Shown here piece by piece: positions 1-64,000 of a stretch of DNA of 64,000 bases. Source of the DNA: Oscillospiraceae bacterium (GTDB taxonomy: Bacteria > Bacillota > Clostridia > Oscillospirales > Acutalibacteraceae); contig SVPR01000004.1 in NCBI GenBank assembly GCA_015065785.1, positions 1-64,000 on the forward strand, given 5' to 3'. Within the stretch, counting starts at the first letter, position 1. Each line of letters starts with the position of its first letter. Below the pieces are notes generated by a model that had not been told where the DNA came from, ran no database searches, and saw only the letters and a list, made by a program, of their open reading frames with translations. The position numbers were made by a program, and so were the translations under genes.

Positions 1-82
1 ATTGTTGTGGAATAGTATTTGTAACCGGAATAAAAACCACTATATGTTGTGGTATGGAATGGTTGGTAAGTTTTGGTGGCGC

Positions 83-127
83 CTACGAACCAGTAGGTCA
101 GGGGTTCGAGTCCCTTCCAGCGCGCCA
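83..127 (+). other. 3' half of tRNA-Arg(ACG): attachment-site scar
   Basis: From position 83 the sequence is a clean tRNA 3' half: anticodon loop CTACGAA (anticodon ACG), 3' anticodon stem CCAGT, variable loop AGGTC, T-arm AGGGG-TTCGAGT-CCCTT, acceptor 3' strand CCAGCGC, discriminator G and CCA. The bases upstream do not supply the partners: no GCGCTGG acceptor strand, no D-arm and no ACTGG stem. A Rho-independent terminator follows, as expected for the true end of a tRNA gene. Integrases commonly cross over in the anticodon loop and leave exactly this displaced 3' half at the far end of the inserted element. I infer that bases 1 to about 82 belong to such an element extending upstream of the window. 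Confidence 0.7.
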
Positions 128-169
128 AAACAAAAATCCGTTCTCACAAGGGAACGGATTTTTGTTTTG
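128..169 (+). terminator. Terminator after the tRNA-Arg fragment
   Basis: A long hairpin (ATCCGTTC pairing with GAACGGAT, extended by AAACAAAA/TTTTGTTT) with a T-rich 3' side lies directly after the tRNA CCA. A very similar hairpin follows the tRNA-Ala gene at the other end of the window. Confidence 0.75.
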
Positions 170-170
170 T

Positions 171-274
171 ATTATTCATTCTTCAATATTCATCATTCAT
201 TATTCTTTTGTGAAGAACGGATTTTCAATGAATAATGAATAATGAAATCGCTTTCGCTGATGAATGATGAATAA
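171..274. repeat. Heptanucleotide palindromic island 1
   Basis: The left part is five consecutive 7-mers (ATTATTC, ATTCTTC, AATATTC, ATCATTC, ATTATTC). The right part carries complementary units (AATGAAT twice, GATGAAT twice), so the whole can fold back on itself. A mini-hairpin (ATCGC-TTTC-GCTGAT) sits between the right-hand runs. The island fills the gap between the tRNA terminator and the terminator of the next gene. The same units recur at 57508-57612. Confidence 0.75.
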
Positions 275-278
275 TTTC

Positions 279-320
279 AAAAAACGGACAACTCTCAACT
301 TTGAGAATTGCCCGTTTTTT
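279..320. terminator. Terminator of the secreted metallophosphoesterase gene
   Basis: AAAAACGG...CCGTTTTT hairpin enclosing CTCTCAA...TTGAGA, just past the stop of the minus-strand gene. It has A/T tails on both sides and may work in both directions. Confidence 0.7.
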
Positions 321-328
321 ATCTTCCA

Positions 329-2050
329 TTAGCCTTTAATATACTCTAAACCTTTAAATATATAAGTTAATATTGTTTTTAATCTTTCAATCAATTTTGC
401 AAATGAAAATTCAATCTCGCCTGCGATATTTATAAAACCATCTGCAGCACCTGTTCTTCCGTAACCTTTAATTGAGCCGTTGTTATCGGGAACATCGTCG
501 TCATTTGCAAAGCTGTCAAGAAGTGGTGAGGCAAGTGCTAACAAGAAGCTTTGTGCACCGTGAGAATAGCCTAAATCAAGCTCTAATTTTTCTGCTAACT
601 CATCAGGTGGTGTTGAGCCGTAAAGTGCAGTTATGGCAGTTGCCGCCACCATAAGTTCTTCTTCTGTGAGCATTGAAAGCTCAGTGTCTAAAATAAGGCA
701 CATTGTTCTTAAAAGGATTGTTACATCAGTTTCCATTAACGGATAATTTTCTTCACCTGAATAGTGTGCAGCAACAAGCTCTGTTGCTACATCCCAACCA
801 TCAACATAATCACTATCCGGAATAATAATTCCTTTCTGGAGTGCCATTTCCTGAACGCCACCCTCACCATAAAGAGGGGTGTTAAGAATATCATTTAAAG
901 CATCAACAGCTTTCCTTACAAGGTCATAGTAAAATGCGCCCTTGTCAATGCCCAATTGCTCATCCTGGAAGCCTCTTTCAAGACGCCACTCAATACCGTT
1001 CTTTAAGAACTTTTTAGCATAATCGTTCATACCCTTGTTCATTTCAGCAATATGAGCGTCTGTGTAACCGATTACATCATCTTTTAAATTTTCTGCATCA
1101 ATTTTTTCAATTGTTGCAGCTTCATAGGTAATTGTTTCATCAGACATTTCCATAATTCTGTATTGTAACGGATACATTGTAAGTGAGGTTGTAGCAAAGT
1201 CAGTAATCTGATTACCCTTTGTGCTTGTATATGTGTTGGCGTCACTGCAATGCTCGTGACCTGTGAACACTACCTTGATGCCTGCATTTGCAAATTTTTC
1301 TGCAGTTGAAAGGTGATTTCTGATAATAAAATCTTTACTTAAAAGGCTTTGAACAGGCATATGATCAAGAAGATTATGGTGCATCATTAAAATCGGGTAT
1401 TTACCCTCTTTGATTGCAAGCTTTGCTTGTTCTGTAACCCACTCAACTCTGTCAGATGTCATACCGTCGCCTGTTGAACGGTTAATATCACAGCTATCTG
1501 CTGCAATAAGACGATATTTTTCATTAAGTTCTGCTGTATAAGATAAATTGCCATCCATTGTGCTGAGTGCTTCATTAAAACCAAACTCATAATAAATTTC
1601 TCTGAAATCAGAAAGACCTGTTTCGCCTTCTTTAGTAGCATTTCCGGCATCGTGGTTACCATTTATAACATAAATCTGCTTTCCGGTTTCTTCTTCAAAT
1701 TTTTTGAATTTTTCTGCTACCTGCAAATGTTGCTCCTTGAATGCTCTGCCCTCATTAGAAATGTCGCCCGGAATTAAAATGAATTCTATTTTATCATTCT
1801 CAGCACATTGATTTAAAAATTCATCAATGATATATCTGCTTTCGTTTTCCATAGCGGCTCTGCGGTTTGCGTAACCGAAAATAGGGTCCTCTGAGAACCA
1901 TTCAAGCTCTTCTTCCTGAAATTCGTAATGTAAATCGGCTGATACTGCAAAAGTAGTATCAACAACAGACCACGCCGCATTTGCCGGTACAACAAACATT
2001 GTAACAGCGAATGTCAAGACAAGTATAACAGCTAATATCTTCTTCATCAT
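329..2050 (-). CDS. Secreted calcineurin-like metallophosphoesterase
   Basis: 573-aa protein with a clear Sec signal peptide (hydrophobic core at residues 4-21, then PANAA), so it is exported or wall-associated. The metal-binding motifs of the calcineurin-like phosphoesterase fold appear in order: SADLHY (about 38-42), GDISNEG (about 93), GNHD (about 131), MHH (about 217) and GHEH (about 263). The roughly 270 C-terminal residues are helical and match no domain I can name. The substrate cannot be read from sequence; relatives hydrolyse phosphomonoesters, phosphodiesters or nucleotides. The gene is monocistronic, with a strong promoter upstream and a terminator downstream. The family call is secure and the substrate is unknown. 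Confidence 0.85.
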   Translation of the reverse strand: MMKKILAVILVLTFAVTMFVVPANAAWSVVDTTFAVSADLHYEFQEEELEWFSEDPIFGYANRRAAMENESRYIIDEFLNQCAENDKIEFILIPGDISNEGRAFKEQHLQVAEKFKKFEEETGKQIYVINGNHDAGNATKEGETGLSDFREIYYEFGFNEALSTMDGNLSYTAELNEKYRLIAADSCDINRSTGDGMTSDRVEWVTEQAKLAIKEGKYPILMMHHNLLDHMPVQSLLSKDFIIRNHLSTAEKFANAGIKVVFTGHEHCSDANTYTSTKGNQITDFATTSLTMYPLQYRIMEMSDETITYEAATIEKIDAENLKDDVIGYTDAHIAEMNKGMNDYAKKFLKNGIEWRLERGFQDEQLGIDKGAFYYDLVRKAVDALNDILNTPLYGEGGVQEMALQKGIIIPDSDYVDGWDVATELVAAHYSGEENYPLMETDVTILLRTMCLILDTELSMLTEEELMVAATAITALYGSTPPDELAEKLELDLGYSHGAQSFLLALASPLLDSFANDDDVPDNNGSIKGYGRTGAADGFINIAGEIEFSFAKLIERLKTILTYIFKGLEYIKG

Positions 2051-2108
2051 ATACCACCTTTTTTAAATTAAGCGAAACCTTATACGCTATTTGAAAATAT
2101 ACAATTTT

Positions 2109-2137
2109 AATATAACAAAATTACCTGTTATTGTCAA
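2109..2137 (-). promoter_or_regulatory. Promoter of the metallophosphoesterase gene
   Basis: On the minus strand, TTGACA, a 17-nt spacer and TATATT, about 60 nt upstream of the start codon. This is one of the best consensus promoters in the window. Confidence 0.75.
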
Positions 2138-2207
2138 TTAGTTCTCGAATTTTTCCCGTTTCATTATTACGAAAATATTAAGATTTGTTAAGAAACAGTA
2201 AATCGTA

Positions 2208-2236
2208 TTGACTGCATACTGCAATAATTGTAAAAT
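2208..2236 (+). promoter_or_regulatory. Promoter of the ABC transporter pair
   Basis: TTGACT, a 17-nt spacer and TAAAAT, giving a leader of about 120 nt before the ATPase gene. Together with the minus-strand promoter at 2109-2137 it explains the 300-base divergent gap. No riboswitch-like fold was recognised in the leader. Confidence 0.65.
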
Positions 2237-2366
2237 TGAAATATGACACGACGAAAGTTATTTTTAAAATGCAACAAAATGTAGCAAAGAAACATCTTAT
2301 TATATATAGACAAATTTTAATTTTCAATTTAAAATAAAAAACAAATAAGAAAGTCAGGTGACAAGG

Positions 2367-3266
2367 ATGCTCGAAGTAAAATCATTAACTAAAAAATTCG
2401 GAGACTTTACAGCACTTCAGGACATTTCGCTCACTGTCGAGGACGGAAGCGTTTATGGTCTTGTTGGTTACAACGGTGCCGGTAAAACAACTCTTTTAAA
2501 AAACATTTCGGGTATTTACAAGCCGGAAAATGGCGAAGTGCTTTTTGACGGCAAAAATATTTTTGACAACGAAATAAAAAAAGAAGAAATATTCTTTATG
2601 CCTGATGACCTTTATTTTGGTGCTTACTCCACAATGAAGAAAATGGCTGACTTTTATAACGGATATTATAAAAGATTTAATTATGATACCTTTAATAAAT
2701 TAACCGAAGCCTTTGGGTTAGACCCTACAAAGCGAATTAACGGCTTTTCTAAAGGTATGCAAAGACAGGCAGAAATGGTTTTAGCCCTTTCTACTCACCC
2801 TAAATTGTTACTTCTTGACGAAAGCTTTGACGGAATTGACCCGCAAAAAAGAATATTTATGAAAGGTCTTTTAAAAGAAGCAATTAAAGAAAATAATATG
2901 TCAGTTATTATTTCTTCACACAACCTACAGGAATTAGAAAATCTTTGCGACCATATTGGAATTATAAACGGCAAAAAGATTTCTGTTACAGGCGCAGTTT
3001 CTGACCTTTCTTACGGCAAGACTAAGTTCCGTCTTGCATTCGCAAGAGAATTCACTCTCGAGGAATTTAAAGATATTCCTTGTGAAAGCCTTATTAAAGA
3101 CGGTCAATTAGCACTCTTTACAGTAAGCGGAAATACCGAAGAGGTCGAAAAACAAATCAAAAAATTAAAGCCTGCCGTTACAGAAAAAATCAATCTTTCT
3201 CTTGAAGAGATATTTATGCAGGAGATGAAAGGAGAAGACTATGACTACAAATCAATCCTCAACTAA
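2367..3266 (+). CDS. ABC transporter ATP-binding protein
   Basis: 299-aa nucleotide-binding subunit with Walker A GYNGAGKTT near residue 35, a C-loop FSKGMQRQ and Walker B LLLLDESFDGID followed by the switch-region SSH. The C-loop lacks the usual SGGQ, a variation common in YtrB-like and ABC-2 type ATPases. I start it at ATG 2367 rather than GTG 2358 because AGGTG sits 6 nt before the ATG. Its 3' end overlaps the permease gene by 26 nt, so the two are co-transcribed and probably translationally coupled. The transported substrate is unknown. Confidence 0.85.
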   Translation: MLEVKSLTKKFGDFTALQDISLTVEDGSVYGLVGYNGAGKTTLLKNISGIYKPENGEVLFDGKNIFDNEIKKEEIFFMPDDLYFGAYSTMKKMADFYNGYYKRFNYDTFNKLTEAFGLDPTKRINGFSKGMQRQAEMVLALSTHPKLLLLDESFDGIDPQKRIFMKGLLKEAIKENNMSVIISSHNLQELENLCDHIGIINGKKISVTGAVSDLSYGKTKFRLAFAREFTLEEFKDIPCESLIKDGQLALFTVSGNTEEVEKQIKKLKPAVTEKINLSLEEIFMQEMKGEDYDYKSILN

Positions 3267-5739
3267 TGCTTTTACATACACCTTAAAGTCAGGTCTTAAA
3301 GGACTTCCGCTTTTACCTGCAATCGCCAATTTAGGCTTGTTAAGCTTTTTTATGCTTCTTTATTCGGGAGCTGAGCTTTTAAACAAACAGCCTATTTATA
3401 ACGCCACAGGCGAAATCTCAGGTTATGTTTCTGCAAAGCAGAATTATATTTCATATTTCTTCTCAGACGAATATATGCTTATGCCCTGCCTTGTCTTAGT
3501 TGCTCTTTGCGGTCTTGCAATGGCAATCTGCACATTCAATTTTATCACCTCTAAAAAGCAGGTTAATGTTTTTTACAGCCTTGGTATAACACGAACAAAG
3601 CTCTTTTTGGGCAAATATATTTCCGGTGCTTCTCTTTTAGTTACATCAATTTTCTTGCCTTTATTCATTTTACTTATAATGAACCTTGCAACACTCGGCT
3701 TTTCAGGTATTGTTTTTAAAACTTTTTTCCTTTATTTGTTCTCATTTTTAGTTGTATCACTTTCTGCATTCACAATAACTGCAACCGTTTTCTCGTGCGT
3801 TGGTACAATTTTTGAGGCTGGTATTTTTTCAGGAATTATCCTCTTTTTACCGGATATAATTCTTTATGGTATTCAGACTATTATGTCTAACTGCCTTTAC
3901 GGTAACCCTTACGGCTTTAACTTTACACCTGCTAACAACAACAGCTGGGATAACTCTTATGTTGCAACTCTTTCAGAGCAATTTGAATTTACAAGTCCTG
4001 TATTTTTCGCAAAAACAGAGCTTTTAAAATTTGCAATAATTGAAAAATCAACAGATTCAGCAGTACAACAGATAATTGAAAAACCATCCTTTACAAATGT
4101 TATTTTATGGATTATTTTAACTGCTGTTATTGGGTTTATCGGGGTTAAACTCTTTAACAGACGCAAAGCAGAAATTGCAGGCTTTATAGGCACAAACAGA
4201 ATTTTAAATACATTCGTTTCATTCCTTGCAGGCTTCTTTGTTTTCGCTTTTGCGATTTATGTTGCAGAAGAGTTTATTATGGGTATTGTAATAGGCTTAA
4301 TTGCCTTTGCAATTATCCATTTAGGTCTCGAACTTGCAGTTTTAAGAGATTTGAAGAAATTTGTAAGAGGACTTTACAAATTACCTATTGGTCTTGTTGC
4401 GGTGAGTCTTTTTGCAGTTTCTATGAACACGGGCTTTTTCGGTTACTCTCAAAAGCTTCCAGATTTCGAAAAAATTAAAAGTGTTTCTGTTTCTATTGTA
4501 GGTGAAACCTCACAATATGGTTTATTTGGTGAGGATTCACACTTTATAACAGACCACAATTTATTCTTCACAAACAATCCCGGTGTTCTCACAGGCGAAA
4601 TGACTTCTGAAGAAGATATAAAAGCAGCCCTTAAAGCACACGAGTTAATTGCAAATTCAGATGAAAATGAAAGAACGCTCGAAAATGCTATTCAATTTTC
4701 TTACACCTTAAAAGACGGCTCTACATTTAAGCGTAACTTCAGCACCTCCACCCCAGCAGCTTACAGAGCTTTGCTTTATCTTGAAGAAAGCCAATATTTC
4801 AAAAATTCACTCCACGAGCTTTTCAAGGGGACAATTAAATTCCCTGACCCTAAAAATGCTGTTTATCTTTCTAACAGTGAGCAAACCCTTGCAACTGCGC
4901 AGTTCTCTTTAAGAGATTCATCTTCAACTGTAAATATTTATTCAAAATACCTTGACTCTTATGCTCACATTTCTTTCTCTGACAAAGACAGAGAAAAGCT
5001 CTTAACCGCACTTTATAACGATTTAATGAATCGTTCTGTAACTGATAAATACTACCCGGACTCATCACCTGTTGCGTTTATACGATTTGAGGGTAATTAC
5101 GACTCTGTTTATTGGGATATTATCGACACTGCAAACGGCGGAGGAAATTCTGACGATGTAGCAACCGAAAAGGAGCAATCAACTAAAAACACAAAGACAG
5201 AAATCATTATGAATGATTTTTCTTCTGACAAGGCGGATTTTTATATTTCAAGCTACTATAACCCATACCCGTTCTTTACAATTACACCTGATATGACAGA
5301 AACAATCAAGGCGTTAAAGAATTTAAAGCTTTATGATGACCTTATTAAAACACCAGATTTTGTTTCGGCTAAAATCATTCCATCATCTGTTGCCTACGAA
5401 GGCTCTTTTGCATCTGGTTTTGGTAATATACAACATTTTTTCTCACGATATTTTATATCAACATATACTGCAAAAGGCTACACAAATGTTGATGAATACG
5501 GCAACCCTGTTCAAGATGATTGGAGTCGTTACAACACAACAATCGACACAAAATTTGATGGCTTCGTTACTAACAATAGCAAGGACATAGAAAAGCTTTT
5601 AAGATATGCCTACACTGCTTACGAGCAGGATTCAACAGATAGTGGCTATTTTGTAACATTCTTCACATCAACAGGCGACGCTTCCCTTTGCTTTATTCCG
5701 GAGAATAAGCTACCGTCTGAATTTAAAGTGAAACTTTAA
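3241..5739 (+). CDS. ABC transporter permease with large extracytoplasmic domain
   Basis: 832-aa membrane protein, partner of the upstream ATPase. The N-terminal half (about residues 15-400) holds roughly eight hydrophobic segments. After the last one (GLVAVSLFAVSMNTGFFGY) about 430 polar residues follow with no further membrane span, so they should lie outside the cell. This layout fits the two-component YtrB/YtrC-type exporters of Firmicutes that respond to cell-envelope stress or antibiotics, but the substrate is inference only. A strong AAGGAG precedes the ATG inside the ATPase gene. Confidence 0.75.
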   Translation: MTTNQSSTNAFTYTLKSGLKGLPLLPAIANLGLLSFFMLLYSGAELLNKQPIYNATGEISGYVSAKQNYISYFFSDEYMLMPCLVLVALCGLAMAICTFNFITSKKQVNVFYSLGITRTKLFLGKYISGASLLVTSIFLPLFILLIMNLATLGFSGIVFKTFFLYLFSFLVVSLSAFTITATVFSCVGTIFEAGIFSGIILFLPDIILYGIQTIMSNCLYGNPYGFNFTPANNNSWDNSYVATLSEQFEFTSPVFFAKTELLKFAIIEKSTDSAVQQIIEKPSFTNVILWIILTAVIGFIGVKLFNRRKAEIAGFIGTNRILNTFVSFLAGFFVFAFAIYVAEEFIMGIVIGLIAFAIIHLGLELAVLRDLKKFVRGLYKLPIGLVAVSLFAVSMNTGFFGYSQKLPDFEKIKSVSVSIVGETSQYGLFGEDSHFITDHNLFFTNNPGVLTGEMTSEEDIKAALKAHELIANSDENERTLENAIQFSYTLKDGSTFKRNFSTSTPAAYRALLYLEESQYFKNSLHELFKGTIKFPDPKNAVYLSNSEQTLATAQFSLRDSSSTVNIYSKYLDSYAHISFSDKDREKLLTALYNDLMNRSVTDKYYPDSSPVAFIRFEGNYDSVYWDIIDTANGGGNSDDVATEKEQSTKNTKTEIIMNDFSSDKADFYISSYYNPYPFFTITPDMTETIKALKNLKLYDDLIKTPDFVSAKIIPSSVAYEGSFASGFGNIQHFFSRYFISTYTAKGYTNVDEYGNPVQDDWSRYNTTIDTKFDGFVTNNSKDIEKLLRYAYTAYEQDSTDSGYFVTFFTSTGDASLCFIPENKLPSEFKVKL

Positions 5740-5743
5740 ATTC

Positions 5744-5896
5744 AGAAAACAGGAAGCAGGAAACAGAAAACAGAGCTTCGCAAAAAACAAATTCACCTAT
5801 CATTTAAAGTTGGTCAAGTAATCAACTAAAAATGATAGGTGTTTTATTTTCAACTGTTTTCTGTTTTCTGTTTTCTGTTTCCTGCTTCCTGTTTTC
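5744..5896. repeat. Heptanucleotide palindromic island 2
   Basis: The left arm is AGAAAAC, AGGAAGC, AGGAAAC, AGAAAAC in tandem. The right arm is CTGTTTT three times, then CTGTTTC, CTGCTTC, CTGTTTT, the reverse complement of the left arm. Between them lies an inner inverted repeat (5794-5841). The island fills the gap between two convergent genes, and its right arm runs into the stop codon (TAG) of the next gene. Confidence 0.85.
5794..5841. terminator. Core hairpin of island 2, probable bidirectional terminator
   Basis: CACCTATCATTT pairs perfectly with AAATGATAGGTG, with a further AGTTG/CAACT stem inside, followed on the plus strand by TTTTATTTT. The same CTATCATTT/AAATGATAG core lies at the centre of the islands near 18.2 and 21.5 kb. 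It sits between convergent genes, so it can end transcripts from both sides. Confidence 0.65.
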
Positions 5897-6819
5897 TATC
5901 TTACTATCTTAGTTCCATCAAACACAATAACCCCGTGTCCGCTACCTGTTTTGCCACCGTTTAATACATGTTGCTTGAAAGCACGGCGCATTGATGTGTC
6001 ATCGTACCAATGCTTTGGTGATTTATAACCGGACTTTGCAAAAATTCTCCACGCATCGTTAAATTTATCTTTTGTCTCGCTTTTAATAATTTCAAAGTCA
6101 TTTATAAATTTAACTGTATTTGAATTTTCAGGTAAAATTTCTTTATTGCCCTCATAAAGAAGCCATGAGCCACATTCAAATATCATAAGTCCGTCTTCTC
6201 TTCTCTGGTCCTTAAAGAATTCATAAGCCTTTTTGTAAGCATCAAGGCGAATTTCATCTGTAAGCGGTACGCCTGATGACGGAATGTGAAAGCCGACTGT
6301 TTTGTCGCCTCTTTTAATTTTAACGCCTGCACTTGTAGTGAATTCATCAACCACACCGAATGTAGAATATTCAAACTGGAAGCGACCTAAAGCGAAACGG
6401 TTAAGCTCATAAAAGCCTGTGTTCCAGCTACCAACGAATGTACCATAAACCTCTTTGCATTCAACGCATTCCTTGAACTTATATTTTAAGTCCATTATTG
6501 TAGCCCAATAAATATCTTCACTGATACCCTTTTCTCTGTAAAGCTCTAACATCTTTTCACTTGCAACAATAAGCCACACAAAAGTCAGGCTATATTCCTT
6601 AACTCTGTAAAGTATAGCTAATTTTTTCATATCGTCACACATATCGCCAAAGTCGTGTGCCTTTGGTGTCATATATTTTTCTAAACTAGCCTGGAATCTT
6701 TTGGAAAAGCCTTTACTTTTTTCAATTTTTAATGCAATGCTTTCAAAAAGCTCAACTGCTTCTTTGGGAAGCTCTAATTTTTCTTCAACTAATTTAAAAT
6801 GTTCGTTTAAGTATTTCAT
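5896..6819 (-). CDS. GNAT-like acyltransferase domain protein (probable)
   Basis: 307-aa soluble protein without signal peptide or membrane spans. An N-terminal helical region of about 130 residues is followed by a part with ALGRFQFE and GFHIPSSGVPLT. That resembles the two-domain N-terminal/GNAT-like C-terminal acyltransferases widespread in gut Firmicutes (NAT_N plus GNAT_C type). The family assignment comes from motif memory and the substrate is unknown. It has its own promoter (6859-6887) and converges on the ABC permease gene. The last codon abuts a heptamer repeat island. Confidence 0.5.
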   Translation of the reverse strand: MKYLNEHFKLVEEKLELPKEAVELFESIALKIEKSKGFSKRFQASLEKYMTPKAHDFGDMCDDMKKLAILYRVKEYSLTFVWLIVASEKMLELYREKGISEDIYWATIMDLKYKFKECVECKEVYGTFVGSWNTGFYELNRFALGRFQFEYSTFGVVDEFTTSAGVKIKRGDKTVGFHIPSSGVPLTDEIRLDAYKKAYEFFKDQRREDGLMIFECGSWLLYEGNKEILPENSNTVKFINDFEIIKSETKDKFNDAWRIFAKSGYKSPKHWYDDTSMRRAFKQHVLNGGKTGSGHGVIVFDGTKIVR

Positions 6820-6858
6820 AACATCTTCTCTTTCTTAAGGTACTTTTAAAACATTTAT

Positions 6859-6887
6859 ATTGTATATATTTTTAATTAAAAATTCAA
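6859..6887 (-). promoter_or_regulatory. Promoter of the GNAT-like gene
   Basis: Minus-strand TTGAAT, a 17-nt spacer and TACAAT, about 40 nt upstream of the ATG. Confidence 0.6.
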
Positions 6888-6902
6888 GTATTTACGCAAA
6901 AT

Positions 6903-6937
6903 AAAAAGCAGAGAAGTCAAAAACTTCTCTGCTTTTT
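6903..6937. terminator. Terminator after HU
   Basis: AAAAAGCAGAGAAGT...ACTTCTCTGCTTTTT: a perfect 10-bp stem with a 5-nt loop and A/T tails on both sides, directly after the hup stop codon. Confidence 0.85.
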
Positions 6938-6952
6938 ATACATTAAGTAAAA

Positions 6953-7228
6953 TTATTTGCTAACTGCGTCTTTGAGAGCTTTACCAGCTTTGAATGCAGG
7001 AACCTTTGTTGCAGCGATTTTGATTGTTTCGCCTGTTCTTGGGTTACGGCCTTCTTTAGCTGCTCTTTCACGAACTTCAAAAGTACCAAAGCCGATAAGT
7101 TGAACTTTGTCACCTTTAACGAGAGCGCCTTCGATTGCACCGAAAACTGCGTCTACAGCTGCTGCTGCATCTTTTTTTGTGAGTTCTGCAGAAGCTGCTA
7201 CTGCATTTACTAAATCTGTTTTGTTCAT
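6953..7228 (-). CDS. hup: DNA-binding protein HU
   Basis: 91-aa histone-like protein of the HU/IHF family, which bends and compacts DNA as a dimer. It shows the family core [18 protein letters not shown] and the C-terminal [16 protein letters not shown] start it at MNKTDLV (7228), because GGAGGATTT lies just upstream of that ATG; the ORF track's five extra residues cover the ribosome binding site. It follows mazG by about 80 nt. An adjacent spoVB-like, mazG and hup arrangement is common in Clostridia. Length and motifs are typical. Confidence 0.95.
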
Positions 7229-7309
7229 TTTTAAATCCTCCAATTAAAATAATTGATTTTTTTATTACCAAAAGACGAAAACTTAATATCCGTCTTCATT
7301 TTGGACTTC

Positions 7310-8113
7310 TTATCTCTCTAACATTTTAACAGATTCCCAAAGTTTGTCAAGTGTTTCTATAGAAGAAGTTTTCATATCAATGTTTTTTTCTTCTGCTAAC
7401 CTCTCAACTGCGGTGTATCTTCTCATAAATTTCTGTGTCGCTTTTTCTAATGCACTTTCTGCATTGCAGTCACAAAAACGAGCAACATTAACTGCTGAAA
7501 AGAGTAAATCACCAAGCTCATCTTCTATTCTGTCTTTATTGCCGGAGTTAAAAGCTTCTTTAAGCTCTTCAGTTTCTTCAAGCACTTTACTGAATGCACC
7601 GTCTGCACTGGGCCAGTCAAAGCCTGCCTTTTTTGCTTTACTCTGAACTTTTTGTGCTTTCATAAGTGCCGGGAATGTCTTGGGAATTGCCGCCATAGCA
7701 ACGCTTTGTGTTGTCTGGCTCTTGGTCTGACGCTTTATAGTATCCCAATTGCTTAAAACCTCATCAGTACTATTTACAGTAACATCTGAGAAAACATGAG
7801 GATGACGAGTAATAAGCTTTTTGCAAATTCCGTCAGTAACATTATTTATATCAAAGTCACTATCTTCTTTTGAGATTTGTGCGTGGAACACAACCTGCAA
7901 AAGAACATCGCCCAATTCCTCTTCTAAAAGAACTTTATTCTCTGTGTCGATAGCTTCTAACACTTCATAAGTTTCTTCTAAAAAATCTTCTCTTATTGAT
8001 TTGTGGTTTTGCTCCATATCCCACGGGCAACCACCTGGGGAACGAAGAATTTTCACAATTTCAACAAGGTCATTAAAATTATAATTTTCTTTGAATTCAA
8101 AATTTACTAGCAT
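7310..8113 (-). CDS. mazG: Nucleoside triphosphate pyrophosphohydrolase MazG
   Basis: 267 aa, the usual length for the two-domain housekeeping MazG. It hydrolyses (d)NTPs to NMPs and pyrophosphate and cleans aberrant nucleotides from the pool. The first half has the CPWD signature and EETYE...EELGDVLLQVVFH, the acidic Mg2+-binding helices of the all-alpha NTP pyrophosphatase fold. The second half repeats the pattern (EETEELKEA...EDELGDLLFSAVNVAR). It is downstream of the spoVB-like flippase gene in the same minus-strand operon. Some MazG proteins also lower ppGpp levels, which is notable with relA in the same operon. Confidence 0.93.
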   Translation of the reverse strand: MLVNFEFKENYNFNDLVEIVKILRSPGGCPWDMEQNHKSIREDFLEETYEVLEAIDTENKVLLEEELGDVLLQVVFHAQISKEDSDFDINNVTDGICKKLITRHPHVFSDVTVNSTDEVLSNWDTIKRQTKSQTTQSVAMAAIPKTFPALMKAQKVQSKAKKAGFDWPSADGAFSKVLEETEELKEAFNSGNKDRIEDELGDLLFSAVNVARFCDCNAESALEKATQKFMRRYTAVERLAEEKNIDMKTSSIETLDKLWESVKMLER

Positions 8114-8143
8114 ATTTTTACATCCTCATATAACGAATACATT

Positions 8144-9928
8144 TTACCCTAAAAGTTTATATTTTTCAAGTATTTCTGCGATTTTTTCTCCTTTTGGAAG
8201 CATTAAAACATCATCTTTTACGATTGTTTTAGAAAGCAATATACAAACTGCATAAACTACTACTGCAATTATTATTGAAATACCACAAGCGAGTGTTCCG
8301 CTGTTCAATCTGCTTCCGGCATCGCCAAAGACTAAATAGGTGCTGACAAGCTCGTAAGTACCCCAGGCGGCAGTACCACAAAGTACAGCGGATATAAGAG
8401 GTTTAATTAAAACTGTTTTCCAATCAAGCTTAATTCCCGTTTCTTTTTTAAGCACAGCATAGTCATAAAAAATACAGAAAAGATAGAAACAGCCTGAACT
8501 GAAAACTGCACCTAAAATATTTATTTCAGGAATACCGATTAAAATATAGTTAAACGCAATTTTAAAGCCACAACCAATAGCAAGAGCCTTTGCAGGAACA
8601 TCTGCTCTGCCAATAGCCTGTAAAATGTTGGTAAGTGGTGAAGAAAGCGTGTGAATACCCATCATAAGTCCGTAAAGAGCCAATATAGGCGCCGCTACTG
8701 CAATACCTGACTCATTTTCACTACCCTGATAGAACACTGTTAAAATAGGCTCTGCAAGGGCAAAAAAGCCGATACCTGCAGGTAACGCAATTAACATACT
8801 CATTCTGAAAACAGTATTTACTGTATTCTCTACTGTCTTAAACTCGCGTTTTGCCATTGCTGAAGAAATAACAGGAATAGCACTGACACCTAATGTCATC
8901 ATAATTGTGGGCACAAGATTTCTGAAATCGAGAGTTACATCATAAGCACCATAAAGGAAAGTGTGAATATTTTCTCTTACAATTTCACCGGCATTTATAG
9001 ATTCACCATAGATACTCATAATTGTATCATAGCTTTTTTCAACAACAGTTGAAAGTCTGTTCTGAATCATTATTGTATCTATAACATTGGTTATGTTTAT
9101 AACAACTGAGCTGATAGCTGTAGGCACTGCAATTGCAATAATATCCTTTACAGTAGATTTTCTGCTTTGCGGAAGCGGTGAATTAACAAGCATTTCTTTA
9201 GTTATGCCGTCTTTTTTGAATTTATGCCTCAGCATTACATAGATAGTACCTGCCACAGTACCTAAGGTAACGCCAAAGACTGCCGCCGCTGCAGCGAGTG
9301 CATAAACAATTGCCCCGTCTGCTTCGGTTTTAACTTCAATTCCGAATACAGAGCCTGTTGAGGCAATCTGCTTTGTGCCATAATCAAGCACCACAAAGCT
9401 TAGCGAAAGACCAAAAACAAGCTTACCTAAAGACTCAAGTACCTGCGAAATTGCAGTCGGGAACATATTGTTAAGACCCTCGTAATAGCCACGATAAGTA
9501 CTCATAACACAGCAGAAAAGCACGCAAGGCGCAATGCAATATATGCTGTAAAGTGACATTGGTGATTTTACTGACGCAGAGTAAGGCTCTGCAAGGAATA
9601 ATAAAACTGCCGTACCGATTACACCTAATGCTAAAAACAATGGGAATGTTACTTTAAAAACCTGCTTTACATCACGGTATCTGCCTAAAGCAACATTTTT
9701 TGAAACTATTGCAGAAACTGCAACAGGAAGCCCCGCCATTGAAATTGCATAAACAGGTGTATAAATATTATAAGCAGATGCAAAATAACCTCTGCCTAAT
9801 GAACCGATGATACCTGTAAGCGGAATTTTATAAATTGCGCCTATAACCTTAACAAGTGCCGTTGCTACAACTAAAATCATAGCGCCATTAAGCACATTTT
9901 GTTTTTTCATAGCCTTATCTTGAGCCAA
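8144..9928 (-). CDS. SpoVB-like polysaccharide/lipid flippase (MOP superfamily)
   Basis: 594-aa integral membrane protein with about 14 hydrophobic segments, of the SpoVB/MurJ/Wzx branch of the MOP exporter superfamily. Such proteins flip undecaprenyl-linked sugars, for example lipid II, across the membrane. The N-terminus (VLNGAMILVVATALVKVIGAI, IPLTGIIG) is typical of the YabM/SpoVB group, and mazG just downstream matches the Bacillus yabM-yabN order. The start is TTG 9928, preceded by AGAGGTG at proper spacing. It could be a general MurJ-like flippase or a spore-cortex one; sequence alone does not decide. Confidence 0.85.
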   Translation of the reverse strand: MAQDKAMKKQNVLNGAMILVVATALVKVIGAIYKIPLTGIIGSLGRGYFASAYNIYTPVYAISMAGLPVAVSAIVSKNVALGRYRDVKQVFKVTFPLFLALGVIGTAVLLFLAEPYSASVKSPMSLYSIYCIAPCVLFCCVMSTYRGYYEGLNNMFPTAISQVLESLGKLVFGLSLSFVVLDYGTKQIASTGSVFGIEVKTEADGAIVYALAAAAAVFGVTLGTVAGTIYVMLRHKFKKDGITKEMLVNSPLPQSRKSTVKDIIAIAVPTAISSVVINITNVIDTIMIQNRLSTVVEKSYDTIMSIYGESINAGEIVRENIHTFLYGAYDVTLDFRNLVPTIMMTLGVSAIPVISSAMAKREFKTVENTVNTVFRMSMLIALPAGIGFFALAEPILTVFYQGSENESGIAVAAPILALYGLMMGIHTLSSPLTNILQAIGRADVPAKALAIGCGFKIAFNYILIGIPEINILGAVFSSGCFYLFCIFYDYAVLKKETGIKLDWKTVLIKPLISAVLCGTAAWGTYELVSTYLVFGDAGSRLNSGTLACGISIIIAVVVYAVCILLSKTIVKDDVLMLPKGEKIAEILEKYKLLG

Positions 9929-9940
9929 TTATCTCACCTC

Positions 9941-10864
9941 TTAAAATTTAACGAACTCTCTTAAAAGTGAATTCTCAGGAATATAAGCCTTGTCAAGACT
10001 TGGGAAGCGTTCAAGATTTCTTATAAGCCTTTGTGATTCCTTATAAAAGGCTGAATCCTTCTCGACATCCTGCAAAAGCTTAATTGCAGTATTTTTAAGC
10101 ACGCAGGTTTCATAAAGATGAATTGTGTTAATTTTAATATCTGCATTGTGTCTGTACGGGAAAAGATATGTATCTTCACCGTAACGGACTGTAAGCCACA
10201 ACTGGAATGTTCTTTCAACAGAGCTACCTCTGAAATTATAATCTCTGACAAGACGGCGGATAAAGCGCATATTTCTCTTATTAAGAACAATTTCCTTGCC
10301 GTTATCATAAATTCTTGAAGAAACATTTATATAGATTTTAAAAAGTCTGTCACTCGGCAAATCCTTTGTAATAATCGGGTTAAGGGCGTGAAGTCCTTCA
10401 ACAATAATAACTTCTCTGTCACTGATTTTAATATGATTGAATTCCTTTTTTCTTTCACCTGTTAAAAAGTCAAATTCAGGTAAATCTGCTTCACCTGTTT
10501 CCAGAATTTTTTTCATAACCTCATAAAAGAAAGGAATATCTAAAGCGTGTACAGTTTCAAAGTCAGGTGTTCCGTCAGGGAAGCGTGGTGCATCACAGTT
10601 ATTTAAATAAAAATCATCAAGTGAAATTGCATAACTGTTAACGCCGTTATTTTTTAACGCTTCTCTTATTTTCTTTGCAGTTGTAGTTTTACCTGCAGAG
10701 CTGGGACCTGCCAACATAATAATTTCTATTTTACTGTCAGCAGCAACCTTTTTTGCAATATTTTCAATAATCCTGTTATATCTGCCCTCGCAAAGCTCTA
10801 CAAATGTAGCAGGATTTTTCGCCTTTTCTTCAATATATTCAAGGTTATTATTTATATTGGACAT
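9941..10864 (-). CDS. Uridine kinase-like nucleoside kinase
   Basis: 307 aa with P-loop GPSSAGKTT near residue 53, a following SLDDFYL and a later IIVEGLHALNP. These are hallmarks of the phosphoribulokinase/uridine kinase family, which transfers phosphate from ATP to a nucleoside or sugar. Many Clostridia carry a version of about 550 aa with an N-terminal TGS/threonyl-tRNA-synthetase-like region. That N-terminal part is absent here, and AGGGAGGG before the ATG supports the short start. It lies between hemZ and the flippase gene with gaps of 21 and 12 nt. The exact substrate is unproven. Confidence 0.8.
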   Translation of the reverse strand: MSNINNNLEYIEEKAKNPATFVELCEGRYNRIIENIAKKVAADSKIEIIMLAGPSSAGKTTTAKKIREALKNNGVNSYAISLDDFYLNNCDAPRFPDGTPDFETVHALDIPFFYEVMKKILETGEADLPEFDFLTGERKKEFNHIKISDREVIIVEGLHALNPIITKDLPSDRLFKIYINVSSRIYDNGKEIVLNKRNMRFIRRLVRDYNFRGSSVERTFQLWLTVRYGEDTYLFPYRHNADIKINTIHLYETCVLKNTAIKLLQDVEKDSAFYKESQRLIRNLERFPSLDKAYIPENSLLREFVKF

Positions 10865-10885
10865 AGGTTTTACCCTCCCTTATAT

Positions 10886-12364
10886 TTAGGTCGTCTTAAT
10901 AGGATATTCCAGGAAAAATGTATTTATTCTGTCTTTTCTTTCTATAAGCTCGTTAAATCTTCCGATATATTCAAACGGAAATTTAAAATTGAAAATTCTT
11001 TCTATTTGCTTTCCGTCTGGCTCTTTTAATTTTGTAACACTACCCGCACCAACTGACAAAACAGTCTGACACTCACTCATCATATAGACATTGTAGTAGC
11101 ATTCCTTATTTTCCTTGCACCAGCCGACATTTTCCAGATTACCTAAAGACTTACTCTGGCGGTACATATAATAAGGCTTGTAGCCGTTTTCAGTCAATCG
11201 GGAAATCGCATATTCTACCATATCACTTGTAATTGTCGCATCAAGCTCACTTCTTTCGTCTTCAGTAACAATAGTTGATGACCTTTTAAGTGACAAGGTA
11301 TGTACTGTTATATTTTCAGGGTTTAAAGAAATAGCCTTTTCTATGCTGTTTTTAAAGCCCTCTACTGTATCAGTAGGAAGTCCCGCAATTAAATCCATAT
11401 TTATTGCATTAAACCCGATTTCTCTCGCCAGATTATATTTTTCTATAGTTTCTTCACTTGAATGCTGTCTGCCGATTTCCTTTAAAACAGAATTATTAAA
11501 GGTCTGCGGATTTATGCTTATTCTGTTAACATTGTGTTTTTTAAGAACTTCAAGCTTTTCTTTTGTAATTGTATCAGGACGCCCTGCTTCAACTGTGTAT
11601 TCAATGCATTCTGATAAATCAAAAGCATTTTCAATTTCAGTTAAAATAACATCTAACTGTTCGTGAGTTAATGTAGTAGGTGTGCCACCGCCCCAATAAA
11701 CGCTCTTTAAATAAAGCTTGTTTTTCTTTGCAATTTCTGCTGTAGCCTTTAATTCCTCGCATAATTTTTCAACATATTGAGGAATTAAGTCTTTTGCCTT
11801 TTCGTTAGAAATTGAGTGCGAAACAAATGAGCAGTAGCTACATCTTGTCGGGCAATACGGAATTGAAATATAAAGGCTGAAGGAATTGCCGTCGGCAGAC
11901 TTAATTATCTTTTCTTCCATTTTTGCAACATTGAATGCTAAATCTGCTTTTCTTGGCTTTACGAGATATTTCTCTATAAAACGCTCTTTCGCCCTTTCTT
12001 CGCCGACTTCATCTATAATAGTTGCCATAAGCTTTGACGGTCTGACGCCTGTAACTATTCCCCAGTTTGGCTTAAAATGAAATTCCTCTATAAATTGCTC
12101 TAACACCATACCGGCTAAAAAAAGCTCAGCCTCACCACTTGTTATATTAAAATATTCTTTTTTATTCTCTTGTTCTTTACCGCCGAAAGAAAATTTTGAA
12201 CTAAGAGTAATTTTTTCGTTTTCTTCTTGCTTTTCTGTGTAGAGATAATCGCCCGAAAGCTCCTCTTTCTCTTTTAAAACAAGAATTTTCTGAAACGGTA
12301 AAAATAATCTTATTACATTTTCAATTTCGTAGTGGTAATTGTGCGAAATACAAAATAATTTCAT
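10886..12364 (-). CDS. hemZ: Radical SAM coproporphyrinogen dehydrogenase-like HemZ
   Basis: 492-aa radical SAM enzyme. CPTRCSYCSF supplies the CxxxCxxC motif that binds the 4Fe-4S cluster and S-adenosylmethionine, preceded by the family's YISIPY. YWGGGTPTTL, the GG-motif region, follows. The 160-residue N-terminal extension with IVTGVRPSKL is typical of HemZ in Firmicutes. Family members are annotated as oxygen-independent coproporphyrinogen III oxidase-like, though few are biochemically proven. Its start overlaps the upstream MBL hydrolase stop by 4 nt, as in many clostridial relA-dtd-MBL-hemZ operons. Confidence 0.88.
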   Translation of the reverse strand: MKLFCISHNYHYEIENVIRLFLPFQKILVLKEKEELSGDYLYTEKQEENEKITLSSKFSFGGKEQENKKEYFNITSGEAELFLAGMVLEQFIEEFHFKPNWGIVTGVRPSKLMATIIDEVGEERAKERFIEKYLVKPRKADLAFNVAKMEEKIIKSADGNSFSLYISIPYCPTRCSYCSFVSHSISNEKAKDLIPQYVEKLCEELKATAEIAKKNKLYLKSVYWGGGTPTTLTHEQLDVILTEIENAFDLSECIEYTVEAGRPDTITKEKLEVLKKHNVNRISINPQTFNNSVLKEIGRQHSSEETIEKYNLAREIGFNAINMDLIAGLPTDTVEGFKNSIEKAISLNPENITVHTLSLKRSSTIVTEDERSELDATITSDMVEYAISRLTENGYKPYYMYRQSKSLGNLENVGWCKENKECYYNVYMMSECQTVLSVGAGSVTKLKEPDGKQIERIFNFKFPFEYIGRFNELIERKDRINTFFLEYPIKTT

Positions 12365-13002
12365 ATTCTCTTTTTTCTTAAATATCTGTTTCTTACTCGT
12401 TCACTGCCAATTGTTGTAGAAATATTATGTCCTGTATAAACTGCGTAATCATCAGAAAGAAGCATCAATTTTTCTACTGAATCCAAAAGTTCATTTAAGT
12501 TACCGCCCCAGAGGTCAGTTCTGCCAACAGTTAATTTGAAAAGCGTGTCACCTGAGAAAAGAAGCTTTTCTTCATCACAAATGTAGCACACGCCACCTAA
12601 AGTGTGTCCTGGTGTTTCAAGTACTCTTAGCTTTTTACTGCCGATTTCTAAACAATCATTTTCTTTTACTAAAACATTAGGCTTAAAGCTGTCAAAAGCT
12701 GCACCAAAATAGTCTGCCATATTCTTGTCACTGTCTTCTGTTAAAATTGCATCCTTTTCTCCGATTACAATTTCAGCAGCTTTATAAATTTCTTTGAGCT
12801 TTTTAACACCTGCAATATGGTCAAAGTGACCGTGTGTGCAAAGAATGTATTTTAATTCTTCAATGCCGGCTTCTTTGATTTCATTCAACAAAGCATCTGA
12901 AAATCCTCCGACATCTAAAACTGCACCGATTTTTGTTTCTTCATCGCAAATTATATAACAATTTGCCTCTACATCGCCTAATGGTAATCTTTTAATATAC
13001 AT
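12361..13002 (-). CDS. MBL-fold metallo-hydrolase (glyoxalase II-like)
   Basis: 213-aa cytosolic metallo-beta-lactamase fold protein. CTHGHFDHIAG carries the HxHxDH zinc ligands, ETPGHTLGG the next His, and FSGDTLF the bridging Asp. Family members are hydroxyacylglutathione hydrolase-like thioesterases; the actual substrate is unknown. It normally follows dtd directly, but here a 276-bp MITE-like element lies between. The only ribosome-binding candidate (AGGAT, about 12 nt from the ATG) sits immediately outside the element's end, so its translation start region may have been reshaped by the insertion. Confidence 0.88.
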   Translation of the reverse strand: MYIKRLPLGDVEANCYIICDEETKIGAVLDVGGFSDALLNEIKEAGIEELKYILCTHGHFDHIAGVKKLKEIYKAAEIVIGEKDAILTEDSDKNMADYFGAAFDSFKPNVLVKENDCLEIGSKKLRVLETPGHTLGGVCYICDEEKLLFSGDTLFKLTVGRTDLWGGNLNELLDSVEKLMLLSDDYAVYTGHNISTTIGSERVRNRYLRKKRI

Positions 13003-13017
13003 AAACTAAATTATCCT

Positions 13018-13293
13018 AGAGTGAGTGTATTCGAACCAAATATGCCTTAAATGTCCGATTTCACGCACCTTTTGTATTTTTTTGTCTTGATATACGATAG
13101 TATAACTTCGCCAAATAAAATCCAAAATGCACGAGACCTCGAACATTTCAGGTTCTGCGAAGTTTAATACTTGGCAATTTTTTCTGTAACAAGGCAAAAC
13201 TCGCAGGAATACTGCCGTATTTCAAGAGTTTTAACGATGTTACTGGGAAAAGTGACTGTATTAAACCATATCTGGTTCAAATACACTCACTCT
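13018..13293. mobile_element. 276-bp MITE-like element with 27-bp terminal inverted repeats
   Basis: The ends are inverted copies: 13018-13044 (AGAGTGAGTGTATTCGAACC...) and 13267-13293, differing at 2 of 27 positions. There is no credible coding sequence inside; the 63-aa ORF in the track has no ribosome binding site or recognisable domain. Inner sequence includes a further inverted pair around AACTTCGC/GCGAAGTT. No clear target-site duplication is visible. The element sits inside an operon between dtd and the MBL gene, and its right repeat supplies the last Glu codon and TGA stop of dtd. I infer a non-autonomous transposable element or a repeated structured element of this lineage. Confidence 0.75.
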
Positions 13294-13742
13294 GACCACA
13301 AATCTGTATCATAAGTAATTGTAACAGGTCCATCATTTATTAAAGAAACTTTCATATCTGCCCCAAAAACACCTTTTTTAACTGCTTTTACGCCATTTTT
13401 AAGTAATTCGTTGCAAAAATATTCATAAAGCTCGTTGGCTCTGTTTGGTTCTTCACTATTTGTAAAAGATGGTCTGTTACCTTTTTTACAATCTGCACAA
13501 AGAGTAAATTGCGAAACAGAAAGAATTTCGCCCTCAATATCATTTACAGACAAATTCATTTTTCCGTTTTCATCTTCAAAAACTCTTAAAGAAGCAGTTT
13601 TTCTCGCAAGAAGCTCAGCCTCTTTTTCAGTATCACCTTTCATAACACCTAAAAGAAGCATATAGCCTTTACCGATAGATGACACTAATTCGCCATCTAC
13701 CTTTACACTTGCTTCCTGCACCCTTTGAATTACCGCCTTCAT
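13287..13742 (-). CDS. dtd: D-aminoacyl-tRNA deacylase
   Basis: 151-aa DTD1-type enzyme that hydrolyses D-amino acids mischarged onto tRNA, a proofreading step. It starts MKAVIQRV and has SVSQFTL (catalytic SQFTL motif), KGNRPSF and the C-terminal NDGPVTI with the cross-subunit GP motif. It overlaps the relA stop by one base (TGATG), so it is translationally coupled. The C-terminus after NDGPVTI runs into the inverted repeat of the downstream MITE: the final Glu codon and TGA are element sequence. The catalytic core is intact, so function should be kept. Confidence 0.93.
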
Positions 13743-15946
13743 CAGTTAGTTCTCCTTGTAATATCTATAACGCCCTGAACATTTTTAAGTCTTGAAATAA
13801 GCACATTAAGAGAATCTGTGCTTTTTACTGTTACAGAAATAAATACAGTACCTCTACCGCCTTTTTCACCACGGGTGTTAACGGCATTAATCATAATTCT
13901 CATTTCTGCTAAAACATTGGCAATATCCGCCATAATAAATGCACTCGGCTCACACAAAACCGCAATAGTGGCGTTGAATTCTTTTGTTTCTGTTCCTGCA
14001 CTCCAGGAAGCATCCACCCATCTGTACGGTTCAGGTGCTTTTTCTATATCCACCGGTACATTAGGACAGTCACGCTTATGAATTGAAACACCGTGACCTC
14101 TTGTAATAAAGCCTATAATTTCGTCACCCGGAATAGGTGCACAGCAACGGGAAAGCTTAATAAGACAGTTGTCAATTCCCTCGACAATAACACCCTCGCC
14201 CTTTGCTCGTTTTGCAGGCTTTGGCTCTTCGACAACCTTAATTTGTTCAGGTTGCTTCTGAGAGGCTAATCTGTGATATTCCTCTCTTATATAAGGCAAA
14301 AGTCGTGAAATAGGAATTCCGCCGTAGCCAATAGCGGCAAAGAAATCTTCTTCTGTATTACAATGCTGTCTTTCTTTAAGCTTTATAACAATAGATTCAA
14401 TTTCTTCATCGGTAAAATGCAATTTATTTCTTCTGATTTCTCTTTCAAACTGCAATTTACCCTCAGCAATATTTTCTTCACGACGCTCCTTTTTAAACCA
14501 GGAACGGATTTTTGTTTTAGCACCGCTTGTTTTAACAATGCTGAGCCAATCTCTGCTTGGGCCCTTACCGGGTTGTGAGGAGGTGAGAACCTCTACAATT
14601 TCACCTGTTTTAACCTGATAATCAATCGGTACAATTTTACCGTTAACCTTAGCACCCACCATTTTTGCACCAATGGCAGAGTGGATAGCATAAGCAAAGT
14701 CAATAACAGTAGCACCCGACGGAAGATTTATAACATCGCCCTTTGGGGTAAATACAAATACCTCTTCAGGAACTAAGTCGCTCTTAATTGTTCTGACAAT
14801 ATCTTTAACATCGTCTGCTTCTTTCTGAGTTTCAAGAAGCTGACGAATCCACGAAAGTCTTTCTTCAAATTTTGCAGTACCGTTAAGACCTAATTTATAT
14901 TTCCAGTGAGCCGCAATACCAAATTCAGCAGTTTTGTGCATATCCCAGGTTCTTATCTGAACCTCAAAAGGAATAGCCGCTTTACCGATAACTGTTGTGT
15001 GAAGCGATTGATACATATTAGGCTTCGGAGTTGAAATATAATCTTTGAATCTACCCGGAATCGGTGTAAACATATCGTGAATAATACCAAGGCAGTCATA
15101 GCACTGGATAGTATTATCAACAATAATTCTTACTGCATACACATCATAAATTTCGTTGAATTCCTTGTTTTGCATATACATTTTTCTGTAAATGCCGTGA
15201 ACACTTTTAATTCTGCCTTCAATAGTAACATCAGGCACAACCTCGGCAACTCTGTCGTGAATCTGCTTTTTGATTGTTTCAAGGAATTCCTTATATGACC
15301 TGCCCTGACTTGAGAGGTTATCTTCAATTTCTTTATAACCAATCGGGTCAAGGTAGCTTATTGCTCTGTCTTCAAGCTCTTCTTTCATTGCACGGATACC
15401 TAATCTGTGTGCAATCGGTGCATAAATTTCAAGTGTTTCTAAAGCCTTGTCACGACGCTTTTGCGGTGCAACAAAGTTAAGTGTTCTTATATTATGAAGA
15501 CGGTCTGCAAGCTTTACGATGATAATTCTGATATCCTGCGACATTGCAAGAAGCATTTTTCTGACATTTTCTGCTTGTTGCTCTTCCTTATCCTTAATAT
15601 CAAGTGGCACTTTACCAAGCTTTGTAAGACCATCTACAAGATGAGTAATTTCTTCACCGAAAAGCTCATCGACTTCTTCTAAGGTAAGGTCAGTATCTTC
15701 AACTGTATCGTGTAATAAAGCCGCAACTACGGAGGCACAATCCATTCCGTAATCAAGAACAATTTTTGCAACGGATACAGGGTGGATTATATAAGGCTCG
15801 CCCGAAGAACGCTTTTGCTCCTTGTGCTTTTCGTTAGCAACCTCGAACGCTTTATCTAAAACCTTAAGCTCTTCTTCACTGAACTGACTTTCTGCCTGTT
15901 CTCTTAAATCTTCATACATAATTTTTACTGATGTATTGTCATCCAC
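13742..15946 (-). CDS. relA: Bifunctional (p)ppGpp synthetase/hydrolase RelA/SpoT
   Basis: 734-aa Rel enzyme of normal length. The N-terminal HD hydrolase domain shows HDTVEDT near residue 80. The synthetase domain follows ([12 protein letters not shown] about residue 310, then QIRT), then a TGS domain ([15 protein letters not shown]), a zinc-finger/helical region with [11 protein letters not shown], and a C-terminal ACT domain. It makes and degrades (p)ppGpp, the stringent response alarmone. The start is GTG 15946 with AAGGAGG 8 nt upstream. It follows recJ by 29 nt; the apt gene that often lies between them in Firmicutes is missing here. Confidence 0.95.
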
Positions 15947-15975
15947 GCCTGTTTCCTCCTTTCATAAACCAGAAT

Positions 15976-18009
15976 TTAATTAAGTAAGCTCTGATATAAC
16001 ACAGACTCTTCTAAAACAACTTTTTTTTGCTCGCCCGGTAAAAAATATTTTCCGTTTACATAATTTATTACTTCTAACTCTATGAACATATCAAGAGCAA
16101 TTTTTAAAGTGGCAATTTTGTTTTCTTTAAGACCTAATCTGTAGCATAAAATCTCTTCGCCGGCACCAAAGCCATTATTTGCTCTTAAATATTTATATAC
16201 ATTCCCACAGAAATCTCTGTCAGGCAAAAGCTTTTTCTTTTGCTCGGCTGATAAAGCATCTCCCCGTCTGAAGCTTTCATAAAGCATAAGACTTTTCTGA
16301 ACCTCATCATCATTCATAGCACTTAATTTAATGTCCTTAACTTGTATGCTAACCTTAACCTCACCCATATATTCATTCTGAGTGAGTCTGACTGCTAAAT
16401 CGACAATATCTGAGGTAGTAAACGGAAAATCCTCCGCCGCAACAGAAAAAAGCATAACAGGTAAATTTACACCGTTTTTATTCACTGTAAGTCTTATATG
16501 CTTATTGCTTCCTACAGGTTGAATTCCTGTAATTTTCATATTAAAAAGTCCGAAAAGCGGTTGCGGATTTTCCGCACCAAACGGCTCTAATATACTTAAT
16601 GATGAAAGCAAATCCAAAGAAACAGATGCAGGATTTAATTTGCAATCCAATCTGAGAACAGGTAATATTGCCTCTGTTTTTTCTGCATATTCATTTATGA
16701 GAAGTCTGAATTTATCAATGTTTTTTGTTTCAACAGTCAGACCTGCAGCTAATTTGTGACCGCCGTATTGGGTTAAAATATCCTTACAATAAGAAAGTGC
16801 ATCATAAAGCGAAAAGCCGTCAACGCTTCTGCCACTGCCCTTTGCAATGTCGCCTGATTCAGAAATAACAATACACGGCTTGCCGTATTTTTCGCAAAGA
16901 CGAGATGCAACAATTCCAATTACACCCTGGTGCCAATTTTCGCCATCTACAACAATTACTCTTGCAAATTTAATTTCCGGGTGACTTTCAATATATTTTT
17001 CGGCAGACTCTGTGATTCCACTCTCTGTCGATTGTCTTTCGGAATTAGCAGAGCCAATTTCACTTGCTAAAAGAGTAGCCTCTTCAGTGTCATCTGTAAG
17101 TAAAAGCTTTATTGCTCTGTTAGCAGAGCCCATTCGCCCTGCTGCATTTATTCTTGGTGCGATTCTGAACGCCGCACTCATTGAAGTCATATTTTTATTT
17201 GCACCCGACTCATCAATCAAAGCCTTAAGACCTTTTCTTAATGTTCCGTTCTGATAAGATTCGTTAAGTACAGAAAGACCGCTTCTTACCAATATGCGAT
17301 TTTCGCCCTTTAATGACACAATATCTGCAATAGTACCTATTGCTAAAATATCGCCGTATTCATCTAACAAATCGTAAGCATCGCAATTTGCTAAAGCTGA
17401 AACTAATTTAAAAGCAACACCTACACCTGCCCACTCACGAAATTCAATGTCGCAATCCTTTCTGTGTGGGTCAACTACTGCTATAGCGTCAGGTAACACA
17501 TCACCTGCCTGATGGTGGTCAGTAACAACAACATCAATTGAAAGGCTTTTTGCCTTTTCCACCTCTTTGATAGCAGAAATTCCGTTATCTACTGTGATAA
17601 TAAGTGAAGTGCCTCTCTCTTTTAAGCTTTCAATAGCCATTTCACTCATACCATAGCCCTCACCTGCACGGTCAGGAATATAATAATCTACATTAGCGCC
17701 ATTCTTAAAAAGGTATGAGTAAAGCAATGCCGTTGATGTAACACCGTCAGCATCATAATCACCGAATACCGTAATTTTTTCACCACCGTCAATAGCAGAC
17801 TTAATTCGTTCACACGCCTTTTCCATATCGGGAAGCAAAAAAGGGTCAGAAATATCGGTGTCATATAAAAAGCTTTCAACTAAAAATTCATCTGTCAAAC
17901 CACGAGCCACAAGTAAATACGCTGCAAACGGGTCAACACCGCAGTTCTCAGCAATCTCGGCAGCAATATCTTTATTGCACTCATTGACAATCCATTTCTT
18001 TCGATTCAA
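15976..18009 (-). CDS. recJ: Single-stranded-DNA-specific exonuclease RecJ
   Basis: 677-aa 5'-3' ssDNA exonuclease of recombination and mismatch repair. The DHH-family motifs are present: FGDYDADGVTST near residue 80, VTDHHQ near 165 and the later GGHKLAAGLTV of the DHHA1 domain. A C-terminal OB-fold region (IRLTVNKNGVNLPVMLF) and about 130 further residues follow, giving a length between the E. coli and Bacillus proteins. The start is TTG 18009 with GGGTG 5 nt upstream. It is the first gene of the operon and has a good promoter at 18038-18067. Confidence 0.94.
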   Translation of the reverse strand: MNRKKWIVNECNKDIAAEIAENCGVDPFAAYLLVARGLTDEFLVESFLYDTDISDPFLLPDMEKACERIKSAIDGGEKITVFGDYDADGVTSTALLYSYLFKNGANVDYYIPDRAGEGYGMSEMAIESLKERGTSLIITVDNGISAIKEVEKAKSLSIDVVVTDHHQAGDVLPDAIAVVDPHRKDCDIEFREWAGVGVAFKLVSALANCDAYDLLDEYGDILAIGTIADIVSLKGENRILVRSGLSVLNESYQNGTLRKGLKALIDESGANKNMTSMSAAFRIAPRINAAGRMGSANRAIKLLLTDDTEEATLLASEIGSANSERQSTESGITESAEKYIESHPEIKFARVIVVDGENWHQGVIGIVASRLCEKYGKPCIVISESGDIAKGSGRSVDGFSLYDALSYCKDILTQYGGHKLAAGLTVETKNIDKFRLLINEYAEKTEAILPVLRLDCKLNPASVSLDLLSSLSILEPFGAENPQPLFGLFNMKITGIQPVGSNKHIRLTVNKNGVNLPVMLFSVAAEDFPFTTSDIVDLAVRLTQNEYMGEVKVSIQVKDIKLSAMNDDEVQKSLMLYESFRRGDALSAEQKKKLLPDRDFCGNVYKYLRANNGFGAGEEILCYRLGLKENKIATLKIALDMFIELEVINYVNGKYFLPGEQKKVVLEESVLYQSLLN

Positions 18010-18037
18010 AATATCACCCGATTATAAATTACATTAT

Positions 18038-18067
18038 ATTATAACATTAAAATGGGTGAAATGTAAA
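18038..18067 (-). promoter_or_regulatory. Promoter of the recJ-relA operon
   Basis: Minus-strand TTTACA, an 18-nt spacer and TATAAT, about 30 nt before the TTG start of recJ. Confidence 0.75.
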
Positions 18068-18085
18068 GGGTTTAGAGATAGTTTA

Positions 18086-18501
18086 ATTGAAAGTTGAAAA
18101 TTGAAAATTGAAAATTTCGGAAGTCCTGCGGACTTGATTATATTTAATTGAATAAAAACAACTAAGTTCTATCATTTGTACCAGTGGTCAGTGAGTCAGT
18201 GGTCAGGAAACAGGAAATAGGAATCAGTGAACAGAAAAAGTTCTATCATTTGGGGTTTACAAAAAACTTTAAATGATAGAACTTAACTTTTTGTTATTTA
18301 ATTATAATTGCCAACGCAGTTCCGAAATTTTTAATTTTTCATTTTTAACTTTTAATTATAATTGCGTCGCAGACCCACAATTCCGAATTACGCATTACGA
18401 ATTCCGAATTATAATTGCCGACCGCAGGTCCCACAATTTTCAATTTTCAACTTTCAATTTTCAATTATAATTACAGGCGTAGCCCTTTTATTCTGCATTT
18501 T
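18086..18501. repeat. Heptanucleotide palindromic island 3 (largest)
   Basis: About 415 bases without a gene, made almost wholly of 7-mer runs. In order: TTGAAAG/TTGAAAA units ending TTTCGG; a mini-hairpin AAGTCC-TGC-GGACTT; CAGTGGT/CAGGAAA units; the core TTCTATCATTT...AAATGATAGAA (18241-18281); TTTTTAA/TTTTTCA units; AATTCCG/AATTACG/CATTACG units; then CAATTTT/CAACTTT units complementary to the first run. Mini-hairpins (GACC-GCA-GGTC and TGCGTCGCA) punctuate the runs. It ends next to the pit stop codon. Confidence 0.85.
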
Positions 18502-19557
18502 TTAAAACATTTTCATAAACATTTTCGTCATTACAAACCCTATAAGTCCGCATCCGGGAAATGTTAAAACCCAGGTTACTGCCATTTCTTTGACTACTGA
18601 AAAGTTGATGCTTGACATTCTTCTTACTGCACCAACACCCATAATCGCAGTTGTTTTTGCGTGAGTGGTTGAAACAGGGATTCCAAAAAACGAGCTTATT
18701 AAAAGCGAAACGGACGCGGCAAGGTCTGCTGAAAAGCCCTGATATTTTTCTAATTTCACCATATCCATTCCTACAGATTTTATAATTTTTTTACCGCCGA
18801 TTGATGTGCCAAGCCCCATTACTATTGAGCAAAGAGCCATTAGCCAGACAGGCATTTTTACACTGACATATTCAGCACTCTGACCGTTAATTAAAAGAAT
18901 ACTAAGAAGAATAACGCCCATAAACTTCTGCCCATCCTGAGCGCCGTGCATAAAGCTCATTGCCGCCGCACCGCCAATCTGAGCAAATTTGAAGAAGCTC
19001 TCAGTTTTGCTTCTTCTGATATTTCTGAAAATCGTAACAACAATTCTGCAAATTATAAAACCTAAAATGAAGCCCAACAATACAGATATTAAAAGTCCAT
19101 AAATAACCTTTATCCATTCTGTACCGTTTACACCCTGAAGTCCTCCGTGTAGTGCAATTGCACCGCCTGTAAGTCCTGCAATCAACGCGTGACTTTCACT
19201 TGTAGGAATACCAAAAATCCACGCTAAAATTGCCCAGAGCACAATAGCAAAAAGCGCCGCACTCAAAGCCACTATTGCCTCGTGCGAATTTGTTCCGAAA
19301 TCGACCATTTTAGTAATTGTTTCAGCAACAGTTGCATTAACAAGGCTCATTATAAATACACCAAAAAAATTAAAAACTGCCGCCATTAAAATAGCCACTC
19401 TCGGTGAAAGACAACGAGTTACAACGCAGGTTGCAATAGCATTTGGTGCATCTGTCCAACCGTTGACAAGAATAACACCTAAGGTCAGCACTACCGCCAT
19501 TAAAAGAAGCGGATTCGCCATCATCTGTTCCCAGAAATATGTAAAAGACAAATCCAT
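18502..19557 (-). CDS. pit: Low-affinity inorganic phosphate transporter (Pit family)
   Basis: 351-aa membrane protein with about ten spans. The Pit/PiT signature appears near the N-terminus as GWTDAPNAIAT (usual form GxNDxANA) and again in the C-terminal half as PVSTTHAKTTAIMGVG, the inverted repeat of the fold. Pit proteins import metal-phosphate complexes using proton or sodium gradients. No phoU-like gene adjoins, although Pit and a PhoU-like partner are often paired. It stands alone, flanked by a repeat island downstream. Confidence 0.9.
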   Translation of the reverse strand: MDLSFTYFWEQMMANPLLLMAVVLTLGVILVNGWTDAPNAIATCVVTRCLSPRVAILMAAVFNFFGVFIMSLVNATVAETITKMVDFGTNSHEAIVALSAALFAIVLWAILAWIFGIPTSESHALIAGLTGGAIALHGGLQGVNGTEWIKVIYGLLISVLLGFILGFIICRIVVTIFRNIRRSKTESFFKFAQIGGAAAMSFMHGAQDGQKFMGVILLSILLINGQSAEYVSVKMPVWLMALCSIVMGLGTSIGGKKIIKSVGMDMVKLEKYQGFSADLAASVSLLISSFFGIPVSTTHAKTTAIMGVGAVRRMSSINFSVVKEMAVTWVLTFPGCGLIGFVMTKMFMKMF

Positions 19558-19683
19558 AGCTTCACCCCTCTCAAAACCGATTGAAAAAACTAACTTTCTA
19601 CATATAATGTTTATCAGATAAAATCAGTTTTTAGTACGGATATAGCAGGCAACTTGCATTTTTGTTTTATAAAACAAAAAATA

Positions 19684-19713
19684 AAGGCGAAGTTAAAAAA
19701 TCAACTTCGCCTT
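19684..19713 (-). terminator. Terminator of the NlpC/P60-FN3 gene
   Basis: AAGGCGAAGTT and AACTTCGCCTT form a perfect 11-bp stem. On the minus strand it lies just past the stop codon, in A/T-rich sequence. Confidence 0.8.
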
Positions 19714-19717
19714 GTTT

Positions 19718-21145
19718 TTATTTCTTTTTAACTGCATCCTTTAAAACTGCATCTACAAGCTTTTCGTTTTGTGAAACATTGCTCTTTTCACCAACTCTGT
19801 AAGTAATTGGATTACTCTGGTAATTGCTCAATGTTTTTCCATTTATAGCTCTTGCAGTATAAATGTAAGTTACATTTGCTTTTGCAGTAGTATCAACGAA
19901 AGAACTGGTTGTAGTTTCGCCTAAAGCAAGCCAATTTTTATCGCCGACACTTTTTCTGTAAACTCGATACTTCTGTGCTCCACCTACAGCTGTAAATGTA
20001 ACTTTTACGCCTTTTTCTGTATCGTTTGCCTTAAATAAAGATGGTGTTGCCAAGTACATAATGCTTACACCGCTATTGAGATAAGCACCTGCTAATGAGC
20101 CGTCATAAGCTTTTACGGTATATTTATATGTTTTACCGCTTACAACATTTTTATCAGTATAAGAAAGTGTGTTACCACCTTTAATGGTTGCTATTTTTAC
20201 CCAACTGTTTTTCTCATTTGCTCTGTAAACATAGTAACCGTCTGCATTCTGAATTTTTGACCATTTTACAGTAACAGCACCTATACTATTTGAAATAGAA
20301 AGCGTTGGTGCATTGAGAGAAACAACCGCTTTGCCGTCATAATACTGACTGTAAACATTGTTGTCAATTGCTCTTACTGTATATTGGTATTTAACACCAT
20401 TAGAAAGAGTTTTATCAGCAAATGTTGTTTTTGTAGTTGTTGTCACCTTTTTCCAACCGGTATTATCTGTTTTACGATAGAGGGCGTATTTTTCAGCACC
20501 ACTTATAGTATTCCATTTTACAACTACACCATTAGCACCATTTTTGAGATAATTTATTTCAGGAACCTTTACTGTAGTTCTTGCACCATAGCGTCTGAGA
20601 CCTTTATCTAAAACAATAGAATACATTGTCCAGTTCTCTGCACCACAGCAATAATAGGTATATGTCCTTTTCTGACCGTTATGAGCTTTGTTATGTGCAT
20701 AGTCCTGAATATAACCCTCACTATTGGCACCATTGCAAACAACAACATGGGTATATCTTTTACAATTATTGCAGAAATAAAAGATTAAGTCACCTTTACC
20801 AACCATATCTTTATTATCTGACATCTTTAAGCTACCGCTTTTACCGCCTGTTAATTTGAGTTTGTAAGAAGTACCGTGAACTCCGTTAAGAGCGTTATAT
20901 AAATCAACTACTCTTGGTTTATAAACATTGATACCGCCTGCCTGAATACATCTTGACGCAAACTCAGCACAAAGACCAATGCCATTGTTCCAGTTCTTTG
21001 CAGCATAGCTGAGAGCTGACTCCAGCTTATATGGATATTCTTTTGAATTTGTATTACTTGCAGCCGAAGCAGTTACGCTTAAAACTGAAAATGAACTTAT
21101 AGTAAAAATTAACGCGAAAATTACTGAAATTAATTTTTTTGTCAT
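19718..21145 (-). CDS. Secreted NlpC/P60-superfamily (amidase-like) protein with FN3 repeats
   Basis: 475 aa with a signal peptide (hydrophobic residues 5-24, then TASAAS). Residues about 37-185 look like an NlpC/P60-superfamily domain. GLCAEFASRCIQAGG offers a catalytic Cys59, KGDLIFY is the usual strand, and YTHVVVCNG gives the His. Three fibronectin type III-like repeats follow, starting near 196, 283 and 372, each with a KW(N/S)xI...YxxYR pattern. Likely a cell-wall peptidoglycan hydrolase or amidase held or spaced by FN3 domains. It has its own promoter, possible operator and terminator. The exact bond cut is not known. Confidence 0.72.
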   Translation of the reverse strand: MTKKLISVIFALIFTISSFSVLSVTASAASNTNSKEYPYKLESALSYAAKNWNNGIGLCAEFASRCIQAGGINVYKPRVVDLYNALNGVHGTSYKLKLTGGKSGSLKMSDNKDMVGKGDLIFYFCNNCKRYTHVVVCNGANSEGYIQDYAHNKAHNGQKRTYTYYCCGAENWTMYSIVLDKGLRRYGARTTVKVPEINYLKNGANGVVVKWNTISGAEKYALYRKTDNTGWKKVTTTTKTTFADKTLSNGVKYQYTVRAIDNNVYSQYYDGKAVVSLNAPTLSISNSIGAVTVKWSKIQNADGYYVYRANEKNSWVKIATIKGGNTLSYTDKNVVSGKTYKYTVKAYDGSLAGAYLNSGVSIMYLATPSLFKANDTEKGVKVTFTAVGGAQKYRVYRKSVGDKNWLALGETTTSSFVDTTAKANVTYIYTARAINGKTLSNYQSNPITYRVGEKSNVSQNEKLVDAVLKDAVKKK

Positions 21146-21161
21146 ATTTTCTCCTTAAAAG

Positions 21162-21175
21162 TTACAAATTTGTAA
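21162..21175. promoter_or_regulatory. Palindrome TTACAAATTTGTAA: possible operator
   Basis: A perfect 14-bp palindrome in the leader between promoter and ribosome binding site of the NlpC/P60 gene. A near copy (GTTAAAATTTGTAAC, 21258-21272) lies upstream of the promoter, so two sites bracket it. A regulator binding as a dimer is plausible, but AT-rich palindromes also occur by chance. Confidence 0.35.
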
Positions 21176-21188
21176 TAAATGTAAAGAG

Positions 21189-21217
21189 ATAATACTATAA
21201 TACAAGCCATTTGTCAA
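21189..21217 (-). promoter_or_regulatory. Promoter of the NlpC/P60-FN3 gene
   Basis: Minus-strand TTGACA, a 17-nt spacer and TATTAT, about 45 nt before the start codon. Confidence 0.75.
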
Positions 21218-21295
21218 GTTTTTCCACGATTTTTCTTGCACAGTGCTACTAAAAATAGTTAAAATTTGTAACTTTTTAGGCAAATTAACAATGCT

Positions 21296-21638
21296 CAGGA
21301 AACAGGAAACAGGAAGCAGGAAGCAGGAGTTCGCTACGCGAACATTGAAAATTGAAAATTGAAAATTTCGGGGCTACGCCGTAATTATAATAATTGGCTA
21401 TAGCGGTAAATTGACTTTTTCATTTATACTAATTACAAATATTAAGATTTTAATATAAAAATTCTATCATTTTTAGTTTATATCAAACTTCAAATGATAG
21501 AATTTCTTGTTTTTATGGATAACTATTACAATCGCCGACCGCAGGTCCCACAATTTTCAATTTTCCATTTTCCATTTTCAATTATAATTGCGTCGCAGAC
21601 CCTTAATTCTGCATTCTGCACTCTGCATTCTGCATTTC
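21296..21638. repeat. Heptanucleotide palindromic island 4
   Basis: CAGGAAA/CAGGAAG units, mini-hairpin GTTCGC-TAC-GCGAAC, three TTGAAAA units ending TTTCGG, mini-hairpin GGC-TAC-GCC, the core TTCTATCATTT...AAATGATAGAA (21461-21502), then CAATTTT/CCATTTT units complementary to the TTGAAAA run. Last come ATTCTGC/ACTCTGC units that end exactly at the glpK stop codon. Module order closely parallels island 3, including the shared segment CGCCGACCGCAGGTCCCACA. The core hairpin may serve as the glpK terminator. Confidence 0.85.
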
Positions 21639-23144
21639 TTATGCTTCTTCCCAATTCATTGAGCATTTTACTGCCTTATGCCAGCCTTTAAGCATTTTTT
21701 CACGCTTTTCGGTGTTGACATTAGGAATAAAGATTCTGTCAACCTCTCTCTCAGTTTCAATTTCTTCAAGACTTGACCAGAAGCCTACTGCAAGACCTGC
21801 CATATAGGCAGCACCGAGAGCAGTTGTTTCTACTAATTTCGGTCTGTTTACTTTAGTTCCAGCCATATCTGCCTGAATCTGAAGCATTATATTACTTACA
21901 GAAGCACCGCCGTCAACACGGATTTCTGAAATAAGAATTTCGCTGTCCTTTGACATAGCTTCAATTAAATCTGTAACCTGATAGGTAATACTTTCGAGCA
22001 CGGCTCTTGCAAAGTGTGCTCTGTTAGTACCACGGGTAAGACCTACAATGCAACCGCGGGCGTACATATCCCAATAAGGTGCGCCAAGACCTGTAAAAGC
22101 AGGTACTAAATAAATTCCGTTTGAGTCAGGTACACTTTCTGCTAAAAAGTCACATTCAGACGGCTCTGAAATCATACGAAGCTCATCACGAAGCCATTTA
22201 ATAACAGAACCTGCATTGAAAGCACTACCCTCAAGGTCATAAGTAACCTTGCCGTTAAGTCCCCAGGCAATACCCTCAATAAGCTGATTTTCAGAGTGTA
22301 TTCTCTTTTCACCTGTATTCATAAGAAGGAAGCAACCTGTACCATAGGTGTTTTTTGCCTGACCTGCGTTAAAGCAAGCCTGACCGAAAAGTGCAGATTG
22401 CTGGTCACCAATAGCACCGCCGATTGGAATTCCTGCGAGTGAAGAAAGCCCCGGTAAATTGTCTGCAATTTCGCCATAAACAGTACTTGACTCTTTAACC
22501 TCAGGGAGCATACTCATAGGAATACCTAATTTATTGCAAAGAGTTTCATCCCATTGTAATTTTTCAATATCGAAAAGCATTGTTCTTGAAGCGTTACTGT
22601 AATCGGTAACATGAACCTGTTTATTTGTAAGATTCCAGATAAGCCAGGTTTCAACTGTACCGAAGCAGAGCTTATTTTCATTCGCTAAGGTTCTTGCTTC
22701 AGGAACATTGTCTAAAATCCACTTGATTTTTGTTGCTGAGAAATAAGCATCAATTAAAAGACCTGTATGCTCTTTAACATAAGGCTCTAAGCCCATTTCC
22801 TTTAATTTTTCACATATAGGTGCAGTTCTTCTACACTGCCAGACAATAGCATTATAAACAGGCTTACCTGTATCTCTTTCCCAACAAATAGTTGTTTCAC
22901 GCTGATTTGTAATACCTACCGCAGCAATTTCTTCTGCCTTGATATTACCATTCTGTAAAGCAACCTGCAATGAGTGGAGCTGAGATTCCCAGATTTCATA
23001 AGGGTCATGCTCAACCCAGCCACTTTTCGGGTAAATCTGAGTAAATTCAAATTGTGCTTTTGAAACAATGTTACCCTTCTTGTCGAACACAATTGTTCTT
23101 GAAGAAGTTGTTCCCTGGTCAAGTGCTAAGATGTATTTTTTCAT
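21639..23144 (-). CDS. glpK: Glycerol kinase
   Basis: 501-aa FGGY-family kinase that phosphorylates glycerol to glycerol 3-phosphate with ATP. It starts [18 protein letters not shown] (ATP-binding DQGTTSSR), has [11 protein letters not shown], and the C-terminal DGGASVSN phosphate-binding loop. The length is exactly that of typical GlpK. It is the last gene of a malQ-HAD-dockerin-glpK run, 25 nt after the dockerin gene, with only a weak ribosome binding site (GGGTGAC). No glpF or glpD adjoins, so its place in a carbohydrate operon is unusual. Confidence 0.95.
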
Positions 23145-23169
23145 AATAAGTCACCCATATTATTGTTTT

Positions 23170-24180
23170 TTAGTCATAAATAAAGTCAATATAATCAACC
23201 TTATTCACAGTTTCATAGTTTATGCCCTCAAGTGAGTAGATACTGCTTGTAGCACTTTCAACATAAACTGATGTTTCGTAGCTTGTTGAATAGCTTATAG
23301 GGTAGCCGGTCTCTGCTTCAAACTCTGCAACTAAAACAGCATTTTTATAATGAATAATCTCTGTATCATTTGAAAGCATTGTAAGCAACGAATTAAGTAT
23401 TGATTCAGTTGCACCCAAAAGATTATCTGTATTAAATGCTCTTATGTAGCTTGAATCGTAAATATCCCATTTTTCAGTATCAGGAATTGCGATTGAGATT
23501 GTTATAACTCCACCTGCTTCAGGGTAACGGGTTGCGTCGTACTCTACCTTTGCACCATAAACATCAGCATTATTGAGCTTAGAAACATAAGACTGGCCCT
23601 CAATGCTCATTATATTAGTTGAGCTTTGGCCCGGCATTATGTAAACCTCCTGGTCAGACTCACTACCTACTGCCTGGAAAATTCTCTCTATAAAGCCTGA
23701 TGAATTACTTATCGGATTTCCTAAAAATGTGATTTTATCTGCACCGAATTCTTTCATTTCAACATCAGTTAAAACTGTGAAGCCGTATCTTTGTGATTTT
23801 ACTTTGTTTATATTAGTGTTGAAATAATTTAAAGCAGCTTCCTGTGAACCAAAAATCTTATTTTCATCTGTGTAGCCCTTGAACGCACCTGTTGGCTCAA
23901 GGTTTGTAAGACCTGCAGCGGCTCTTAAAATTTTACGGGCATCAAAAAGTGAAATAAAGCCGTCGCCATCAATGTCACAAAGTATTTTTGCTTCATTTGA
24001 AAGACTGTCCTCAATTCCTGCGGCAGCTCTTAAAACAAGCAAAGCATCATTTGCTGAAACCTCACCATCACCGTTTGCATCGCCTCTAAGAGCACTTGCG
24101 GCATTAGTTGTAACTGCCATTGCAAGCATTGACATAACAAGAGCTAATGCAAGTAACAATGCTAAAATTTTCTTTTTCAT
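23170..24180 (-). CDS. Secreted protein with N-terminal dockerin type I domain
   Basis: 336 aa with a strong signal peptide (ALLLALALVMSMLAMA). Residues about 31-94 form a dockerin: two calcium-loop/helix repeats, GDANGDGEVSANDALLVL and CDIDGDGFISLFDARKIL, each followed by RAAAG. Dockerins bind cohesins and attach proteins to scaffoldins or the cell surface. Here the dockerin is at the N-terminus of the mature protein, whereas most are C-terminal. The remaining 240 residues match no catalytic family I recognise and read as a beta-rich globular domain. The malQ and glpK neighbours suggest a carbohydrate context only. Confidence 0.75.
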   Translation of the reverse strand: MKKKILALLLALALVMSMLAMAVTTNAASALRGDANGDGEVSANDALLVLRAAAGIEDSLSNEAKILCDIDGDGFISLFDARKILRAAAGLTNLEPTGAFKGYTDENKIFGSQEAALNYFNTNINKVKSQRYGFTVLTDVEMKEFGADKITFLGNPISNSSGFIERIFQAVGSESDQEVYIMPGQSSTNIMSIEGQSYVSKLNNADVYGAKVEYDATRYPEAGGVITISIAIPDTEKWDIYDSSYIRAFNTDNLLGATESILNSLLTMLSNDTEIIHYKNAVLVAEFEAETGYPISYSTSYETSVYVESATSSIYSLEGINYETVNKVDYIDFIYD

Positions 24181-24209
24181 TTTTCTGCTTCCTCTCTTTT
24201 GGTTTTGTT

Positions 24210-24995
24210 TTATTTTATTTCCTCAAGAATATTTTTAACTGAATCAAATATATATGTTGGCTCAACATCTGAATTCTTTAAAATTTCTTCATCTGTTTCA
24301 CCAGACATAACAAGAATTGAAGTAACCCCTGCATTTACACCTGTTTTAACATCGGTGTAAATTCTGTCACCCACCATTGCGATGTTTTCATAAGGAGTAT
24401 TAGTTTCTTTTTGTAAAATATCTATCATAGTTCTGTCGGGCTTACCTAAAAAGATTGGTCTTCTTTTTACTGCATTATAGAACATATCGGCAAAACTGCC
24501 ACAATCCGGTAAATATCTGCCATTTTCAATCGGGCAAACCATATCAATGTTAGTTGCGTAATATTCTGCACCTGCATCTAAAAGGTCACATACCTTACGG
24601 ATTTTTTTATAATCCAATTCTGTGTCATAGCCTAAAAGCACCAAATCTGCATCGTCTTCAGAAATTTCTACATCATACTTTTTAAGCTCGTTTTTTAAGG
24701 ATTCTGTTCCGCAGACATAGACCTTTTTGCCCTTTTTATTATCTCTTAAAAACATTCCCGCCGCCATACCGGAAGTAAAAACATTTTCTTTTTCACAAGG
24801 GAAACCTAATTTTTTCATTTTCTCAACATAATCATTGGCATTCTTTGAAGAGTTATTAGTTAAGAAAATGTAATTTTTGCCTTGTGACAACAAGGTTTCT
24901 AAAAACTCCCTTGCACCGTCTATCGGGTCAAAACCTAAATTCACGGTGCCATCCATATCAAGTAAAAAAAGTGTAATATCCTTTAAATTGCTCAT
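24210..24995 (-). CDS. HAD-IIA phosphatase (NagD/PGP-like)
   Basis: 261-aa haloacid dehalogenase-superfamily phosphatase. Motif I FLLDMDGTVNLG provides the nucleophile Asp and acid Asp, motif II is LTNNSS, and MVGDRIYTDVKTG is the Mg2+ motif. The large cap between motifs II and III defines subclass IIA, which includes NagD, p-nitrophenyl phosphatases and glycerol-phosphate or phosphoglycolate phosphatases. It is 12 nt downstream of malQ and 30 nt before the dockerin gene. With glpK in the same operon a glycerol-phosphate link is possible but unproven. Confidence 0.9.
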   Translation of the reverse strand: MSNLKDITLFLLDMDGTVNLGFDPIDGAREFLETLLSQGKNYIFLTNNSSKNANDYVEKMKKLGFPCEKENVFTSGMAAGMFLRDNKKGKKVYVCGTESLKNELKKYDVEISEDDADLVLLGYDTELDYKKIRKVCDLLDAGAEYYATNIDMVCPIENGRYLPDCGSFADMFYNAVKRRPIFLGKPDRTMIDILQKETNTPYENIAMVGDRIYTDVKTGVNAGVTSILVMSGETDEEILKNSDVEPTYIFDSVKNILEEIK

Positions 24996-25006
24996 TATAA
25001 CTTCCT

Positions 25007-26446
25007 TTATCTGCCAAAAAGCTCGTTTAGCTCTTTGTATTCTTGCTTGTTTATATTATCAACCTGCTCCTTTGTTACTCTGTAAAGCCAGTTACCGTCT
25101 GCACGACCGGGAACATTAAGGCGAGTGTCAGAGCCGTAGCCTAATAAATCCTGAATCGGAAATATTGTAAGACCTGCATTACTTGCCATAATAGTTTTTA
25201 TTATAGCCTTACAGCCTTCCTCATTCCAGCGGTCATAAGGACACGAGCAGTATTGCATTACTTTCTTTTTCATATCCTCAGGTGTTTCCCAGAGATAGCC
25301 TAAAAGCGTGTTATTGTCATGTGTGCCTGAATAAGCAACACAATTATTTATGTAGTTATAGGGTCTGTGAGGTGTATCCCACATTGAAAGAAAACCAAAC
25401 TGGAAAACTCGCATTCCGGGGAATCCGCTATCATTCACAAGCTTAACTACATCTTCTGTAATATCGCCTAAATCTTCTGCGATTATAAGCTTATCGCCTT
25501 TGACCTCATTAAAGGCTTTAATAAGCTTCATGCCGGGGCCTTTTACCCACTTGCCGTTTTTTGCAGTTTTTTCTGTGCCCTTTACTGCCCAGAAGCTTTC
25601 AAAGCCTCTGAAATGGTCGATTCTTACGCCATCAAAAAGCTTTAAAGCAAATGAAAGTCTTTGCTTCCACCAGGTAAAGCCATCCTTTTCCATTTCGTCC
25701 CAATTATAAAGTGGATTACCCCATAATTGTCCGTCCTCTGAAAAATAATCGGGTGGCACGCCTGCGACATCAGTAAGATGGTTTTCTTCATCCATTAAGA
25801 ACATTTTTTGATTATAGCAAACATCAGCACTATCAAAAGAAACATAAATCGGAATATCGCCGATTACGCTTATGCCATTATCATTTGCATATTTTTTAAC
25901 CCTTGCCCATTGTGTAAAAAATTCATATTGAATAAAGCACCAGCCGAAATAAACTTCTTCGCTGTATTCTTTATTTTCCCACTCGGTCCACTCTTTTTCA
26001 TTGTTGGCAGTTTTAAGTGCCATAAACAAACAAAAGTCTTTTATATGAGTATTTTCTTCTATGAACTTTTTTATTTTTGTTTTTAATTCTTCATTTGCAT
26101 TTTTTGAAGCCTTAATTAAAAGCGGAACTCTTTCATTTTTTAAACGGTCAAATTCGCAATAATAAGGTGTTCCCTGCTTTGCAGAGGCTAAATCCTCCTG
26201 CGATAAAAGACCCTCCTCGAAAAGTAAATCTAAATTAACAAAGTAAGGGTTTCCGCCGAATGTAGAGTAAGATTTATAAGGTGAATTGCATTCGTCGGGA
26301 ATAACAAACGGCAACACCTGCCAATATGAAAAACCACTTGCTCTGAGAAAATCAATAAACTCATAAGCTTCTTTACCGAAGCTACCGCTTGAATATTCGC
26401 CCCAAAGCGAAGAAATGTGCATTAACACACCGCTTTTTCTTTCCAA
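25007..26446 (-). CDS. malQ: 4-alpha-glucanotransferase (amylomaltase)
   Basis: 479-aa GH77 enzyme that transfers alpha-1,4-glucan segments between maltodextrins in the cytoplasm. Seen: RKSGVLMHISSLWGEYSSGSFG at the start, GGNPYFVNLD, IGDIPIYV, VAGVPPDYFS, GVRIDHFRGF (nucleophile Asp), IAEDLG (acid/base Glu) and SGTHDNNT (third Asp). I start it at TTG 26446, with GGAGAG 9 nt upstream, rather than the track's TTG 26470, which would include the ribosome binding site. It is the first gene of the malQ-HAD-dockerin-glpK run. Confidence 0.94.
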   Translation of the reverse strand: MERKSGVLMHISSLWGEYSSGSFGKEAYEFIDFLRASGFSYWQVLPFVIPDECNSPYKSYSTFGGNPYFVNLDLLFEEGLLSQEDLASAKQGTPYYCEFDRLKNERVPLLIKASKNANEELKTKIKKFIEENTHIKDFCLFMALKTANNEKEWTEWENKEYSEEVYFGWCFIQYEFFTQWARVKKYANDNGISVIGDIPIYVSFDSADVCYNQKMFLMDEENHLTDVAGVPPDYFSEDGQLWGNPLYNWDEMEKDGFTWWKQRLSFALKLFDGVRIDHFRGFESFWAVKGTEKTAKNGKWVKGPGMKLIKAFNEVKGDKLIIAEDLGDITEDVVKLVNDSGFPGMRVFQFGFLSMWDTPHRPYNYINNCVAYSGTHDNNTLLGYLWETPEDMKKKVMQYCSCPYDRWNEEGCKAIIKTIMASNAGLTIFPIQDLLGYGSDTRLNVPGRADGNWLYRVTKEQVDNINKQEYKELNELFGR

Positions 26447-26483
26447 AGAGGAACACTCTCCAATACACAATTATACAGTATAG

Positions 26484-26513
26484 ATTATAACATAAAAATT
26501 ACTTATTTGTAAA
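26484..26513 (-). promoter_or_regulatory. Promoter of the malQ operon
   Basis: Minus-strand TTTACA, an 18-nt spacer and TATAAT, about 40 nt upstream of the malQ start. A second TATAAT 12 nt further downstream could be an alternative -10. Confidence 0.65.
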
Positions 26514-26580
26514 GAAATAATAAACTCTTTAATAACTAAAATCCCCCGACAATTTTAGGCGAAATAAACAAAAAGCAAAA

Positions 26581-26614
26581 CACTCTGACTGAATTTCAAA
26601 ATCCTGTCAGAGTG
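26581..26614 (-). terminator. Terminator of the radical SAM gene
   Basis: CACTCTGAC...GTCAGAGTG stem, followed on the minus strand by TTTTGCTTTTTG. It lies directly past the stop codon. Confidence 0.65.
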
Positions 26615-26621
26615 AGAGTTA

Positions 26622-28019
26622 TTATTTTGCTTCGTCTGAATCCCTGTAATACTGTGTAAAGATTTTCGGGTGAGGATTATTTTTCCATAATTCCTCAGCA
26701 ACTGGTGCCCACGCCTTACTGAAATCTACACATTTATCACAAAGCTCGTCAACATCTTCATTTATTAAATGGTCGGTGCTTTTAGCGCCTGTTTCTTTAA
26801 TAATTTTTCTTAAAATATCAGGGTTTTCAAGCATCGGACAAGGCATTAAATGATTATCATTAAATGGTTGTCCTTTTCTGTAAGCCTGGAAGAGTGGTCT
26901 TTGTAAAGACTCTAAAAGAGTTGTTTCGCGGATATTTGAGTCAGAATAGTGAACAAATACACAAGGCTCAATATCACCCTTGGAGTTTATGTGGAAGTAG
27001 TTTCTGCCACCGGCAATGCAACCACCGACATACTCACCGTCGTCCTGGAAATCCATAACGAATATCGGCTTGCCTGTTTTGCCGTTTCTTGTTCTCTTAA
27101 GCCACATATACATATATTTTCTTTGCATAGGTGTCGGAATAAGCTCTTTCTGTCCGTCACTGCCAACAGGCATATAGTTGAAATAAAGTGCGTATTTAAC
27201 ACCCTTTTCAATCATATCATCTAAGAACTCGTCACTTGTAACGCTTTCAACATTTTTACTTGTGTAGCAAACTGAAATACCAAAAAGTATTTTATTCTGC
27301 TTTAAAAGCTCCATAGCCTTGACTGTTGTGTCGTAAGCGCCATCACCACGGCGGAAGTCGTTGCTTTCCTTTGAGCCCTCAATACTCAGAGCGAGTGTAA
27401 TATTACCACATTTTTTAATATCATCGCAAAGCTTCTGGTCAATTAAAGTAGCATTTGTGTAAATTAAAAATGTGCATTCTTTATTTTCTGAAGCAAGAGT
27501 AATAATGTCATTTTTTCTTATAAGTGGCTCGCCACCTGTAAGCATATAAAAATGAGTTCCCATTTCCTTACCCTGAGCTACAATGCTTCTCATTTCATCT
27601 AATGAGAGCTGGAAAGAATGACCATACTCAGCAGACCAGCAACCCTTGCACTTTAAGTTACAGGCAGAGGTCGGGTCAAAAAGAATTATCCACGGGATAT
27701 TGCATTTATATTTTTCACGATTTGCTCTTACAATTTTTGTACCATAAAAACCTGCGTGAACACCTAAAGAAAGAAGGAGACTTTTAATTAAATTGTGGTC
27801 AACATCTCTTAAAATGTTTTTTGCTAAAACTGTGTGTGCATTACTGTCATCTAAAACAGCTTTTTTCATTTTAGCATAATTCTCTTTTGGGTACATTTTA
27901 AAGGTTTTCTCAACAATACCCAGAATTTTAAGAAGATTCTTTTGTGGCTCTTTGTCGATATATTTAAGAATACTCGAAATAGTTTTATCTGCCGCAAAAT
28001 GAACTAATTTATGCTCCAC
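26622..28019 (-). CDS. Radical SAM protein of unknown substrate
   Basis: 465 aa. DPTSACNLKCKGCWS carries the CxxxCxxC cluster motif near residue 120, and YMLTGGEPLI is the GGE motif. A SPASM-like C-terminal part has scattered cysteines (GGCIAGG, EPCVF, MPCPM, CDKCVDF) that could hold an extra iron-sulfur cluster. Roughly 100 residues precede the radical SAM core. There are no maturase partners or small peptide genes beside it, so a peptide-modifying role cannot be claimed. It is monocistronic with its own promoter and terminator, and divergent from the MFS transporter gene. Confidence 0.85.
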   Translation of the reverse strand: MEHKLVHFAADKTISSILKYIDKEPQKNLLKILGIVEKTFKMYPKENYAKMKKAVLDDSNAHTVLAKNILRDVDHNLIKSLLLSLGVHAGFYGTKIVRANREKYKCNIPWIILFDPTSACNLKCKGCWSAEYGHSFQLSLDEMRSIVAQGKEMGTHFYMLTGGEPLIRKNDIITLASENKECTFLIYTNATLIDQKLCDDIKKCGNITLALSIEGSKESNDFRRGDGAYDTTVKAMELLKQNKILFGISVCYTSKNVESVTSDEFLDDMIEKGVKYALYFNYMPVGSDGQKELIPTPMQRKYMYMWLKRTRNGKTGKPIFVMDFQDDGEYVGGCIAGGRNYFHINSKGDIEPCVFVHYSDSNIRETTLLESLQRPLFQAYRKGQPFNDNHLMPCPMLENPDILRKIIKETGAKSTDHLINEDVDELCDKCVDFSKAWAPVAEELWKNNPHPKIFTQYYRDSDEAK

Positions 28020-28056
28020 TGCGTCTTCCTCCTTTCACATTTAAACTCGAATTAGT

Positions 28057-28085
28057 ATTTTACCACACTTTACAAATTTTGTAAA
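28057..28085 (-). promoter_or_regulatory. Promoter of the radical SAM gene
   Basis: Minus-strand TTTACA, a 17-nt spacer and TAAAAT, about 40 nt before the start codon. Confidence 0.7.
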
Positions 28086-28141
28086 CAACTAATTTTCTTT
28101 AATTATTAACACTTTTTATGTCATTTATACACTCTATTTTC

Positions 28142-28170
28142 TTGACTTTACTTATTATAACTATTATAAT
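28142..28170 (+). promoter_or_regulatory. Promoter of the MFS/GH29 operon
   Basis: TTGACT, a 17-nt spacer and TATAAT, about 65 nt before the ATG of the MFS gene. It is the only strong promoter seen ahead of the five plus-strand genes. Confidence 0.75.
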
Positions 28171-28237
28171 AAAATAGATATAGTTTGCAACGATATTTTG
28201 TGATTTTTGCAAAAAATAATAACAAAGGAGCTTTCTT

Positions 28238-29647
28238 ATGAAAAAAGAAAAAACACTCGTACCGGGCTCTAAGCTTTCAGGCAGAATCTGGTTTAACCTC
28301 TGCCTTTTTGGTTTTATAGGTCAAGTAGCCTGGAACCTTGAAAACATGTATTACAACACATTTATGTACAACACCGTTTACGAGGGCGGAGCAGTTACTG
28401 GTACACTTTCTTCTATGGACGCCATAACTTTAATGGTTAATCTTAGTGCAATTGTTGCTGTTCTCACCACATTTATTATGGGTAACCTCTCTGACAAAAT
28501 GAATAAACGAAAAGTATTTATTTCTGTTGGATATCTCATCTGGGGTGTTATTACAGCTGCTTTCGGGTTCCTTACAAAAGATAATATTTCAGGTGTATTC
28601 GGCATAACTAAACCTGCTTTAATTGTTACTGCAACCGCTGTTTCAATTGTTGTTATGGACTGCATTATGACTTTTGTAGGTTCAACAAGTAATGACTCTG
28701 CTTTCAATGCATGGGTTACTGATGTTACAACAACAAAAAACCGTGCAACTGCTGAAAGTATTCTTGCCATTCTTCCTATAGCGGCAACTATTATTGTTAC
28801 TGTTTCCGGTGGATTCATTGAGCCTCTTGGTGGCGGCGACATCCAGAAAGGTTACACATATTATTTCCTTGGTCTTGGTGCTTTAGTTATTCTTTGCGGT
28901 ATTATTGGTCTTTTCTCACTCAAAGATTCAAGAAGTGGTGAAAAGAAAGTTAACGCAAACTACTGGAAAGATTTAGTTTATGGTTTCAGACCGTCAGTTA
29001 TAAAAGAAAACAGTAAGCTTTACATTGCTCTTACAGCAGTTGGTATTTACTCAATTGCAGTTCAGATATTCTTCCCTTTCCTTCTCATTTACCTTGACCA
29101 CGGTTTAGGATTTAAAATTGAAGCTCTTTTCGGATATATTACAACACCTGTTTTGATTGCAGCACCTTTTGTTCTCATAGCGGTTGTGCTTGGAGTTATA
29201 GGTATCGGTAAATTCGCAGATAAATTCGGCAAGAAAAATCTTGTCTTTATTGCTTCAGTACTTTTCGTTGTAGGCTTAGTAGCAGCTTCATTTGCAAAAA
29301 CAATTGGTCCTTTCGGAATTGCAGCAATTCCTCTTCTTGCAGGTTACGGACTTTTAGGCATTCTCCTTAACTCAACTGTCCGTGACTATACACCAGAAGA
29401 CAAAACAGGTCTTTTCCAGGGTATAAGAATGATTTTCTTCGTGCTTATTCCTATGCTTTTAGGCCCACAGATAGGTAAATGGGTTTGTCAGGTAGCAGGT
29501 GCCGGTTCTTATGTTGACCAGAGCACCGGTCTTACTCAGGCAGAGCCTTGTGCTGAAATGTTCCTTGCTGCAGGTATAGTTGCAGTATTTGTTCTTATTC
29601 CACTTGCAGTACTTCGCAAAAAAGGTATTGATAAAGTAGAAGACTAA
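28238..29647 (+). CDS. MFS sugar transporter (GPH/glycoside-pentoside-like)
   Basis: 469-aa membrane protein with about 12 spans and a central loop after span 6 (SLKDSRSGEKKVN). GNLSDKMNKRKVFI is the MFS loop-2/3 signature (usual form GxxxDRxGRR), repeated in the second half as GKFADKFGKKNLVF. The N-terminus (GFIGQVAWNLENMYYNTFMYN) resembles sugar-cation symporters of the GPH or SLC45-like type. It heads an operon with DUF4091 and alpha-fucosidase genes, so an oligosaccharide or glycoside substrate is likely. AAAGGAG precedes the ATG. Confidence 0.82.
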   Translation: MKKEKTLVPGSKLSGRIWFNLCLFGFIGQVAWNLENMYYNTFMYNTVYEGGAVTGTLSSMDAITLMVNLSAIVAVLTTFIMGNLSDKMNKRKVFISVGYLIWGVITAAFGFLTKDNISGVFGITKPALIVTATAVSIVVMDCIMTFVGSTSNDSAFNAWVTDVTTTKNRATAESILAILPIAATIIVTVSGGFIEPLGGGDIQKGYTYYFLGLGALVILCGIIGLFSLKDSRSGEKKVNANYWKDLVYGFRPSVIKENSKLYIALTAVGIYSIAVQIFFPFLLIYLDHGLGFKIEALFGYITTPVLIAAPFVLIAVVLGVIGIGKFADKFGKKNLVFIASVLFVVGLVAASFAKTIGPFGIAAIPLLAGYGLLGILLNSTVRDYTPEDKTGLFQGIRMIFFVLIPMLLGPQIGKWVCQVAGAGSYVDQSTGLTQAEPCAEMFLAAGIVAVFVLIPLAVLRKKGIDKVED

Positions 29648-29689
29648 AAACTTACCAATACCCAAAACCAGACAATCGAGGTGTGAACT

Positions 29690-31333
29690 ATGAAATCTAT
29701 TTTACTTTCTTCTCTGACAAAGGTTTTTAAAGATGTAGAGCCTAACTTTGACGAATTCAAAGAATTCTCTGTTCTTCGTGGTGAGACTTTTAACTTTCAG
29801 ATTGCAATTTTTCCGGAATCTGATGAAGACTGCAACATTACAGTTGAAGTGGCTTCAAATCTTCGTGACGGAATCGAGATTTTCAAGGTTTTAGATATGC
29901 CTTCTGATTACCCGGCTCCCGAAGACCACGATGATTTCCACTATGACACAAAAAGGAAAGAATACCCTGACCTTTTGCAGCCTATAAATGAAGATAATAC
30001 AGTTGAATTGACAAAAGGTGAATGGAACTGCCTCTGGTTTAAATATGTGCCTGAAATGGACTACATTGCAGGTACTAACCCTATTACTGTCTTTCTTAAA
30101 AAGGGTTTATATGATGAAAACAACAAGCATATTTTCAATTTAAGAACTATTCCGAGACAGCTACCAATGCAGGATTTGATTTACACAAACTGGTTTCATA
30201 ATGACTGTCTTTGCACCTATTACAAAGTAGAGCCTTTCAGTGAGGAATACTGGACTCTTTTAAGAAACTATGTGAAAAATGCGGTGGCTCACGGTGTAAA
30301 TATGATTTACACACCAATTTTCACACCTCCGCTTGATACAGAAGTGGGTGGCGAAAGACCTACCTTTCAGTTAGTAGAAGTTGATAAAATTGATGTCGGC
30401 TACCGTTTCAGCTTCCGCAACTTTGATAAATATGTAAGAATCTGTACCGAATGTGGTATTAAATATTTTGAAATTTCACATTTATTTACACAGTGGGGTG
30501 CAAAGGCTGCGCCAAAAATTATGGCAAATGTCAAGGGCATTCAGCGTCAGATTTTCGGTTGGGATACTGTTGCAAATGGCAAGGATTATGTTCAGTTCCT
30601 CGCAGTATTTGCAAAAGCGTTCACAAAAGAGGTTGAGCGTCTTGATATTAAACAGAATTGCTATTTACACGTTTCAGATGAGCCTAACGAGGAACAGGTT
30701 GAAGATTACAAAAAAGCTTCATATATTGTAAATCAGCTCTTCCCTGATTTTCATATTATTGACGCACTTTCCGAAATTGAAATTTACAGACAAGGACTTG
30801 TTAAAACTCCTATTTGTGGCGAAGATGTTGCAGATACATTCAAAGCAGAGGTTAAGGATTTCTGGACCTACTACTGTTGCTCAGAAACTCACGACTTTTT
30901 ACCTAACAGAATGTTTGCAATGCCACCAACACGAAACAGAATTTTAGGTATGCTCCTTTATAAATATGAAGCAAAGGGCTTTTTACAATGGGGTCACAAC
31001 TTCTGGTACACCCAATATTCTAAAAAGCACATTAATCCGTTTGAGGTTACAGACGCAGGTGGTGCATTCCCATCAGGTGACTCTTTTGTGGTTTACCCCG
31101 GACCTTACGGAAAGCCTCTTAACTCAACTCGTCACGAGGTGTTTTACGAGGGACTTTGCGACTACCGTGCAATGAAATATTTAGAAAGACTTACTTCAAG
31201 AGAGCACGTTTTAAAAATACTCACAAAAAATCTTGATACTGAATTAACCTTTAAAAACTACCCTCACGACATTGAGTGGCTTTTAAATAAACGAGCAGAA
31301 ATCAACAAAGAAATCGAGTTAGCTATAAGATGA
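29690..31333 (+). CDS. DUF4091 domain protein, putative glycoside hydrolase
   Basis: 547 aa, no signal peptide, so cytoplasmic. It has the layout of DUF4091 proteins: an N-terminal beta-rich domain (about 1-170) and a TIM-barrel-like part with NWFHNDCLCTYY, FEISHLFTQWG, LHVSDEP (conserved acidic SDEP near residue 335), a GFLQWGHNFW motif and the C-terminal YEGLCDYRAM. The fold is related to GH123, whose members cut N-acetylgalactosamine glycosides, but DUF4091 activity is largely undefined. It lies 42 nt after the MFS gene and overlaps the next gene by 4 nt. Confidence 0.75.
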   Translation: MKSILLSSLTKVFKDVEPNFDEFKEFSVLRGETFNFQIAIFPESDEDCNITVEVASNLRDGIEIFKVLDMPSDYPAPEDHDDFHYDTKRKEYPDLLQPINEDNTVELTKGEWNCLWFKYVPEMDYIAGTNPITVFLKKGLYDENNKHIFNLRTIPRQLPMQDLIYTNWFHNDCLCTYYKVEPFSEEYWTLLRNYVKNAVAHGVNMIYTPIFTPPLDTEVGGERPTFQLVEVDKIDVGYRFSFRNFDKYVRICTECGIKYFEISHLFTQWGAKAAPKIMANVKGIQRQIFGWDTVANGKDYVQFLAVFAKAFTKEVERLDIKQNCYLHVSDEPNEEQVEDYKKASYIVNQLFPDFHIIDALSEIEIYRQGLVKTPICGEDVADTFKAEVKDFWTYYCCSETHDFLPNRMFAMPPTRNRILGMLLYKYEAKGFLQWGHNFWYTQYSKKHINPFEVTDAGGAFPSGDSFVVYPGPYGKPLNSTRHEVFYEGLCDYRAMKYLERLTSREHVLKILTKNLDTELTFKNYPHDIEWLLNKRAEINKEIELAIR

Positions 31334-32745
31334 CTTTAGCAGAAGTTTTCAAAACGAATTGTCGGGCAACAGCCTCACTTTGCAAAGAAAAACCGGGTCT
31401 TGCTTTTTCTGATTTAACATCGGGGCTTGGTGGCAAAAACAAAAACGGAATAATCGCCCGATTTTCATTTGATGAATTTTTTATTGATTTATATTTTATT
31501 GAAAACGGACCATTAGCCTACGCACCAAACACAATCTGGCTCAGCGTAGGCTTTGAGTCCTGTTCTTTTTTACCATTTTCAATTTATGACATTTTAGCCT
31601 TTTCAGAGCCTGAAAATTTCAAGTGCTACACTTACCCCTACCTTTACACTCAGGATGTTATGATTCAGAGCTTTGGCGAAATAAATGATTTATTTAAAGC
31701 ATTCATTCCGCTTATGCACGATATTTCAGGGAACGGTGTAAAAAAGAATAAGCTAATAGCAGGTCAGAAAGAAGCAATCAATAAGTTTGTCGGCGACGAC
31801 ATTTTTCAGAAAGAAATAGAAATGCTTGACGCAAGTGTAAAAATAAGAGAAATGCTCATAAGAAATTATGTTGAGGGTGTAATAAGTCACTCTGTTTTAG
31901 GTGGTGTTTCTGATTTTTACAGCGGAAACAAGGAAAGAGCAATTAAAAAGCTTACTAATGCAAAGCATAAAACTGTTTATGAAGAAAATCTTTTAAACGC
32001 TCTTTCAAGTGGCAGATTAGACGATTTTGACCCGTCACCTTTCAGAGATGCAAATTATAAAAATTACACCTCAATAGCTAAAAAGCGTACATATTCTTTA
32101 GGTGCAGGCGGTGTTTTAAAATTCTTATTACCCGTTGTAATAGCAACACCTGTTTTCACACTGATTTTAATTTTTATTTACTTATTTTTATGTGCAATAA
32201 TGTTCAGAGACGCTTCTTTTTATATGAATTGCGACCTGTTTTCTGTCATAGCATTATTTTCTTCCGGATTTTTAATTGCAAATTTATTATCTTTCCATTT
32301 TTCACACAGAATTATAAATTTTTTCAAACGAAAGAAAAGCAAAAAACACGAGGTTATTGAAGTAAAAAGGCAATCTAAAATCTTAAAATTCTTTTCTATA
32401 TTTACAGAAACCGTTGTAATAGTTTTACTTTTCTCAGCGGTTAATAATTCAATTGCTTTCTATGAAAACAAGGTTACTTTCCCACAGGAAACAACAATCA
32501 GTTTAAGGCAAAGCTCCATAAAATATGAATATTTAGAAGCAGTTTATAAAGTAAAAGGCTTTTATTTCAACAATAAATTCATTGAAAGTGAGCATTATTT
32601 AATCGTTGCTAAGAACGGCACAAAAATTGACACAGTCTACTCACTTAACAGCGATATTAAAGCTTTTGAAAAAGAGGTTTTGCCAACTCTTTTAGAAAAT
32701 GGTTGTGAATACAAAGAAATTAAAAGTGAAGAAGAGATAAAATGA
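31330..32745 (+). CDS. Unrecognised membrane protein in glycan operon
   Basis: 471 aa that I do not recognise. Residues 1 to about 270 are soluble, with no signal peptide. Three hydrophobic segments follow (LLPVVIATPVFTLILIFIYL; LFSVIALFSSGFLIANLL; TETVVIVLLFSAVNN), then about 90 polar residues. It overlaps the DUF4091 gene by 4 nt upstream and the GH29 gene by 4 nt downstream (ATGA both times), so it is tightly coupled to both enzymes. A role in sensing or handling the same glycan is inference from position only. Confidence 0.6.
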   Translation: MTLAEVFKTNCRATASLCKEKPGLAFSDLTSGLGGKNKNGIIARFSFDEFFIDLYFIENGPLAYAPNTIWLSVGFESCSFLPFSIYDILAFSEPENFKCYTYPYLYTQDVMIQSFGEINDLFKAFIPLMHDISGNGVKKNKLIAGQKEAINKFVGDDIFQKEIEMLDASVKIREMLIRNYVEGVISHSVLGGVSDFYSGNKERAIKKLTNAKHKTVYEENLLNALSSGRLDDFDPSPFRDANYKNYTSIAKKRTYSLGAGGVLKFLLPVVIATPVFTLILIFIYLFLCAIMFRDASFYMNCDLFSVIALFSSGFLIANLLSFHFSHRIINFFKRKKSKKHEVIEVKRQSKILKFFSIFTETVVIVLLFSAVNNSIAFYENKVTFPQETTISLRQSSIKYEYLEAVYKVKGFYFNNKFIESEHYLIVAKNGTKIDTVYSLNSDIKAFEKEVLPTLLENGCEYKEIKSEEEIK

Positions 32746-33812
32746 ACAACATTGAGTTTTTCAAAAATGCAGGCTACGGAATGATGATGCATTTTGGTCT
32801 TTATTCCATTTTAGGTGGCGAATATAAGGGCAAATTTGGTGATAATTACGCAGAATGGATTGGCTCACATTTTGCTATTCCAATTAAAGAATATGAACAG
32901 CTTGCAAATATATTTAACCCGATTTATTTTAATGCCGATGAAATAATCAAGCTCGCTAAAGACTGCGGAATGAAATATTTTGTTGTCACAACAAAGCACC
33001 ACGACGGCTTTGCACTTTTTCATTCAAAGGCAGATAAATACAATGTAGTTGACGCTACACCTTATAAAAGAGATATTATAGAAGACCTTGCGAATGCTTG
33101 TAGCAGGCATAATATAAAATTAGGCTTTTATTATTCACAAGACCTTGACTGGCACGAAAAGCACGGCGGTGGGTATCTTTCAAATCATTTAGGCTGTTCC
33201 GGTGTAAGTTGGGATAACAGCTGGGATTTCCCGAATGCAGACGAAAAGAATTTTGACATTTGCTTCGAGAATAAAATATTGCCTCAGATTAAAGAAATAA
33301 TGACAAACTATGGCGATATTTTCACAGCGTGGTTTGATGTGCCTATGACATTAACAGAAAAGCAAAGCAAAATTATTTATGACACAGTTAAAGAACTGCA
33401 ACCTGATTGCCTTATAAACTCAAGACTCGGCAACGGACTTTATGACTATGTTTCTTTAGGTGATAACGAAATTCCTGAAACAAAGGAAGAATGGGAAAAG
33501 CTTTTTCAGGTTGATGAAAAAACAATAAACTACCAGAGCATTGACGGCTTTAAGCCGAGTAAACACGGGCTTTATGAATCTGCTTGTACTCTCAACAATT
33601 CGTGGGGATTTTCTTACCGTGACCATAACTGGATTTCACCCGAAAAATTAGCCCGAAACAGAAAACACCTTAATTCACTCGGTATAAACTACCTTGTAAA
33701 TGTAGGCCCCGACCATTTAGGAAGAATCCCTGGTCCGTCGGTCGAAATTTTGCAGGAAGCTGCAAAATTATATATAAATCCTAATGTTGTTATAACAGAA
33801 AGAAGGAACTAA
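32742..33812 (+). CDS. Alpha-L-fucosidase, GH29
   Basis: 356-aa cytoplasmic protein covering just the GH29 catalytic barrel. Seen: GMMMHFGLYS, the family's TTKHHDGFALFHS substrate pocket, KRDIIEDLANAC, LGFYYSQDLDWHE and FTAWFDVPM, whose Asp aligns with the retaining nucleophile (usual form WFD). No signal peptide and no C-terminal carbohydrate-binding domain, so it acts on imported oligosaccharides. This fits the MFS transporter at the head of the operon. The terminal linkage and partner sugar cannot be read from sequence. Confidence 0.88.
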   Translation: MNNIEFFKNAGYGMMMHFGLYSILGGEYKGKFGDNYAEWIGSHFAIPIKEYEQLANIFNPIYFNADEIIKLAKDCGMKYFVVTTKHHDGFALFHSKADKYNVVDATPYKRDIIEDLANACSRHNIKLGFYYSQDLDWHEKHGGGYLSNHLGCSGVSWDNSWDFPNADEKNFDICFENKILPQIKEIMTNYGDIFTAWFDVPMTLTEKQSKIIYDTVKELQPDCLINSRLGNGLYDYVSLGDNEIPETKEEWEKLFQVDEKTINYQSIDGFKPSKHGLYESACTLNNSWGFSYRDHNWISPEKLARNRKHLNSLGINYLVNVGPDHLGRIPGPSVEILQEAAKLYINPNVVITERRN

Positions 33813-33813
33813 A

Positions 33814-36800
33814 GTGCTACAGCTTAAAAACATTGTAAAAATTTATGAAATGGGCGACGCTACACAGACTGCCCTGCAGGATGTAAGTGTTAATTTCCGT
33901 GACAACGAGTTTGTTTCAATACTCGGTCAGAGTGGCTCAGGTAAAACAACGCTTTTAAACATTATTGGTGGACTTGACCGCTACACAAGTGGTGACCTTA
34001 TTATTAACGGTGTCTCCACAAAAGACTACACCGATGCTAACTGGGATACATACAGAAACCACTCAATCGGTTTCATTTTTCAGAGCTATAATCTTATTCC
34101 GCACCAGACAGTACTTTCTAATGTAGAAATGGCTTTGACTCTTTCAGGTGTTTCTAAAAAAGAACGCAGAGAAAGAGCTGTTGCAGTTTTAGAAAAGGTT
34201 GGACTTTCTGACCATATAAATAAAAAGCCTAACCAGATGTCAGGCGGTCAGATGCAGAGGGTTGCTATTGCAAGAGCACTCATCAATAATCCTGATATTC
34301 TTTTAGCCGACGAGCCAACAGGTGCTCTTGACAGCGAAACAAGTATTCAGATAATGGATTTACTCAAAGAGATTGCCAAGGATAAGCTTGTTATTATGGT
34401 TACTCACAACCCTGAGCTTGCCGAAAAATATTCAACAAGAGTAGTGAATTTGTTAGACGGTAAAATCATCAGCGATACTGACCCTTACAATGATTGCGAT
34501 GAGCCAAGGCTTGAAGAAGAAACCAACAAGGTTTCAATGTCCTTCTTAACCGCACTTTCTTTAAGCTTTAACAACCTCAAAACTAAAAAAGCCCGTACCA
34601 TTTTAACTGCATTTGCAGGTTCTATCGGTATTATAGGCATAGCACTCATTCTCTCACTTTCACAGGGAATGAGCAGCTACATTGACGATGTTCAGAAGAA
34701 AACAATGGAATCGTACCCAATTACTATAAGCTCCACTGCTTTTGATGCTCTTGATGCTTTCAGCTTCGATGAAGACGAAGAAAAAAGAGAGCAAGAGCAT
34801 AAAAATAAAAAAGAAAAAAATAAAAACAGAAACGCTGTTTTTGCTGATTACGGCTCAATTGAAGCTAAAGATATGATGGCTTCAACAATTAAAACAAATA
34901 ACCTGACAGAATTCAAAAAATATCTCGATGACCCCAGCAGTCCGATTCAGCAATATATCGGTGAGAATGGTGTTGTTTATACTTACGACATTAAATTCTC
35001 CGCTTACTCATATAATGCTGACAAAAAATTCATTGATTCTGACAGTGAAGCAGACGAAGATAACGGCGGTGGATTTTTCTCAGGCTTTTCAGCATTTTTC
35101 GGTGGCGACTCTGAAAGCACTGCAGGTAATTTTTCAGAAATGCTAAAGGGTACTGACGGTGAAATAATCAGTAGCATTGTAACAGATAACTACGACTTGA
35201 TTTATGGCTCCTGGCCTAAAAAGTATAATGAAGTGCTTTTAGTTATCAACAGACAAAACACCATTCCTGCAGAGGAATTATATCAATTAGGTTTAATCAC
35301 CAAAAAGCAATATGACGACGCAGTAGAAAAAATTGAAAACGGCAAAGAGGCTGACAACATAATTATAAATTATGATGAAATTGCTGCTCACACCTTTTAT
35401 TTAGTTCCTGCGTGTGATATGTACCTAAAAAATGAAAACGGCACATTCACAAAAATAGATGATTATGAAAAATATGAAAAAGAATTAACAGAAAATAAAA
35501 CAAAGCTTAAAATTGTGGGAATTATCCGCCCTGCTGAAGAAGCAGAAAACAGAACTATTTCTACACCTATTGCTTACACTCATTTGCTTACAGATTATAT
35601 CATTGAGCATACTGAAAAAAGCGAAATTGTAAAAGCACAGAAAAAATCTCCTGATGTTAATATTTTAAGCGGTACTAAATTTGACGCTTCTTCTGATGAA
35701 GAAAAAATTGATGAAGCAAAAAACTACATAAAATCACTTGACGAATCAGGCAAGGCAAATTTATACAGAATGATGCTCTTCTCAGGTAATTCTGAAAACG
35801 ATAACAATTCTTCTTCATTCTCTATGCCAAATTTACCATCATTCCCTGATTTACCTAATGGAACAATGCCGAATTCATCAGCACCTACAACTAAGCCAAA
35901 CGGGGCTGGCAATGTAAAGCCGAGTGTACCCGGTTTACCAAGTGTACCAACTACAAATACACCGGCTATTCCAACAACAAACGCACCAAGTGTGCCATCA
36001 ACAGATGTAACAGAGGCACCATCCACTACTGCTCCGTCAGGCAGTGATGAGGCTACCACTGAACCTACTACAAGCGTTCCTACAACAACTCCTGAGCAAG
36101 GAGTTATTGCAGAGCAACAAGGTGTTATTGCAGGTCAGCAGGGTGTTATTGCAGGCCAGCAGGAAGCTTTAAGCCAGGCACACGCTACAATTGATTTGCA
36201 ACAAGATATGCTTTCACAAGCTCAATCTGCAATTGGTCAGCAACAAAATGCTCTTGGTCAGGCACAGCAAGTAATTGCAGGTCAGCAAAGTGCTTTAATT
36301 CAATCGCAAGCTCAGTTGCAGATGATGGCAGGCGTTATGAAGCAAATTCAATACGCTATGAACGAAATGTCGTCTATGACAGAAGAGTCTAAATTAGCTG
36401 AAAAAATGGATGAATGGGTTGACAGTGAGCCGGACGAAGAAATGCTTCTTACAATTTATGACCAATATATTGGCGAAGCAACTTATGATGATAATATGTC
36501 TGAATTTGGTTTAGTAAGCTATGATTCTCCTGCTTCAATCAGCATTTACACTGACAGCTACGAAGACAAGGACCTTGTTTCTGCTTGTATTGTTGATTAT
36601 AACAGTAAAAAAGGTGAAGAAGAGCAAATTGTTTACACCGATTACATTGCACTTTTAACCTCTTCACTCACTACAATTATCAATGGTATTTCTTATGTGC
36701 TTATTGCATTTGTTGCTATTTCTCTTATTGTTTCTTGCATTATGATTGGAATTATTACTCACATTTCAGTTATGGAAAGAACTAAAGAAATAGGTATTCT

Positions 36801-37092
36801 TCGTGCATTAGGTGCTTCAAAAGGCAATATTTCACAAGTGTTTAACGCAGAAACATTTATTATTGGTTGTTGTTCGGGACTTTTAGGCGTTATAATTTCA
36901 TTCCTCGCCCTCTTCCCGATTAACGCAATAATAGAAAGGGTTACCGAAATCGAAAATCTTAACGCACAATTACCAATTCTCGCTGCAATAATTCTTATTG
37001 GAATAAGCGTTTTAATCACAATTTTAGGTGGATTGATTCCATCACGCAAGGCAGCAAAAAAAGACCCTGTTGTAGCGTTGAGGACAGAGTAA
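33814..37092 (+). CDS. MacB-like ABC transporter (ATPase fused to FtsX permease) with coiled-coil stalk
   Basis: 1092 aa. Residues 1 to about 225 are a MacB/LolD-type ATPase: Walker A GQSGSGKTT, C-loop MSGGQMQR, Walker B ILLADEPTGALD. Span 1 is near 255-280 and the three FtsX spans lie in the last 150 residues. The roughly 670 residues between should be outside the cell. They include a Pro/Ser/Thr-rich linker (about 670-760) and a Gln/Ala-rich stretch (about 762-845) of consecutive 7-residue repeats such as GVIAGQQ. Such transporters usually act as mechanotransducers rather than pumps. The start is GTG, 1 nt after the GH29 stop. Confidence 0.85.
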   Translation: MLQLKNIVKIYEMGDATQTALQDVSVNFRDNEFVSILGQSGSGKTTLLNIIGGLDRYTSGDLIINGVSTKDYTDANWDTYRNHSIGFIFQSYNLIPHQTVLSNVEMALTLSGVSKKERRERAVAVLEKVGLSDHINKKPNQMSGGQMQRVAIARALINNPDILLADEPTGALDSETSIQIMDLLKEIAKDKLVIMVTHNPELAEKYSTRVVNLLDGKIISDTDPYNDCDEPRLEEETNKVSMSFLTALSLSFNNLKTKKARTILTAFAGSIGIIGIALILSLSQGMSSYIDDVQKKTMESYPITISSTAFDALDAFSFDEDEEKREQEHKNKKEKNKNRNAVFADYGSIEAKDMMASTIKTNNLTEFKKYLDDPSSPIQQYIGENGVVYTYDIKFSAYSYNADKKFIDSDSEADEDNGGGFFSGFSAFFGGDSESTAGNFSEMLKGTDGEIISSIVTDNYDLIYGSWPKKYNEVLLVINRQNTIPAEELYQLGLITKKQYDDAVEKIENGKEADNIIINYDEIAAHTFYLVPACDMYLKNENGTFTKIDDYEKYEKELTENKTKLKIVGIIRPAEEAENRTISTPIAYTHLLTDYIIEHTEKSEIVKAQKKSPDVNILSGTKFDASSDEEKIDEAKNYIKSLDESGKANLYRMMLFSGNSENDNNSSSFSMPNLPSFPDLPNGTMPNSSAPTTKPNGAGNVKPSVPGLPSVPTTNTPAIPTTNAPSVPSTDVTEAPSTTAPSGSDEATTEPTTSVPTTTPEQGVIAEQQGVIAGQQGVIAGQQEALSQAHATIDLQQDMLSQAQSAIGQQQNALGQAQQVIAGQQSALIQSQAQLQMMAGVMKQIQYAMNEMSSMTEESKLAEKMDEWVDSEPDEEMLLTIYDQYIGEATYDDNMSEFGLVSYDSPASISIYTDSYEDKDLVSACIVDYNSKKGEEEQIVYTDYIALLTSSLTTIINGISYVLIAFVAISLIVSCIMIGIITHISVMERTKEIGILRALGASKGNISQVFNAETFIIGCCSGLLGVIISFLALFPINAIIERVTEIENLNAQLPILAAIILIGISVLITILGGLIPSRKAAKKDPVVALRTE
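36100..36162 (+). repeat. Three 21-bp tandem repeats inside the MacB-like gene
   Basis: Three consecutive 21-base units (GGTGTTATTGCAGGTCAGCA type) encode GVIAEQQ, GVIAGQQ, GVIAGQQ. They begin a run of about twelve heptads. Such in-frame repeats can expand or contract by slippage. Confidence 0.8.
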
Positions 37093-37097
37093 GCAAA

Positions 37098-37124
37098 AAC
37101 CAGCCACAAAAATGTGGCTGGTTT
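37098..37124. terminator. Bidirectional terminator after the MacB-like gene
   Basis: AACCAGCCACA-AAAA...TGTGGCTGGTT: a perfect 11-bp stem, followed by TTTAAT on the plus strand. It also touches the stop of the convergent small gene. Confidence 0.85.
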
Positions 37125-37366
37125 TAATATTTGTAACTTTTAAAGCCCTCTTTCCAAAAAGTCTTATTAAGAAATTTAGGGGGCTTAAATCTTACAATTT
37201 TCAAAACATAAAATTTATCTGGTCTTAAGGAAAAGCCTTGTTTTGTTTTTAAATCTTTTATTGCCTCTTCAGCTTTTTCATAACTTTCATATATCCCGAT
37301 ATTAAAACAATGGAAATGCTCTTTTTGTTTCGTTATGAAAAAATGTATTACTTTATAGTAAATCAT
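37124..37366 (-). CDS. Small DUF7336-like protein
   Basis: 80 aa. IYYKVIHFF... GIYESYEKAEEAIKDL...QGFSLRPDKFYVLK...W-EGF fits a small family found in Firmicutes and often named DUF7336. Its function is unknown. AAGGAG lies 10 nt before the ATG. Its start overlaps by 4 nt (ATGA) the end of a frameshifted 33-codon ORF, so the two once formed a coupled pair. It converges on the MacB-like gene and shares its terminator. Confidence 0.6.
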   Translation of the reverse strand: MIYYKVIHFFITKQKEHFHCFNIGIYESYEKAEEAIKDLKTKQGFSLRPDKFYVLKIVRFKPPKFLNKTFWKEGFKSYKY

Positions 37367-37463
37367 TTATTTAAACTCCTTTTATACTCTTTCAGTATTT
37401 CTTCTATATCTTCATCATTTACTAAATAATTATATTTTTAATCCATAAATGAACATCTTTCAT
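37363..37463 (-). pseudogene. 33-codon ORF with a one-base frameshift, coupled to the DUF7336 gene
   Basis: ATG 37463 is preceded by AGGGGATGAG and reads MKDVHLWIK before frame 0 ends. After losing one base in an A5 run the frame continues as KYNYLVNDEDIEEILKEY and stops exactly in an ATGA overlap with the next gene. The span is 101 nt, one less than 34 codons. It is too short for the ORF track. This is either a real 1-nt deletion, an assembly error or, less likely, a -1 frameshift. Confidence 0.4.
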
Positions 37464-37587
37464 AGAGAACTCATCCCCTTTTGTTTTTCACAATAATTAA
37501 TCGCTCCCGATATAAATCATATTAACACAAACTATTATATTTTACAATAATAAGCAAAACACTCTTCCGCTTTTCGTTTTATTGTGA

Positions 37588-37593
37588 TATAAT
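37588..37593 (+). promoter_or_regulatory. Extended -10 promoter of the second metallophosphoesterase
   Basis: TGATATAAT is an extended -10 element (TGnTATAAT), about 38 nt before the start codon. The -35 region (TTCCGC) is poor, as is usual for extended -10 promoters. Confidence 0.6.
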
Positions 37594-37630
37594 TAAGTTT
37601 ATATTACATAAATTGTATAAGGAGGCTCTT

Positions 37631-38947
37631 ATGCCAAATTTCATCTCACAAATGATTGCAAAGATTATTTCTTCTGGGATAAGCTTTATCTATTTATTCA
37701 CAGGATTAAAAAGTGGTCTTAAAGGTAAAGAAATTCACACACCTGAAGATTTCAAGCCAATTCTTCGTTTTATTGCTTGCTCAGATGTTCATTTAGACGG
37801 TGACGAATCACAAGAAAATGCAGTAAGACTCAAAAATTTAATTGAGGATATGAACAAGTACTCTGAAAGTCAGAGCTACAAAAACCTTGACGCATTAATG
37901 GTAGTTGGCGACTTTGCAGGTGGCGGTGCCGAAGAAGAATACGCTATGTTCAATAAAATAGTTAATTCTGTTTTAAAAGACGAAACACAGTTACTCACTG
38001 TTTTAGGCAACCACGAATTTATAAATTACCGTGATGTTGACGCAAGTGTAGGCTATGATGTTTACAAAAAAATGATAAATGAAAATGTTGACACAGATAT
38101 TGTTATAAACGGTTATCACTTTATTGGTATTTCTTATGATGATAACGGCAAAACCTTTAAGGGTAAAACAGCGTGGCTCAGAGAAAAACTTGAAAATGCA
38201 ACTAAGGAAGACCCAAATAAGCCTGTTTTCGTTTATCAGCATCCACACCCTACTCTCACAGTTTACGGCAGTATCAGCTGGAGCGACTCAGATATCAAAA
38301 AGGTTTTGAGTAACTTCCCTCAGGTTATTGACTTTTCAGGGCACTCACACTACTCACCGAGTGACCCACGAAGCGTGTGGCAGGGTGAATTCACTGCAAT
38401 CGGTTGTGGTTCTTTAGGTGCACTTATGGGCAATTTAAACTACATAGAGGGTGACCATGATGCCCCCGGAAAATCTGCTGCTGCGTGGATTGTTGAAGCA
38501 GATAAAGACGGCAATATAAGTCTCAGACTTTATGATGTTGAAAACAGAATATTCTTTGAGAATATAGATTATTATTTTACAGATTTAAGCGACTCTTCAA
38601 AAAGAGCTTACACCTGGCATAAACAAAAATCACTTGATACTAAACCACAATTCCCAGAAAATGCAAGTGTTAAAAATACTGTAAACGAAAACAAAGAAAC
38701 TATAATTTCTTTCCCGGAAGCAAAGGGCTATTATAAAGCAGAAAACTACAAAATTACAGTAAAAGACAGTAATAATAAAAAGGTGTTTGAAAAAACTGTT
38801 ATTTCTGAATATGTAAGAGCAACCAATGATGATGTAACAGTAAACCTTGGTAAACTTGAAAAAGGCGACTACACAGTAAATATTACAGCTTATAGCCCAT
38901 ACACCCAAAAAGGCGGAACAATAAAAAATACAATAACTGTAAAATAA
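37631..38947 (+). CDS. Calcineurin-like metallophosphoesterase, membrane-anchored or exported
   Basis: 438 aa. Motifs in order: CSDVHLDG, VVGDFAGG, LGNHEF, QHPHP and SGHSHYS, the metal ligands of the calcineurin-like phosphoesterase fold, here in Purple-acid-phosphatase-like spacing. A hydrophobic segment near the N-terminus (IISSGISFIYLFTGL) could be a signal anchor. The last 100 residues look like a beta-sandwich domain (YKITVKDSNNKKVFEKTV...YTVNITAYSPY). I start it at ATG 37631, because AAGGAGG lies 7 nt upstream; the track start is inside the leader. It is unrelated in detail to the 573-aa enzyme at 329-2050. Confidence 0.8.
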   Translation: MPNFISQMIAKIISSGISFIYLFTGLKSGLKGKEIHTPEDFKPILRFIACSDVHLDGDESQENAVRLKNLIEDMNKYSESQSYKNLDALMVVGDFAGGGAEEEYAMFNKIVNSVLKDETQLLTVLGNHEFINYRDVDASVGYDVYKKMINENVDTDIVINGYHFIGISYDDNGKTFKGKTAWLREKLENATKEDPNKPVFVYQHPHPTLTVYGSISWSDSDIKKVLSNFPQVIDFSGHSHYSPSDPRSVWQGEFTAIGCGSLGALMGNLNYIEGDHDAPGKSAAAWIVEADKDGNISLRLYDVENRIFFENIDYYFTDLSDSSKRAYTWHKQKSLDTKPQFPENASVKNTVNENKETIISFPEAKGYYKAENYKITVKDSNNKKVFEKTVISEYVRATNDDVTVNLGKLEKGDYTVNITAYSPYTQKGGTIKNTITVK

Positions 38948-38952
38948 AAAAG

Positions 38953-38988
38953 ACTTCGGACAAATTACTTGTCCGAAGTTTTTATTTT
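38953..38988 (+). terminator. Terminator of the second metallophosphoesterase gene
   Basis: ACTTCGGACAA-ATTAC-TTGTCCGAAGT followed by TTTTTATTTTT: a textbook Rho-independent terminator just past the stop. Confidence 0.9.
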
Positions 38989-39078
38989 TAGGATTAAATT
39001 TGTTTTAGCAAATTATTCACAGTTGGTCAATAGAATTTAAAAATTTATTTTTCAGTAAATATTGAGTTCCTGAATTTT

Positions 39079-39510
39079 CTATCCAATCAAATCTTTCCTG
39101 TTTTCCTTTATCCACTCAAGCATTGTTTTTGCTCTGCTTTCGAGATTTGGTAAATTATCAAAATCAAAATATTGGAGTTTGAGACTTTCGCCATCTGTAA
39201 TTTTTAATTCGCCACTAACATTTTCAGCAAGGTATAAAGAAACCACTGAATATAACATATCACCATTTGGGTAAACAAAATAAAAATCTTTTCCTGACAA
39301 CACAGTAACAAGTGTCATTTTTTCAGCATTAAGTCCAGTTTCTTCTAAACATTCCCCAAGCTCTAACCCACCACCGGGGATACCCCAAGTTTCTGTATCA
39401 GAACGGAGATTCAAAAGAATTTTACCATCTTTAATTACAAGAACAGTAGCACCAGCAGAAAGCAGCGGTCTGTGTCCTACAATTTTACGAAGCTCACTTA
39501 AATAACTCAT
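39079..39510 (-). CDS. Nudix protein with a deleted Nudix box
   Basis: 143 aa, clearly a paralogue of the neighbouring 152-aa Nudix enzyme (MSYLSELRKIVGHRPLL versus MSYIMDLRKIVGHRPLL). The Nudix box should read GxxxxxExxxxxxxREUxEExGU. Here it reads GGGLELGECLEETGL, so about nine residues including the catalytic RE are missing in frame. The rest is intact. Without the REU part, Mg2+ binding and pyrophosphohydrolase activity should be lost, so the protein is probably inactive or repurposed. It is the last gene of the Nudix/PPase set. Confidence 0.7.
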   Translation of the reverse strand: MSYLSELRKIVGHRPLLSAGATVLVIKDGKILLNLRSDTETWGIPGGGLELGECLEETGLNAEKMTLVTVLSGKDFYFVYPNGDMLYSVVSLYLAENVSGELKITDGESLKLQYFDFDNLPNLESRAKTMLEWIKENRKDLIG

Positions 39511-39522
39511 AGTTTTTCTCCT

Positions 39523-39852
39523 TTAATTTTCACATACAATTTCCGTTTTAAAATATTTCTCTTGAAATTCTACTTGTTTCATTATTTCTTCTTTTGTAAA
39601 TGTCATATTTTCGGGAGCGACAACCCATTTTTCTTCAACATCATCAAGTCTTTTAATTATAGCAATTATTACCCCTGTAAATTCGCTAACAGGTTCATCA
39701 ACTCCGAGAATATATGCATCTTGTTCTTCACCATCAGGCGCAATAATACCCTCAATATAACCATAGTTCACAGAATAAAATATATCTTTATGTTTTGGGT
39801 GATAAGTTCCTAAAGGTCTATCAATAATAACTCTGACTTTCTTACCTATCAT
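39523..39852 (-). CDS. Inorganic pyrophosphatase-like protein
   Basis: 109 aa from the ATG at 39852 (AGGAAATTAAA upstream); the track's 12 extra residues lie in the upstream gene's tail. VRVIIDRPLGTYHPKHKD, VNYGYIEGI and EEQDAYILGVDEP match the small pyrophosphatase-like proteins of Firmicutes, with the acidic EEQDAYILG in place of the usual DGDPLDVLV. It is much shorter than the 175-aa soluble PPase and may act on a nucleotide rather than free pyrophosphate. It lies between two paralogous Nudix genes, with which it is surely co-transcribed. Confidence 0.65.
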   Translation of the reverse strand: MIGKKVRVIIDRPLGTYHPKHKDIFYSVNYGYIEGIIAPDGEEQDAYILGVDEPVSEFTGVIIAIIKRLDDVEEKWVVAPENMTFTKEEIMKQVEFQEKYFKTEIVCEN

Positions 39853-39853
39853 T

Positions 39854-40312
39854 TTAATTTCCTGCCTTTTTTGAAATATATTTTTCAAGTGCTGGTAAAT
39901 TAGGTTTGAAAATATTATCAGGTAAATCAGAAATATGAAAAAATTTAAGTTTTTCTACTTCTCCTTTCTGACAAAGCAAATCCCCATGATGTTTTTGGCA
40001 AACATAAACAATATCAATATTAGATACTTCATCGCCATTAGGATAAGTATTATGCATATGTTTTCCTGAAAATACACCTAACAGAATCAAATCTTCAGCT
40101 ATTAAACCTGTTTCTTCATAAAGTTCTCTCTTTGCTGCATCTTCAACATTTTCATCCAAGTCTACTGAACCACCAGCATACCCCCAGGTATTATTATCAC
40201 TTCGTAATTGCAACAAAATGCGATTATTTTCATCGACGACAATAACACTGGCGCCTACCTGCAATAATGGTCTGTGTCCTACAATTTTTCTTAAATCCAT
40301 TATGTAACTCAT
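39854..40312 (-). CDS. Nudix hydrolase
   Basis: 152 aa with a complete Nudix box, GGSVDLDENVEDAAKRELYEETGL, within the usual beta-strand frame (VGASVIVVDENNRILLQLRSD before it). Nudix enzymes cleave nucleoside diphosphates linked to another moiety. The substrate cannot be read from sequence. A pyrophosphatase-like gene follows immediately (stop TAA, then AATG). Confidence 0.85.
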   Translation of the reverse strand: MSYIMDLRKIVGHRPLLQVGASVIVVDENNRILLQLRSDNNTWGYAGGSVDLDENVEDAAKRELYEETGLIAEDLILLGVFSGKHMHNTYPNGDEVSNIDIVYVCQKHHGDLLCQKGEVEKLKFFHISDLPDNIFKPNLPALEKYISKKAGN

Positions 40313-40326
40313 TTTTTACCTCACAA

Positions 40327-40839
40327 TCATTTTATCGGAATCGATATAATATATTTTTCATCTTTAAAATTACCAATTATTCTTCCGCCGTTTTTTATCA
40401 TTATTTTTATAGTAACTTCGTTTGTTTTCAAAGGAAACAATTTGATTTCGTTATATCCGTGTTCTTTACATTTTTTCAACAATTCTTTAAATAAAATATC
40501 GCCATAACCTTTACCACGATATTCTTTTGAAATTCCATATCCAAAGTTTCCAGCACCAACGACAGTTTCTAAATATTCAGATGATGAATGTCTTATTCTT
40601 CCATATCCTACAGGGATATCATTTATGTATAAGATGTATGTGGTATAAGGTATCCAACCATCAGGCAAGTTTATACCTTTTGAATGATTATCTACTTCTT
40701 GTAACCATTTTTTATATTCATTATAGGTTAAGTTATATGCAGGATTGGTAAATCCATTTTCTATATCAAGAATACCTTGAAACATAACATATTCTTGTTC
40801 CGTCATATTAACGCTCAATTGTTTCAATTCTACTTTCAT
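40327..40839 (-). CDS. GNAT-family N-acetyltransferase
   Basis: 170 aa from ATG 40839 (AAAGGT upstream, beginning MKVELKQLS). The acetyl-CoA pyrophosphate loop is YRGKGYGDILF, preceded by the beta-4 strand GYGISKE. MIKNGGRIIG is the typical final motif of the family. The acceptor is unknown. It overlaps no gene if this start is used, and lies 11 nt after the peptidase E gene. Confidence 0.8.
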   Translation of the reverse strand: MKVELKQLSVNMTEQEYVMFQGILDIENGFTNPAYNLTYNEYKKWLQEVDNHSKGINLPDGWIPYTTYILYINDIPVGYGRIRHSSSEYLETVVGAGNFGYGISKEYRGKGYGDILFKELLKKCKEHGYNEIKLFPLKTNEVTIKIMIKNGGRIIGNFKDEKYIISIPIK

Positions 40840-40850
40840 TATCGTACCTT

Positions 40851-41519
40851 TTACCACTCATTCTTTACATAAATCTGCCCATTCTCAAAAAGATAATAAG
40901 GCAAATCCCCAATAACTTCAACGCAATTGTCACCTACAAAAAGCGTTACTTCTTCTGGCAAAGCAACTGATGTTCTGTGTTGTGATAGCTCTAATAAATA
41001 TTGTTTGCTCTCTTCATCTTTTTCAGGAGTACAATTTGTATAGTGGCAGAGAATTGATACTCCGTTCAATATATCAAACCCATTTATATCTTGCAAATCA
41101 ACTTCGTTGACATCCGCAAGCTTACACGCTTCTAAATCTTTACCGAAGATTATGGCACCTGCACTACCACCAAAAACAATACCATTGTCATTTATGTATT
41201 CTGATATTTTTTCAAGCGAACCACTTGTTTTCAAGTCGTGCAACAATTTGAATGTATTACCACCACCAATAAACAAGAAACTATAATCGTTCAAGTTTTT
41301 TGTTGATAGTTCTTCGGCACTTCTCACCATATCAATACCTGGCACTTCGATTGCTCTCAATTCACCAGTTATCCATTCATAGCAACCATCATATTTCTCT
41401 TGTTTCATTGCTAAAGGAATATAAAGACAAGGTTTTGAATGGTCAATAATTTGATTCAATTTTTTGTAGGCATCTTTCGCCTGAATATCTGCACCGCCAC
41501 CATTTAGAAATACTTTCAT
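40851..41519 (-). CDS. Peptidase E-like protein (S51, class I GATase-like fold)
   Basis: 222 aa. FLFIGGGNTFKLL and VFGGSAGAIIFG, with the nucleophile Ser in GGSAGA, are the signatures of the S51 dipeptidase family, which includes E. coli PepE and cyanophycinase relatives. PepE cleaves Asp-X dipeptides. The third member of the triad (His or equivalent) is not certain from sequence. It is part of the minus-strand Nudix/GNAT set. Confidence 0.8.
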   Translation of the reverse strand: MKVFLNGGGADIQAKDAYKKLNQIIDHSKPCLYIPLAMKQEKYDGCYEWITGELRAIEVPGIDMVRSAEELSTKNLNDYSFLFIGGGNTFKLLHDLKTSGSLEKISEYINDNGIVFGGSAGAIIFGKDLEACKLADVNEVDLQDINGFDILNGVSILCHYTNCTPEKDEESKQYLLELSQHRTSVALPEEVTLFVGDNCVEVIGDLPYYLFENGQIYVKNEW

Positions 41520-41584
41520 AGTTTTCCACCTTTATCCCATACAAATTTCCGTTTTAAAATATTCCTCCTATTCAAGCATTAATA

Positions 41585-42121
41585 TTACAACTCTTTAGTT
41601 TTGCTATAATACTCCACACCAGAATAAGTGCCATCTTTATTTAATCTTCTGTTTTTTATATATCCATCTTTTTTAAAACCGGCTTTAAGCATAACCTTGG
41701 ATGATTGAGTATTTAATTCATTACATGAACATTCAACTAAATAGTAGCCACTATTTTCTAACAAATGATTAGAAACTGCTTCAAGAGCTTCTGAAGCATA
41801 TCCATTTCCCCAATAATTATATCTTATGGTATATCCAACATTGCAATAATTGTGTTTTTTTACTACAGTATTAACATCAATATTGCCAACCACTGTTCCA
41901 TCTTTTTTTAATTCAATTACCCATTTTTCATATTTTGATTCATCTGCTTCGTTTATCCATTGCCTAATACATTCTAACTCTTCTTGCTTCGACAATTTAG
42001 GAAATTTAATATATTTTGATAATCTTTCGTCTGTTATTATTTCATATATAGCATCAATATCACTTTCTTTATATCTTCTTAAAATTAATCTATCTGTTTC
42101 AATTTTGGGACTTAACATCAT
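41585..42121 (-). CDS. RimJ/RimL-like GNAT acetyltransferase
   Basis: 178 aa. ETDRLILRRYKESDIDAIYEI is the characteristic N-terminus of the RimJ/RimL/SpeG-like group (Acetyltransf_3). VGYTIRYNYWGNGYASEAL is the acetyl-CoA loop and VMLKAGFKKDGYIKNRR the closing motif. Family members acetylate ribosomal protein N-termini, amino acids or antibiotics. Its start codon lies inside the tail of the frameshifted Nudix gene, so the two were coupled. Confidence 0.85.
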   Translation of the reverse strand: MMLSPKIETDRLILRRYKESDIDAIYEIITDERLSKYIKFPKLSKQEELECIRQWINEADESKYEKWVIELKKDGTVVGNIDVNTVVKKHNYCNVGYTIRYNYWGNGYASEALEAVSNHLLENSGYYLVECSCNELNTQSSKVMLKAGFKKDGYIKNRRLNKDGTYSGVEYYSKTKEL

Positions 42122-42574
42122 TTATTCTCCCCTTTATTACATCTCTCAAAAGTTCTTCGTGTTGCTTACAAAATAATTCTGGTATATTGTCTAATGAAAA
42201 GTATTTTAGTTCTAAAGTTTCTGCTTCATCGCAAATTAACTCTCCACCGACAATGCTCATTTCATAACCAATGCAAATACTGTGAACTTTATCTCCATTA
42301 GCACAAACACATCGCTATCGGTATAAATTCCGATAAGTTTATTAACATCGATATCTAACCCTGTTTCTTCTTTAACTTCTCGTTTAGCTGCCATTTCAGG
42401 TGTTTCACCAAGCTCAATAGCACCACCGGGAAAACCCCATTTATTACAATCGGCTCGTTTTTGAAGCAAGACTTCACCATTCTCATTAAATATGCATCCA
42501 CCAGCATAAACAATGATAATTTTCTCTTGCCCTACCTTGCTACGAATCCATTTTATGTAATCTTTTTTCTCCAT
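42099..42574 (-). pseudogene. Frameshifted Nudix hydrolase
   Basis: The first 90 codons from 42574 read a normal Nudix protein: VYAGGCIFNENGEVLLQKR, then the full box GGAIELGETPEMAAKREVKEETGL and GIYTDSDVF. Near 42300 one base is missing; in the next frame the family's C-terminus continues as ANGDKVHSICIGYEMSIVGG...LELKYFSLDNIP to a stop at 42099. The track shows only the 105-aa front part. The Nudix box itself is intact, but the domain is truncated. A sequencing or assembly error cannot be excluded. Confidence 0.75.
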
Positions 42575-42601
42575 CTAACTCACCCCTGAACATTTCTCAA
42601 A

Positions 42602-43159
42602 TTATAAAGTTATCCAAAATCTTTTAAGATCTTGTTTTTCGTTTGGCTCATACACAGTTGATTCATAAACGCCACCATTTTTGAGTATTGTTTTCTCACT
42701 ACCTATGTTGCCATCAATGCAAGAGATAAGTATTTTTTCAAGTCCAAGCTCCTTACAATATGGCAGAATCGCTTTAAGCATTGAAGTTGCACAACCTTTT
42801 CTTCTTTCACTCGGTCTTATTGAGTAACCAATATGTCCACCAAATTCAGAAAGCCAATCATTAAAGTAATGTCTTACCTGTATCATTCCAACTATACGCA
42901 TATCACTTTTTCGCACATATAAAAACTGCGTTGAAACAACAAAGTCATTTGGTATTGTTTCTTTGTTTTTGTATTTTTTACATTCTTCTATGTAGGTGAT
43001 TGGATTTTCACATCTTCTGAGTGGACCACAACCATCCATAGAAGAATTTGCATCTAAAAACTCTTGTCTGTATTCACAGATTTGCTCTGCATATATTTCA
43101 CTTGGCTCTACCAAAAAGAAATCTCTGGCATCAATGTGAATGATATTCCCATTGTTCAT
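42602..43159 (-). CDS. GNAT-family N-acetyltransferase
   Basis: 185 aa from ATG 43159, where AAGGTGAT is well placed. FLVEPSEIYAEQICEYRQEF at the N-terminus and PITYIEECKKYKN match a common clostridial GNAT family. HIGYSIRPSERRKGCATSML is the acetyl-CoA loop. The closing motif is LKNGGVYES. The acceptor is unknown. It is the first gene of the minus-strand Nudix/GNAT/peptidase E set, with no strong promoter recognised upstream. Confidence 0.82.
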   Translation of the reverse strand: MNNGNIIHIDARDFFLVEPSEIYAEQICEYRQEFLDANSSMDGCGPLRRCENPITYIEECKKYKNKETIPNDFVVSTQFLYVRKSDMRIVGMIQVRHYFNDWLSEFGGHIGYSIRPSERRKGCATSMLKAILPYCKELGLEKILISCIDGNIGSEKTILKNGGVYESTVYEPNEKQDLKRFWITL

Positions 43160-43241
43160 TTTATCACCTTGTTTCCTATCCAAAATATGCCCCACAATTC
43201 TTGTTCACCCAAAATCTTAAATGATAGAACACACATTTTAA

Positions 43242-43515
43242 GCGAAGCAAAGCCTTCTTTGAAAAGAAGGAGGACCATTCATTTCACAATTTTACAAATG
43301 TATTAAGTTTTCAAGCGAGTAGTAAATTTAATTTTACAACAAATCAAAACGGAATGGTGGAAAATTGATATTAAAATGCACGATAGTGCAAGGCAACGAG
43401 GTTAATATATTGATTAACTTCAATTCGTGTCCATACGCTTACGCGTATTCTGATATCAATTCTCCACCACGCTTACGCGCGGTCCCCCTCTTTTTCAAAC
43501 GAGGTCTGGCTTCGC
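43242..43515. repeat. Nested inverted-repeat element of about 274 bp
   Basis: The outer 35-bp arms (43242-43276 and 43481-43515) match as inverted copies at 27 of 35 positions, both ending in GCGAAGC/GCTTCGC and GGACC/GGTCC. An inner pair (43356-43371 and 43453-43468, GGTGGAAAATTGATAT) matches at 15 of 16. Mini-hairpins lie inside (GCAC-GATA-GTGC; ATACGC-TTAC-GCGTAT). A single AAATGATAGAAC, the half-core of islands 3 and 4, sits just outside at 43219. The 570-base gap holds no gene. MITE or structured-RNA origin is inference. Confidence 0.75.
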
Positions 43516-43687
43516 AACAATCAATTTTTATTACTAAAAATGCTACTTCAATTCTACCATTGATACAGTAAAAATTCAATAAATATTATTTTTTTAATTA
43601 TGATAAGGCAATAAGTGAGATAATACGCAAGATAATAAGTAAGATAATATGTTCAAAATCAAAAGAAAGATTATAAAAACAAAAATC

Positions 43688-43717
43688 CCCCGAACAAGTT
43701 GTTCGGGGAAATTTTGT
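43688..43717 (-). terminator. Terminator of the V-ATPase operon
   Basis: CCCCGAAC-AAGTT-GTTCGGGG stem. On the minus strand it is flanked by T-rich sequence (GGGGGATTTTTGTTTTT) and lies just past the proteolipid stop codon. Confidence 0.85.
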
Positions 43718-43729
43718 TTTTAATGACTA

Positions 43730-44155
43730 TCAGCCTAAAGCAACCATACTGAAAACGAGTGCGAAGAGAGCAACTGTTTCGCAAAGACCAACAACTGTGA
43801 TGTACTGTGAGAAGCCTTTGCCTGTTTCTGCTAATGCGTCAGCACCTGCAGCACCTGCTTTACCTTGTACGAAAGCTGAAACTGCCATTGCAAGACCGGA
43901 AGCAATACCAAGACCGAATAAGAACATAGGGTCTGCGTCTGCGCCCTTCATCTGTTGCATTAAAAGGAAACCGTAAATTGTCTGAGTAAGTGGAGCACCT
44001 GCGAAAACTGTAAGAATGAAAGGTGCTGCTTTGTTGCTCATATAACATTTTTTCCAAGCACCAATAGATGCCTGACCTGCGATACCAATACCGATTGCAG
44101 AACCGATTGCTGCAATACCCATAGCTAATGCTGTTCCTAATAAACCTAAATTCAT
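43730..44155 (-). CDS. atpK: V-type ATPase subunit K (proteolipid), Na+-type signature
   Basis: 141 aa from ATG 44155, with AAAGGAGTG upstream; the track's 23 extra residues are leader sequence. Four spans form two duplicated hairpins that build the ion-carrying ring. Glu126 (LCETVALF) is the ion-binding carboxylate. The second ligand set known from the Na+-pumping Enterococcus hirae NtpK seems present: Thr57-Gln58 (PLTQTIYGF) and Gln97 (FVQGKAGAAG). I therefore predict sodium coupling. It is the last gene of the operon. Confidence 0.92.
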   Translation of the reverse strand: MNLGLLGTALAMGIAAIGSAIGIGIAGQASIGAWKKCYMSNKAAPFILTVFAGAPLTQTIYGFLLMQQMKGADADPMFLFGLGIASGLAMAVSAFVQGKAGAAGADALAETGKGFSQYITVVGLCETVALFALVFSMVALG

Positions 44156-44168
44156 AATGAACACTCCT

Positions 44169-46091
44169 TTAAATTTTTTCTTCATTGAATGGCTTGAATT
44201 TATGTCCACTCCAGGACATATCAAGGTGTGATGAAAATTCTAATGTATTAAGTCTTATACCGTGAACGATAACTGACAAAACATTTAATATCATATTAAG
44301 TCCGTGACCGAATACCAAAAGAACTACAGCAATTACCATAAACATAAGATTGCCGAGTAACGGACTTGCGAGTTCATTTACAGTTGCAGAAATTGCCGCA
44401 CCTGCAAGACCAACCGCCCAGAGTCTTATATAAGAAACTATATCTGAGAAAACATTTACCACGCCAAGTAAAACAGAAACTATGTTTTTAAGGCTTTCTA
44501 AAATGGATTTACCAATGCTTCCTTCGTAGTTTGAGAATACAAAACTCATTACAAAACCAACAATAACGAGTACTAATGCTACTGTTCCTACAGGAATTCC
44601 GCCAATAACAAGTCCGAATGGGAATACTTCAGGATTTACAACAAAGCTTAATACTACATAGTAAATACCAATAAGCTGGAATATTGAGCCGAAATCACCG
44701 AGAATTTTAATTGATTTTCTGTTTCGTTTTGCAACTTTAATATGTGCTACAACGAGCTGAATTAAAGCGAGTGTAAAACAGAATATCTGTAAATTTTGTG
44801 CAGTGGTAAGTCCGGCTTCGCCGTTCGTCCAGAATGGGTACCAGATTTTATCTTCATACACATTCGAGATAAATGGCACTGATATAGACTGTAACCACTG
44901 TGGTAATTTTTCTGCAGGAAGACCGCCCCAGGTACAAGTTACTGTACCCCACAGCACTGTTGAAAGACCAAACAGTCCTAAAAGTAAAAATGCGGGTGGA
45001 ATTTCTTTTTTAGATTTTTTCGTTTTTATAATCAATACGGCTGCCACAGCAGTCAAAAGAAGTCCGTAAACACCGTCACCGAATATAATTCCGAAGAAAA
45101 TAAGAATAAAGCCTAAGAACCAACCTGAAATGTCGTATTCAAAATACCCCGGCACAGTACCTAAGAAGTCTGTTAATGGGTAAATAAGACTTACAAACTT
45201 ATTATTTTTAAGCTTTGTTGGTACATTATCTTCTTCAGTCGGATCACTAACTAAAAGTCCCCACGAATTTTCTTTAGCGGTTTCTTTAATTTTCTGAAGA
45301 TTTTCTTCTTCAACATACCCTGTAAAATATGCAATAGAAATATTTCCGTCAGAAGATACGCTTTCATCCGCCATACCCGTAGCATAAACTTCAAACTCAA
45401 TTTCTTTTTCGCAAGCTTTTATAGCATTTTTCATACTCTTGGCAAAACCTGCAAACGAAGAAATTTTTTCATCTATTTCTGCAATACGGTTAGTTTTTTC
45501 TTCAATTTTTAAGGCTAACTCCTGATTTGAAATCTTCGGCAATTCAAATCGGTAACTTCTCAGTGAGTCAATAACTTCATCTTCACCCTCAATTCCTGAT
45601 TTTACTAAAAGGAATTTAGCTGAATTTTTAGTTTTTTCAATACTCACTGTTTTTACTGATTCACCTAATGCTTCATATTCTGCTTTTGGCATTTCGTAAA
45701 ATGAAACTTCTACGCCTTTTTTACACAAATCAGCAATAATTTCCGGTTCGATTTCGCCCCAGCTTTTAATTCGCTCAAGTTCAGAGCTTAATGTGATTTT
45801 TTCACTAAGACAAGCTTTCTTTTCTTCTGTAAGTGAAGCGATTTCTTTTGAAATAGCAAGAACTTCTTCTTTTTCCGCATCTTTCATTTCAACATTTTTA
45901 TTTTTCTTTTCACTTACGCTGAAAACAGCACTTTCAAGTAAAGAAATCTGCTCTTTTAACTCTTCTATTTTTTTGCCGGAACCCTCTGTAATTTCAATAT
46001 GAAGAATTCCTAATTTACGAAGCTTTTTGAGCGTATCTTTTTTCTTATCTCCCATAATCATGAGAGAAACTTTTTTCATAGGCACTATCAT
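44169..46091 (-). CDS. atpI: V-type ATPase subunit I (a-subunit homologue)
   Basis: 640 aa, the normal length for bacterial subunit I. The N-terminal half is a cytoplasmic coiled-coil stator arm (residues about 30-320, beginning MKKVSLMIMGDKKKDTLKKL). The C-terminal half has about seven to eight spans, including FGIIFGDGVYGL and YIRLWAVGLAGAAI, whose Arg is the one that faces the ring carboxylate. It forms the ion path next to subunit K. Its ATG overlaps the subunit D stop. Confidence 0.93.
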   Translation of the reverse strand: MIVPMKKVSLMIMGDKKKDTLKKLRKLGILHIEITEGSGKKIEELKEQISLLESAVFSVSEKKNKNVEMKDAEKEEVLAISKEIASLTEEKKACLSEKITLSSELERIKSWGEIEPEIIADLCKKGVEVSFYEMPKAEYEALGESVKTVSIEKTKNSAKFLLVKSGIEGEDEVIDSLRSYRFELPKISNQELALKIEEKTNRIAEIDEKISSFAGFAKSMKNAIKACEKEIEFEVYATGMADESVSSDGNISIAYFTGYVEEENLQKIKETAKENSWGLLVSDPTEEDNVPTKLKNNKFVSLIYPLTDFLGTVPGYFEYDISGWFLGFILIFFGIIFGDGVYGLLLTAVAAVLIIKTKKSKKEIPPAFLLLGLFGLSTVLWGTVTCTWGGLPAEKLPQWLQSISVPFISNVYEDKIWYPFWTNGEAGLTTAQNLQIFCFTLALIQLVVAHIKVAKRNRKSIKILGDFGSIFQLIGIYYVVLSFVVNPEVFPFGLVIGGIPVGTVALVLVIVGFVMSFVFSNYEGSIGKSILESLKNIVSVLLGVVNVFSDIVSYIRLWAVGLAGAAISATVNELASPLLGNLMFMVIAVVLLVFGHGLNMILNVLSVIVHGIRLNTLEFSSHLDMSWSGHKFKPFNEEKI

Positions 46092-46720
46092 AACGCTTGA
46101 ACCTCCATTTCTGAAGATACTTCGTCACGCTGGGCAATTTTGCGTTTTGAAATTTTAGAACGCACAACAGCACTTACTTGCTGGTCTGCCATATAAATAG
46201 ATATCTTTTTAATGTTCTCTTCTGTTTCGGGGATTTTAACCTTTTCAAACAAGTTAACTCTTTGTGAAGTAGAAAGAAGCTCTTTTTCTAAAAGTCTTAC
46301 TTGTTCGTCTAACACTTCCGCCTCTAAATCAAGTGACATTGCCTTTTCCATATGATTTGCAGCAATATCTACCCAAAGCGGTGTTTCATATAAATCGTAG
46401 TCACCTCTAGAAAAGTCCGCACCCTCAAAGGTAGGGATTGTAACACCTGCAATATTTCCGATACCTTTACGGATGTTACTTACGGTGATTATTCCATCGG
46501 GAAAAGCACTTTCTTCACTAAAAACGGCAATCCATGAGGAAAAACCCTTTTCAAGATTTTCTCTTTCTTTTCTTACCGCTATAGCTTTTGCTTCAATAGT
46601 TCTTATTTCAGATTGAAGCTGTTGCTTTTTAAGTGTCAGTGTAGGCAAATATCTCCGGTACATTTTAAGAGCATCTTTTTGTACCTTTAACTCATTTTTG
46701 GTTAATTTGATTTTTGCCAA
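46088..46720 (-). CDS. atpD: V-type ATPase subunit D (central rotor)
   Basis: 210-aa helical rotor subunit. It begins with KIKLTKNELKVQKDALKMYRRYLPTL, the typical start of subunit D, and has a long coiled coil at both ends. It couples ATP hydrolysis in the A/B ring to rotation of the K ring. It lies between subunits B and I, as in other seven-gene V-ATPase operons. Confidence 0.92.
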   Translation of the reverse strand: MAKIKLTKNELKVQKDALKMYRRYLPTLTLKKQQLQSEIRTIEAKAIAVRKERENLEKGFSSWIAVFSEESAFPDGIITVSNIRKGIGNIAGVTIPTFEGADFSRGDYDLYETPLWVDIAANHMEKAMSLDLEAEVLDEQVRLLEKELLSTSQRVNLFEKVKIPETEENIKKISIYMADQQVSAVVRSKISKRKIAQRDEVSSEMEVQAL

Positions 46721-46760
46721 AACTCTGTCCTCCTTACTTTATTTGATTGAACTCATTAAC

Positions 46761-48062
46761 CTATTTTACAGGCCAGAATTCATCAGTAAGGTCTGACTTA
46801 ATTCCGGTTTCATCCTTTTCAAAACACTCTGCTAAAATCTGCCAACCCAAGTCAAGTGAAGCTTCAAGTGACAAGTTAACTGACAAATCCATAAGCTTGT
46901 TTTCGAAAAGCGCGCCATATTTCAATAATTTTTCATCCCAACGGTTCATTGAGAAGCCCATATTTTTCTTCTCAATTGTTTCTTTGTAAGATGAATATAA
47001 TCTGATCATTGAGTCCATAAGGATACGGTGGTCCTTACGGGTTTTACTGTTAACATTCTGCTTAAGACGGGAAAGTGAACCGAATGGCTCAATTCTTCCG
47101 CCCTTAAGATAATACTGACCCTCTGTAATATAACCTGTATTATCAGGAACCGGGTGAGTAACATCATCGCCGGGCATTGTAGTAACTGCAAGAACTGTAA
47201 CAGAACCTGAATTTGCAAAGTCAACCGCTTTTTCGTAACGGGAAGCAAGCTGAGAATAAAGGTCACCGGGATAACCACGGTTAGATGGAACCTGTTCCTG
47301 AGTAATTGCAATTTCTTTCATTGAGTCTGCAAAGTTTGTCATATCAGTAAGAAGTACCAATACATCCTTGTCCTGTAAAGCAAACTGCTCTGCAACTGCA
47401 AGTGACATATCAGGAATCATCATACATTCAACAGTAGGGTCAGAAGCAGTATGAATAAACATAACTGTCTTACTTAAAGCGCCACCGTTTGAAAGCTCCT
47501 CTTTAAAATAAAGGAAGTCGTCATATTTAAGACCCATACCGCCGAGCACAATAACATCTGCTTCTGCCTGTAAAGCAATACGCGCAAGAAGCTGGTTGTA
47601 AGGCTCACCGGAAATTGAGAAAATAGGAAGCTTTTGTGAAACAACCAATGTATTGAACATATCAATCATCGGGATATTAGTTCTCATCATTCTGTTAGCG
47701 AGAATACGCTTTGTAGGGTTAACAGACGGTCCACCGATAGGCTTCATATTTTCTGTAAGTGCAGGGCCTTTATCTCTTGGCTCACCTGAACCGTTAAAAA
47801 TACGACCTAATAAATCTTCACTGAATGATACACGCATTTCCTGACCTAAGAAACGAACCTCGTCACCGGTAGAAACACCCTGACCACCTGCGAACACCTG
47901 TAAAGAAACAGTATCGCCGTCAATTTTATTAACCTGAGCGAGTGACTTACCAAACTGTGTATTTATCTGTGCTAATTCGTTGTAGCGTACATCCTGAGCT
48001 TTTACAGTGATAACGTTACCTGTAATTGATTCAATTCTGTTATATATTTTACCCATTATCAC
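46761..48062 (-). CDS. atpB: V-type ATPase subunit B (non-catalytic)
   Basis: 433 aa. It lacks the Walker A lysine loop, having [13 protein letters not shown] instead, as expected for B. The conserved [14 protein letters not shown] and [20 protein letters not shown] are present. It alternates with subunit A in the catalytic hexamer. The start is ambiguous: GTG 48062 overlaps the subunit A stop, whereas ATG 48056 lies 11 nt from GGAG. The difference is two residues. Confidence 0.94.
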
Positions 48063-49831
48063 TCACTCTCCTTTAAAAGAAGCTCTGCCCCGGCGCTTAT
48101 AGCACCCTTGCCTTCATTATACATTTCGTCAATTTCTTGTTCTGCCTTTTTAAATGCATCGCTTTCAAATTCTGTATAATTCCAGTTGATAAATTTCTGA
48201 CGCATACGGTTAAAGAAGCTACGCGCATCGTCTTTGTTATCAAGAACATATTCGCTACCTAAAATATAAATAAGTTTATCTGTAACATAGCGTTGACGCT
48301 CTCTTGTACAGTTTGCATCAATCAAATCAAACGAGTTCTGTTGAAGATAAACTGCGTCAAGCATTTCTGCTTTTAAATAAACCTGATAGTCAGAAAGAGA
48401 AGTACCCTCTTCGCCAACAACCTTCATCATAGAGCCGATTTCGTCACCCTCAAGAAGAATGTTTTTACAGTATGCTGATTTTTTAGAATCTGTAACTGTA
48501 TTATATTTAGACCACGAAATAAGTGGGTCAATTGCAGGATATTTTCTCGCATCTGAACGCTCACGGGAAAGACCGTGGAATGCACCAACAACCTTGAGGG
48601 TTGCCTGTGTAACAGGTTCTTCAAAGTTACCACCGGCAGGGGACACGGTACCGCCGATTGTAACGGAGCCTGTACTGCCATCCGGTAAACGAACATAACC
48701 TGCTCTTTCATAGAATGCTGCAATATATGATTCAAGATATGCAGGGAAAGCCTCTTCACCGGGAATTTCTTCAAGACGACCTGACATTTCTCTTAAAGCC
48801 TGTGCCCAACGGGAAGTTGAGTCGGCAAGAAGAAGAACATGAAGACCCATTTGTCTGTAATACTCAGCGAGTGTTACTGAAGTGTAAACTGATGCTTCAC
48901 GGGATGCAACAGGCATTGATGAAGTATTACAGATAATAATTGTTCTTTCCATAAGTGAACGGCCTGTTTTAGGGTCTGTAAGCTCAGGGAACTCTGTAAG
49001 AGTTTCAACAACCTCACCTGCACGCTCACCGCAAGCAGCAATAATAACTATATCAACATCAGCATATTTTGATGTTGTGTGCTGTAAAACTGTTTTACCA
49101 GCACCGAAAGGACCTGGTGTACAGTATGTTCCGCCCTTTGCAACAGGGAAGAATGAGTCTATAAGACGCACCTTTGTTTCCATTGTTTCCTGTGGTGCTA
49201 ATCTTTCGCTGTAACATTTTACTGCGCGTTTTACAGGCCATCTGAATGCCATTGAAATCTGAATTTCTTTACCGCGTTCATCTGTTACAACTGCAATTGT
49301 TTCATTTACTGTATATTCGCCTTTTTCATTGATTGATTTTACTGTGTAAGTGCCAAGCAAATTAAATGGAATGAATATTTTGTGAGTGAATGGTCCTTCA
49401 GGAACAGTACCTATATATTCACCTGCTTTTAAAGTGTCACCCACCTTTGCAGTTGGTGTGAATTCCCATTTCTTTTCGGCATCTAAGCCATCGGCATAAA
49501 TACCTCTCTCTAAAAACCAGCCTGCTTGCTCCGCTAAAACAGGCAACGGATTCTGAAGTCCGTCATAAACCTGACCCAAAAGACCAGGTCCTAACTGAGC
49601 AGATAACATTTCTCCGGTGAATTCTACATCGTCACCGCATTTAATACCGCCCGTCATTTCGTAAACCTGAATTTGTGCGATATCTCCTTTTATACGGATA
49701 ACCTCACTTTTGAGTTTAACATCATCTACTTTAACATAACAAATTTCGTTCATGGAAACATCGCCTGTAAACCTTACTGAGACGAGGTTACCATTAACGC
49801 TTACAACCTTACCTATATTTTCGGTCATCAT
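48059..49831 (-). CDS. atpA: V-type ATPase subunit A (catalytic)
   Basis: 590-aa catalytic subunit. Walker A is [11 protein letters not shown] near residue 238, with the [12 protein letters not shown] motif, [27 protein letters not shown] carrying the catalytic Glu region and [20 protein letters not shown]. The A-specific 'non-homologous' insert (about residues 115-200) is present. The operon lacks canonical C and F genes, yet A itself is complete. Two ATGs adjoin; the second has the better spacing from GGAGG. Confidence 0.96.
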
Positions 49832-50382
49832 ATAACCTCCAATCTTTCTCCATTTATAATGGAGCTGTAAATATTCTTATATGCAGTTTCTCCGCTTTCT
49901 AAATCAAACTGTTTAATACGCGAAATTAACTTTAATTTAAGTCCATAATAGAACACAAAATCTTCTGAAAAAGAATCCATAGGTCTTAAAGACTCTAAAA
50001 ATTCCAATCTGTATTTATTAAGGAATTTTTCAGCTTCCATCGGGTTTTCGATTTCTACCGCTTCGCGCACTGCCTGCTGGAGTTCTACCGGAATAGAGTT
50101 TTCATTCATCTCAAACTGCTTTTTCATTTTATCCGCACGGGCTTTACCGAGCACTAAACGCAATTTGCGTTCGCCATCATTCCATGCTTCTACTAAAGAA
50201 GAGTTTGATTTCTCATAATCTCTTGATGGCATAAGTGTTAATTTATGAAGCTCTTCCTGTGACTTTTTACTTAAGAAACGCTCACAAAGCTCAGTAAAAC
50301 GCTCCTCTGTAATAGGCATAGGAACATTTTCCGAAAGACCATCTAAAGAAGGCAGTTGAGATATCAAATAATACTCAGCCAT
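49828..50382 (-). CDS. DUF2764 V-ATPase operon protein (occupies the subunit C position)
   Basis: 184 aa. It begins with YYLISQLPSLDG, the signature start of DUF2764, a family found between subunits E and A in V-ATPase operons of Chlamydia, spirochaetes, Bacteroidetes and some Clostridia. It is helical and replaces, in position, the canonical subunit C, with which it may be distantly related. Its role as a socket between stator and rotor is inference. It overlaps the subunit A start by 4 nt and follows subunit E by 2 nt. Confidence 0.82.
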   Translation of the reverse strand: MAEYYLISQLPSLDGLSENVPMPITEERFTELCERFLSKKSQEELHKLTLMPSRDYEKSNSSLVEAWNDGERKLRLVLGKARADKMKKQFEMNENSIPVELQQAVREAVEIENPMEAEKFLNKYRLEFLESLRPMDSFSEDFVFYYGLKLKLISRIKQFDLESGETAYKNIYSSIINGERLEVI

Positions 50383-50384
50383 AA

Positions 50385-50993
50385 TTATTCAGCCTCTCTT
50401 AAAAGTGCCGTAATTTTAGGGCTGAGATAGTTTGACAACATATCTGTAACAGCCTCCTGGGAGTAATCATAATAAGCTCCACCGTCATTTACGGCAATGC
50501 GGAATCCACCGTCAAAATTATCATTTGCTTTAAGAGTAATACCATTTTGCATTTTTTCTTTAAGTCCTGAAACTACTGTGTCTTCAAGCTTCTTTAAATC
50601 TTCACTATTAAGAATAACAGTTATGTCTTCCATCTCCGGCTTACTTGTCCACCCTGCAACTGCTTTTACAATAATCTGTGCTAATTCTTCCGAAGAATAA
50701 ATTTCAGAAACATTTTCACTTAAAATAGCTTTAAGCTCCTTAGCAACGCTTTCTCTGAAAGAAATAAGTAAATTTCTTCCTGCCTGACGAAGTGCATCTT
50801 CACCTGATTTTACTGTTCTTGCATTTTCTGCTTTTGCATCAGCCACAAGCTTTTCTGCCTGTGCTTTTGCATCGGAAATGATTTTTTCAGCTTCTGCTTT
50901 CGCAGTGTTAAGTATAGCTTCAGCCTGAGTTTCTGCTGCTTCTACACCGTCTTTTTTAATCTGGTCGATAAGCTCTTGCAATTGTATTTCCAC
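50385..50993 (-). CDS. atpE: V-type ATPase subunit E (peripheral stalk)
   Basis: 202 aa. The N-terminal 80 residues form an Ala/Glu/Lys-rich helix (ILNTAKAEAEKIISDAKAQA) typical of the stator stalk. The globular C-terminal part has VILNSEDL and DGGFRIAVNDGGAYYDYS, matching the E-subunit DGG...D pattern. It is the first gene of the operon. The start is GTG 50993, with AAGGAGAG 8 nt upstream. No separate subunit G gene is seen in the operon, so the second stalk helix must be supplied elsewhere or be absent. Confidence 0.88.
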   Translation of the reverse strand: MEIQLQELIDQIKKDGVEAAETQAEAILNTAKAEAEKIISDAKAQAEKLVADAKAENARTVKSGEDALRQAGRNLLISFRESVAKELKAILSENVSEIYSSEELAQIIVKAVAGWTSKPEMEDITVILNSEDLKKLEDTVVSGLKEKMQNGITLKANDNFDGGFRIAVNDGGAYYDYSQEAVTDMLSNYLSPKITALLREAE

Positions 50994-51055
50994 AAAGCTC
51001 TCTCCTTTTCTATTGATTTCTGTATATAAAATACCAAAATTGATTTTAACATAAA

Positions 51056-51096
51056 TTCACCAAAATTTCAAGACTTTCGCTCGAAATTTTGGTGAA
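51056..51096 (-). terminator. Terminator between the beta-helix gene and the V-ATPase operon
   Basis: ATTCACCAAAATTTC and GAAATTTTGGTGAAT form a perfect 15-bp stem with a 13-nt loop. It lies 50-90 nt past the stop of the upstream minus-strand gene, and should separate the glycan operon from the V-ATPase transcript. Confidence 0.65.
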
Positions 51097-51146
51097 TTTC
51101 ATCCATTATTTTTCTTTAAATGAATTTTTTGGGTTTGTTTCCTCTT

Positions 51147-53801
51147 TTATTCTGCTACCCTGCCAATTTTTTCAAGTGGGATATTCTCAAAACCAGGAAT
51201 ATTCTCCCTTATTTTTTCAATATCTTCAATGTTATAGTCGCCATTTTCTGCATCAACAAAAATTTCATTCATTTTGTCAAGTGAATAAAGCTTATTCTGT
51301 GATATATCGCTGAACTTATAAACTGAAGTATATATTTCACCAAGTCTTATTCCGTTTCCTACCATAAGATTCCCCTTAACAACACTTGTCGGATTAGGTA
51401 TATATTCCGGTAAATCAGCCTTTTCAATATCATCGGTCATAGTGCTGTATTGCGGTAATTTTTCTTGCCACACTTCACTCTGCCAAGGGGAATTATAAAG
51501 TGCTTCCCACATATCGCCGGTATCTGTATAAGCGTGAGTAAACCAACCTCTTTCTAAAGCACCCTCTCTTGCTCTGTCATCAAATCTTACCACGTTTTCA
51601 CCATGATTTATAATAATATTGTTGGTTACTATATTATCACGCCCACCACCGATGTGAATTGAATTACCCGGAACATTTACTAATATATTCCCATAAACAG
51701 TCTGACCCGAAAGCGCATCGTCAAGATAAATTCCGTCAGGAGTAAACTCTAACGAGCCTAAATCAGAAACACAATTATATCTTATGATATTACCATACCA
51801 TACCCAGCTTCTTCCTGAGTAAATTGCACCCGCATCATCAGAAAGCAAGCAAACATTATGAATATTATTATACTCAATTATATGATTATTGCCTTTGTAT
51901 GTAATAGCTTCGTGCGGAGAGTCATGCATTTCGTTGTGACTGCAAATATTACCAACACCAAGCAGTGTTACTGCAGGCTGATAGGTCTGGTAAATCTCTG
52001 ACCAGTGATGAATATAGTTATTACCTGCTACACTGTTACCTGGTGTAAGTGTTTCGGCATCACCACCGTCAAGAATAATACCACCCTTACCTGTTCTTGT
52101 AATTTCATTGTTGTAAGCTAAGTTGTTACTGCCAGTCATAATAAGTGCATTACCAGCGACATTTTTAATGACACAATTCTGAATATTATTGTTATCACCT
52201 TTTATGACAAACCCGTCATCTCTTGTACCTTTAAATGTTATTCCGTCAAAGGTTATGTAATTTACCTCTGCATTTATTATAGGTCTGAGTGACAGTGAAA
52301 GGTCAATTTGTACATTTTCAAAATTTTCTGGTTCCCATAGGAAAAGCAAGCCCTTTTCTCTGTCTAAATACCACTCGCCCTCTGCAGTCAACTCTTCAAA
52401 TACATTAAAGAAATAATATGGTGCATCTGTTTTTGTACCATAAAGACTTACAAATTTTGGTGAAAGTTCACCTGTTTCAGCATTAAAACTACCAATTGGT
52501 GATGAAGCATCTGCCCAGTCATATTTCCAATAACCGAACATCCATATATCATCGAGATTTTCCCATCCGCTGATTCTTTTAGCAAGGTCAGGGTTAACCT
52601 TATAAATATCACTTTCAGGGTTACGAATCTCGCTCCAATTCTCAACCTCTGTAAGTGCACCGTCAGATTCTTTTCCCAAACCTGTTTTTACTACTTCTTC
52701 TGTGTAAAGATATTCATTATCAGGATATCTTGCAACAGTCTGCCTTACATCATCAACAAAAAGCTCACAATAAAGCGGACCTACATAGTCACCATCGTAA
52801 TTGTCAGCAGTATGATATGAACCTATAGCACATATTTTTCCCCAATCGTCTTTGGTAAGAGAATAAGGCTCTTTTGTCAAATCAATTACAACAACATTTT
52901 CTTGAGCATCTTCTGAAAGTCTTTTTGAAAATTCAGGGTAGCTTTTCACACTTTCAAAATTATCGTTAGAAAGCGTAACACCGCCATTGATTACTGCTTC
53001 ACCATTATAAGAACAGTATGTAACAGGACATTCCTTTGTGCCGGAATCTTCTTTTGTGAATTCAAGTGACGAAACGCAGTATTCACCCGCTTCTATACAA
53101 ACGGTAATACCATTTTTATTTGTTTTATCAGTATTTCTTACTGCTTCAATTGCCTTTTTAATTGTAAGAAATGGGGCATCTTTGCTACCATTGTTGCTGT
53201 CACTACCTTTTGTGCTTACATAAAAATCGCCTTTAATCATTTTTTCATCATCTTCTATTTCTTTATATGTTGAAAGAACCGGTGCAGGAGCTTTATAATT
53301 TTCATATATTATGTCACCTATATGTGTACCGATATAAGAATAACTACCTGCAACAAATCCTATAAAAACTGCAAGTGTGGCAATTGATTTCAATGTTTTT
53401 TTACCGAAAATTGCAAAAACACAAACCGCAGTTAAGACAGCAGTTATAACAAAAGTTAAGTAAACAGGAACAATTAAACCTACTAACTGAAACTCGCCCT
53501 TACCAACAATTAAATTTATTATAAATGTAACCACCAAAAGAATTATTGCAACTAATAAGGCAGAAAAAACAGAATTTTTTATTTTTTCTTTTTTATCCTT
53601 ATTTTTTGCAACACTTATACACAAAGAAAGTAAAGCACTACCAAGGCACACAACTATTGCAAGAATAAACAGAAGTGGTGTGTAGCTATAGCAAAGATAT
53701 TGAAAATGGTAATAATAAAGCCCTATAAGAGAACACGCAATACCAAGCACAAGGCACAATATTTCACAAATTATTTTTTTACTGTTTTTAATTTTTTCCA
53801 T
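51147..53801 (-). CDS. Membrane-anchored right-handed beta-helix protein (GH141/GH110-like)
   Basis: 884 aa. About five hydrophobic segments fill residues 1-170 (LCLVLGIACSLIGLYYY; LLFILAIVVCLGSALLSL; ALLVAIILLVVTFIINLIV). The rest (from about 195) should be extracytoplasmic. FYVSTKGSDSNNGSKDAPFLTIKKA opens the typical start of right-handed beta-helix glycan enzymes. Repeated N-rich coils follow (NNIQNCVIKN, NNYIHHW, NICSHNEMHD). Overall layout resembles GH141, less so GH110. A membrane domain fused to such a helix is unusual. Activity is unproven. Confidence 0.6.
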   Translation of the reverse strand: MEKIKNSKKIICEILCLVLGIACSLIGLYYYHFQYLCYSYTPLLFILAIVVCLGSALLSLCISVAKNKDKKEKIKNSVFSALLVAIILLVVTFIINLIVGKGEFQLVGLIVPVYLTFVITAVLTAVCVFAIFGKKTLKSIATLAVFIGFVAGSYSYIGTHIGDIIYENYKAPAPVLSTYKEIEDDEKMIKGDFYVSTKGSDSNNGSKDAPFLTIKKAIEAVRNTDKTNKNGITVCIEAGEYCVSSLEFTKEDSGTKECPVTYCSYNGEAVINGGVTLSNDNFESVKSYPEFSKRLSEDAQENVVVIDLTKEPYSLTKDDWGKICAIGSYHTADNYDGDYVGPLYCELFVDDVRQTVARYPDNEYLYTEEVVKTGLGKESDGALTEVENWSEIRNPESDIYKVNPDLAKRISGWENLDDIWMFGYWKYDWADASSPIGSFNAETGELSPKFVSLYGTKTDAPYYFFNVFEELTAEGEWYLDREKGLLFLWEPENFENVQIDLSLSLRPIINAEVNYITFDGITFKGTRDDGFVIKGDNNNIQNCVIKNVAGNALIMTGSNNLAYNNEITRTGKGGIILDGGDAETLTPGNSVAGNNYIHHWSEIYQTYQPAVTLLGVGNICSHNEMHDSPHEAITYKGNNHIIEYNNIHNVCLLSDDAGAIYSGRSWVWYGNIIRYNCVSDLGSLEFTPDGIYLDDALSGQTVYGNILVNVPGNSIHIGGGRDNIVTNNIIINHGENVVRFDDRAREGALERGWFTHAYTDTGDMWEALYNSPWQSEVWQEKLPQYSTMTDDIEKADLPEYIPNPTSVVKGNLMVGNGIRLGEIYTSVYKFSDISQNKLYSLDKMNEIFVDAENGDYNIEDIEKIRENIPGFENIPLEKIGRVAE

Positions 53802-53825
53802 AACAAAATTACCCCTTATTTAAAA

Positions 53826-53924
53826 TTATACTCTGCCGCATATTTTGTTAAATCCGGCAACAGAAAAGACACGCCCATCATTTTCTTTTATAAAATCTTT
53901 GAAATCGTTTAAAAACCGAGACAT
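53826..53924 (-). CDS. Possible 32-aa small protein
   Basis: ATG 53924 is preceded by GAAGGTGTTATA, a fair ribosome binding site, and reads MSRFLNDFKDFIKENDG... to a stop at 53826. It fills the 134-nt gap between the esterase and beta-helix genes. It is too short for the track, charged and amphipathic at its start, with no recognised family. Chance ORFs of this size are common. Confidence 0.35.
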   Translation of the reverse strand: MSRFLNDFKDFIKENDGRVFSVAGFNKICGRV

Positions 53925-53935
53925 TATAACACCTT

Positions 53936-54748
53936 CTACAAATACATTTCTGCATAACTTAAAACTATTTTTCTTGACTCATCTGTCTTGTCGGGGTCTT
54001 TGTCGAGTGCGTGACCCGAATTTTCATAAACTAAAAAGTCATTTTTTACGCCTGCTTTTTTAAGCGTCTCTATAAATATTTCAGAGTATTCAAATGGCAC
54101 AAGATCATCAAGCACCCCCTGAAAAACTGCGGTCGGCACACATTCTTTTGAAACATAAGTTTGTGGAGACATCTTTTTTAATGCATTTTGTTGTGATTCA
54201 TTTAAAAGTGTATTTTTAGTAATTTCTGTACCACAACAATTTGAAAGAACGCCATATTTCCAATCTTCAAACTCGCCTTTAATACCTATAAGGAAATTCT
54301 CCGCCCAACAGTTTACAGGTGGACAGAAAGCACCGACTGCAACGGGTATTATTGGTGCCTCGCTCTTTCTTGTGTAAGCGTAAAGTAGTGACAAGTGTGC
54401 CCCCGCAGAAGCACCTGTTAAAATCGTGTTTTTAATATTAAAACCGTATTCTTCGCACTTTTCTTTTATGGCATTTAATGCAGAAGTTATATCATCAAGC
54501 TCGTGAAATACATTTATATTTCCAGAAACAAAACGATAATTTATAGCAGCACAGATGTACCCTGAAGAAGCATAAAACCCTGCTTCGTTTTTATAATCGG
54601 ATTTGTCGCCGTTACTCCAGCCACCACCGTGAATTAAAAGTATAACTCCTGATTTGTTATGTGGGTTTTCCGGAATATAAATATCAAACTTTTGTCTTTC
54701 GTGCTCTCCATAAGGTATATCTTTTAAAACAGAAAAATTATTACCCAT
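53936..54748 (-). CDS. Alpha/beta-hydrolase esterase (carbohydrate-esterase-like)
   Basis: 270 aa, no signal peptide. ILLIHGGGWSNGDK forms the HGGGW oxyanion hole. LTGASAGAHLSLL gives the nucleophile Ser in GxSxG, and a C-terminal GHALDKDPD gives the catalytic His. Such BD-FAE/esterase-lipase-like enzymes deacylate carbohydrates or xenobiotics. It lies 2 nt after the GH99-like gene, so a role in deacetylating the same glycan is plausible. Confidence 0.82.
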   Translation of the reverse strand: MGNNFSVLKDIPYGEHERQKFDIYIPENPHNKSGVILLIHGGGWSNGDKSDYKNEAGFYASSGYICAAINYRFVSGNINVFHELDDITSALNAIKEKCEEYGFNIKNTILTGASAGAHLSLLYAYTRKSEAPIIPVAVGAFCPPVNCWAENFLIGIKGEFEDWKYGVLSNCCGTEITKNTLLNESQQNALKKMSPQTYVSKECVPTAVFQGVLDDLVPFEYSEIFIETLKKAGVKNDFLVYENSGHALDKDPDKTDESRKIVLSYAEMYL

Positions 54749-54750
54749 AA

Positions 54751-55881
54751 TTATTTTTCTCCGAAAACATCTTTAATTGCTTCAAGGTAGCCATAACCAT
54801 AAAGGTCATCTGGCTCAAGGTAGCTTGTTTCAGTCCATTCATTCCAGCTATTAACTGTTATAAACGGTGCTTTCATAACACCTTTTTTCATTGAATTGTC
54901 GGCAAATGCCTTGATTTTTTCACAGGCATTTTTGAAATTTTCAGGTGTATTATTCTCGATTACACCGGGCACAAAGCTATTGAATCTCACATTATTATCC
55001 CAGCCGACTGAAATATTCGGATAAAACGGAATTGTAAGATTTTCTGACTCTTTTTCTATTGCTTTTACATAGCTTTCTGTAACATCGTTAAAGTCGCCAT
55101 CTAAATCAGCAGAGCAACCCCAATTGTAGCTGGTTACAGAATCAACTCCTAAAAATTCGTACATTTCACTTGAACAGGCACCCTTGTTTGAGTCTTCATC
55201 CTTTAACCAGTTAAAAACTCTGTCACGCCAATGTACAACCTGAAAATGAAGTCCTGAAAAGCCTGCTTCCTTAGTTTTTCTTCTGAATTCCTCCAAGCCT
55301 TTTTTACACTCGTCGCTTGTACCGAATGAACGGATAAAATTGTCTATATCAAAAATCATATAAACAGGGCAACCATCAATGCAATAATAATTTTCTCTTT
55401 TAAAATATTTTTCAATTGTTCTGTCACAAATTTCACTGAATATTTTTGGTGTAACAACACCACTCCAGATAACAGTTTCAAGGTCATTGTCAGAATTCCG
55501 TTTGTCCCACAAATGAGTTGCATCGTGATTTGCCCACATAAGACAAAACTTCATTTTATCATTGTTTTTCGCTTTTAAAAATCCGTCATTGAGGCAGTTT
55601 TCTAAAAATGGTCGGTTATCGTACCAGTACCAGTCATAAATAAACACATTAACACCATAAGAAACTGCACATTCAATCTGTTTTTCCATAACGGTACTGT
55701 CCGCTTCGTTTTCATATCCCCACAACGGAACACGAGGCCATCTACAGCCTTTATAACCTTTGTTTGTCATAGCCTTTACAGTCTGCCATTCACCAATTCC
55801 GTCAGGCCAGAAAATTCTTGTTCTTTTTTCGTCACCTGTGTATGACGGCCACACAAATGCGGCAATATCGTAGTCAGACAT
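54751..55881 (-). CDS. GH99/WbsX-like glycoside hydrolase domain protein
   Basis: 376 aa, cytoplasmic (no signal peptide). IAAFVWPSYTGD, GYKGCRWPRVPLWGYENEAD, VNVFIYDWYWYDNRPFLE, MWANHDATHLW and ITVNSWNEWTETSYLEP match the GH99-like/WbsX family. Characterised GH99 enzymes are endo-alpha-mannosidases, whereas WbsX proteins were first listed as lipopolysaccharide glycosyltransferases, so the reaction is open. The conserved NEW...E and YDWY motifs are compatible with hydrolase function. It sits in an operon with an esterase and the beta-helix protein. Confidence 0.75.
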   Translation of the reverse strand: MSDYDIAAFVWPSYTGDEKRTRIFWPDGIGEWQTVKAMTNKGYKGCRWPRVPLWGYENEADSTVMEKQIECAVSYGVNVFIYDWYWYDNRPFLENCLNDGFLKAKNNDKMKFCLMWANHDATHLWDKRNSDNDLETVIWSGVVTPKIFSEICDRTIEKYFKRENYYCIDGCPVYMIFDIDNFIRSFGTSDECKKGLEEFRRKTKEAGFSGLHFQVVHWRDRVFNWLKDEDSNKGACSSEMYEFLGVDSVTSYNWGCSADLDGDFNDVTESYVKAIEKESENLTIPFYPNISVGWDNNVRFNSFVPGVIENNTPENFKNACEKIKAFADNSMKKGVMKAPFITVNSWNEWTETSYLEPDDLYGYGYLEAIKDVFGEK

Positions 55882-55923
55882 AATAATTCACCCATTCTAT
55901 GTTTTCTTTGTATGAAGATAACA

Positions 55924-57063
55924 TTATTTATAAAAACTTTCTGCCATAGCATCGTAATCCGGAGATGAATCTACTGCCGTTCTGAAAAGCAATTCACCGT
56001 TATAATCATAAGCAGAATAAACAGTTTCTGTATAGTACAAGATACTACTCACCATAGGTGGAGTTTTTTCGTATTTGCCTGTAACATTCTCAGATATAAT
56101 CAAATAGTAATCTCCGTAATCAATAAATGAATGTGGTGTTCCTGCATCAAAACCCTTTAGATAATCGCTACTTTTGTACACTGGTAAACCATCTTTTTCG
56201 CCTATTCTATCATCAAAATAATCTCTACCAGTTTCTTTTTTCTTTTCTATTATTTCAAGATTATCATTTACCACAACAACCCAATCAGTAGGATATCCAT
56301 TTGAATTTGAACCCGCAAAATCTCCGTCATCTGATTGCGAGCTGATTGACAACACAAATTTATCTTCAGATATTTCCGCTACATCTAAACTGTCAAAATC
56401 TGTACCAGCAATTTCACTTGTTTTTAATAATTTTCCATTTTTATCCAGAACAACCATAAAAATATCTGTTGCTGAACCGACACCACGGGTATTTGTTTCC
56501 AAAGTTTCTTTTTCTCCGAACAAATAAAAATTACCATTCTTTTCAAAGCAGAAACGAAGTGCATAACCCTCAACACCATCAAGTGATGTATCAAATTGTA
56601 ACTTTCCTGAACTATCACATTTTATAATACGCGAAGCAAAACCATTGTCACTCGCCCACCCATTTCCACCATAGGAATAATCTTCAAATCCAAGAACAAA
56701 TAAAAATCCACCATCATCTGTTGCAATCATTGTTCTTATATTATACGCATCATCTGAAGCTAATGTATATGTAGCAAGTGTTTTACCATACAAATCCATC
56801 ATACAAATATGATGTGTACGAGATTTCTCATTTTCATTTACAGAAATTATTTCTGCTTTTAACAGTCTGTCGCCAAAAGCAGTTATATCTTCAAAAACAT
56901 TATTTTTAACTATAGTTTCAAACTCACCGGGAACTTGACCGATATGTTCAATACAGTCTAACTCAACCTCAGTTTCCGGCAATTCATCACCCGAACAGGC
57001 AGACAAAAAAACACAACAAGTCAAAACAAAAGCTGAAACTGACAATAGAATTGCTTTTTTCAT
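55924..57063 (-). CDS. Lipoprotein of unknown function
   Basis: 379 aa with a lipoprotein signal: hydrophobic residues 4-19 and lipobox LSAC, so the mature N-terminal Cys (residue 23) is lipidated. The body reads as repeated beta-strand blades (GFLFVLGFEDYSYGG; FYLFGEKETLE; VLSISSQSDDG; IISENVTGKY), suggesting a beta-propeller-like surface protein. It is the first gene of the glycan operon and has its own promoter. It could bind a substrate or be unrelated; no domain was recognised. Confidence 0.7.
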   Translation of the reverse strand: MKKAILLSVSAFVLTCCVFLSACSGDELPETEVELDCIEHIGQVPGEFETIVKNNVFEDITAFGDRLLKAEIISVNENEKSRTHHICMMDLYGKTLATYTLASDDAYNIRTMIATDDGGFLFVLGFEDYSYGGNGWASDNGFASRIIKCDSSGKLQFDTSLDGVEGYALRFCFEKNGNFYLFGEKETLETNTRGVGSATDIFMVVLDKNGKLLKTSEIAGTDFDSLDVAEISEDKFVLSISSQSDDGDFAGSNSNGYPTDWVVVVNDNLEIIEKKKETGRDYFDDRIGEKDGLPVYKSSDYLKGFDAGTPHSFIDYGDYYLIISENVTGKYEKTPPMVSSILYYTETVYSAYDYNGELLFRTAVDSSPDYDAMAESFYK

Positions 57064-57104
57064 AGTAAATCCTCCTTTGTGGTTTAAGTGATGGAAATAG
57101 TCTA

Positions 57105-57133
57105 ACTATAAGAGAATTGTAGCACTCAGTAAA
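57105..57133 (-). promoter_or_regulatory. Promoter of the lipoprotein/GH99-like operon
   Basis: Minus-strand TTTACT, a 17-nt spacer and TATAGT, about 40 nt before the lipoprotein ATG, which has AAGGAGG at proper distance. Confidence 0.65.
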
Positions 57134-57149
57134 GTGTGTTAATCGTATA

Positions 57150-57416
57150 TTAAACAAAAAGCACTACAAAAAGCGACAGAAAAAGAATTACTGCTGCACC
57201 AATGCAAATATATGCGATTGTTCTTTTTTCATTCCATACAAGATATGCATTACTTAAAATTTCTACGCCAAGAAAAGCCATACTAAATTTAACAGAATCT
57301 TCCATCACATTAAATATATCTAGTACAAGAAATACTAACGCAAATACAGCTGCACTACCCAAAACAATTTTTGCTATTTTTTGTGTCACAGGCATATCTT
57401 TCCATTTAACTTTCAT
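57150..57416 (-). CDS. Small membrane protein (three spans)
   Basis: 88 aa from ATG 57416, with AAAGGGGAAG upstream; the track's 31 extra residues are promoter and leader sequence. Three hydrophobic segments (IVLGSAAVFALVFLVLDIF; MAFLGVEILSNAYLVW; IAYICIGAAVILFLSLFVVLFV) with a positively charged N-terminus (MKVKWKD). No family recognised. It lies between the lipoprotein operon and a repeat island, with its own good promoter. Confidence 0.65.
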   Translation of the reverse strand: MKVKWKDMPVTQKIAKIVLGSAAVFALVFLVLDIFNVMEDSVKFSMAFLGVEILSNAYLVWNEKRTIAYICIGAAVILFLSLFVVLFV

Positions 57417-57450
57417 AAAATCTTCCCCTTTAAAATAATCTATTAAGATA

Positions 57451-57479
57451 ATTATAACATATAGCAAAGTTTTTGTAAA
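57451..57479 (-). promoter_or_regulatory. Promoter of the small membrane protein gene
   Basis: Minus-strand TTTACA, a 17-nt spacer and TATAAT, about 35 nt before the ATG. Confidence 0.75.
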
Positions 57480-57507
57480 ATAAAGATTGTTCGTAAGATG
57501 TGACTTC

Positions 57508-57612
57508 ATTATTCATTATTCATCAGCGAGTTTACGAGCGACTTCATCATTCATTATTCATTGAAAATCCGTTCTTTTAATGAATAGTGAATAATGAATA
57601 TTGAATAATGAA
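57508..57612. repeat. Heptanucleotide palindromic island 5
   Basis: TTCATTA, TTCATTA, TTCATCA; a short GC-rich insert with GCGAG...CGAGCG; TTCATCA, TTCATTA, TTCATTG; then AATGAAT, AGTGAAT, AATGAAT, ATTGAAT, AATGAAT, complementary to the first runs. It shares its units with island 1 and, like it, adjoins a tRNA terminator, here of tRNA-Ala. Two islands of the same sequence family beside two tRNA terminators may be meaningful. Confidence 0.8.
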
Positions 57613-57618
57613 TAATAC

Positions 57619-57659
57619 AAAACGAAAACCCGTCCACTATCGTGAACGGATTTTCGTTT
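57619..57659 (-). terminator. Terminator of tRNA-Ala
   Basis: AAAACGAAAA...TTTTCGTTTT arms with CCGTTCAC...GTGGACGG inside. On the minus strand it follows the CCA end directly and ends in TTTTCGTTTT. Confidence 0.8.
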
Positions 57660-57735
57660 TGGTGGAGACGGTGGGGCTCGAACCCATGACCTTTTGACTG
57701 CCAGTCAAACGCTCTCCCAGCTGAGCTACGCCCCC
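57660..57735 (-). tRNA. tRNA-Ala(GGC)
   Basis: 76 nt on the minus strand. Acceptor GGGGGCG pairs with CGTCTCC (two G-U pairs), the D-arm has GCTCAGCTGGGAGAGC, the anticodon arm is TTTGA-CTGGCAG-TCAAA (anticodon GGC) and the T-loop is TTCGAGC. CCA is encoded. All arms pair. Confidence 0.95.
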
Positions 57736-57737
57736 AT

Positions 57738-57778
57738 GTTTGAAGTAAGAAGTAACAGTGAAGAGTGAAGAGGTGAGC
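57738..57778. repeat. Short heptamer run beside tRNA-Ala
   Basis: GAAGTAA, GAAGTAA, CAGTGAA, GAGTGAA, GAGGTGA: five consecutive 7-mers with varying bases, without a complementary partner in the gap. The period is the same as in the larger islands. Confidence 0.6.
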
Positions 57779-57865
57779 AATACCTATTTACAGCTGATAT
57801 ATTATTATAACACATAGTACTGTTTTTGTAAAATAAAAATTCTTTATAAAAAACAATTTTTATTT

Positions 57866-58043
57866 AATGAAATATTTTGCTGAAGCAAAATATGAAATAA
57901 TTATCTACGATAATTGTGAAATTTTCTGCTTACGCAGAAAGTGAAATAAAATTCGCCATCAACATTTACGAAGTAAATATTTCACTGCGAAGCAATTTCA
58001 CATTACTAAGTAATATTTCACTCGCCGCAAGGCGAATTTCATT
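57866..58043. repeat. Array of mini-hairpins separated by GTGAAAT/ATTTCAC heptamers
   Basis: Seven small hairpins in 178 bp, for example ATATTTTGC-TGAA-GCAAAATAT, TTTCTGC-TTAC-GCAGAAA, ATTTAC-GAA-GTAAAT, ATTAC-TAA-GTAAT and TCGCC-GCAA-GGCGA, with stems that differ completely. Left of the centre the separator is GTGAAAT (57916, 57941). Right of it the separator is ATTTCAC (57979, 57995, 58015, then ATTTCAT 58036), so the orientation inverts. The ends AATGAAAT and ATTTCATT are themselves inverted. It lies between two minus-strand tRNAs. Function unknown. Confidence 0.75.
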
Positions 58044-58048
58044 GCACC

Positions 58049-58085
58049 AACAAAAAGGCACCGCCAAAGCGATGCCTTTTTGTTG
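58049..58085 (-). terminator. Terminator of tRNA-Leu
   Basis: AACAAAAAGGCA...TGCCTTTTTTGTT hairpin with an inner CGC/GCG stem. On the minus strand it follows the CCA end of tRNA-Leu directly. Confidence 0.85.
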
Positions 58086-58170
58086 GTGCCGGTGGTGGGA
58101 CTCGAACCCACACGATGTCGCCATCAACGGATTTTGAGTCCGTCACGTCTGCCAATTCCATCACACCGGC
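58085..58170 (-). tRNA. tRNA-Leu(CAA)
   Basis: 86 nt on the minus strand. Acceptor GCCGGTG pairs with CACCGGC, anticodon stem ACGGA/TCCGT encloses CTCAAAA (anticodon CAA), a long variable arm (TGATGGCGACATCG) marks a class II tRNA, and the T-loop is TTCGAGT. CCA is encoded. Confidence 0.96.
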
Positions 58171-58295
58171 GTATATAATTTTTTCAACTGTTGTATTATA
58201 TATGAAATTTTTTGAAAAATCAATACTATTACAAATATTTTAGTCAAATATCGTAAAATATAACAGTTTAAAAACGCATAAAAATATGTTAATAT

Positions 58296-58301
58296 TATAA
58301 T
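58296..58301 (+). promoter_or_regulatory. -10 element upstream of the ABC exporter
   Basis: TATAAT 30 nt before the TTG start. No convincing -35 hexamer is seen at the usual distance, so the call is tentative. Confidence 0.4.
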
Positions 58302-58331
58302 ATAGAATTATCTTTGTTAGGAGTCTTATTT

Positions 58332-60089
58332 TTGAAAGAAAAAACAAAAGCAAAAACAAGCGGTCTTATAAAAAGATTTTTGCCTTATTACAAAAGGCAT
58401 TTAGGCACATTGTGCTTTGATTTATTCTGTGCCGCGCTTACTACCCTTTGTGAACTGGCACTACCTATGATTGTTCGTTCAATTACAGGCACAGCAACAG
58501 AAAGCCCCGAAAGCTTGACAATTCAATTCATCTTAATGCTTGGCGGAATTTATATTGTTTTAAAAATAATTGATGCACTCGCCTACTATTATATGTCCTC
58601 TATCGGTCACATAATGGGTACTAAAATTGAAACGGAAATGAGAAAAGATTTCTTTGGTCATCTTCAGAAATTACCGTTTTCATTTTATGATGACGCAAAG
58701 GTCGGCACACTTATGTCAAGAATAACATCTGACCTTTTTGATGTTACAGAATTCGCCCACCACTGCCCTGAGGAATTTTTCATAGCAGGTATTAAAATTG
58801 TAGCTTCATTCGTAATTTTAGCATTTATGAATGTACCCCTGACACTTATAATGTTCTCGGTTTTGCCTGTTATGGTTATCATTCTTGCTCATTTTAACCA
58901 TAAAATGCGTTCAGGCTTTAAAGAGTCACGAAAAAAGGTTGGCGAATTAAACAGTCAGATTGAAGACAGTCTTTTAGGTATTCGTGTTGTAAAATCATTT
59001 GCAAATGAAGACATTGAAGAAGAAAAATTCAAAAAAGGCAATTTAGGATTTTTAAAAATCAAATCTGTTGTTTATAAATACATGGGCTCTTTCCACTCAA
59101 TTAACAGAGTGTTTGAAGGAATTATGTATATTGTCGTTGTAATTGCAGGTGGCGTTTTCTTAATCAACAAGAAAATTGAAGCGGCTGACTATGTTGCTTA
59201 CTTAATGTATATTTCAGTTCTTTTAACTGCAATTAAGAGAATTGTTGAATTCGCGGAGCAATTCCAGCGCGGTATGACAGGTATTGAACGCTTCACTGAA
59301 ATTTTAGACATTGAGCCATCAATTAAAGATAAAGAGGGTGCTAAAGAATTAGAGGTAACTGACGGTGTAATTGATTTTAAAAATGTCACTTTCAAATATT
59401 CTGATGTTACTGAAAATGTTCTCACCAATTTGAACATTCACATTGAAAAAGGTCAAAAGGTTGCACTTGTAGGTCCATCAGGTAGTGGTAAAACTACGCT
59501 TTGCAATCTTATTCCAAGATTTTATGAAATTACTGATGGCGAAATTTTAATTGACGGCACTAACATTCAGAATGTCACCTTGCCATCACTTCGCACTAAC
59601 ATTGGTGTTGTTCAGCAGGATGTTTATTTATTCTCCGGTACAGTAAAAGAAAATATTCTTTACGGACTTCCCGGTGCTACTGATGAAGATGTTTATAATG
59701 CGGCTCGTCTTGCCGGTGCTCACGAATTTATTTCGGAATTGCCGAATGGCTATGACACTTATGTTGGTGAACGCGGTGTCAAGCTTTCGGGTGGTCAGAA
59801 GCAGAGAATAAGTATTGCCCGTGTATTCTTAAAGAATCCTAAAATTCTTATTCTTGACGAAGCAACAAGCGCACTCGATAATGAAAGTGAGCAAATTGTA
59901 AAAAAATCGCTTGATTTATTGGCGGAGGGCAGAACAACTTTAATTGTTGCCCACCGCTTAACCACAATTAAAAATGCCGATAATATTCTTGTTATGACAA
60001 ATGACGGAATTGAAGAAAGCGGCACTCACGATGATTTAATTAAAAAGAATGGCGTTTACGCTAAGCTTTATGAAATGTATAGTAATTAA
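58332..60089 (+). CDS. ABC exporter, fused permease and ATPase
   Basis: 585-aa half-transporter of the MsbA/multidrug type, working as a dimer. Residues about 20-310 hold six spans. The ATPase domain follows with Walker A GPSGSGKTT, C-loop LSGGQKQR, Walker B ILILDEATSALD and the switch His in VAHRL. I start it at TTG 58332, 8 nt after AGGAG, rather than TTG 58314, which would include the ribosome binding site. The substrate is unknown. A 38-nt gap separates it from deoD, so the salvage genes may be read through from here. Confidence 0.88.
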   Translation: MKEKTKAKTSGLIKRFLPYYKRHLGTLCFDLFCAALTTLCELALPMIVRSITGTATESPESLTIQFILMLGGIYIVLKIIDALAYYYMSSIGHIMGTKIETEMRKDFFGHLQKLPFSFYDDAKVGTLMSRITSDLFDVTEFAHHCPEEFFIAGIKIVASFVILAFMNVPLTLIMFSVLPVMVIILAHFNHKMRSGFKESRKKVGELNSQIEDSLLGIRVVKSFANEDIEEEKFKKGNLGFLKIKSVVYKYMGSFHSINRVFEGIMYIVVVIAGGVFLINKKIEAADYVAYLMYISVLLTAIKRIVEFAEQFQRGMTGIERFTEILDIEPSIKDKEGAKELEVTDGVIDFKNVTFKYSDVTENVLTNLNIHIEKGQKVALVGPSGSGKTTLCNLIPRFYEITDGEILIDGTNIQNVTLPSLRTNIGVVQQDVYLFSGTVKENILYGLPGATDEDVYNAARLAGAHEFISELPNGYDTYVGERGVKLSGGQKQRISIARVFLKNPKILILDEATSALDNESEQIVKKSLDLLAEGRTTLIVAHRLTTIKNADNILVMTNDGIEESGTHDDLIKKNGVYAKLYEMYSN

Positions 60090-60127
60090 TTTTTACTTTA
60101 TTTTTAAATTATTAAGGAGTTGATTTT

Positions 60128-60856
60128 ATGAAAAATTATCCAACACCACACATTGATGCTACCCCTGCAGATTTTGCAAAAACTGTGCTTATGCCGGGTG
60201 ACCCGTTAAGAGCAAAATTTATTGCTGAAAACTTTTTAGAAAAAGCAGAGCTTGTAAACAATGTGCGTGGAATCCAGGGCTACACGGGTTTTTACAATAA
60301 TACTCGTGTTTCTGTTATGGCTTCTGGTATGGGTATGCCGTCAATAGGAATTTACAGCTATGAGCTTTTTAATTTCTTCGATGTTGAAAATATCATAAGA
60401 ATCGGCTCTGCCGGTGGTATGTGCGATAAGGTAAAGGTTCGTGACATTGTAATTGCACAAGGGGCTTGTACCACTTCAAGATATAGCCACACTTTTAATT
60501 TACCCGGTGATTTTGCACCTATTTCAGATTTCACTATTTTAAGAACAACTGTTGAAAAAGCAGAAGAGCTTGGCATTAAATACGAGGTTGGTAATGTACT
60601 TTCTTCAGATGTATTTTATGGCGACACCCCTGAACTTTCAGCCAACTGGCAGAAAATGGGAGTACTCGCTGTAGAAATGGAAGCGGCAGCACTCTTTATG
60701 AACGCCGCAAGAGCAGGAAAACGCGCAGGTGCTATGTTCACAATTTCTGACCATTTAGTAACAGGCGAATCACTCCCTGCAATAGAAAGACAGAACTCAT
60801 TTACAGATATGATGAAATTGGCACTTGAAGCTGCAGTCGAATTGGAGAATAAATAA
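60128..60856 (+). CDS. deoD: Purine-nucleoside phosphorylase, DeoD type
   Basis: 242 aa, the expected length of the hexameric DeoD family. It converts purine (deoxy)ribonucleosides and phosphate to base and (deoxy)ribose 1-phosphate. Seen: TPHIDATPADFAKTVLMPGDPLRAKFIAE, RIGSAGGMCDKVKVRDIVIAQGA and GVLAVEMEAAALF, whose MEME-like motif binds the ribose. TAAGGAGTTGA lies before the ATG. It is the first gene of the nucleoside salvage operon, with a 1-nt overlap to deoB. Confidence 0.95.
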   Translation: MKNYPTPHIDATPADFAKTVLMPGDPLRAKFIAENFLEKAELVNNVRGIQGYTGFYNNTRVSVMASGMGMPSIGIYSYELFNFFDVENIIRIGSAGGMCDKVKVRDIVIAQGACTTSRYSHTFNLPGDFAPISDFTILRTTVEKAEELGIKYEVGNVLSSDVFYGDTPELSANWQKMGVLAVEMEAAALFMNAARAGKRAGAMFTISDHLVTGESLPAIERQNSFTDMMKLALEAAVELENK

Positions 60857-61971
60857 TGACAAAAAGAGTATTTCTTATAGTTCTTGATTCTTGTGGAATT
60901 GGTGAAGCACCCGATGCCGAAAGTTTCGGTGATAAAGGTGCAAACACACTTAAGAGTATTTCAAAGTCGAAAGAATTCAATATAGAAAATCTTAAAAGCA
61001 TTGGTTTTACAGAGATTGACGGACTTTCTTATTTAGGTAAGGGTGAGTTAAAAGCAGAGGTTGCTCGTCTTCGTGAAAAATCAAAGGGTAAAGACACAAC
61101 AATAGGCCATTGGGAAATTGCAGGTATTGTGTCAGAAAAGCCATTGCCGACATTCCCGAATGGTTTTCCTCAAAAGCTATTAGATGAATTTTCCCGTCTT
61201 ACAGGTCGCGGTGTTCTCTGTAACAAGCCATATTCGGGCACAGAAGTCATTAAGGCTTACGGCGAAGAGCATTTAAAAACCGGTGATTTAATAGTTTACA
61301 CATCTGCTGACAGTGTTTTTCAGATTGCGGCACACGAGAGTATAGTTCCGCCCGAAACACTTTACGAATATTGCAGAATCGCAAGAAAATTATTAGTGGC
61401 AGAGCTTGGCGTTGGCAGAGTTATTGCTCGTCCGTTTGAGGGGGAGCATCCATTTAAAAGAACACCCCGCAGACACGATTTTTCATTAGAGCCACCAAAG
61501 AACACCGTTTTAGACGAGTTGAAAAATAAAGGCTTCGATGTAATTGGTGTTGGCAAAATAAACGATATTTTTGCAGGCAAGGGTCTTACAGAATACACCT
61601 ACACAAAAAATAATGACGACGGAATGGCAAAAACGCTCGAATATCAGAAAAAAGATTTTAATGGTCTTTGTTTCATAAATCTTGTTGATTTTGATATGGT
61701 TTACGGTCACAGAAATGATATTGACGGATACGCAAAAGCATTATCTGACTTCGACAAGTGGTTGCCTGAATTTATAAAGAATATGAAGAGCGATGATGTT
61801 TTAATTATTACGGCTGACCACGGCTGTGACCCTGGTGACTTAAGCACCGACCACACAAGAGAATATGTTCCGTTTATTATGTACGGTGAAAATATTGAAC
61901 CTAAAAACAATGGTACAATCGACGGATTTACATTCGTTGCAGATACTGTAAAAAATCTTTTAATGGGTTGA
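60856..61971 (+). CDS. deoB: Phosphopentomutase
   Basis: 371 aa, slightly shorter than the E. coli enzyme. It interconverts (deoxy)ribose 1-phosphate and 5-phosphate, taking the product of DeoD and the pyrimidine phosphorylase. Alkaline-phosphatase-superfamily motifs are present: VFLIVLDSCGIGEAPDA with the metal ligand Asp, GKDTTIGHWEIAG with the phosphorylated Thr, DSVFQIAAHE, and LIITADHGCDPG plus DHTREYVPF for the second metal site. Confidence 0.95.
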   Translation: MTKRVFLIVLDSCGIGEAPDAESFGDKGANTLKSISKSKEFNIENLKSIGFTEIDGLSYLGKGELKAEVARLREKSKGKDTTIGHWEIAGIVSEKPLPTFPNGFPQKLLDEFSRLTGRGVLCNKPYSGTEVIKAYGEEHLKTGDLIVYTSADSVFQIAAHESIVPPETLYEYCRIARKLLVAELGVGRVIARPFEGEHPFKRTPRRHDFSLEPPKNTVLDELKNKGFDVIGVGKINDIFAGKGLTEYTYTKNNDDGMAKTLEYQKKDFNGLCFINLVDFDMVYGHRNDIDGYAKALSDFDKWLPEFIKNMKSDDVLIITADHGCDPGDLSTDHTREYVPFIMYGENIEPKNNGTIDGFTFVADTVKNLLMG

Positions 61972-61977
61972 TAAATT

Positions 61978-62388
61978 ATGACAGACAAAGAATTAGTTTT
62001 AAAAGCAATTGAGGCTATGAAAAATTCATATTCACCTTACTCAGATTTTAAAGTAGGTTCGGCATTACTTACTGAAAGTGGCAAGGTTTACACAGGCTGC
62101 AATATTGAAAATGTTGCTTTTGGCCCTTCAATATGCGCGGAGCGTGTTGCATTTTTTAAGGCAATTTCTGAGGGTGAAAAAAACTTCTCAAAAATTGCAG
62201 TTGTCGGTGGCAAAGGTGGCATAATATCCTCCTCTACCCCACCTTGTGGCGTTTGCAGACAGGTAATGCGTGAATTTTGCAGTGACGATTTTGAAATTTT
62301 AATTGTCAGAGAAAACGAGAATTATGGCAAAGTATTGCTACAAGATTTACTTCCCTATTCTTTCAAACCGGAGATTTTATCAAAATGA
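61978..62388 (+). CDS. cdd: Cytidine deaminase
   Basis: 136-aa homotetrameric zinc enzyme that deaminates (deoxy)cytidine to (deoxy)uridine, feeding the phosphorylase. YSPYSDFKVGSALLT, GCNIENVAFGPSICAERVA (CAE: zinc Cys and catalytic Glu) and PPCGVCRQVMREF (two zinc Cys) are all seen. It overlaps the pyrimidine phosphorylase gene by 4 nt. Confidence 0.96.
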   Translation: MTDKELVLKAIEAMKNSYSPYSDFKVGSALLTESGKVYTGCNIENVAFGPSICAERVAFFKAISEGEKNFSKIAVVGGKGGIISSSTPPCGVCRQVMREFCSDDFEILIVRENENYGKVLLQDLLPYSFKPEILSK

Positions 62389-63686
62389 GAATGTATGATA
62401 TTATAAAAAATAAGCGTGACAATAAAGAATTAACAAAAGAAGAAATTGAATTTTTTGTTAAAGGCTACACCGACGGCACTATACCCGATTATCAGGCTTC
62501 GGCTCTCACAATGGCAATTTTCTTCAATGGTATGACCGAAAAAGAAACCGCTATTTTAACACTTGCTATGGCAAATTCCGGTGATACAGTCGATTTGTCA
62601 CAATTTAAAAATAAAACTGTAGATAAGCACTCTACCGGTGGCGTTGGTGATAAAACAACTTTAATAGTAGCACCAATTGTTGCTTCCCTCGGTTGCATTA
62701 TTGCAAAAATGAGTGGCCGTGGTTTAGGTCACACAGGTGGCACTGTTGATAAATTAGAGTCAATTGACGGCTTCAACACTTCACTTACTAATGAAGAATT
62801 TTTTGAACAAGTTAAAAATATTGGTATTGCAGTTGTCGGTCAGACCGGTAACTTAACACCTGCCGACAAAAAGCTTTATGCATTACGCGATGTTACTGCA
62901 ACAGTTGACAGTATTCCGCTTATTGCTTCAAGCATTATGAGTAAAAAGTTAGCGGCAGGCTCTCACACAATAGTGCTTGATGTTAAATGCGGTAGTGGTG
63001 CATTTATGAAAACACCTGAAGACGCAAAAGCACTTGCAGAAGAAATGGTTAAAATCGGTAAAAATAATAACAGAAATGTGGCGGCTATTATTACCGATAT
63101 GAATACCCCTCTTGGCAAAAACATTGGCAATTCACTTGAGGTTATTGAGGCAATTGAGGTATTATCGGGTAACGGTCCTGATGATTTGAAATTTGTAGCA
63201 AAAGCACTTGCTACAGAAATAGTTGCTCTTTCTGAAAACATAGCCACAGATGAAGCCGCTGACTTAGTTGACAATGCAATTTCAAGTGGCAGAGCATTCG
63301 AAAAGTTTAAAGAATGGATTGTAGCACAGGGCGGTAATAAAGAATGGATTGAAAACCCCGATAACTTCCCGAAAGCACAATTTAAAGAAGATATAATTGC
63401 AGAAAAAGACTGTTACATTTCTTCTATGAATGCAGAAGAAATTGGTATTTCATCTGTAATTCTTGGTGCAGGTCGCGAGAAGAAAGATGACACAATAGAT
63501 ATGAGCGCAGGAATTATTTTAAATAAAAAAACTGGTGATAAAATAAAAAAAGGCGACATAATCGCCACACTTTACACTAATAATGAAAGCTCATTGAAAA
63601 ATGCAAAAGAAAAATTCCTTGCGGCAATTGAATTTTCGGACGATGCTCCTGCTCAAATTCCGCTTATTTACAAAGTAGTGAGATAA
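62385..63686 (+). CDS. pdp: Pyrimidine-nucleoside (thymidine/uridine) phosphorylase
   Basis: 433 aa of the DeoA/Pdp family, which splits thymidine, deoxyuridine or uridine with phosphate. DKHSTGGVGDKTTLIVAPIVASLG is the family signature. KMSGRGLGHTGGTVDKLESI, KLAAGSHTIVLDVKCGSGAFMK and the C-terminal domain with GIILNKKTGDKIKKGDII are present. Whether it prefers thymidine (deoA) or both pyrimidines (pdp) cannot be read from sequence; Firmicute homologues are usually broad. It ends the salvage operon. Confidence 0.94.
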   Translation: MRMYDIIKNKRDNKELTKEEIEFFVKGYTDGTIPDYQASALTMAIFFNGMTEKETAILTLAMANSGDTVDLSQFKNKTVDKHSTGGVGDKTTLIVAPIVASLGCIIAKMSGRGLGHTGGTVDKLESIDGFNTSLTNEEFFEQVKNIGIAVVGQTGNLTPADKKLYALRDVTATVDSIPLIASSIMSKKLAAGSHTIVLDVKCGSGAFMKTPEDAKALAEEMVKIGKNNNRNVAAIITDMNTPLGKNIGNSLEVIEAIEVLSGNGPDDLKFVAKALATEIVALSENIATDEAADLVDNAISSGRAFEKFKEWIVAQGGNKEWIENPDNFPKAQFKEDIIAEKDCYISSMNAEEIGISSVILGAGREKKDDTIDMSAGIILNKKTGDKIKKGDIIATLYTNNESSLKNAKEKFLAAIEFSDDAPAQIPLIYKVVR

Positions 63687-63702
63687 TATGAAAAAGTTTG
63701 TG

Positions 63703-63731
63703 TTGAATTTATAAATTTTTTCTGATAAAAT
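63703..63731 (+). promoter_or_regulatory. Promoter of the gene at the window end
   Basis: TTGAAT, a 17-nt spacer and TAAAAT, with AAAGGGG and an ATG about 25 nt downstream. Confidence 0.65.
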
Positions 63732-63755
63732 GAAAACGAAAAAGGGGTTAAATTT

Positions 63756-64000
63756 ATGAAAAAGAAAATCTTAATTATTGCTTTAGCTCTTGTTTTAGTT
63801 GGTGGCGTTATTGCTTCCGCTATTTTGATTCCAAAAATGAAACATTCTAAAGATTCTGCTGACACAGAAGAATTATACAGACAAAACATTGCTTCGAATT
63901 ATGAAAACACTATCGAAACTGCTATTCCGCAAACCGAGCTTTACAACGTAATTAAAGAGCAAACCGAAACAAATGAAAACACCCCGGCTACATCTGCGGA
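63756..64000 (+). CDS. Exported or membrane-anchored protein, 3' end outside the window
   Basis: ATG 63756, preceded by AAAGGGG, opens a frame of 81 codons that runs off the window, which is why the track misses it. MKKKILIIALALVLVGGVIA is a signal peptide or anchor. The following residues (KHSKDSADTEELY..., then Glu/Thr-rich ETAIPQTELYNVIKEQTETNENTPATSA) look like a flexible linker outside the membrane. It has its own promoter after the pdp gene. No family can be named from this part. Confidence 0.7.
   Translation, partial: MKKKILIIALALVLVGGVIASAILIPKMKHSKDSADTEELYRQNIASNYENTIETAIPQTELYNVIKEQTETNENTPATSA

Follow-up and report, generated by a model that had tools for sequence, protein, structure and literature searches.

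Heptamer arrays and mini-hairpins form regular modules in the intergenic islands of an Oscillospiraceae genome

Why the tandem repeats of bacteria prefer a unit of 7 bp is a question that has stood since at least 2007, when slippage governed by the footprint of the polymerase was proposed as the origin of the 7-nt step, as quoted in PMC4692102 and PMC4679880. The window studied here, the whole 64-kb stretch of bases 1–64000 of contig C11 in an Oscillospiraceae genome of 2.24 Mb (37 contigs, 83.6% complete), raises the question again. Its islands between genes are built from many different heptamers in mirrored runs, and the first-pass annotation took them as the mark of a copying mechanism with a 7-nt step rather than of one mobile sequence.

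Our sample of this genome (G000) was the window and 20 further stretches, together 437 kb; the 20 were partly picked for an AATTACG array, so densities in the sample are not genome averages, the contrast between lags being unaffected. To these we added stretches of congeneric relatives and, from a pattern scan, 117 stretches belonging to named genomes. In five islands of the window the identity at lag 7 was 0.402, as compared to 0.261–0.313 at lags 5, 6, 8 and 9, and the signal was absent from the other gaps (0.302) and the genes (0.264) of the window. A simple run score on the 437 kb gave 90 intergenic runs at lag 7, covering 3.0 kb, as compared to one at lag 6, two at lag 8 and none at lag 9 or at any of the lags 2–5. 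Each of the lags 2–6 and 8–13 gave 0, 1 or 2 intergenic runs, lags 14 and 21 being harmonics, and the excess over neighbouring periods that the first-pass annotation expected is clearly present. Coding sequences of the 437 kb held only 6 lag-7 runs, 50 kb of E. coli K-12 held 0, and a search of the whole genome for approximate AATTACG triplets found 54, as compared to 5 for the reversed control.

Direct reading of the named sites showed the period-7 arrays in the islands first listed, the one at 57738–57778 being marginal, with only 2.3 copies of AGTGAAG at 57757–57772. The mirroring also proved real, with 25 inverted and only 3 direct pairs among arrays of the same family at most 350 bp apart. 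As 13 of the 22 genomes of the genus have related islands, they are not an assembly artefact of one genome. The period of seven is thus real and exclusive, across unrelated units. At one heptamer site of this genome (L005:17735–17926) the orthologs in two relatives (L055, L057) are CTAG-based repeats with steps of 7 and 9, which shows that the period is not always 7.

At the centre of an island lies a terminator-like hairpin, (AAGT)TCTATCATTT...AAATGATAGA(ACTT) or a relative of it, A-rich before and T-rich after (0.63 on each side), with a mean RNA folding energy of -19.3 kcal/mol. Of 41 such cores, 36 had an array no more than 300 bp away. From the core outward, the arm on either side carries one to three modules, in which the hairpin is always the core-proximal part, and the outermost layer often consists of CAGGAAA or AATAATG arms without standard modules (Table 1). 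Simple islands have only the core and mirrored arms, as at 5743–5891 in the window and at the orthologous glpK sites L030–L032. To the left of the complete core in island A, the stretch between the two half-stem copies looks like an array inserted into the core or duplicating it. The islands lie mostly just past gene ends and avoid divergent promoters: 26 were found between convergent, 21 between tandem and 4 between divergent genes, as compared to 39, 99 and 39 for all gaps. No known RNA families were found on the two main islands of the window.

Table 1. Repeat features read in the islands of the window
Feature	Position	Strand	Basis
Island A left arm, heptamer array TTGAAAA/AAAATTG	18087..18116	.	
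Mini-hairpin AAGTCC-GCA-GGACTT	18121..18135	- (outward strand = minus)	read directly and motif class
Half-stem AAGTTCTATCATTTG, then CAGTGGT/CAGGAAA heptamers, up to the second half-stem copy, which starts the complete core	18168..18238	.	read directly
Core, terminator-like hairpin AAGTTCTATCATTT...AAATGATAGAACTT, A-rich 5' and T-rich 3' flank	18238..18284	.	
Mini-hairpin AAC-GCA-GTT, then CCGAA	18313..18321	+	
Heptamer array AATTTTT	18326..18358	+	
Mini-hairpin GTC-GCA-GAC	18366..18374	+	
32-bp array AATTCCG AATTACG CATTACG AATTCCG AATT	18379..18410	+	
Mini-hairpin GACC-GCA-GGTC	18420..18430	+	
Array AATTTTC AATTTTC AACTTTC AATTTTC AATT	18434..18466	+	
Mini-hairpin GGC-GTA-GCC, then vestigial ATTCTGC unit reaching the stop codon of the phosphate-transporter-like gene (18502–19557)	18476..18484	+	
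Island B outer left arm, CAGGAAA array	21296..21328	.	
Mini-hairpin GTTCGC-GTA-GCGAAC	21329..21343	-	
Array TTGAAAA	21340..21367	.	
Mini-hairpin GGC-GTA-GCC	21372..21380	-	
Core hairpin, type-B element	21459..21505	.	
Mini-hairpin GACC-GCA-GGTC	21537..21547	+	
Array CAATTTT	21551..21583	+	
Mini-hairpin GTC-GCA-GAC	21592..21600	+	
Array ATTCTGC ATTCTGC ACTCTGC ATTCTGC ATT, ending at the glpK stop codon (21639)	21606..21636	+	
Simple island without modules: CAGAAAA arm 5743–5774, core hairpin 5794–5841, mirrored CTGTTTT arm 5854–5891	5743..5891	.	
AATAATG-family mirrored arms directly after terminator-like hairpin CCGTTCT...GAACGG	171..272	.	
AATAATG-family arms adjoining tRNA gene	57505..57616	.	

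The modules keep a strict order: ATTATAAT, 0–5 nt, a mini-hairpin, CC(GAA/CAC), that is CCGAA or CCCAC, and a heptamer array of about 32 bp. On this pattern 95 modules were found, with an array length mode of 32 bp (66 of the 95 between 30 and 34), and where modules adjoin their pitch is 53–61 bp. The stems of the mini-hairpins vary (GTC-GCA-GAC, AAC-GCA-GTT, GACC-GCA-GGTC, AAGTCC-GCA-GGACTT, GGC-GTA-GCC, AAGGC-GAA-GCCTT and others), but the loop, read outward from the centre, is always GNA closed by C-G, C(GNA)G. A loop-agnostic search returned 34 GCA, 15 GTA and 8 GAA loops, and part of the remaining ones (GTC, CAAC) are the same hairpin in a shifted register. Loops of d(GNA) make very stable DNA mini-hairpins.

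At a lower threshold 139 arrays were catalogued in the 437 kb, and the majority fall into about eight unit families. In outward orientation the units met most often are CAATTTT, ATTCTGC, AATTCCG, CAGGAAA, AATTTTT and ACTCAGC. The length was 30–34 bp, four units and about four bases, in 89 of 133 arrays, and 74 of the 139 have an exact 28-mer in common with another array. Where there is a single change it sits in one unit, nearly always the third, as in AATTTTC AATTTTC AACTTTC AATTTTC AATT and in ATTCTGC ATTCTGC ACTCTGC ATTCTGC ATTCT. The deviant unit was central in 32 of 39 single-deviant arrays, when simulated detection bias gives about a quarter. Each main hairpin type pairs with several array types, which implies that hairpin and array recombine, and a block of about 243 bp with inverted arrays at its ends (21340–21583) is found again, with 87–95% identity, at about a dozen further places in the genome, which implies that whole blocks are being copied. 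Most arrays are thus copied modules of about 32 bp and not freshly slipped DNA; entire modules are copied from one site to another, with recombination between the types of hairpin and the types of array.

The contrast drawn at the outset, a step rather than a mobile sequence, is therefore only half right. The 7-nt step is supported by the exclusive period and by whole-unit differences between orthologous arrays, but it is an existing hypothesis and not a new one. The denial of a mobile sequence fails, because the arrays are copies of a few fixed modules of about 32 bp, with a shared deviant third unit and a mini-hairpin attached; both processes act.

Slippage could also be the whole explanation, if a polymerase with a footprint of 7 nt lengthens heptamers that arose by chance, wherever selection permits, and each array comes about independently. 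This is the published hypothesis in the form quoted in PMC4692102 and PMC4679880, and the exclusive period fits it. Arrays do gain or lose units, the orthologous arrays of L008 and L053 differing by about one and two whole units, and in the CAGGAAA-type arms the unit number varies, up to about 18 units, which is also what slippage would give, as is the smooth fall of array lengths in cyanobacteria. The module arrays, on the other hand, are fixed near 32 bp, attached to hairpins, and share both exact 28-mers and the same central deviant unit, and array lengths outside the cyanobacteria peak at four units and do not fall. As the only process, local slippage appears improbable.

Of the 22 genomes of the genus 13 have the exact module TATAATNGCGTCGCAGACC, as compared to 0 of 96 outside it; the specific modules are confined to one genus. 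At orthologous sites in the stretches of the relatives the gene neighbours persist and the content of the island differs. For instance, L005:4869–5415 holds about 18 AGGAAAC units and two modules, and G018 and G001 have only short AGGAA-type arms and the core. The joints at both main islands of the window are missing in close relatives: where the contigs are long enough, recJ and the phosphate-transporter gene (island A) are on different contigs there, and so are glpK and its left neighbour (island B). In three stretches, 5 of 11 junctions with islands were broken in G001 and 5 of 11 in G018, as compared to 0 of 24 (p=0.0014) and 1 of 23 (p=0.008) without islands. Inversion accounts for nine of these ten broken island junctions and a shift to another contig for the tenth. 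The two islands of the L008 inversion have a 31-bp module in common, in inverted orientation, and the order of G000 recurs in G021 against that of G001 and G018, which means that the inversion is seen in independent assemblies. At the other two of the three inversions it is G000 that differs from the compared relatives, and a misassembly of G000 is possible there; the islands at L012 share only 15 bp in inverted orientation. The islands thus turn over fast while their sites persist, and they coincide with gene-order breaks. Near glpK and rearrangement joints, relatives also carry repeat islands with a period of about 100 bp and CCCGAAGCGTACAAAGATACGCGAG- or CTGTATAAAGATACTGCGAG-like units (L030–L033, L059, L058).

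An explanation to the copying can be that the islands are nested miniature inverted-repeat transposons, in which the hairpin-plus-heptamer arms would serve as terminal repeats for a transposase acting in trans. The 243-bp block with its inverted array bounds agrees with this, and so do the prevalence of inverted arms and the comparison of L008:13617–14033 with G021, where the outer layers match and the inner layer and the core differ. In the loci read, however, neither a target-site duplication, a clean empty site nor a parent element was seen, and our search of the RVT_1 and Y1 families, DDE transposases being outside it, found no mobilising enzyme. The one Y1 transposase gene in G000 sits amid unrelated GGGGACGG repeats. 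Y1 genes do not track the modules, being absent in the module-rich G001 and G021 and present in the module-free G012 and G020 (several genomes are incomplete), and a RAYT link to the islands was rejected since the presence of Y1 is uncorrelated with modules. On balance we find the transposon explanation rather unlikely. The Y1 gene region itself (L004 4490–6000, G000:C9) has a duplicated segment upstream of the gene and tandem repeats downstream, carrying GGGGACGGTTC and CTGTCTTA units.

A constant unit length with a variable sequence would also fit a short repeating template, such as a telomerase-like reverse transcriptase writing heptamers from RNA templates would use, but RVT_1 (PF00078) had no match in G000 (84% complete) or in the module-rich G018 (97% complete), G007 (95%), G001, G014 and G021, and at the sensitivity of PF00078 this source is largely refuted for the genus and very improbable. 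The family is thus missing from most, though not all, of the module-rich relatives, and its presence does not track the islands. That four-unit arrays are kept by G-quadruplex folding, as proposed for Xanthomonas and Nostoc, where the preference for four units and the inverted pairs were reported (PMC4692102), is refuted for these AT-rich arrays and has practically no chance of being right, since GGG or CCC occurs in 0 of the 89 arrays of 30–34 bp here and in 5 of 43 in the cross-phylum set.

As whole blocks are copied and target duplications, empty sites and a parent element were not seen in the loci read, we favour template switching or recombination between the islands, combined with one-unit slippage in the arrays that adjoin hairpins. 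From its sequence, the core may function as a two-way transcription terminator that tethers the islands to gene ends. The mini-hairpins, when the DNA is single-stranded, could stall or mark the replicating strand. Such stalling or marking would allow template switching between islands, by which modules would be copied and, between inverted islands, the segment inverted, and also slippage by one heptamer in the adjoining array. A DNA or protein footprint of fixed size may then hold the arrays near 32 bp. The favoured mechanism does not explain the step of 7. We incline cautiously to the joint account, mechanism included, which treats the islands as mosaic elements of intergenic DNA, of much the same kind as BIMEs.

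Heptamer arrays are not limited to this genus. In a pattern scan of 264 billion bases the 21-mer AATTMCGAATTACGMATTACG was found in more than 117 stretches, when chance, estimated from base counts, would give it about once or less. Its hosts are Cyanobacteria, Bacteroidota, Ignavibacteria, Acidobacteriota, Planctomycetota, Verrucomicrobiota, Chloroflexota, Clostridia (including Ruminococcus flavefaciens), Vibrio, Treponema and candidate phyla, and the AATTACG unit recurs in Clostridia, Bacteroidota, Cyanobacteria, Acidobacteriota, Planctomycetota, Verrucomicrobiota, Chloroflexota and others. Once the arrays of the search itself had been masked, the AATTMCGAATTACGMATTACG stretches still held 96 runs at lag 7 as compared to 10 at lags 8 and 9. 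The lengths of the other arrays outside the cyanobacteria peak at 30–32 bp, with 39 arrays as compared to 11 and 9 in the neighbouring 3-bp bins, in a set that is biased to heptamer-bearing genomes and in which three-unit arrays are more easily missed when they carry several changes. After removal of repeats within loci the peak still held 34 arrays, from 29 loci and at least six phyla. In the cyanobacterial sample there was no length peak, and this difference separates two regimes.

The peak in AT-rich arrays argues against quadruplexes as a general explanation, and it fits free slippage no better; the four-unit quadruplex account given for Xanthomonas (PMC4692102) cannot be the general one, because the arrays are AT-rich. 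In Chitinophaga a hairpin is flanked by inverted 31-bp arrays, which is the plan of the simple islands here. It is possible, though we hold it only tentatively, that heptamer arrays are a general object of bacterial DNA with a preferred length of about 32 bp, often in inverted pairs round a hairpin at gene ends, and that this is dictated by a conserved footprint, of replication or of DNA binding, with no part played by the sequence of the unit, by quadruplexes or by free slippage. If a fixed footprint underlies the length of about 32 bp, it should be biochemically identifiable.

Other traits of the modules are less general. A central deviant unit was dropped as a rule across phyla, 11 of 34 elsewhere being about the level of detection bias, as compared to the 32 of 39 in this genome. 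GNA mini-hairpins were about 2-fold denser near arrays in other phyla, each hairpin being counted once per strand, which makes Fisher p-values from these counts unreliable, and the link between arrays and GNA hairpins outside the genus is weak. A module-like ATAATC...GCGAAGC...CCCGAA stands ahead of an array of 31 bp in a further clostridial genome (L178), and Ruminococcus flavefaciens (L155) has an array of 32 bp next to a C(GAA)G hairpin; these arrangements suggest that the module order may extend beyond the genus.

For the old question of the 7-bp preference the genus is a tractable case: its modules are strictly ordered and numerous, close relatives show that change is fast, and gene order is broken more often at islands than elsewhere. 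Islands also have a bearing on genome assembly and on what is claimed as non-coding RNA, as part of one hairpin chain in the window is matched by at least one Rfam family (Gut-1). At 57866–58050 at least six short hairpins are chained, mostly by the 7-nt linker GTGAAAT/ATTTCAC, and the end of the chain (57974–58044, minus strand) is the Gut-1 match, at 69.1 bits. It may be that the Gut-1 family represents one segment of a repeat chain of this sort. The linker is clustered in a similar way at L049:5003–5155, and the hairpin chain of L035 has the linker ATATCGC.

Among known systems, the REP/BIME elements of proteobacteria, including REPIN-RAYT, are similar in that short palindromes are inverted and combined with other motifs, limited to a genus and present in many copies (PMC3733652, PMC3116915). 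They are dispersed, downstream of genes or between convergent genes and rarely between divergent ones, as are the islands here. By definition they are palindromes of 20–40 bp with a GTAG or CGTC end tag, but our mini-hairpins are flanked by ATTATAAT(NN) and CC(GAA/CAC), with no constant GTAG or CGTC tag across hairpin types. The islands also differ in their shorter stems (mostly 3–6 bp), in having heptamer arrays as partners and in the central terminator-like hairpin, and, unlike in REPIN-RAYT, no RAYT tracks the elements in these partly incomplete genomes, the single Y1_Tnp gene having unrelated flanking repeats. Of the traits of a MITE, inverted arms are present; target duplications and a parent were not seen in the loci read, DDE families being outside the search. 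In the stretches that were read, no genes of integrons (integrase, with attC) or of CRISPR (cas, with conserved repeats and unique spacers) came to notice.

The comparison with cyanobacterial heptanucleotide repeats that was made at first sight is apt. The arrays are tandem 7-bp intergenic units like STRRs, and with the system of STRRs and small dispersed repeats (SDR; Elhai et al. 2008, cited in PMC3116915) they share the period, the many unit families, the mosaic islands and apparently also small hairpin elements inside heptamers. The SDR are reported to be hairpin elements of 21–27 nt set within heptamers or minitransposons. In the islands here, segments with hairpins and of about that size separate the heptamer arrays, a likeness at the level of description; the unit and hairpin sequences are different, the arrays are fixed at 32 bp and the order is strict. 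The GGGAATC heptamers of Xanthomonas (PMC4692102) have the same preference for four units, close inverted pairs, few copies between divergent genes, and mostly the same gene pairs with a content that varies between species; they differ in being G-rich and assigned to G-quadruplexes, and mini-hairpin modules were not described for them. The TAACTGA repeats of Beggiatoaceae (PMC4679880) are likewise intergenic, occur also in unrelated phyla and are mixed with other heptamers in some genomes, but they have one unit, in short sets, mostly upstream of start codons. The islands are thus of a known kind, mosaic intergenic repeats and heptamer repeats, in a new and unusually regular form.
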